34,743 nucleotides of DNA from Zancudomyces culisetae (Eukaryota; Kickxellomycota; Harpellomycetes; Harpellales; Legeriomycetaceae): assembly GCA_001969505.1 (NCBI GenBank), contig LSSK01001695.1, forward strand, positions 1-34,743, given 5' to 3'. The notes under the pieces are model-generated. The model saw nothing but the letters and a program-made list of their open reading frames with translations. It searched no databases and had not been told where the DNA came from. This document shows, in pieces, positions 1-34,743 of this stretch. A program made the position numbers and the translations under genes. Each line of letters begins with the position of its first letter. Positions within the stretch are counted from its first letter, which is position 1.

Positions 1-585
1 AGCTCTGCAATCGGTGGCGGCCCTGTTCCTCAGTACGCCCAGCAACCGTTTCCCGGTGCCTATTCAACTTTTCAACAGCAGCAACAGTACCAAACTCCAC
101 TACAAGCCTTACCTGGTAAAAAAAATTCATCCCAGCTAACAGCCTCTAGATCTACACAGGTTTTATACAATTATCCCTCAGCGTATTCCGCCATTGATCC
201 CTCTTCCTTCCCTACCTATTCCAGCTATATTTTAAATAATACACAACCAAGCCTCCAAAACACTGCTACTTTCAACAATAGCGGCCGCCAAAGTGTTGCT
301 GGAAGCTATGCCTACCCTGGGATGACGCCAAACACTAGAAGTACCACTGTCACACCAACACCGATCCCAGTTCAACTGCGGTCGCAGTCGCCCGCAATTT
401 CTCTAAACTACAGATACAACAACACTTTTGGAATCAGCCCTACTAATATGCAGCCACTTCCTGTAGACAGATCGAATTACTCAGCATATTCTAGGAATAC
501 CATTAGTGCAAGCTACGGTTCACCACTACAACGGCAGCCAATCCAGGGCAATTCTCAACCTTTTTATACTACAAGTATGAAATAA
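1..585 (+). CDS. 3' part of a duplicated orphan gene (second copy of the 20897-24613 protein), cut by the window start
   Basis: Frame 1 is open from base 1 to the TAA at 583-585 and gives 194 residues. They match residues 1045-1238 of the protein encoded on the minus strand at 20897-24613. I found one amino-acid difference, Ala here versus Thr there (codon at 298-300), and one silent change at 348. The tail is rich in Gln, Asn, Ser, Pro and Tyr, with a short poly-Gln run near residue 25 of the fragment. The gene is cut by the window edge, so I cannot tell whether this copy is a full gene or a fragment. The first in-frame ATG (322) is internal to the family sequence and is not the true start. 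Function is unknown. Confidence 0.8.
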   Translation, partial: SSAIGGGPVPQYAQQPFPGAYSTFQQQQQYQTPLQALPGKKNSSQLTASRSTQVLYNYPSAYSAIDPSSFPTYSSYILNNTQPSLQNTATFNNSGRQSVAGSYAYPGMTPNTRSTTVTPTPIPVQLRSQSPAISLNYRYNNTFGISPTNMQPLPVDRSNYSAYSRNTISASYGSPLQRQPIQGNSQPFYTTSMK

Positions 586-966
586 GTGTATGAACGAAAT
601 TTATTCGTTGGACACACTAAAAGCTTACCTAACGTGCTGATATATACATAGAATTTGGTTAGCCTCAGAGCTTAACAAGTTCACATATTTTTTATTTCAT
701 AATAATATTTTTTATAGTACAATTTCTATCTTTCGGCTAATTTTTGATTAAAATTGGTTAATGTATGCTAACCTTATGTTTAATAAATGGTATTATTTTA
801 CTGCCAGACGATCTGTCAGTCCAATCCATGTTATATCACCAATTAATTTATATTTATGTGACTTTTAAGAATCGAGGGAAAAAATCCCAGCTTGAATGCT
901 TGCTTTAATGTTCGTAATGCTTTTAGTATTGATGGTCTTGAACTGTATAGAAAATTTTTGAATATT

Positions 967-1016
967 GTTGATGATGGTTGATTATGGTTGATTATGGTTG
1001 ATGATGGTTGATGATG
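967..1016 (+). repeat. 10-bp minisatellite, five units (arm 1)
   Basis: Five head-to-tail units of GTTGATGATG or GTTGATTATG lie in the 3' flank of the partial gene. Writing D for the GATGATG form and T for the GATTATG form, the order here is D-T-T-D-D. The matching tract in the other arm (20466-20515, read on the minus strand) has the same five units in the order T-D-D-D-D. Confidence 0.85.
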
Positions 1017-1247
1017 GTTATAATAAAAGCTTTTTGTGTCTTCGCTGTTTCCTGCTGAACTCAATAAAAAAAATTGAACAGAATCATTATATTGGTGTTT
1101 CCACAAAATTGTCTTTGTAAATATCTGTTAGTCTCCAACCGGTAATAATATTAACACATCAGTATTCGCATATTCGCATATCTGTATATTTACATATTTT
1201 AATATAATATTTTCCTCCTGGTTCTTTTTACTAATCAAAGAAAAAAC

Positions 1248-1255
1248 TATATAAG
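1248..1255 (+). promoter_or_regulatory. TATA-like box upstream of the micro-ORF
   Basis: TATATAAG lies 135-142 nt before the ATG at 1390. The other arm has TATATAAA at the equivalent place. Other putative genes here have TATA-like boxes about 75 to 140 nt before their ATG (for example 5949-5957 and 12011-12018), so the spacing suits a promoter. It is a prediction from sequence alone. Confidence 0.4.
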
Positions 1256-1389
1256 CTGATAATGAAGCAAACCAAAACATCAACACCATCACTTTTTTGT
1301 TTTGACATTACTAAAAACCTCAAACATTTAGTATACCAAACGAATAAGGTAAAATAAACAAGAAACGGATACAAGTATTAAATACAACA

Positions 1390-1494
1390 ATGCTGAACCA
1401 TAGCGACGCAGACTACCATCCAGATGATTGTACATGTGAGCAATGTGCAATATACATGCTTATTGACACCATTAAGAATACCAGCCCAAATTGA
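1390..1494 (+). CDS. 34-residue cysteine-containing micro-ORF (arm 1)
   Basis: The ORF runs from ATG at 1390 to TGA at 1492-1494 and is too short for most gene finders. The product has an acidic start (residues 5-13 include four Asp/Glu), then a Cys-x-Cys-x-x-Cys cluster at residues 14-19 (DCTCEQC), then a short aliphatic stretch. The Cys cluster could bind zinc or another metal; that is inference. The copy in the other arm differs by one silent change (codon 27) and Asn34 to Asp. About 210 nt covering the leader and most of the ORF are identical between arms. The duplicated block ends right at the stop codon. It could also be a first exon read through to a chance stop. I do not recognise it. 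Confidence 0.4.
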   Translation: MLNHSDADYHPDDCTCEQCAIYMLIDTIKNTSPN

Positions 1495-2510
1495 GACACA
1501 AAGACAAAAAAAACGGTGCTAATTTGTTGGGTTCTGCTCATTAGTTTAAAATCACAAACGAAAGGAAATTGACTAGTAATAGATGTTCACATGTAAAGAG
1601 TGGTGTGAGTGTGAGTGTGAGTGCAAGGTGTATAAAATGGTTATATTTCTTTTTCAGTCCATAAGATGTCACACTTTTATTAACTTTTTTTCTTTGGATC
1701 ACTATACATTTTAAGCCATCTTTGATCAAGTCGTTATAACATCTTTAAAGAACAATAACTAGGAAAACTCTCATAAAAAGCAAGAAAAAAAAAGTATGGG
1801 CTCAGATCTCAAGATCCTATATTTCGAGTGTTAACATTATACTCCCCCTCGCATGTAAAGTATCTTTTTTTTGGTATGGCTACTACTAAAATCCAACTAT
1901 TCGTGCTATGTTGTATCTAACAAAAATGTTCGTTTTAATTGTAGTTGCGTGTGGTTCCATCCTGCTTAAATGAAAAAATGTACATAATCCAATTAAAAAA
2001 TCATTGCAGCTTGTTTTATTATAGATTGTGCTAACATTTTTGGGATTAACTATTTACATATATTTTTTCTGGAAAGAATAAATTAGTGGGATGTGGAAGT
2101 AGAATAAAGTGGGGATGGAAACAAGAATGGTAGATTGCTAACCAATTTTTTCCTATTGTTTTTTGCTGGAAAACGAGGTCCAGCTAAACACAATTTAAAT
2201 GCTGTCTACTATAATATTTCTACAAGATACCACAGCAGGACAGGCCAGAAAAGTATTACTTTGTCTGGATCACCATACACATGGTTCGGTAAAACATTTT
2301 TAGAGTTGGAAATCAGCAATTAAATCCATTGAATGTGCAAACGATACCAATACTGCGTGTTTTGCACCATCCTCACCTCCCTGTCCTTACTTTAATATCT
2401 TAATAAGCTGTTAGTGTCAATTGATTCAGCTTTACCAACACACAGAATGAGTGCAAATAAGAAAATAATCCCTTTTCGCTCCCCTCCCCCCTCTATGACA
2501 CATACCCCAA
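1495..2510. other. Intergenic, no convincing gene
   Basis: AT-rich DNA downstream of the micro-ORF and of IRC3. It holds a short GTGTGA tandem run near 1601-1622 and the C-rich tract 2481-2491 (GGGGGGAGGGG on the minus strand), 20 nt past the IRC3 stop. An open frame at 2135-2323 begins at TTG, not ATG, and has no recognisable motif. Confidence 0.6.
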
Positions 2511-5323
2511 TCATTCATTAAAAAAATTATCCTGGCGAGACTTTAAAAGTCGTGCTTCATTCATAACCTCTGACTTGAGCCGAACTCTACTTGCTTTTCC
2601 GGCACCAAATGCAAATCTAGTTATTAGATTGGCAGCCGCACCACGGGTTAAAAATAGCGTTGTGTTCTCGGTGGGTGAATCAAGACCCGTTGATTCGTCT
2701 GAATCAACCGGGTCAGTTTCAGTAGGGGATTCGGCTGAGTCTATTTCGATTGTGGTTGTTGTAAATAGAGATTTCGGAGCACCTAATTTAACTAAAAAGT
2801 TTAGCTGCCCTTTGCTGGGAGGTAGATTCCGCCATTTTTGGCCTCGTGAGTAAAGCTTATAGTCAAAGTTAGAGATTTTAGATTTAATGAACGTATCACA
2901 GGCACAGAAAGCCAAGGGAAGCGTGTCGGCTTGAAGAGGAAGTAATATGGGTTTGGATTGCATATGAGAAGGCGAAGGTGAAGGCGTAGCGGAAGTTTTT
3001 TTCTTCAAAAAATAGCGGTAACTGGCGATATACCTTGGTGTTGTAGAGTGATCAAACTGTTCAACAGCTGCCTGCGTGAATATTGTTTGCCTTGTTGCAG
3101 GGGTTATTTGGGGGGTGTTGGAGGCAAGCTTATCTTCAATTGTAACTGATAAACGGGGATGGTTAAATACGTATTTTCCGTTGGGTAAAGCAACCCAGGA
3201 CAATTTTGACCACAGCGCTATACGGGGATCACCAGTAGTCAAAACATCAACGTCATATGGTGAAAAGTGTTTTTTGAAATGTAAACCAAAGTCGTTCATA
3301 TCTCGACGATGCATAGTGAATATGTGGTATGGGTCGAGCAAACGCCTACATATATGCTTGATGCTTGAGAGTGACGGGTGTGATTGTTTATCGGTTACTG
3401 GAATGGAGTAGAACTCTGGTACAGTGTTATCCCTCTTTTTGTTAAAATGCTCGAGAACATCGACATTTTCGATGGTGGTTTTAGGGTCAAGTCCCAGGAG
3501 AGTAGGGATGTTGACCATACTCTTTTTTGAATCAAAGACATCCACAAAATCTACTATCATACAATCTGTTTTATCTTTATGCAGGCGCATTCCACGACCT
3601 ATCATCTGCTGAAACAAAACTGCACTTCGTGTGGGCCTCGCCATTAAAATGCAGTCTATATTTGGTATATCTGTTCCTTCAGTTAAAATCTCACAATTTA
3701 TCAGGACTGGAAAGTATCTTTTCTTAAACTCTTCAAGTAAAACAATTCTATCGTTTTGTGAAGTGTTTCCAAACACAGCCCTCGCATCTACTCCTCTATC
3801 CCGAAATGTCTTTGTCAAATTTCTTGCGTGTTCAACATTTACAGTAAATACCAATGTGGATTCACGTTTTTTCTCCTTAGAATCTCTCGAGAATTCAAGA
3901 TATTTATCCACTATGAGGTTATTTCTGTCGTCATTATCTACAGCTTTTGCAAGAGAGCTGGGATTGAAGTCATCGCCAAGATTTTTTACTGATGTTAAAT
4001 CCACCATTGTTTTAACCATGGTAACTTTTATGGGACAAAGCCAGCCCTCTCTGATCATATCAATAAGGGGCTTGTAGTAAACAATTTTATTAAAAACCGC
4101 ACCCAAAGCAAGCCCGTCATGTCGCTTGAGGGTGGCTGAGCAGCCCCAGATCACCGGTCCTTTTGTCCTTTTTTCTTTAGGTGTACTAACTCCCGGCTCA
4201 TGATCCCCTGTACTTTGAACATTTCCGTTTTCTTGATATTTTGATACAAAGTGTTCAATAACTCTAAGATATGAGCTTGCAACCGCATGATGGGCTTCGT
4301 CTATTATAATACATTTGTAAAGATCTGGGTCGTGCAACGATAACTTTTTCCCGTCTTTTCTTGCCAGTGTTTGTATACTTGTTACTATAACATCCGCAGC
4401 AATACTGGCTTTGCTAATTCCTTGATCAAGATCCACCCGCAAGTCGGGCGCTGCTCGACGGATCTGGCTGCAGGCTTGATAAAGTAGCTCCTTTCTATGA
4501 GCAAGCACCAACACTTTTGTAGCCTGTGGGGTGTCACCCTTGATCTGTTTTATCATGTTGGAAAACACAACCTATATTAATTTTTTTTAATAGTATTCGT
4601 TATTATTGTTTTTTTTTCAATCTATTTTCGAGTTCACAAATGTAGAGCCAGACGTAGACATTATGAGAAAAAGAGTGTGGAGTAACAACCTTTCTCTCTC
4701 CCCTCCCCCCCGTTTATAGACCGTTTAAATTTGAAAATATGATATAGAAACACGAGATACGAAATACGAAATACGCAAATATCATACCGTTTTCCCGCTT
4801 CCTATCAAGTACAGAAAAACAATACAATAATCTGTTAGTCTGGGTTTGAAATCCAAAGTTTTATTTCTATATCTTCTACTAATAATAAAAGCTCAGCATT
4901 ACCCACTGGCAAGGATACAGCAATATTTCTGTACCCCATTTCGATGGCTTCTAGAGACTTGTCGATACATTCTTGCTGGTAGTACCTTAAAGCAGGCCCC
5001 ACTGACGAGGAAGCTACTGTGTTCTTGCTAGAAGAGCTTGGTATGTCGGATTCATTCTCCTGAACGAGTTTTAATTCGGAAAACGAGTTAGAGGTTGTCT
5101 CTGCCCCCAAAGCAGCACTTCGTGTTTTGTGTGAGTTATTAATGTGTAAATTCGCTTTTGAAATAGCGGTAAAAATCATTTTCTTGTAAAACCGTAAAAG
5201 TGGGTACTTATATGTACCCCTACTCCCTATCCAGGAATTCATAAATGGTGTGTTTAGTTCTAAATTTCGCTTTTTTTCTTTTAAAATTGTACAACCCAGA
5301 CCAAGAGCTAGTTTTTTTTGCAC
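2511..5323 (-). CDS. IRC3: IRC3-like mitochondrial DEAD/DEAH-box helicase, three exons with a 14-nt micro-exon
   Basis: Exons on the minus strand: 5323-4903, 4801-4788 (14 nt) and 4571-2511, separated by introns of 101 and 216 nt. The join keeps frame and gives 831 residues. Superfamily 2 motifs run in order: RYYQQECI before the P-loop; Walker A GSGKT at residues 141-145, from the micro-exon; AHRKELL; DEAH at 236-239; SAT at 290-292; and the arginine-finger motif QMIGRGMRLH at 467-476. Yeast Irc3 (689 residues) is a mitochondrial helicase needed for mtDNA stability. The basic, hydroxylated N-terminus before residue 100 suits a mitochondrial presequence, so the same role is inferred. The start at 5323 is the first in-frame Met; Met28 or Met49 are alternatives. 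The C-terminal 300 residues are less conserved and Ser/Thr-rich. Confidence 0.92.
4700..4711 (-). promoter_or_regulatory. G-run motif inside IRC3 intron 2
   Basis: The sense strand of intron 2 carries GGGGGGGAGGGG, 77 nt downstream of the micro-exon. The 11-mer GGGGGGAGGGG recurs at 2481-2491 (just past the IRC3 stop, same strand) and at 34642-34652 (inside the first APL5 intron, sense strand). Intronic G-runs can enhance splicing and AGGGG is the core of the yeast stress-response element. Either role is inference. Confidence 0.4.
4788..4801 (-). other. IRC3: Micro-exon 2 of IRC3, encoding the Walker A GSGKT
   Basis: On the minus strand the sequence reads ...GATAG, then GAAGCGGGAAAACG, then GTATGA. 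Exon 1 ends one base into a glycine codon (ccagtgG followed by GTAATG), and the next exon starts with GTTGTG. Joining them gives V-G-S-G-K-T-V-V-F-S-N-M, the expected helicase P-loop. Skipping the 14 nt breaks the frame and removes the ATP-binding motif. Reading through intron 1 ends the protein after 162 residues. Confidence 0.88.
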
Positions 5324-6031
5324 TTTAATTTATGTATTATTTTTATGATGAGCTTTTAAAGCCGTGAACTTTCGGCTCAGGTTTTAAGGTTTGTTATTGG
5401 ACGATTTTCTTCATGCAATTATTGCAAAGGGGCAGTACAAGTATATTAACTTGCGCTCTTGAGCTAAAAATGATCTAAAATGAATTCAATCAAACCCTCC
5501 ATACACAAGATATTCTTACATTAAAGTTAGGTGAGATATATAGCGCACCGGTGTACCAGCAATCAAAAAAATTGTTTAAATATATAACTAGCAACCTCTC
5601 TTGACTGTTATAGCCATAATAATCATTAAGCGAGCTATGCTCAGTGGGTATACCATGAATCCAGTTCAAGAGATGAGTTTGTGCACTTTAGGTACATCAC
5701 AGTATTATAGTTGAGCCCACCAGCGTTTCTCATCTAGCAAGTTTAGAGCTAGAAATATCAATGCACGTGTTTTATTGTAATATATTGTGAGTTGTGTCCA
5801 CTACAAGACAGGCAGTTATCTGTTCTAGTTTTACATATTTTAAGGTGGGCATAACTTGGATCTTTGGTGATTAATCATATTTAGAAAAAATAATTAAATA
5901 AATAAGAATTCGCAAAGAATTCGAAATAATAATGCTGTAAATATATGTTATAAAAAGAAACGCAAGAAAAAAGTGGGGTATCACTACACCGAACGCATAC
6001 ATCAATTCTTTAATTTTTAAAAGGAATTTTA
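5324..6031. other. Divergent intergenic region between IRC3 and PRP28
   Basis: AT-rich upstream region shared by two divergent genes. It has a TATA-like TATAAAAAG at 5949-5957, 75 nt before a possible upstream ATG of PRP28. No ORF or RNA gene was recognised. Confidence 0.5.
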
Positions 6032-6078
6032 ATGAGGCACGAAGAACCAGGCATTACTCAGAGGACTTTCAAGCCTAA
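6032..6078 (+). other. Possible 5' coding exon of PRP28
   Basis: An ATG at 6032 opens 15 codons plus two bases (AA) and is followed by GTACGT, a good 5' splice site. If joined to an AG acceptor at 6421-6422, the next base G completes a Lys codon and leads straight into the ATG at 6424 in frame. This would add 16 residues starting MRHEEPGITQ. The intron would be 344 nt, long for this window, and the branch region is not obvious. A TATA-like box at 5949-5957 fits a transcript starting before 6032. Confidence 0.3.
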
Positions 6079-6423
6079 GTACGTATCTTGTTGTTTTTAA
6101 TTAAATGGGTAAACAAAATGTCTCATAATCAGGCAAAAAATACACCAGGATAATTGGCTGGCTTTACACTAAATCCATTTTAAAAAATATATATAAATTC
6201 GGGCTTAACATAAATAATATAAATCTTGCAAACGCACCACAAGTTTAATAAATAAGTACTACAATTTAGCGATTCGGGGAGGATTAGATAGATAGTATTC
6301 TGCTAGAAAGTAAAACTCGAAAATAATAAACACGGTTTAGGAAGTAGCGTATTAAAGAATACACGATTCAAAGACCTAGTCCAGCACTGAAAAATTTAAA
6401 AACTGAATGGAAAAGTACTAAGG

Positions 6424-9400
6424 ATGAAAGAATCAGAGCCAGAAAGCAAAGAATACGGTAGAGGAAGGGGTGATGAGAGGAAGAGAGACAGGGAGAGATA
6501 TGAGAGGGGTAGAGAGGATAGGGGTAGAGAGGATAGGGGTAGAGAGGAGAGGAGTAGAGATCGAGATCGAGATAGGGGTAGGGGTAGAAATCGGAGTCAT
6601 AGTAGGAGCAGGAGTAGAAGTAAATCCAAAGATAGAGAAAGTATAACTAGGGCCAAGAACAGAGAATCTCAAGATTCGTCTAAAAATCTACGAGAGGATA
6701 ACAAAGATATCCCGGAAAATGGGAAAAAAGCGCCAGTGACAGTGGAAGAATTCATCGAGATGAAAAAGAACAAGGAAGAGCAAAAAAAACCGGCATTCAT
6801 GAGTCGTAAAGAGAGGGAGAGGCTGGCACTTGAGCGAAGACAAAAACAGTATGAGGAACAGCAGAGATCTAGAGGACTTGAAGAAAATAGACAAAGAGTG
6901 GATGACAGTGGTAGAAAACGCGGAAATGTAAACGACAGTAGAAGTAAAAGCAGGAGCAGGAGTAGGAGTAGGAGTAGGAGTGTAGGCAGAGATAGAGATG
7001 CTAGATATCGTAGAAAAAGTAGAAGTAGAGGTAGAAGTAGAAGTGGCGACAGATATAGGTATAGGCATAGGAACAGAAGCCGAAGCAGAGGTAGAAGCCG
7101 AAGCAGGGGTAGAAGTAGAAGTAGAGAATGGAGAGGGACAAGAGGAAGAGAACAGGAGAAAGACAGAGCGAACGAAAGAGACAGAGCGATGAGGGCCAAA
7201 CTGGAGGAACGAATGCGTGAGCAAGAGGATAGAGCGATAAGGGAGAGGTATATTGGAAGGGAAAAGGAAAAAAAAAAGATTCGTAAAGGGCGAGATAAAG
7301 TTTTTATGTTTGATTGGGATGCCAAGGAGGATACTTCGCAAGATTACAATATGATATATGTAAACAGACACGAACCACAGTTTTTTGGACGTGGGCATCT
7401 GGCAGGATTCGATATAAGGGAGCAAAAGGCCAAGCTTTCAAAATTCTACAGTGAGCATTTGGAAAATAGACGAACGGTGGAAGAGGTGGAGCGAATCAAA
7501 GAGCTAGAGAGAGCCAAGATGGCTAAAGAAAGCAAAGAGCGATATAGTGATCGACACTGGAGCGAAAAGAAGCTGGATGAGATGAAGGAGCGGGATTGGC
7601 GGATATTTAAGGAGGATTTCAATATAAGCTGCAAAGGGGGAGGTATTCCAAATCCTATTAGGACATGGGATGAAAGTGAGCTACCAGAAGAGATACTCCG
7701 CGTGATAAAAAAGATAGGGTATGATCAACCAACGCCAATTCAGCGACAGGCAATTCCTGTAGGGCTGCAGAACCGAGACATCATAGGGATAGCAGAAACC
7801 GGGAGTGGAAAGACAGCGTCATTTCTGATTCCGATGCTGGTATATATCTCGACACTACCAAAGATTGACGAAACTAATATGCAAGATGGTCCATATGCAA
7901 TAGTGCTAGCGCCTACTCGTGAACTAGTACAGCAGATTGAACAAGAGGCGAGCAAGTTTTCGAAATACTTGGGTACAAAGTGTGTTTCTGTAGTGGGAGG
8001 GCATTCATTTGCAGAACAGGGATTTGCTCTGCGTAATGGTGCTGAAATAATCATTGCTACGCCAGGAAGACTGAAGGACTGTATTGATCGAAGAATCATA
8101 GTTTTAAATCAAACCACATGTGTAGTAATGGATGAAGTAAGTTTTTGTGCCATCTGGTTCTGTTCTATAATTAATCTCTATACTTTTATACGTTATATAC
8201 ATGTATATTTACAACATGGTATATGTTGATAGGCCGACAGAATGGTTGATATGGGTTTTGAAGAAGACGTAAATTTCATTTTGGATTCGCTCCCATCATC
8301 ACACATCAAACCAGACACTGAAGACGCTGAAGATGCTTCGAAGATGCTTGAATCCACAATTGGCTCGGTTTTGCGATACAGACAAACTACAATGTTTTCA
8401 GCAACTATGCCGCCTGCAGTTGAACGAATGGCCAGGAAGTATTTAAGACGACCTGCAACAATTACAATAGGTACGGCAGGGCAGGCTGTAGAGACTGTTG
8501 AGCAAAGAGCCGAGTTTGTGAATAGCCTTGATCGGAAAAGGTTTGTGTGCCCATTTGTTTATTTTTGGGGGTCCTGTAAAGAGCAGACAAGGGAGATTGC
8601 TGCAATATTTATAACCATTTACTTTTAATCTTGTATAGACTCCGGCTTTTGGAACTTCTTCAGAACGACTATTCTCCTCCGGTTATTATCTTTGTTAACC
8701 TAAAAAAGACGGCCGATTTGTTGTCCAAGGTTTTATACAAGGAGGGGGTAAGTAATTGTATTTCAGCCAATACTTTTTTGCGTTTTTTATTTTGTTTGGG
8801 GTTGGACGCAATATCGTATAAACAACGTTTAACCAACCATCAATTGACTGTACCAAATAGCACAACTGTGTGGTTCTGCATGGTGGGAAATCACAAGATT
8901 TGCGGTAAAGTTTTTATTTATTTTATATTTTTCACTTATACCACGCTCTTTTTGGCGTTGGAAACAGCCATTGCCCGGTTTAACTATCAAACATAGTATC
9001 AGTGTTAAGGTATATATTTACAAAAACAGAACCAAAATGCTTGAGTGTGCAACATGAATAGTGAATCTGCTCTAATGAAACTAAAAAACGGAGAGGCAGA
9101 CATTCTGGTGGCAACAGATGTGGCTAGCAGAGGAATAGATGTCAAAGATGTATCGCTGGTTGTGAACTACGATATGGCAAAATCGATCGAAGGTAAGTAG
9201 ATATACATACAAATGAATGTGTTGTACCTTTTAGTTTCTTATACGCACTCGTCCAATAGCACCTCTTACATTACTTGTTTTCAAATGGTTTATTTCTATA
9301 ACTGTAAAAATCTAGACTATACACACAGAATTGGTAGAACTGGTAGAGCAGGTAAAACTGGTGTCGCCATAACATTCCTGACAAACGAAGATGCTGATGT

Positions 9401-9542
9401 CTTGTATGATTTGAGGAAAATGATGGAGAAATCCAGTCTTTCCAAATGTCCTCCAGAACTGGCCAGACACGAGGCTGCCCAAGCTCCACCAGGTGTTGCT
9501 AGAGCAAAAAGGAGATTTGAGGAGACTGTGTATAAAGAGTAA
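6424..9542 (+). CDS. PRP28: PRP28/DDX23 DEAD-box RNA helicase with RS domain, six exons
   Basis: Exons: 6424-8136, 8233-8540, 8639-8747, 8861-8904, 9062-9192 and 9316-9542. They join in frame to 843 residues. Residues 1-250 are rich in Arg-Ser, Arg-Glu and Arg-Asp dipeptides, as in metazoan DDX23; yeast Prp28 lacks such an RS domain. The block [12 protein letters not shown] near 294-305 is characteristic of DDX23/Prp28. Helicase motifs follow in order: Q motif GYDQPTPIQ (432-440), AETGSGKT (457-464), APTREL, TPGRL, DEAD (570-573, split by intron 1), [23 protein letters not shown] and [10 protein letters not shown]. Prp28 swaps U1 for U6 snRNA at the 5' splice site within the spliceosome. It is convergent with BOL3, with 85 nt between stops. 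The start could lie further upstream at 6032. Confidence 0.95.
6508..6552 (+). repeat. 15-bp coding tandem repeat in the PRP28 RS/RE region
   Basis: Three units encode [10 protein letters not shown] and GREER. The coding strand over about 6440-7330 is almost purely A and G because of Arg, Ser, Glu, Asp and Lys codons. This also explains the long open frames on the opposite strand, which are shadows. Confidence 0.7.
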
Positions 9543-9627
9543 TCTACCCCCCTACGACCACTGCTGGAATTGAGGGTGTCTATTTCACTTTTTATCGCAC
9601 AATTTAGTAAACGCCGTTTTGGAGTTT

Positions 9628-10264
9628 TCAAGTCGATGAGCTCTGAATTCGGAGTCCATGCATCTCTTTTATTTCTTCTACAAGTACTTCGTTTACCATT
9701 CTATGCTGTTTTACTGGGGAAAGGCCTTTGAACTGTTCCGATTTGATTATTACTTGGTACATTGATCCACATCCACCTATTTTATTTGTAATAGCGTTTT
9801 GGGTGTTAGTATTAAGTTTCATGATATGTTATAATAGTAATTGCAAACAATAAATGTACTTTGCTAGAAATTAATTGAAAACACTAACCTGACAAATCAA
9901 TCACTTTTAAAACTTGTGGTTTTAAGGCTTCTTTTAATTTGTCGTAGATAACCTTTTCCTGCTCGGTACCAAATGTTTGCTGGCCATCTTCTACGGATTT
10001 CTGCGAGCTTTGACCATCATTTTCGGAATTCCGAGATGTATATTGGGTGAACCATCGTTTTTCTAGTTTTGTGTTAAAACTGATACCAAAGCTGTTGTGT
10101 TTGGGGTTAACAAGACTGGAATCGGTATTTACATTTTTGCTGAAAAATCGATTGACCCCTGTTAATTGGACGGCTGCTGTACCAAAGTTGGCACTGTATG
10201 TGTTTTTTTGTATGTTCGAAAAATGTCTCGAAACGCAGAGCGGCCTTTTTAATGTTTTAAGCAT
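9628..10264 (-). CDS. BOL3: Mitochondrial BolA-like protein (BOL3/BOLA3), two exons
   Basis: Exons 10264-9889 and 9776-9628 flank a 112-nt intron (GTTAGT...AATAG). They join in frame to 174 residues. The N-terminal 90 residues are basic, rich in Ser and Asn and poor in acidic residues at the start, as expected of a mitochondrial presequence. The BolA fold covers about 100-174 and contains the GGCGSMY segment with Cys128, created across the splice junction, and the invariant helix HRMVNEVL; Cys and His are the [2Fe-2S] ligands in BolA-monothiol glutaredoxin pairs. Bol3 acts with Nfu1 in delivering [4Fe-4S] clusters to mitochondrial enzymes such as lipoate synthase (family knowledge). The Cys in GCGS is typical of the mitochondrial BOLA3 type. 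Length exceeds the usual 105-120 residues because of the long leader. Confidence 0.93.
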
Positions 10265-12131
10265 TTTTTTTTCCTATTGTTTTCTTAGAGTAAGAGTTGA
10301 GAATCAAAAAAAAAATGCACAAAGTATATCCAAGATGGAAAAATCACTACCTATTTGCGAGGTCATTTTTTATATGGGGAAACCCCAAACCTTATCTAAA
10401 AAAAATACGTAAAACAACCAATAAACAGCCAGACATTCAAAAAGCTCGCTACAAAAAAATCAAAAATTTTATTATATTTGCGCAAACTGGATTGGACAGT
10501 GAAACATGATGTGAGATGCCTTTGATCAGTGTTGAGCAGGGATTAAAGCTAGCCTCTTCATCTCATCATCACATACAATACCCCATAGCAAGAAACGAGG
10601 AACAAAAATGCAAAAGGGAGGTCAAATTTCCCCTCTGGAAAGGTTTGATATGTGAACAAATACTAGCTTCTCTACCTGTTGTGTGATTTGATTTGACTAC
10701 CCTAATGTTGTACCTAAGTACTAGCTCTGTTTCGCTATTCTCTTGTATTTATAGTTAGTGGATTTGTAATGTGTTGGTTTCTCTGCTTGCTCTTTTTACT
10801 TTGCATATTTTCATCCAACTCATAATACGCAAAAGCCATGCCTCATAATATTCCCATTAATAACTGGTGGTGTTACAACACACATCAGCAAAGTAACAGA
10901 TTAACATCGCAATTAAGGATAGGATCTCAGCTGAATATTTTACTAGAACTTGGGAGAAGAGAGGTAAATTGGTCATCTGCTGAGAATAACAAAGGGTATA
11001 TACAATGCGACCAGATTTGGGACTTGTAAATAATAACACAGCCATCTTGGGCTAATCAGCCGCGCAAACTACACCGTACATTTTACAGCAAGTTTGGAAG
11101 AGAATGTTTGGTAGTTGCTGGATTTTCCTTTCTTGCTACACATGGTATATATCAATATACAGAAAGTGAGATTATTTGAAAAGAATTAAATGAAAAGTTA
11201 CCAAGACTGTTTCTGTATTTATAGCATTCATATATCCTTCCACATGTTAATACAATAAAAACATTGAATATTTTTGGGCTCATTTAGCCACTTGCTTTAA
11301 TTAATCGAGTTTCAAATATTTGTTATTTAGGAATGGAAAAAGAAAATAATATATGGATTTTTAAAAATAAGCGAAAGGGAAAATTAAATATGGAATGGGA
11401 AACAACACCAAGTAAAAAAAAGACGAAGGGAAAAAGAGAAACGAGTGCATTTGATGGATACCAGATTTGTATAAATTGCGCTTGTATCACTGGAGTATAA
11501 ATCATGAATACGTAGAGCTTTAGACCCAAGTGATGCACATTTGCGATATTTTGAAAACCTTTGCATTGATTTACGCACCTATTGACGGAGATGTGAATAA
11601 GCACTATATAATGCTGAGATAGGGAATGGAAAAGTGATGAAAAAAATGTGGTACAAGTGATACACAGCAAAAATATATAGATTTGGGTGGTCAAGTCAAA
11701 AACGGAAACTCCCTTAGCCTCCATATATATACTGTAATACATATTTGCCGCGAAGCGTTTACCAAAACTAGCTGAAATAACTATGGATTTGAGCTGAACC
11801 AGCTTAACTAACGAGTTTAGCAGCTATACAAAAAAAAATGTTATGAGTGTCAGTCCTGTTGCCAACTGGGTTGTACTGATATTATAGTTAATATTATCAC
11901 CACCTCCATTAATACTACTATATGTACAATCTCAAATCGCGACGCTATCAGCTGTATTGAATGTTCTATTGTAAAAAGAATGATCTTTTATCGAGCACTA
12001 AGAGGTTGGATATAAAATAGCCAATACAAAAAGTAAAGCAAACCAAAGAAAGAGTGTAGTAATAGTTTGATAATACAGTTGCAACTCAAAGCACCGTTAC
12101 ACTCGCATAAACCATAACGTGGTATAAAAGA
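10265..12131. other. Intergenic region, 1.9 kb, no convincing gene
   Basis: AT-rich DNA between BOL3 and the orphan gene at 12132. Open frames at 10315-10509 (+), 10838-11029 (+) and 11323-11742 (-) exist, but their composition (Lys, Asn, Ile, Phe, Tyr) is what AT-rich random DNA gives, and none shows a known motif. A TATA-like TATAAAAT lies at 12011-12018. Confidence 0.5.
12011..12018 (+). promoter_or_regulatory. TATA-like box upstream of the orphan gene
   Basis: TATAAAAT sits about 115 nt before the ATG at 12132. A second TATAAAA at 12123-12129 is only 2 nt before the ATG and is too close to direct a transcript that includes it, so the upstream box is the better candidate. Confidence 0.35.
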
Positions 12132-13091
12132 ATGAGTGCAAAACTAAAGATTTATTATACATTAGTGTATTTTGGAGCAACATCGGTAGCAGCAACATCA
12201 GATAATTATAATGTACATCTTCTCAAATATACATGTAAAGCCAATAAACTACAACTACGACAACAGGCAGAAAAAAAAACAGTAGATAGAAGCTATGTAA
12301 AGAGTGTAAACACCAAAGTTGCTTCAAAAGATAGCATTGATTGTGTTGGGAATTACCAAGAAGAGGCGGAGGCTTTGATACTTGATCCGTACGGCTCAAC
12401 AGCGAAAAAAATTAACTCGATATCTGAAGAAAGATGGGTAGCTAAAACAAACAAAAATAATAAAAAGGGGGTAGGGTTTTGTGGTTCGAAACCAGTGATG
12501 TGTAGAAAGAGAGAACTGACGCACGTAGGTGTACCTTACAAGGATACAGCACAATACCCATCAGACAAAACAAACGCTATGCAAAAAGGGATGAGTGCAG
12601 TGATATTGAAACATTACCAGTCAATTGGGTGGTATTTTGAGTTGTTTAATATACAAGGGTTTAGGAGTATAGATTTGGAAATACGAATAAAATATTATGG
12701 AATGCGTATACTCTTGCTAATATATGAAAAGTATGTTCGTATCATGAATGGTGTTAACAATGGTAACTGGATCAAAGGTTGGGGTGGGGTTAAGGAGAAC
12801 AACCGACTACGGCAAATACAAAGTGACACAAACCGAGACACTAGTGGCAACGAGCGTCATTATGGTGATACTAAAAGCAACAAAATCAATAGAAATAATA
12901 ACAATAACAACAATGCTACTAATAAACAGTTAGATGAAGAAGCAGAGGATGAAAGTTTTGCTGCTTTGTTGGCAGACAGTCTGGATTTACAACACTTATA
13001 TACTCAGATTGCACAAACACAGATACTTCCAAAAATTACCGCGCTTCTGATGATCTTTATGTCTACAGCGGTGCTATGCTGTTTTTTCTAA
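12132..13091 (+). CDS. Orphan protein with signal-like N-terminus and hydrophobic C-terminal tail
   Basis: A single open frame of 319 residues. I do not recognise a family. Residues 1-22 look like a signal peptide: Lys4 and Lys6, a hydrophobic core, then a small-residue site near SVA-AT. The last 18 residues (ITALLMIFMSTAVLCCFF) are hydrophobic and end at the C-terminus. With a signal peptide this arrangement fits a GPI-anchor signal; without one it fits a tail anchor with a possibly palmitoylated Cys pair. An Asn-rich run (about 253-262) includes a possible N-glycosylation site, Asn-Ala-Thr. Six or so other Cys are spread through the body. A surface or secretory-pathway protein is inferred. 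Composition is AT-driven, so a chance ORF is possible, but 319 codons without a stop in such DNA is unlikely. Confidence 0.55.
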   Translation: MSAKLKIYYTLVYFGATSVAATSDNYNVHLLKYTCKANKLQLRQQAEKKTVDRSYVKSVNTKVASKDSIDCVGNYQEEAEALILDPYGSTAKKINSISEERWVAKTNKNNKKGVGFCGSKPVMCRKRELTHVGVPYKDTAQYPSDKTNAMQKGMSAVILKHYQSIGWYFELFNIQGFRSIDLEIRIKYYGMRILLLIYEKYVRIMNGVNNGNWIKGWGGVKENNRLRQIQSDTNRDTSGNERHYGDTKSNKINRNNNNNNNATNKQLDEEAEDESFAALLADSLDLQHLYTQIAQTQILPKITALLMIFMSTAVLCCFF

Positions 13092-13966
13092 ATGTACGTG
13101 ATGCAAAAAGCATCATATATGAAGAATGAGTATAGCTTATGGATCAGTTTTGGTAGTAAAAAAAAAAAAGGTTTGGCTTCGGTTCAAGTATGTATAAATG
13201 TATGTGTATGTAAACAGCTGTAAAAAATAGTGTCCATCCTCTCTCTCCTTTTTTTTTGCGCTAATTAGTTTGAAATAATGACAGGAAACGTTTTGCTTGA
13301 CATTTTGTAAAGCTGGCACAAAGAAAAACAGAGAATACTAGGAAAGCAAGATGATGGGAACCAGTCCCATGCAAAGTCCCACTTTAAATCATCACCATAT
13401 TTTCCAAACCCAGAATATTAAATTCGTTACTCGCAACAATTACAGGATAAAATTTAATAAACTAAACTTTATTTTTATAGTTTTTTTGAGGCAAGAAATT
13501 AAGTTTATAAATAATACATCTATCCACAACAATAAACTAAAAAGCTAAAAATAAAAATAAGTAAACTGGGCATCTCAATTACATCAAAATAAAGGAGGAC
13601 AGCCGTAACAAAACAGGAGCGGATACATATTGGGAATAAAATGTAAATTGTATTTCATTTATGGATGGAAATATGCTTGTATATAAAGATTTTTACTGTC
13701 TTCTCTTTGAGCAGTTCATCGTTTTTGCTCTACAAGAAAAAAAAATAAAAAGGAACAGAAAGAGAAAGAGAAAGAGAAATACATGGAGAAAAAAGAAGAG
13801 AGAGAAAAAAACGAAGGAGAGGGTGGGGATGAGAGAGTGATGGGTGGATGGTGGGTGGTGGGTGGTGGGTGGTAGGGTTAGAATTATGGTTTGTAGTTGT
13901 AATCTTTGAACAAGTAAGCTAAAAATTGTATAAAATTCTAAATTTAGGGCCACAATCGCGGAAAGT
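13092..13966. other. Intergenic region with purine-rich low-complexity DNA
   Basis: Holds a GAAAGA-type tandem run around 13758-13783, a polypurine stretch to about 13840 and then the G-rich tract 13853-13877. A TATA-like TATATAAAG is near 13680. The open frame at 13693-13953 on the minus strand is a by-product of the purine tract. Confidence 0.5.
13853..13877 (+). promoter_or_regulatory. Putative G-quadruplex upstream of the coiled-coil gene
   Basis: Four GGG triplets at 13853-13855, 13860-13862, 13867-13869 and 13875-13877 are separated by spacers of 4, 4 and 5 nt. This meets the usual G3+N1-7 pattern. It lies 90 nt before the ATG at 13967, on the coding strand, so it would be in the 5' UTR or core promoter. 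Confidence 0.5.
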
Positions 13967-15739
13967 GTGATGGACGCTGGTACAGGACAAGATCCGGGCG
14001 TTGAAAACGAAATATCATCAGCAATGACAACAACAGGAGTAAATAGCGTCGGTGGAGGCGAAGATCAATACGAAAATACAAATTTCTACAGCGCTGGTAG
14101 GTCACCAAGCCTTGAAGGACCCAGTAGGAACAGTAGGGAGTATACTGATGGCAATGGTGTTTCTAATGATCATGGAAGTATTAGGAGGATTGGGAGTATT
14201 GGAAGCAATGAATCTGAACCACGACGACGGAGTATAATAAGTGGAAGGAGATGTAAGTAAAGCGCTGTAAAAAGGGTACAGTTTAACTATGATTTTAAGG
14301 GGTAGAAATGAGTATATGTTGATAGAAAAATGGTATCCAAAATAGTATCAAGAAGAATTAGTGTACCACCACCGATTGTTCCATCCTCGCCAACCGCAGT
14401 AGTGGACATGGAGCAAGTATTTGGGAAGATTTATTCGGCCAAGTCAGCACCAGCTATGTCTCTGGTAAGTGCTGCTAATACAGTGAATGCATCTGTGCAA
14501 GAAGAAAAGGTAATGGAGGAGCTGATAATGAAAGATTTAAGCCAAAAAACCGAAAAGATAACATTGCGGGAAAAAAAAAGGGAGGAGATGGTAGAAGTGA
14601 GTCCGGGTGGGTATTTGCAGGATGGGTTTCATACAAAACCGGGGGAGAGTACTGGAAATATAAAGGGACCAAAACGCTCGTTTGTGGATATATTGACACC
14701 TAAAAAGTCCAAGAAAAATAGCAGAATAAATGGACAATTAGGGGATGAAGAGGGGGAATCGTACAGTGTTGATGAAGACGATAATGATGAGGAGTACAAA
14801 CAGCTCGAAATAATGCAGTATGTAAAGACACCTAACCGCGCACCGGCACCACCAAAAAGAGCATGTTTTGAATTTCCAAGCGATGGCAATTCGAAAGAGG
14901 AAGGCAGTGAGAGTATAGATGTCGGTGTAGCAGGGTTTGAAGAAGAAAGTCTAATGGATATGCAAATTCCTTTTTTTGAACAACACCACAGCAAAAATAA
15001 CAATGATGGTAGTGGAGATAATGAACTATACAACAACGATAACTCAAGTGGGCTTGACTACCAAGAAATCGTTCGACAACGTCTGGGCAGCCAGCTCAAC
15101 GAACACCAACTGAAAATGATTACAGATATAATTAAGGAAGTAGAAAATAACAAAGAAAGCGAAAAACAAACGCTGAGTGAGCAACTAGAAAGCGAAAGAG
15201 CGAATCTATGGAATATTGAGAGAGAGTATAAAGAATATTTGGATCTTTCAGGAGAATATATGGATGCACGAGATAGGGCCAACGAAGAGCTGACCAAAGA
15301 GCTTGCGGAGTTGACACTCGAGCGGAGGGCCATTCATGAACAGGTAAACCAACTGAGTAACCAGGTAGAGCAGCTACAAGCCGAACTTTCCTCAGCCCAA
15401 CATGAACTACAGAGTAATAGAGAGGTAGTGCAGCAGCTGGAGGGGGCGAAGCGCGAGCTGGAAAATGACATTGCAGTAGCAGCAGAACGTGAACAGATGA
15501 TATTCAGCCACTTTTCGAAACAAGTGGCAGCAGAAAAGGACAAAAATGGGCAGCTGGAGCAGCAGTTGATGAAATTGGGGGGCGACAATTCGTACTTCAA
15601 ATCGCAAATCAACCGGTTGGAACTAAGTTTAAAGCGGGCAAAGAGCGAAGTGCAGAATTTGAAGGATGAGAATTTAGATTTGCAGAAAATGTATAACGAC
15701 TTGGAAGACTACACAAAAAACGCGTTTCTAGAAAGGTGA
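13967..15739 (+). CDS. Coiled-coil protein with disordered N-terminal half, two exons
   Basis: Exon 13967-14252 ends at a strong GTAAGT site. A join to 14346 (after CCAAAATAG, intron 93 nt) keeps frame, turns ...SGRR into ...SGRRLSRRISVPPP and gives 559 residues. An ATG at 14330 is an alternative start if the join is wrong. The first half is polar and acidic, with a basic patch KKSKKN after a SFVDILTP segment. The last 230 residues or so form heptad-rich helices ending LQKMYNDLEDYTKNAFLER, with many Glu, Gln, Leu and Lys. The layout (disordered N-terminus, C-terminal coiled coil) resembles TACC-type or other cytoskeletal and spindle-pole proteins, but I see no diagnostic motif, so this is only a suggestion. 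It is convergent with the channel gene, with 26 nt between stops. Confidence 0.75.
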
Positions 15740-15765
15740 AGAAGAGAGGAGTGCTTCCTTTGTTA

Positions 15766-18282
15766 TTAGAGAGTTGGGACTGAGGTTACAGTTACTCTGG
15801 TTTTGAGCTTGGAGTTAATGGTAGCTCCATCAACAACCAATGTCCCTCTGTCGCCCAACAATTCGCTGGTCTGTCTGTACACACTATAAGCATCGTAATG
15901 TGGAGTGCTTGGTATGTCTGTGAATTCCGTCGCAGCGTGACTCTGCTCATAGGAATGAGTTTGCGCGAATTTGGAGATCTGGGGAGCCCAGACGAGTGAG
16001 TGGGCAGGGTCTGAATAAGCAGGATCACTGAACAATTCAGATAACAGTTTATCGTCTCCTAAGGTTCCCGAGTCGTCCTGAACAAAATACTGATCAACAA
16101 TGTTGCAGTCATCATATGACAATCTAGCGTACCTGCTTTCAGCAATGAAGCTAGGGAACAGTTTGTATTTGCGCAGATTGGCCAGACTTGGGCATACCGC
16201 TTCCAAATACTCCAGCTTTGGGTAGTACAAAAGCTGCATCCATATATTCGCAATTGCTGTAGCCGCAATACAACCCGCCATTACTACTATTCTCAAGATT
16301 GAGCTGATCGGATTTTCCGTTTTGCTGTTCAATGCAAGCACAAACAGTATAGTTACCTGCATCACATACAACCCAATCCACCGTTGATTGATTAGTTTTT
16401 TTGCCATTTTTCCTCCGAAATCCATAGTGCTACTCTGGTATACATAAATCAAATTATACTTTAATGCTATGTAATTCAAAATAAAGTACACTGTTGCAAA
16501 CACCGGCATCAATGGCGTCATCACGCTGAACACTGCTCCTAACATAAACACATATGAGTACATTGGAATCACCGTTCCAAACTCAAGTACTGGTGCCTTG
16601 CCCGCTTCCACCTCATCCCGTGGCGTACGCTCAAACACCTTGTCCTTGAGATACCCCACTATTAATCGTGGAAGTTGTAGAATGCTTCCCGATGACGACG
16701 ACAGCCCTGTAAGTACCACAAATGTCATGAAAAACACACTATTCTTTGGAATGTTTTGTGTGATTGTGTCTAACACCTTTCCTGGGTTCTCTATAAAGTC
16801 ATTAAGCGACGCCAGTACTGATCCGGATATCAGATATATCACAAACAAATTAAACACCGTGTAGAAAAAGAACCTGTCCATCAGCTTCTTTTCTATTTTC
16901 CCCTTCACCACATCTCTTTCAAATCCAATAAATATCCTCATGATGATAGGTACAAGCATTGATAGCACCAACAACGCCACCGCTGGAATCACACCCTCTA
17001 GAATCGACAGTACTACCTTTGGTAGCTTGCTGATCCACTTGAATCCCGCCAGATTTTGCAGATTTTTCAAATTCGCTAACCCTGAAAAAAATGCAGTCGG
17101 AATCGACCATAGCAGTATTATTGCCACACACACACATATAGACACCACCCGCATTCCCTTCTTCTCTGCCATACTCACTCCCAAGTTTTTCCATACCACT
17201 TCTCTTGGGTCTATGTCTGAATACCGCTTTTTTCTCATCACGTTGACCTGCGTTTTAATATCTGACATCCGTGTTCGTGTGTACTTGTGCGCTGACTCCA
17301 TATCATTAAATAACAAAAACGCTGATGTTGTGTTTGGTGATTCCTCTACCTTGTTCTGTAGCTCTTCTATCTCCTTATTTATTGTTTTGACCTCTGCTGC
17401 TCCATATTCAATTGCATCTACTTTTTCCCCCACAACCCCCATAAATCCCACCTTTACTTTTCTTCGCTTGATCTCCTGCTTTTTCTTCCCCTTCGACTCC
17501 AGTATTTCGTTCTTTTTCTCCTTTCTTGCAGCTTCTGTTAATGTCTTCTCCAGCACTTCTCTCCATTTATCCCTATCTTCGATCGCTTCATTCAGATCTC
17601 CCAGATCCTTCACTGGGTATACTGCCCGCACCTCTCCACTTTCATCATCTAGCATTTCTTGGATCCCTTCTCTTGTGTTTTTCCCAGTAGATATTCCACT
17701 TACCAAAACTGTATATGCCTTGATATTTTTTTGTTTTTCATATTTTATCAGTAAACACTGTCGTAGCCCAGCTGCCTTTTTGATCGCTTGAAAGTTTATG
17801 TATATATTCCCCATCGAAAATAGCACTGCAGCCACAATATGAACCCACAGCAAATTCGATCCTCTTGGTACATTTCCCATTGATATTTTGTCTAGCCCAG
17901 TCGCATCACCATTTGCCGTGACGTTTACTGGTAACAAAACTGCCAATGCTACAACTGAAACTGCCAGAAATAGATACGCATTCTGTTTAAACGTGTACAG
18001 GAGAACAAATCCGTCAGGCCCCACATACTTTATAAGCTCCTCGTCCGTGTACTTGAACAGTGGTTTTATCCACCCGAACATGCTTTTTGGTAATTCTTTT
18101 GGTGCATTTTTTGCGTTAACGTCTAACGCTCTAGGCGAATAAACCCGACTATTTTTTACTCGAACCATACAAAAGATTAAAACAAACACTGAAAATATAA
18201 TAATATTCAGTAACAATGACGCTAACATCGCATTTACGGATGAGCTATTCCTGGTATCGGTACCATCCTGTGCATCTGCCAT
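15766..18282 (-). CDS. CSC1/OSCA (DUF221) family calcium-permeable stress-gated channel
   Basis: One exon, 838 residues, close to yeast Csc1 (782). An N-terminal membrane segment (about 18-42) is followed by two more (99-121, 143-163). Then comes a large cytosolic domain (165-370) that carries a Lys-rich insert near 252-275. A set of membrane helices follows (378-402, 423-452, 470-494, 515-543, 575-615, 634-652, 661-686). The segment FGWIKPLFKYTDEELIKYVG and the RLIVGYL end of the long pore-side helix fit the family. These proteins are osmotically or mechanically gated cation channels, or related lipid scramblases, of plasma or internal membranes. The fungal paralogues (Csc1, Rsn1, Phm7) cannot be told apart by eye. 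The C-terminal tail (after 690) is soluble and Ser/Thr-rich. It is convergent with the coiled-coil gene. Confidence 0.93.
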   Translation of the reverse strand: MADAQDGTDTRNSSSVNAMLASLLLNIIIFSVFVLIFCMVRVKNSRVYSPRALDVNAKNAPKELPKSMFGWIKPLFKYTDEELIKYVGPDGFVLLYTFKQNAYLFLAVSVVALAVLLPVNVTANGDATGLDKISMGNVPRGSNLLWVHIVAAVLFSMGNIYINFQAIKKAAGLRQCLLIKYEKQKNIKAYTVLVSGISTGKNTREGIQEMLDDESGEVRAVYPVKDLGDLNEAIEDRDKWREVLEKTLTEAARKEKKNEILESKGKKKQEIKRRKVKVGFMGVVGEKVDAIEYGAAEVKTINKEIEELQNKVEESPNTTSAFLLFNDMESAHKYTRTRMSDIKTQVNVMRKKRYSDIDPREVVWKNLGVSMAEKKGMRVVSICVCVAIILLWSIPTAFFSGLANLKNLQNLAGFKWISKLPKVVLSILEGVIPAVALLVLSMLVPIIMRIFIGFERDVVKGKIEKKLMDRFFFYTVFNLFVIYLISGSVLASLNDFIENPGKVLDTITQNIPKNSVFFMTFVVLTGLSSSSGSILQLPRLIVGYLKDKVFERTPRDEVEAGKAPVLEFGTVIPMYSYVFMLGAVFSVMTPLMPVFATVYFILNYIALKYNLIYVYQSSTMDFGGKMAKKLINQRWIGLYVMQVTILFVLALNSKTENPISSILRIVVMAGCIAATAIANIWMQLLYYPKLEYLEAVCPSLANLRKYKLFPSFIAESRYARLSYDDCNIVDQYFVQDDSGTLGDDKLLSELFSDPAYSDPAHSLVWAPQISKFAQTHSYEQSHAATEFTDIPSTPHYDAYSVYRQTSELLGDRGTLVVDGATINSKLKTRVTVTSVPTL

Positions 18283-19406
18283 TTTTGTTCCTTCTTACAG
18301 CTTATGAGTCTTGTTTGCGCTTTTTTTCTTATACCCTATATCTATTTGTTAGTTTGTAGATTTAGAAAACAAAAGATTCTACAAGTAATCTTGCGTTCGA
18401 TAGCCGTGTAAATATATTTGGGATGTTGAGTTGGTCAATTCAGGTATTCGGGAAATTTATACTTTAGTATTCCTCACCTCTATCACAATTTAGCGTCGTT
18501 TATGTTTTTTTTGTTTTCTAGCCCTCACTTGCTTTGGTAATAATTTTAAATTAAAATAAATGCCGTGAAGGATTTCTGGGCAACGATGGGACATACAAAT
18601 TATTATCGCAATTTGATTTTTGATGTCTATTTACTATTTTTACCTATATTTTATTAGTTTTATTGCGATTATATTTGAACTTCTCGATTGGTAATGCCAA
18701 AAACAAAACGTAAACTTTTTCCCTAAACAACATCTTACCTTCACACCCTCCCCCCCAAAAAAAACACTTTATATTTAAATTGAAGGACTTGACACTATTT
18801 TTAGTACAATGCACATTAAACCTTTGAAATCGTTCAGATCGCCAAAGAAACGCCGTAATTTTGGCTTTCGTTTTTGTTGCTACGCAATTTGTTTATGCCT
18901 TTGAATTCCCAATTTTTTGTGGTTGTTTTTGTTTCTTATTTCAACCACCAATCTGATTGGAATAGAAAAGGTCGGGCAATTTGTACTTTGATTGTTTACC
19001 TTTGATAATCTTCGATTGATTTAGCTTTATTCTCTTGTATTACTTTATTTACAACAATTTGATTGACCACTATTTACTGCTATCAGGTTTTTATTGGCAC
19101 AGAATTCCTCCAATTTATAAAATCAATGAAAACCAAACAAGACCAAAAAAAATATATCGACACAAAATATCACTTTTATGGCTCCACTCTTTGATGAAAT
19201 GACAAAGGTTCAACGAACAATCGAAACGCTAAAGAGGAAAAAAAGGAAACTGAGAGCATAGGCGCACTTATATACACTCTATACTTCCATATAGCAACCA
19301 CTCGTGGCTTTTTTTTCTTGCTTATTCTTGTCTGTCCTCTGTTTGCTTTTTATTAGTTGTATATCTACAATTTTGCTGCTTTTTTAATAAAATAAAAAAG
19401 GCATTT
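18283..19406. other. Upstream region of the channel gene, no gene seen
   Basis: AT-rich DNA with poly-T and poly-A runs. It includes a C-rich tract at 18746-18756 (GGGGGGGAGGG on the strand transcribed into the channel gene), related to the G-run motif in IRC3 and APL5. A TATA-like CTTATATACA near 19267-19276 precedes the small ORF at 19407. Confidence 0.5.
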
Positions 19407-19610
19407 ATGTATGAATATGCCACCTTTACTGTCAAACGCTCTAGATGTCCCCACCCCATTCCACCAATAACCTCGCCTTTTTCAGATATTTATACACGCT
19501 TGATATGTCAGGTGCTAAATGGACACAAGTTCAATTTTGTCTATCATAAAGGTGATGTATGCGAGTTAAAATACCGACTCCTTGGTCTGGGTTCATCAAT
19601 ACAAAAATAG
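19407..19610 (+). CDS. Possible small protein, 67 residues
   Basis: An ATG-started frame, less AT-rich than its surroundings. A TATA-like box lies about 135 nt upstream. Downstream there is an 8-bp hairpin (CACCACAC/GTGTGGTG, between about 19640 and 19675) and AATAAA near 19687. The product has a Pro-rich, Cys-containing start and a central segment VLNGHKFNFVYHKGDVCEL, with no motif I recognise. It may be a real small gene, one exon of a larger gene (a possible acceptor TTTTCAG lies inside it), or chance. Confidence 0.28.
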   Translation: MYEYATFTVKRSRCPHPIPPITSPFSDIYTRLICQVLNGHKFNFVYHKGDVCELKYRLLGLGSSIQK

Positions 19611-19987
19611 TAGTCATCATCTACGTTCATTAGACACACCACACTCATCTATTCTAAGAATACGTGTGGTGGCGCTGGGTACCCCAAATAAAAGATTCTT
19701 TTTTTAAAAAAAAAGCATGTGTTGTTGTAATGAAATTTGGTATTTTTTTTTGTGTTTGTGGCAACATTGAAAGTACACCCATAGTATTTCAAGTATGAAA
19801 TTTATTAGCAAGACAAGGAGGCGGTGATAAATACCACTTAATCGGTAATATGTACATAAAAATTCGCTACCTTTGATGTGTATTTCTTGATGTGACTGTA
19901 CTAAATACTTGTAAGTAATGCTACAGTGGGCACCGACCAGAATAACTCAGTAAACAGGCTCTACATTTTTACCTTTGCTTTTGCATC

Positions 19988-20092
19988 TCAATCTGGGCTG
20001 GTATTCTTAATAGTGTCAATAAGCATGTATATTGCACATTGCTCACATGTACAATCATCTGGATGGTAGTCTGCGTCGCTATGGTTCAGCAT
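19988..20092 (-). CDS. 34-residue cysteine-containing micro-ORF (arm 2)
   Basis: The counterpart of 1390-1494: the same length, the same Cys-x-Cys-x-x-Cys cluster and Asp at residue 34 instead of Asn. The TATA-like box upstream is kept (TATATAAA on the minus strand near 20227-20234). Sequence beyond the stop is unrelated to that beyond the other copy. The ORF is therefore preserved as the last element of the duplicated block, either because it is a gene or because the breakpoint fell there by chance. Confidence 0.4.
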   Translation of the reverse strand: MLNHSDADYHPDDCTCEQCAIYMLIDTIKNTSPD

Positions 20093-20465
20093 TGTTGTAT
20101 TTAATACTTGTATCCGTTTCTTGTTTATTTTACCTTATTCGTTTGGTATACTAAATGTTTGAGGTTTTTAGTAATGTCAAAACAAAAAAGTGATGGTGTT
20201 GATGTTTTGGTTTGCTTCATTATCAGTTTATATAGTTTTTTGTTTGATTAATAAAAAGAACCAGGAGGGAAATATTATATTAAAATATGTAAATATACAG
20301 ATATGCGAATATGCGAATACTGATGTGTTAATATTGTTACCGGTTGGAGACTAACAGATATTTACAAAGACAATTTTGTGGAAACACCAATATAATGATT
20401 CTGTTCAATTTTTTTTATTGAGTTCAGCAGGAAACAGCGAAGACACAAAAAGCTTTTATTATAAC

Positions 20466-20515
20466 CATCATCAACCATCATCAACCATCATCAACCATCA
20501 TCAACCATAATCAAC
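20466..20515 (-). repeat. 10-bp minisatellite, five units (arm 2)
   Basis: Same unit length and unit number as 967-1016, but with a different order of the two variants (T-D-D-D-D on the minus strand). It lies in the 3' flank of the 1238-residue gene. Confidence 0.85.
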
Positions 20516-20896
20516 AATATTCAAAAATTTTCTATACAGTTCAAGACCATCAATACTAAAAGCATTACGAACATTAAAGCAAGCATTCAAGCTGGGATTT
20601 TTTCCCTCGATTCTTAAAAGTCACATAAATATAAATTAATTGGTGATATAACATGGATTGGACTGACAGATCGTCTGGCAGTAAAATAATACCATTTATT
20701 AAACATAAGGTTAGCATACATTAACCAATTTTAATCAAAAATTAGCCGAAAGATAGAAATTGTACTATAAAAAATATTATTATGAAATAAAAAATATGTG
20801 AACTTGTTAAGCTCTGAGGCTAACCAAATTCTATGTATATATCAGCACGTTAGGTAAGCTTTTAGTGTGTCCAACGAATAAATTTCGTTCATACAC

Positions 20897-23800
20897 TTAT
20901 TTCATACTTGTAGTATAAAAAGGTTGAGAATTGCCCTGGATTGGCTGCCGTTGTAGTGGTGAACCGTAGCTTGCACTAATGGTATTCCTAGAATATGCTG
21001 AGTAATTCGATCTGTCTACAGGAAGTGGCTGCATATTAGTAGGGCTGATTCCAAAAGTGTTGTTGTATCTGTAGTTTAGAGAAATTGCGGGCGACTGCGA
21101 CCGCAGTTGAACTGGGATCGGTGTTGGTGTGACGGTGGTACTTCTAGTGTTTGGCGTCATCCCAGGGTAGGCATAGCTTCCAGTAACACTTTGGCGGCCG
21201 CTATTGTTGAAAGTAGCAGTGTTTTGGAGGCTTGGTTGTGTATTATTTAAAATATAGCTGGAATAGGTAGGGAAGGAAGAGGGATCAATGGCGGAATACG
21301 CTGAGGGATAATTGTATAAAACCTGTGTAGATCTAGAGGCTGTTAGCTGGGATGAATTTTTTTTACCAGGTAAGGCTTGTAGTGGAGTTTGGTACTGTTG
21401 CTGCTGTTGAAAAGTTGAATAGGCACCGGGAAACGGTTGCTGGGCGTACTGAGGAACAGGGCCGCCACCGATTGCAGAGCTTGAGCGAGGGGTACCCATA
21501 GTAGAAGACATAGACGTGAACTGCTGTTGGTTCTGTGGAATTACTCTGGGTCCAATGGCAGGCGAGGAGGAGGTTTTTGGAATATTGGAGTACACTGGAA
21601 TGCTAGTAGTAGGATGGAAAGGCTGTTGAACACTGGGAGGGTAACCACTCAAGTTATTTTGAATATACTGATCGCTGCTAACTGTAGGCGAAGAGTTGTA
21701 TGTGTGGCGTAGTTGTTGAGCTGGTGAAACTGTCTTTAGCCCAGGAGTGGTGCGCCCAGAATAGGTATTGTAAGGGTAAATTCCACTAGGGTTTTGAGCA
21801 ATATGTAGGTTAGGATATGTACTATTGATTCCAGACAAGTCGTGATAAGACATGTGTTGATGCAGCGTGGTGGGTACGGGTTGTATGAAATCAACACTGG
21901 TCTCTGATTTTAGGGGAGCCTTCAAAACTCTCTTTTTACCCTGCTTATACCCATCAACACCAGTAGATTCCAACTTGCGTATTGCTTCCTGATGGTTAAC
22001 ATATTTCTGAACGGGGCCTATATGTGATTGCGTGGGTGAACATACAGTGCCTGAGTTGGATTCTGATGTTTTTGAAACATTATCTGGTGTTGCAGAGCCT
22101 ACTTCTCTATCATTATATAGGCTGTTATCCGAATCTTCATCTTCACTACGCTTAAGATTACTTGCAAGTTTCTTGGTGGTTTCTTGATCCTTTTCATCTT
22201 GATTCTTTTCATCCTGATCGTCTACTTTTAATTGTTTGAGTTTCTCTGACTTTCGAATAATTTCAACTTGGTTCTTTTCTGATAAACTTGAAAAATCAGA
22301 TAAAGAACGAGTGGTAGCAGTATTTTTGCAGTTGTATTGAAAAGCTTGCTCACCTTCAGGGGCCGGCGCACTTAGTAACTCTTCGGATTTAGTGTCTTTG
22401 ACAAAAAGTGCTGAGGATCTCTGAGCTTTTGCGACCTCAGGTGATAATGGTGAGTTGAACACAACAGATACCGTTTGCTTGAAGCGAACCAGCTTTTGTG
22501 TAGAGATGGCAGATGGTTGTGCTGTTTCATCAGTAACCGCTACCTCAGACGTGCCACTAGCGTGTTTTTGTTTAGCTGATTTGCTTTCTGTGTTGAGATC
22601 TGTGGTGTTGACAGCCAAAGCGTTGACTCTTTTGTATTTATTGGATCGCTGTTCCTGCTCATCTTCGTGTGGTTCACTGTTAGTATCAGCGGCATTTTCC
22701 TTGTATTTTTTAGGTCTCTGGTATCTATTGTTCTCTGGTTCGCTTACAGCCTCAATACCAGAAGATTCTTCAACATTCTGCTCAGCAGGAATCCTGATGT
22801 TACCCAACACTACGCTGTCATCATCATCGTCACTCTCCTCAGCAACACCTTTACCTTCTTCGTCGCCATCACCTACTTCTTGGACGCCATCATATCCAGG
22901 CATGGGTCCCATGTTGTTAGGATAGTAGATACCATAACCAGGATTCTGTGTGAATCTGTTGTAACCACCAACCACACTCTCGTTTTCTCCATGCATCACA
23001 GAATTGGGATGCCCGGGGTAGTTGTAAAAATTCCCAGGACCCATCATACTATAGTGTGCATTGTATTCATCATTCTCGATACCTCCTTCAATACCTTGCT
23101 GATTTTGTTGTTGAGGGATATTGTTCTCTGTAGGATACGCTGGCACATATGTACAATTGGCATTATTTATCTTAAATTCCCTCATATGTCTCTCACGCAT
23201 TCGATCATATACCATGTTTTTCTTTCTCTCTTCGTTGTCTTTAATTTGTTGATCTCTGACTCTTTCCATCTCTTTTCTCAAGCGCTGTTCTTCAAGCTCC
23301 GCCATCTTAGCTAGCTCATCCTCGTATCTATGATTTTGCCTCATATCTTGTGGCACTGCTTCATCTTCATCATCTTCATCGTAGTCTATCATTTTCTTCT
23401 TCTTTTTGTTCATGTTTTCCTCGTATATTCTATTAGATTTATACTCTCCAGCATCCTTGACTTCTCGGCTCTTCTGCTGGATTTTCTCCTCTGCAACCAC
23501 ATTTTCTTTTATTTTCTCCTGGTCCCGATTTCGTATCCGCTCCTGACGAACGTCTTTTTCAGAAGTTTTCTGATTGATTTGCTTCTGCACCTTTCTATCA
23601 TCATCTAACTTTTTTCTAACAAGTTTTGGGGCCTTGTCTTGATGGTCTTTTTTCTTTTTTCCACCAAAAAGCCCGAAAAACGATGTATGTTTAGCTTCTG
23701 AAGATCCTTTTTTCTGGTTATCTTTTGTATTCAAAACCAAACTGTGCTCTTCTCTACTATAGGCCTCCTCACTTCCTAATGTATTTTCCGAGGACGACAT

Positions 23801-24613
23801 AAGCATTTCCCGTCTTGTACCTTTTTCTTCATCTCCAAAATCAATGGTGAACAGTCCCTCATTTCTGTCATCGCTTCTTCTTCCTCCTGCCCCCTGTCGG
23901 CTGTTGTCCATCTGTCCACTTCCATAAGTTGTGTTATCGTTCAACATCATTTTACTATTTCCCAGGTCCCCTATATATCCAAAGTAGTCTTCGCCATAAC
24001 CTCCCACATCAAAGTCCAGTCCCTTAGTTGTGGCTTCATCTGATGCATTTTCGTTCCACCCAAATGAAACATCATCAAATATTGCAGTATTTCCTCCTAT
24101 TGAGCTCAGAAGATTTTTAGATAGCTGATTGTCGTACTCACCCAGATGCTCTTTGCTTTTAGCTACACCCTTAGCTGGTTTTGTCCTGGTTTCTTCCTTA
24201 GCTGGCTTCGTCCTGACTCTTTCATTTACGACTCTGCTGTTACTACTACTACTGCTTGTGTTGGTATCAAAATGGACAAAGCTTAATTCCATCCCGCTGT
24301 CAATGTCAGTGCTGCTATTCGAGAAGAACCCACCACTACTACCGCCTCTGGGGTCCAGTCTCGATCTGTAATTATCCTTATCATGGTTGGCATCCATCAA
24401 TCCCTTACCAAAATCAAGATTAAAATCACCCAATGCGATTTTTCCACCATACTTTTCTGTGTCTTGTCTAGGACTCTCACGCATTTCGGTTCTAGCGTTT
24501 TTCTCTTCTTTATTTACAGTCCTCTTCCCTTCATCCTTTGCGCTCTTACCCTTCGCACTGCCCTCCTTTCCAATGACCTTTTTTCTAGTAAACAACGTTC
24601 CCACTCTGTTCAT
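20897..24613 (-). CDS. Large low-complexity orphan protein, 1238 residues, with Gln/Asn/Tyr-rich tail
   Basis: One uninterrupted frame. I do not recognise a family. Residues 1-60 are Lys/Arg-rich. Residues 60-300 are Gly/Ser/Asp-rich, with recurring acidic-aromatic segments such as GDFNLDFGKG, FDVGGYGEDYFGY and LFTIDFGDE. A basic patch (GLFGGKKKKD, near 314-323) precedes a highly charged stretch. Residues 402-418 pair a Lys run with an acidic run, and 430-482 is probably a charged single helix. Residues 590-900 are acidic and Ser-rich. The last 240 residues are rich in Gln, Asn, Ser, Pro and Tyr, resembling prion-like domains. The layout suggests a disordered scaffold or coat-type protein, possibly cortical or RNA-granule; that is inference. 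Its last 194 codons are duplicated at 1-585. Confidence 0.85.
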   Translation of the reverse strand: MNRVGTLFTRKKVIGKEGSAKGKSAKDEGKRTVNKEEKNARTEMRESPRQDTEKYGGKIALGDFNLDFGKGLMDANHDKDNYRSRLDPRGGSSGGFFSNSSTDIDSGMELSFVHFDTNTSSSSSNSRVVNERVRTKPAKEETRTKPAKGVAKSKEHLGEYDNQLSKNLLSSIGGNTAIFDDVSFGWNENASDEATTKGLDFDVGGYGEDYFGYIGDLGNSKMMLNDNTTYGSGQMDNSRQGAGGRRSDDRNEGLFTIDFGDEEKGTRREMLMSSSENTLGSEEAYSREEHSLVLNTKDNQKKGSSEAKHTSFFGLFGGKKKKDHQDKAPKLVRKKLDDDRKVQKQINQKTSEKDVRQERIRNRDQEKIKENVVAEEKIQQKSREVKDAGEYKSNRIYEENMNKKKKKMIDYDEDDEDEAVPQDMRQNHRYEDELAKMAELEEQRLRKEMERVRDQQIKDNEERKKNMVYDRMRERHMREFKINNANCTYVPAYPTENNIPQQQNQQGIEGGIENDEYNAHYSMMGPGNFYNYPGHPNSVMHGENESVVGGYNRFTQNPGYGIYYPNNMGPMPGYDGVQEVGDGDEEGKGVAEESDDDDDSVVLGNIRIPAEQNVEESSGIEAVSEPENNRYQRPKKYKENAADTNSEPHEDEQEQRSNKYKRVNALAVNTTDLNTESKSAKQKHASGTSEVAVTDETAQPSAISTQKLVRFKQTVSVVFNSPLSPEVAKAQRSSALFVKDTKSEELLSAPAPEGEQAFQYNCKNTATTRSLSDFSSLSEKNQVEIIRKSEKLKQLKVDDQDEKNQDEKDQETTKKLASNLKRSEDEDSDNSLYNDREVGSATPDNVSKTSESNSGTVCSPTQSHIGPVQKYVNHQEAIRKLESTGVDGYKQGKKRVLKAPLKSETSVDFIQPVPTTLHQHMSYHDLSGINSTYPNLHIAQNPSGIYPYNTYSGRTTPGLKTVSPAQQLRHTYNSSPTVSSDQYIQNNLSGYPPSVQQPFHPTTSIPVYSNIPKTSSSPAIGPRVIPQNQQQFTSMSSTMGTPRSSSAIGGGPVPQYAQQPFPGAYSTFQQQQQYQTPLQALPGKKNSSQLTASRSTQVLYNYPSAYSAIDPSSFPTYSSYILNNTQPSLQNTATFNNSGRQSVTGSYAYPGMTPNTRSTTVTPTPIPVQLRSQSPAISLNYRYNNTFGISPTNMQPLPVDRSNYSAYSRNTISASYGSPLQRQPIQGNSQPFYTTSMK

Positions 24614-27600
24614 TTTATCTTGTTATTATTTCCTCAAGTCCTCCTGTCTTTTTTTCTTTCTTTGAATTTAAGATGAAATTTGTTCTTGGAAGATCCAAAA
24701 GTATGGGATTATCCTAGTACCCAATAAAAAATTATACTCCCTAGAAAGATTAAGTGATACTGAGCACAGATGTGAGTTCCTTTAATAGGAGTGTCGAGTT
24801 GAGTTTTGGTGATTCAGAAGTTTCCTTATATTATACTGTTAATCGAACTTTTTGCTTTAGTGCGCTCACTTGACCGTTTTCGCTTGTATTTATACAAACA
24901 TATATCCAGAAATAATTATATCCCACCCTTACTGATATCAAATGTTGGGTTTAAAAATATGTACGCTTCCCCAGTGGTATTACTAAAGAGGATTCTGTGC
25001 AGACAAAATGTTTTTTTTTCAAATAATTTAGCGGAGTACTTGTTCCTTTTTAGTTAAATGTTTTCTGTATCATATCTCAAGTGTATTTTGACCTAAAAAT
25101 ACCACTTGAAACTTCCTTGGGATCTTCCTATTAATAGCGATAAGAAGATATCTGTATTTAAATATATCTAGATGACGTTTTAGCTAGATAGTAAGATGAG
25201 GTAGAATCATAAAACCTTCGTTATATGTAATTTCAAACACCACCACTTTAATATCAACCTACTCCTTCACAACTATTGTGATTCTTTTTTTTTTAACAAA
25301 AAAAAAGTTAATATAGTAACTAAATCGATCTTTGTTGAGATGCAATGGGTAGGCTTCTTATCAATATTTATCTATTTATTTCCGCTCTGTACCACCGAGA
25401 GTAATCCTCGATTCAAGTATTTAGGATAAGTTGTTTTACATTAGATTGATATCTCATTTCTCCACCCATAGTTATACATTATACAATTATTTTTGATGTA
25501 TTTCGCTATCATGTTTTAAATGAAAAGCTAATGAGCGTCTACATTCTTAAGTGGAGAAGCCCTCGCAAAAACTATTCAACAAGCTTAGAATTAATAATGG
25601 AATGCAGTGGAATGGGACTAAATTAAATTAAATTAGGGTTTACATGTATATAGTGTTCATAATAAACATTTACACCAATAATGTTAATTAAAATTCATCC
25701 CACTGCAAAAAGAAAATAGCTTTTTTGAAGTTGGGATATTTTGTTGGAAAAAAAGGTGTAATTGGCCCTCAAAAATTAAACATCTGAGTCCAAAAATAGA
25801 CCACAAAATGAGAAAAATGCAATACTCATTTTACAAAGCTGAAGATACCATACTCGGTATAACATACAGGCCAAACAATATTTCCTTAAATTTTCAACTC
25901 AAACTATTAACGAATAACACCAAGTCGTCGCAATAACCAATGCCTGGTGGCTCTCGTAGAAAAAAATTAAACAACATGATTAAATTGAGTCCTCATTCTA
26001 CTTTCAACGTAAAACAATTGCCACTTAAACTATTCATTTTTACAGCATTATTTCCTTTTCCACTTTCACTACTTCTTTACATCTTTCTTCATTTTCCGCC
26101 CACCATTTTTTTTCCTACATCCCCTTTAATTTTGTCCCAAAAATCATTTCCACTAAAGGTATCAAATTTCGGAATTAATTGATATGTTTCGCAACTAATA
26201 CAAGCTTCATATTTTATATTGCGAATTCACATACCATGAAAAGCATATTTATGGAGAAAAAACTTGATTTTTTATTTTCATCCGCAAAAAAAGCGGAAAA
26301 AAATGTAGAAGTGTTTAAGTCGGCTTCTGGGCTTATCCTAGCCCATTTTTTAAAATGTCAAATTACCGAAATTAAAAAGAGTTCATTGATCACGACTTTT
26401 GTGAGGAGTGGAGAGGAGAAGGGAACAAGGAGATAGTGCTTAAAAAAAGTACACTAAAACAATGTATCAAATTATTTGAGTTCATCTACTTCATTCATTC
26501 TCTTATTTACATAGTATACGACGATCCTGACTATTTTTATGCTTTCTGGGTTAAGAATTTGAAACAGTATCAACTATTTCTGCAATAAGAAAATATACCC
26601 ACTTAAATGATACACCCATCTTTGCTCTGAAAAGAAAAACCCTTGGTAATAATTAGGGATAAATTTTCAACCCAAGTTGAGCAAGAGGGTACATAGTAAT
26701 CAAATGTGCTAAGGAGGCGATATCAACCAGATATTTAACAAAAGTAAAATGATGGTTTTACATTCATTCGCATCATCTTATCTACCCACCCGCACTTGCA
26801 CTTATTCGCACATTCACACTCCTCACATTTTATCTTTTATCTTTCACCCCTCACTCTTTCAATCTTTTAAAAGTTAGCATTTTCTCGTTATTGATTCACA
26901 GACTTCTTCTCCACCGAAAGGTTGAGCACATAAAAAAGTCAAAGACATTTAATTTATCAATACCCAACTGTATTTTTGGATACCTATATGCATGAAAGAA
27001 TGGTGACAGTCTTACCTCGTTGCGATGCTTCGAATTACACTGAATATTGTGTTAATTAGCCTGAAGAATTCGATATATTCGTCACTTGGTTTTACTGGAT
27101 ATACCGTTGAATTTTTATGAACCTTTCCCTCCCTTTAAAAAAAATATACAGTCTAAGATTACAAGGTGGTCTTTTTGTTACAAAGCGGCTTCCTATCCAG
27201 TTTTAGTCACGGTGCTCCTGTGGTATCTATTATTTTCGATACTTTTGCAGCTATATTATCCTTTTATTGTTGTGATTGATACTCTGATAAACCTACATAT
27301 AATTTTATTTTAACAATTTGATAATTCTTCTGCTGTAATATATATTTGTTTATCGTTGTAAGGATAGTTATCAATAAAAAAAGTTCTTTATTCTAATAGT
27401 TAACTCTATCAGTGAGCAATAATAAAAATTAAACTAAAGTAAGGGGGAAAAAAGCATAAACTGCGTATTATAAACTCAGTTTCTATTTACCCTTTCAAAA
27501 AATACACACATAACTGCAGATGTGTTAACTATATACATGTATACATGATGTTCATAGAATTGTGATTTAATTCAGACAAACAGGTTGGGTATAATTGTCA

Positions 27601-30600
27601 AGCTAATTGATTTGGCTTTTCATCTAACTCTGTAATTAAGTTTCGCTTTTTTTGTTTTGGCGAAAAAAAGGCAGAGTTTGTTGTAGGAGAGGTGATTACC
27701 CAATACAAATCAGAAAAGGGCCAAATCAAACTAATTTTTCTAATTAATAATATAAAAATATTCGTGTATTTTGGGAATATCGCTCCTTCTAAATAACAGG
27801 CAGATAATTATTTTGCTCATAAACAAAACTCCTGCAAGCAAAGGCAAAGTGGATTTAAAATAGATAATAATCCCTACAACCAGACGCAATTAGCAAAAAA
27901 AACCTAATACCATCTATTCCAATTATCTACCAATTTACGTAAATAGAAAGCCTAATTGTAAACACATTAGCTAATCGCAGGTAAAACTTTATCCAAAATT
28001 GAGTTGACTGTTTATACAGCTTTTATTTGCTTGTATTATTAATTCTGTACTAAATATAAAGTTTGATAAAGTACAGGCTTATAGTACGTAATTGGTTATG
28101 TATATTGCATTAGAATTATTTTTTTGGCTTCACCTTTACCATTTGCAAGCAATAGTGGATATATAGTAAGGATTTTACACAGTTTTGAAATGCTTTTTTA
28201 AATTGCCGTGTGACCTGCAATTAAAGGTGCATCTTAGCAAAAAAAAAAAATAAAACTGCGAAATAAACGCCAACCCAGACCGACCTTCTGTGTTATTACA
28301 GATGATTGCTTATTTTATGAACAAAAATAGATATATTCCACGGCATTTTATATAAAAAAAACATGAAAAAGCGAAGAGCCTGGAATCTATGGTATAACCA
28401 ACTTTTCTTTGTGTAATATACCAGTTCAGGTGAAGCGGAAAATGAATTCACAAAGTTTTTGCTTCATAGCTTTTATTTAATTTACATTTTCATTTCAATA
28501 TTAAATTTGTTTTTGTACTGCAAATAGTAACCGCCATTGTAATTTTATAGAACAAAAACTGTGAAACTTTGAAATATAACGATTATTAGAAAATTTTGCA
28601 ACGGGACTTGAAAATGTCAAAAAAATAGCTACACTAATCTGAATCACCCAACCTTAAATTGAATAATTAAATTTCAAAAGACCCAAAGTATGATACATAC
28701 TGTATCAGTGTTATCATGGTTGAGTCTTGATTCCCTCCTGCTTATCCCTTGTAAAATAAAATTCTTATGTCTTAATCAACGATGCGGGACTCTTAAAATG
28801 GTGATCTGTTAACACTGCGCCTCAATACACTTGACTTATCCTGTACTCTAGTAGGCGTTTTTCGGTCGAGTAGCTGATTTGTTTTTTACTATAAGTCTAA
28901 ATCCGCAGCTGGAAACATAATGTAAATACATCTCACAAAAGCCACCAAGTTAATTGATTGCCTGTTTTCACAAAATTTTCGATGTGGTCACGATTAATGT
29001 TGATGTAGCATGAGAATATTCTTTTTGGGTCAGCATTTACTATGATGAAATGGTTGTTTGTGATCATTTCATCATCATCGATACTAAGAACAACCAATCC
29101 TGAATCTGGATCTTTCTAGAGCAAACCAGCTTTTAAATAGAAACATACACTCACAAATAGATTGTCATGGGCTCAAGGGTTGGGACATTTGAGTACGCTA
29201 ATTAAGCTAATAGAAACAAAACTTCATACTCATTTTCCCGTTTGTTTTTCTCACTAATGATACGGGGCGTAGATAGATATAAAGGATTCACTCTTACAAG
29301 ACCTTTGATCTTCAAGATTATTATTTTTTTTTGCAATTAGTACAAACACAAGCATTAGCACCAATTAGCCTGAATATTATATATTTAATAAGTGTACATA
29401 CACAACAGATTGTTAAAAAATGTGATATTTGGAGAATATCATATGGTATGTTTATTAATTCTGTCCATAAGCATTGACTAATTGATTATATTTCTTTTCT
29501 CTCTTTTATATATGTATTATAAAAAAAAGAAACCGAACATACAATTTCTATAAAAAAATCGGCGTGGTTGTACTAAAATGGATTGAGTTTTATAACTGAC
29601 GATGTAATTTCGGCAATATTGTTTATCACTGAGAATTGCATTTCCAATTTTAAGAACCATTTTATAGAATGCGATCTAACTTGTGTAAAAATTCCAAACC
29701 GAACTATTTCTTCCAATAAAAATGTTTCAATGTAACCAATAGCCAAAATTTAATTTTACAACGTTTTTATTCAATTACTCTTTGAAACAAAATATTTAAA
29801 ATTATCAAATTCAATTTTTGGTTTTAATAGTTGAATTTGGCAAAGCAAAGCAAAGCAATAAAAGGCAGTGGTGATATGTGCATTCAATATAACTCCCCAT
29901 TGGAAACGCCAAAGCGTGCTTATTCTTTCATACTTTCCTAGCATTTTTACGCTCTGGTATATGTTGGTGTTCGTTAGCATTTTATTAGATAAACCGAATA
30001 GTAAAAACCTGATGAAAATATTGACCCAAAAACAGAGCTCGAATGATCATATCACGATAGACTCAGCTCTGTGAGCCTACTTAATGTGTTACAAGAAAGC
30101 GATGCTTAAAATGCTGACATACACCCTCAGCTTTCGATCAAAATTCTGGTTCACATAAAATATTATAACGTGACGTCAACATAGTGGAAAGAGCCACAAA
30201 ACCTAGCTATTACGCCGAACACATAGAAATAAAATGCTCGTGTTTTTTCTTTTGAAGCTTTTATCAAATGTTCTTGCTTCCATAATTCGAAACACAAACA
30301 ACTCATTAAAATACTTGTGTACGTCATTGACAATTCTTGGGATTATGCTGAGTACACATATTTTATAAGGACACGGGTCCGGAGGAGGTGATAAATGGTA
30401 ACCTTGCAAATCTTCTTACTTGTGAAACTTGCCTGTGAGTATAATTGCTGGCTAAAATTATATATCCATTTCGGGTGAGAAAAAAAAAGAGAAAATACAG
30501 TGTTAGATATCCCAGTTTCTAATACACAACATGAATTTTGTGTGTCTAAGTTTTTATTATTAACAAATCTGGGTGTTGTTGTAATTACACTATCTTTGTA

Positions 30601-32436
30601 TTATACATAACACAATTAGCGCCTTAAACATTGGCAATTTTCAATAAAGCTTTTTATGATGGAATATCACAAAAATTCATGTGTTAAGCTAAAGTCTTTT
30701 TTTTCTTTGTATACCGCTTACAAAAATTCACCGAGCATGTCACTCAAACGTAAAAAACAATTTCAACATGTCTGAAATTTTTCAGTGCTCCAAGTTAGGG
30801 AAAGTTTTGTTTGTAAATAGTATGTGGTTTCACATCATCCTGACGCAACTACGTTTAGATGATTTCTCATATTTATCCAAATGATGATATTTTTCTAATG
30901 TAACTGCATCAGCTTTTAAACGTAATTGTAACTTGTTGGTTCTAAAAAGATCTTTCCTGTGGGAACTAACGATAGGGGTTTTGAAACCCAACCGTAAAGT
31001 AAGGAGCGTGTTACTTGAAGACTTTTTTAACCCTGTATTCCGCCTTTTGAGAATAAGGGCCTAATGTGTATGGGAGCCTTAACTGAAATTAAAAAAAGCC
31101 ATAGTTTACAGTAATGAAAAAGAATCGTCACCACTCTGTAAGGTTGAATTTCACAGAAATAGCGTTAGTTATCCGAAAACGTGATCACTCAAACTATACA
31201 AAAGCACGAAGTCCCAACTATTTGAGAAGACTAAAACCAAACATCACATATTTCAAACATGGTTGTTCTAATTTTGGTTGATTACTTGTTACAGACTTTA
31301 CATTACCAAGCAATGTACTATATTCCCATCAATTAATTACGTCAGAGCTAGAATTGGTATAATTCATCCGCTGGTTGATTTTTTTCCTACGGAATTATTG
31401 CAAATCATTTTCAAGCCTTCGGAATCAAATTTTGTAAGTTGAGAAATCTACACGTCCCACTTTCTAATTAATTTGAAAAGTCAATTTTAACCTAATTTAT
31501 AATTACAGCCGAAAAGGGAAACAATTAAAGATTAACTACTAAATTTAACCAAATGAGGAGCATAGGAATACTCAACAAAATGTGAAAATAAAGCCTCATC
31601 TAACCGAATTGAATTGATGGGAGCGAGAAAATGCTTTGGGTCTTCATCTTGCCTAATCTAAATGAGCCTTCCTTCATTTCCCCCCACCAACAGAACTAGT
31701 GTGGCCAATCTGTTTAGATAAGGGGAAAAGTGAAATTTATTACACATGCTCCGAAAAAAAACTACATCATATATTTTGGTTTTTGCGATCAAAGTGGATT
31801 TTCTCCCCCCTCCTTCTCCCATTTGCTCACAAATATTTTATAGATGTAAAATCGAATCAGATTTTAAATAAAACACTAAAGCTAATTTGCAACTTAGCAA
31901 GTGAAGTATAACATGTCTATTATTTAAAGGTGTCTGCAATATAAAAAAAAAGCAGCTGATCACTGACAGGGATTGTACAACTGTGTGTTTGAATATATAA
32001 ATGGATAAAAACTCGTTTTTTTTTTGTTAATCCTGATTTAATGTTCTACTGCTAGGCGCAAAATCATATGTGGTTCATTATTTATTGCTCGGCTTTAAAA
32101 AAACGGTAATAATGTCACAACAAAAGTGGCATGGTGTACTAGATTTCTATTTTTAGCCCAAATAGACAATAAACAATATAAGTATGAAAGTAACTCCACT
32201 CAGTAGCACAGAATGAACAGCTGTTATTTTTAAAACGCAAGCACACCATTCTTGGTCACACCAAAGAATGTAAGTATATTTTTGCAAGCATTAGACAAGA
32301 ATTAACATTCCGCCAAGAACAGGAGCAAGTCAAACTATAAATTAGAAAGGTAAAAACCGAGTTTTCAATTATTCGTCAAAAGATTCCCAGCGACAAGTTA
32401 TACAAAAAATGCATCACGCCAAAATACATTTCAGCT
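24614..32436. other. 7.8-kb gene-poor AT-rich stretch
   Basis: No frame here combines an ATG, reasonable length and a recognisable motif. The best frames (25940-26182, 26179-26436, 27086-27313, 29771-29980, 31699-31911) are 68-85 codons, several start at TTG, and their Lys/Phe/Ile/Leu composition matches AT-rich noise. No transposase, reverse transcriptase, LTR pair, snRNA or tRNA was recognised. Visible structure: an AAAGC tandem (about 29840-29857), a 12-bp palindrome TATACATGTATA near 27533 and the hairpin at 29042-29075. Elsewhere in the window, gaps between genes are about 0.03-2.5 kb. Confidence 0.6.
29042..29075. repeat. Perfect 11-bp inverted repeat (hairpin)
   Basis: ATGATGAAATG at 29042-29052 and its exact complement CATTTCATCAT at 29065-29075 enclose a 12-nt loop. 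It sits in the gene-poor stretch, so it is not a coding artefact. It could be a protein-binding site or part of a non-coding RNA. Confidence 0.6.
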
Positions 32437-33987
32437 CTAGGTTTCTGGAAAATCCACATCCCAAAATGCCTCAGGCGTGCTGGGAGATATGTTTAATGGC
32501 TTATATCCTCTGTTCAGCTGAACGTCCAGTTGGTTTTTATTATTAAATGTGGTTTGGATTGGATCAGTTTCTTCAGTACAAACCGAAAAGTTGTAAAATG
32601 TTGGTTCATTAGTTTGTAATTTACTGTTGTCTTGTTTATAACAGGCAATCTTGCTCCCATAAGAGCTGTTTGCAGTACTCATTTCATGTACAAAAACTCC
32701 ATTGCTGGTAGTTGGCAAGGCTTGAACACCTTGGGAATTATCCCTAAAATGGACACTGGTCCTCTCTACATCCCTATAAACCTTGGATTTAGGTGATACC
32801 AGTCTGTTCACAATTTCATTTTCAGTAGAATCCGAGCGCATGGTATCCACAAGGGGCTCAGAATCCGAATTTAGAATCTGTGTAGATATCAAATCCGATC
32901 TCTCTATGCTATCTCCTGGCGTTTGCTCAAAATCGGGATTATTAGTTACGTCTAGATGTAGGGGTGAAGATGTTTTGTACAAATTCGATTCAAAGCACCC
33001 ACTATCTGAAGTATTCTTCAAAAATTCGTCAAACGAAACTTTGACCCTTTTTTTCATGGTCCTATCAATGTGATTATGAGATCCATTTTCTGGAAAAATC
33101 GGTTCTGCCTGGTTACATCGTATGGTGCTAGGTATTGCAAGCGAGTTCTCGTTTCCAGCATCGTATGACTCGTCCCTTTCCAGTTTTGAGTCTTGTCGAA
33201 TCCGTATATGTATACCTTTACATGTTTGATCGTGGGTTTTTGGTGACAATGTATCGGCTACAGGGAGGGAATCATTACCATTTTTAATACTTGCGACTGT
33301 ATCATTGTAGTTGGTAATGCTCTTCTTCCCTTTGCAGATGCCGTGATTGCTTTCCGAAATGGTACTTCGTCTTTGCGCAAAATCAGGCTTCCTATTAAGT
33401 TTGTTATCAATATCAACGTGGTGCTCTATCCCTTCCTGTGATTTTTGAACAGAAACATGCTCGATAGCCCCTGGTTTTTCATAGAAATTCATTTTTCCCC
33501 CACCATCAATATCCGTATGCCTAGAAGTACTTGTGACTGCCGGAAAGTATTTTTCTCCGTCCAATTTCGCTTCTATGTTTACATTTGGAGTTGATCGGTT
33601 GATGGTATTTATGTTGTATGCCGATCCGTAAGGTTGCCCTCTGTTAATTAATTTGTCATTACTAGATGTTAAAAAAAACTTTGACAGATCCCTCCTTTTC
33701 AGTCCATAGTTCCCTTTCTCATCAATGTTTACAACATTTCTCAACTTTTCTACTTGTAGAAAAAAAAATGTTATCATTCTCACGATATGGATTTATACTG
33801 AATTAACACTCCACAGCCCATAGAAAGTTGTAAAAATGATATTGATAAAATAAGGAGTAAAAAAAATTCTGAAATGTAATAAACAATTACCAAGTGAAAG
33901 CCTAAATGACGAAATTCTATTCAAAACGAATTCTTCTAGTCTCCCAAGCTCCGTCTCTAATTCGTCTATAATCAACCGTGCATCCAT
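32437..33987 (-). CDS. Orphan two-exon protein, 470 residues, helical start and disordered body
   Basis: Exons 33987-33891 and 33752-32437 join across a 138-nt intron (GTAATT...ACAAG) in frame. The join creates a continuous helix-prone N-terminus (residues 1-45, starting MDARLIIDELETELGRLEEF) that leads into KRRDLSKFF. The remaining 400 residues are polar, rich in Ser, Asn and Asp, with phosphorylation-prone TSP/SP sites, and end in a compact SPSTPEAFWDVDFPET motif that looks like a docking or recognition element. The N-terminal layout (a short helical hairpin followed by a basic LxxFF turn) faintly recalls borealin-type chromosomal passenger proteins. I would not assign it on this basis. The gene is divergent from APL5. 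Confidence 0.72.
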
Positions 33988-34384
33988 ATTTTTTCTCCAA
34001 AGATTTAGTTATTATTTTATACGAAATAAGATTTCTATTTTATGTACATTGCATGGGGGTGAATGGTACCCAAATTCATTTTTTAATGTTCTAGTTCCTA
34101 AATTTCACAAATAAACTTTAGGATTATTAGTATCTTGACATTTTGGATTTGAGAATAGCATAATAATGGTTGTTTCTGATATAAACGCAAAACCCGTTTC
34201 CTTTTCCAACAATTTGTTAGATTTTGATATAATCAGTTATTTATTTACGTAAGCCGCCGTTTTATTTTCATTTAGAAAAAATTCAAATACATAGGAATCC
34301 AATATTTTAAGAGTTTTCATGGTGACTAGAACAGAGAAAAGTGTACAAACAATAGCCTGAATTTACTTGTTCCCCTTAATAGCA
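33988..34384. other. Divergent intergenic region between the 470-residue gene and APL5
   Basis: About 400 nt of AT-rich DNA that must hold both promoters. A TATAAAATA-like sequence on the minus strand lies near 34012-34020. No other element was recognised. Confidence 0.5.
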
Positions 34385-34743
34385 ATGTTCGAAAAAAACC
34401 TTAAAGACTTTATAAAAGGTCTTCGATCAAATAAACGAAATGAGTACAAGTACCTGGAAAAAAACCTGATGTTGATACAAAAAGAGATAAACTCTACAGA
34501 TCCAGAAGTGAAGTCAACTGCACTTTCCAAGCTAATATATGTAAGTACCTTTATTTACCAATCTCTTGACACTTTTCGGGGTGATAATCAAAATGGCTTA
34601 CTATCTACAATTAAATTGAAATGATGAACGCAGAAACAAGCGGGGGGAGGGGAAGAAATATAACGCTGAACAAATTCTATAATCGATTAAAATACCGAAT
34701 AGCTGCAAATGTTGGGGTATGATATAAAATGGGCTTCATTTAA
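34385..34743 (+). CDS. APL5: AP-3 complex subunit delta (delta-adaptin), 5' part
   Basis: Exon 1 (34385-34540, 52 codons) encodes MFEKNLKDFIKGLRSNKRNE and ends at KLIY before GTAAGT. Exon 2 starts at 34703 after CCGAATAG and reads LQMLGYDIKWASF, after which the window ends. The intron is 162 nt. The segments MFEK-L-DLI-GLR, DPEVKSTALSKLIY and LQMLGYD match the start of AP-3 delta adaptins, which form the large subunit of the clathrin-independent AP-3 coat. That coat carries cargo from the Golgi or endosome to the vacuole. An in-frame ATG at 34367 would add six residues, but family comparison favours 34385. The first intron contains the G-run motif GGGGGGAGGGG at 34642-34652. Confidence 0.92.

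What the first reader, a model, noticed from the sequence alone, without database searches (positions are those of the whole stretch)
4572..4903. A 14-nt micro-exon carries the ATP-binding motif of IRC3
The helicase P-loop GSGKT is encoded almost entirely by 4788-4801, flanked by introns of 101 and 216 nt. Joins to both sides are exact in frame and restore the family sequence. Skipping gives a frameshift and loss of the Walker A motif; intron 1 retention gives a 162-residue stub. Inclusion of a very small exon thus decides whether a mitochondrial DNA helicase is made, which could be a control point. Automated gene models would probably miss it and split the gene in two.
Basis: partly seen in the sequence, partly recalled or inferred. 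Interest (0 to 1): 0.75.

Follow-up and report, generated by a model that had tools for sequence, protein, structure and literature searches.

The report
Ancient 14-base exon carries helicase P-loop
A 14-base stretch, likely spliced in as its own tiny exon, would supply the ATP-binding loop of a predicted mitochondrial helicase in a fungus that is likely an insect-gut species; the gene's second copy has the same layout, and database gene models from several other fungal groups break at the same spot, which suggests that the tiny exon is old and often missed.

Summary
On the minus strand, exon 1 (to 4903), a 101-nt GT-AG intron, 14 nt (4801-4788), a 216-nt GT-AG intron and exon 3 (4571-2511) join in frame to SLPVGSGKTVVFSNM. 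The genome, Zancudomyces culisetae (inferred), holds a second, 57% identical IRC3 copy with the same layout: a 14-nt exon, same phases, two synonymous differences. Chance is untenable.

The new result is age. Of 176 listed homologs, 37 lack an intact P-loop in their models (my count; a few are partial records), and internal deletions in the conserved core cluster there. The form of broken models in Mucorales, Mortierella, Smittium and Allomyces fits the same intron-1 donor (phase 1) or intron-2 acceptor (phase 0). So the two intron positions likely predate the split of Mucorales and Harpellales.

A 'control point' has no support: no transcript data were available, and the introns of the two copies show no clear constraint beyond splice signals. 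Best reading: a constitutive, obligatory, old micro-exon that annotation keeps missing. Relatives' DNA and existing RNA-seq would settle it.

The parts
4903..5179 (-). IRC3 exon 1 (277 nt from ATG 5179, ends in phase 1 after the first G of the P-loop glycine codon; an in-frame ATG also lies at 5242)
   Evidence: homologous to exon 1 of the second copy
4802..4902 (-). intron 1, 101 nt, GTAATG ... GACTAAC (branch-point-like) ... TTGATAG
   Evidence: the second copy has 108 nt with GTAATT ... AACTAAC ... TTAATAG
4788..4801 (-). 14-nt micro-exon GAAGCGGGAAAACG: with the last base of exon 1 reads G-S-G-K-T (Walker A / P-loop)
   Evidence: second copy GGAGCGGTAAAACG at L002:1294-1307
4572..4787 (-). 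intron 2, 216 nt, GTATGA ... TTAATATAG (no ACTAAC; AATACTATT present)
   Evidence: the second copy has 190 nt
2511..4571 (-). IRC3 exon 3, begins in phase 0 at GTT (V of GSGKTVVF), rest of helicase core and C-terminal region
   Evidence: Helicase_C, ResIII; RadD, 6jde

Best explanation
The 14 nt at 4801-4788 lie flush between an AG and a GT and, joined to one base of the upstream exon, read GSGKT, the ATP-binding P-loop of an IRC3-type (RadD-like) SF2 helicase; they are likely a constitutive internal micro-exon, predicted to be included by sequential, intron-defined removal of a 101-nt and a 216-nt intron. Shown: the sequence and phases, the same architecture in a second gene copy of the same genome, and the clustering of broken homologous gene models at this spot. 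Inferred: that splicing happens as drawn; that the two introns leave one after the other, because 14 nt leave little room for both splice sites to be occupied at once; and that the two intron positions are ancestral to Mucorales and Harpellales at least, perhaps also to Blastocladiomycota. The exon is predicted to be obligatory: every skipped or retained form would end early and lack a working helicase, so the enzyme would exist only when the micro-exon is included. I find no sign that inclusion is regulated.
For: Unique parse giving SLPVGSGKTV. Identical exon-intron layout, phases and 14-nt length in the second copy, dN 0.31, dS 1.42. The spliced residues align with the P-loop of RadD (6jde, E 5.2e-33). 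Internal losses of 4 or more residues: 6 of 136 proteins at the P-loop block, 0 at 11 other conserved blocks among 152 homologs; up to 6 of 148 with all 176. 14 models start at the first Met of exon 3. Four Mucorales models read SLPV|AHR, which under GT-AG rules needs the phase-1 donor of intron 1; Mucor mucedo reads SLPVGN before VIM, like retained GGTAAY; Smittium, Mortierella alpina and two Allomyces models can be read as resuming at the phase-0 acceptor of intron 2. Within Rhizopus delemar two models have GSGKT and two lack it.
Against: No transcript was seen, and no relative's DNA could be read, so age is inferred from failed gene models. 139 of 176 models do have a P-loop, and from those the presence of flanking introns cannot be told; Furculomyces (Harpellales, P0003) is one of them. 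GSGKT codons can contain GGT-type pseudo-donors, so some breaks could be false introns in an open frame. Models from one pipeline or genus are not independent (two Ambispora, two Allomyces, several Rhizopus), and the Ambispora breaks do not end at the intron-2 acceptor. The V at the Smittium and Allomyces junctions can be assigned to either side. Some of the 37 are partial records. Insertions of 3 or more residues do not cluster at the P-loop (1 there; 1, 1, 1 and 2 at four other blocks). IRC3 donors look weak (+5 G in 1 of 4 against 5 of 6 reference introns).
Confidence: 0.8

Rival explanations
1. Regulated micro-exon: inclusion varies with condition or life stage and works as an on/off switch for IRC3, as the first reader proposed and as described for Trichoderma Xlr2.
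For: All skipped or retained forms are predicted dead ends; 3 of 4 IRC3 donors lack G at +5; 19 of 29 nt upstream of the micro-exon are identical between the copies, against a Markov null of 9; a fungal precedent exists (PMC11121469).
Against: The 19 of 29 is not clearly above the 50% identity at four-fold sites (comparison mine); the donor sample is small; no transcript data; no alternative protein would result from skipping.
Confidence: 0.1
2. Lineage-restricted micro-exon: real in Zancudomyces, while the broken models in other fungi come from ordinary annotation errors or independent introns near the P-loop codons.
For: No relative's DNA was read; 139 of 176 models have the P-loop; Furculomyces is intact; pseudo-donors in GSGKT codons are possible.
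Against: Deletions cluster at this block and not at 11 other conserved blocks; 14 Mucorales models start right after it; four Mucorales models need a donor at the same base and phase as intron 1.
Confidence: 0.18
3. Artefact: no micro-exon; the gene is broken or the P-loop string is chance or an assembly error.
For: The database model for the contig lacks exon 1 and the P-loop.
Against: Same architecture in the second copy with dN/dS about 0.22; an AG plus GSGKT string arises in 19 of 200,000 shuffles even without the GT.
Confidence: 0.02

Closest known systems
Trichoderma virens Xlr2 micro-exon (PMC11121469; abstract and passages seen)
   Same: A fungal micro-exon carrying part of the key motif of the protein (two cysteines of the Zn2Cys6 domain, PCRRCE), absent from the JGI gene model, conserved in its lineage.
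   Different: Xlr2 inclusion responds to glucose and skipping leaves a second isoform; conservation is reported for the genus. Here no regulation is known, skipping shifts the frame, and the inferred age is far greater.
Small exons in fungal P450 genes: Phanerochaete (PMC1184071, passages) and the 1-nt exon of Fusarium CYP621A (PMC12940212, title and abstract start in the listing)
   Same: Very small exons that complicate annotation of an enzyme.
   Different: Different gene families; no claim of conservation across phyla in what I saw.
Single-nucleotide constitutive exon of Arabidopsis APC11 (PMC4674806; passages)
   Same: Constitutive exon too small for exon definition; authors propose intron definition combined with recursive splicing, one intron after another.
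   Different: Plant gene, 1 nt, experimentally shown; here 14 nt and untested.
Yeast Irc3, mitochondrial DNA branch-migration enzyme (PMC4872236; passages)
   Same: Same helicase family by homology and by database names.
   Different: The S. cerevisiae gene has no intron (recalled). Biochemistry is shown there and only predicted here.
Bacterial RadD helicase, 6jde
   Same: Residues 64-440 align (E 5.2e-33); GSGKT aligns with GAGKS.
   Different: Bacterial protein; no introns (recalled).

Membership tests
IRC3 / RadD-like SF2 helicase | SF2 helicase core domains | tested here: met
   Spliced protein: ResIII 94.6, Helicase_C 58.5, DEAD 46.3 bits, all above cut-off; RadD match
IRC3 / RadD-like SF2 helicase | Walker A motif GxGK[ST] in the N-terminal helicase domain | tested here: met
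   Only when the 14 nt are spliced in: no one-intron parse has it
IRC3 / RadD-like SF2 helicase | Mitochondrial location and DNA branch-migration activity | not testable with these tools
   Known for yeast Irc3 (PMC4872236, passages); not shown here
Micro-exon (internal coding exon of about 30 nt or less) | Short exon between two introns with canonical borders, in frame on both sides | tested here: met
   14 nt between GT-AG introns, phases 1 and 0, in both gene copies
Micro-exon (internal coding exon of about 30 nt or less) | Presence in mature mRNA | not testable with these tools
   No transcript data; RNA-seq is described in PMC12611240 (passages)
Cross-phylum conserved micro-exon | Same donor phase and acceptor phase at the P-loop in other lineages | tested here: inconclusive
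   Implied by broken models; DNA of other fungi not available
Switch-like regulated micro-exon (Xlr2 type) | Inclusion changes with condition | not testable with these tools
   No expression data

The most novel reading that the evidence does not exclude
The 14-nt P-loop micro-exon of IRC3 dates from before the split of Blastocladiomycota, Mucoromycota and the Harpellales lineage, and was kept because its inclusion is a conserved splicing switch that sets the level of a mitochondrial DNA helicase.
Probability: 0.1. Interest if true: 0.85.

Novelty: new member of a known kind. Interest (0 to 1): 0.55.

Why it matters
If the age claim holds, a 14-nt exon, not a multiple of three and encoding a catalytic loop, has persisted across fungal phyla although every splicing error in it would destroy the enzyme. 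IRC3 would then be a natural test case for how fungal genes handle exons too small for ordinary recognition. It also matters for databases: 37 of the 176 homolog records collected here have no intact P-loop in their models (my count), and a good part of these genes is probably intact. Calls on presence or function of this helicase in early-diverging fungi should be rechecked with the exon modelled.

Tried and rejected
Ab initio intron sets from about 275 kb of the genome were too noisy for a splice consensus: one search found candidates at 20 branch-motif sites against 42 for a scrambled motif. I fell back on six introns placed by hand in the window.

Extra constraint in the flanking introns: 19 of 29 nt identical upstream of the micro-exon (Markov null mean 9.0, p 0.00035), but four-fold sites are 50% identical, so I do not claim it; the longest shared word in intron 2 is 10 nt, equal to the 95th percentile of the null.

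Shared neighbourhood: ORFs of 60 aa or more of the window matched the first 40 kb of C241 only at IRC3 itself, on both strands.

A Rhizopus query gave no relative.

Short motif patterns as a control for other helicase motifs misfire on normal variants; I used the alignment counts instead.

Literature: no IRC3, P-loop or Mucorales micro-exon appeared in the titles and abstract starts listed by searches; searches returned no paper. Full texts were not read for this.

Rows dropped or corrected: one search printed 137 with P-loop, 20 starting after it, 19 absent or broken; P0130 and P0137 visibly carry a P-loop that the pattern missed, so I use 139, 20 and 17. Of the 17, P0123 and P0144 are N-terminal truncations and P0004 and P0139 have unrelated N-termini, leaving 13 models that keep exon-1 sequence. 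P0001 and P0002 (this genome) are among the 176 and among the 37. P0153, P0166, P0168 and P0169 are not in the deletion counts, because their gap runs past the flank test. One search failed and was redone.

Full report
WHAT IS THERE. On the minus strand the window encodes an IRC3-type helicase in three pieces: exon 1 (5179-4903, or from 5242 if the in-frame upstream ATG is used), 14 nt (4801-4788) and exon 3 (4571-2511), separated by GT-AG introns of 101 and 216 nt. The join reads AVSLPVGSGKTVVFSNMI. Of 27 one-intron and 1,271 two-intron open parses (limits in the observation check), one gives SLPVGSGKTV and no one-intron parse gives a P-loop. The spliced protein scores 94.6 bits for ResIII and 46.3 for DEAD; the exon-3 ORF alone, without exon 1 and the micro-exon, scores 54.9 and 22.6 (DEAD cut-off 26), and the exon-1 ORF matches no family. 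Predicted products from ATG 5179: full 783 aa; skipping 104, intron-1 retention 114, intron-2 retention 98 aa (adding the Met).

THE SECOND COPY. The same genome (G000, 23.1 Mb, 859 contigs) has another IRC3 at C241, 57% identical. It has the same two introns (108 and 190 nt), the same phases and a 14-nt exon GGAGCGGTAAAACG. The two differences from the window's 14 nt are synonymous. dN is 0.31 and dS 1.42; 95 of 190 four-fold sites are identical. The database record of that copy, on a contig of the same length (114,186), names the species Zancudomyces culisetae, a Harpellales fungus placed in Kickxellomycota (Zoopagomycota in another scheme, recalled). Its model P0002 lacks the P-loop; the database protein for the window's contig, P0001, starts at MIKQ in exon 3.

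AGE. Three protein searches, each listing the best 120 of 1,258, 1,183 and 1,868 hits, gave 176 distinct proteins, P0001 and P0002 included. In the first 152, internal losses of 4 residues or more occur in 6 of 136 proteins at the P-loop block and in none at 11 other conserved blocks (122-152 evaluable proteins at nine of these blocks, 13 and 58 at two). Insertions do not cluster there. With all 176, sliding windows give up to 6 of 148 at the P-loop; outside it only P0144 (ref 330-344) and P0162 (ref 448-461). 14 models begin at the first Met of exon 3; by their names all are Mucorales (taxonomy recalled). By class, 139 of 176 have a P-loop, 20 start after it, 17 lack or scramble it (two pattern misses corrected by eye). 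P0128 (Podila) has GSGKT but jumps elsewhere directly after it, and P0071 (Thamnocephalis) has an insertion one residue after GSGKT.

WHY THE BREAKS POINT TO THE SAME INTRONS. Four Mucorales models (Rhizopus delemar P0153, Backusella P0166, Circinella P0168, Blakeslea P0169) read SLPV|AHR. The homologs read LAHR there. No leucine codon ends in AG, so a GT-AG intron can end at this place only inside the alanine codon, after its G; the upstream exon must then end with one base, G, directly after SLPV. That is the window's intron-1 donor, phase 1. Mucor mucedo P0154 reads SLPVGN before VIM, as GGTAAY at the start of intron 1 would; both Zancudomyces copies have GGTAAT there. Smittium P0005 and Mortierella alpina P0124 go from RQ[AI] to VIF, and Allomyces P0129 and P0134 from SLP to VVF: these can be read as resuming at the window's intron-2 acceptor, phase 0, although a V at the junction may belong to either side. 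Given phases 1 and 0 and residues GSGKT, the exon between is 14 nt. This is inference from failed models; no relative's DNA was available. Against it: pseudo-donors in GSGKT codons, the two Ambispora models that break nearby but not at this acceptor, an intact Furculomyces model (P0003), and non-independence of models. Within R. delemar two listed models keep GSGKT (P0159, P0161) and two lose it (P0153, P0158), which fits an exon that is there but hard to find.

MECHANISM. Likely constitutive splicing by intron definition, one intron after the other, as proposed for the 1-nt exon of Arabidopsis APC11 (PMC4674806, passages). ACTAAC occurs in 3 of the 4 IRC3 introns and 1 of 6 hand-placed reference introns of 96-157 nt in the window, at least in the 45 nt before the acceptor that I looked at; the 3' ends of both sets are mostly ATAG. 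Donors look weaker in IRC3: +5 is G in 1 of 4 against 5 of 6. The sample is small.

CONTROL POINT? Not supported. Intron identity outside the signals is not clearly above the four-fold-site level. A regulated fungal precedent exists, Xlr2 (PMC11121469, abstract and passages), so the idea is reasonable but untested. RNA-seq for Z. culisetae is described in PMC12611240 (passages).

NOVELTY. Very small exons are known in fungi (PMC12940212 in the listing). My searches (Tried and rejected) listed no report of one in IRC3 or shared across fungal phyla; they cover only the open-licence library, and I judged from titles and abstract starts. I file it as a new member of a known kind whose age, if confirmed, would be unusual.

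Noticed in passing
L002:933-1185 (G000:C241, exon 1 of the second IRC3 copy): The second copy starts MTKEISNQIEKRVDALG, which by eye looks less like a mitochondrial presequence than the window copy (MIFTAISKANLHINNSHKTRS, or MNSWIGSRGTYKYPLLRFYKK from ATG 5242); the copies may differ in location. No targeting program was run.
   Followed up: partly
window 4787-4572 and L002:1308-1497: The introns 2 of the two copies share TAAACGGTCT at the same offset (60 nt from the donor); the length equals the 95th percentile of a shuffle null.
   Followed up: partly
window 8137-9315 (+): A PRP28/DDX23-like DEAD-box gene (name recalled) has five introns placed by hand (96-157 nt) and another small exon of 44 nt, 8861-8904.
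   Followed up: partly
window 9888-9777 (-): A BolA-like gene (name recalled) with a 112-nt intron that has an exact TACTAAC 31 nt or so before its acceptor.
   Followed up: no
proteins P0153, P0158, P0159, P0161 (Rhizopus delemar): Four database models of one species disagree at the P-loop: two keep GSGKT, one skips from SLPV to AHR, one starts after it.
   Followed up: partly
window 6669-7425 (-): Two long antisense ORFs (218 and 245 aa) lie opposite the repetitive R/S/D/E-rich start of the DEAD-box gene; probably by-products of its composition.
   Followed up: no
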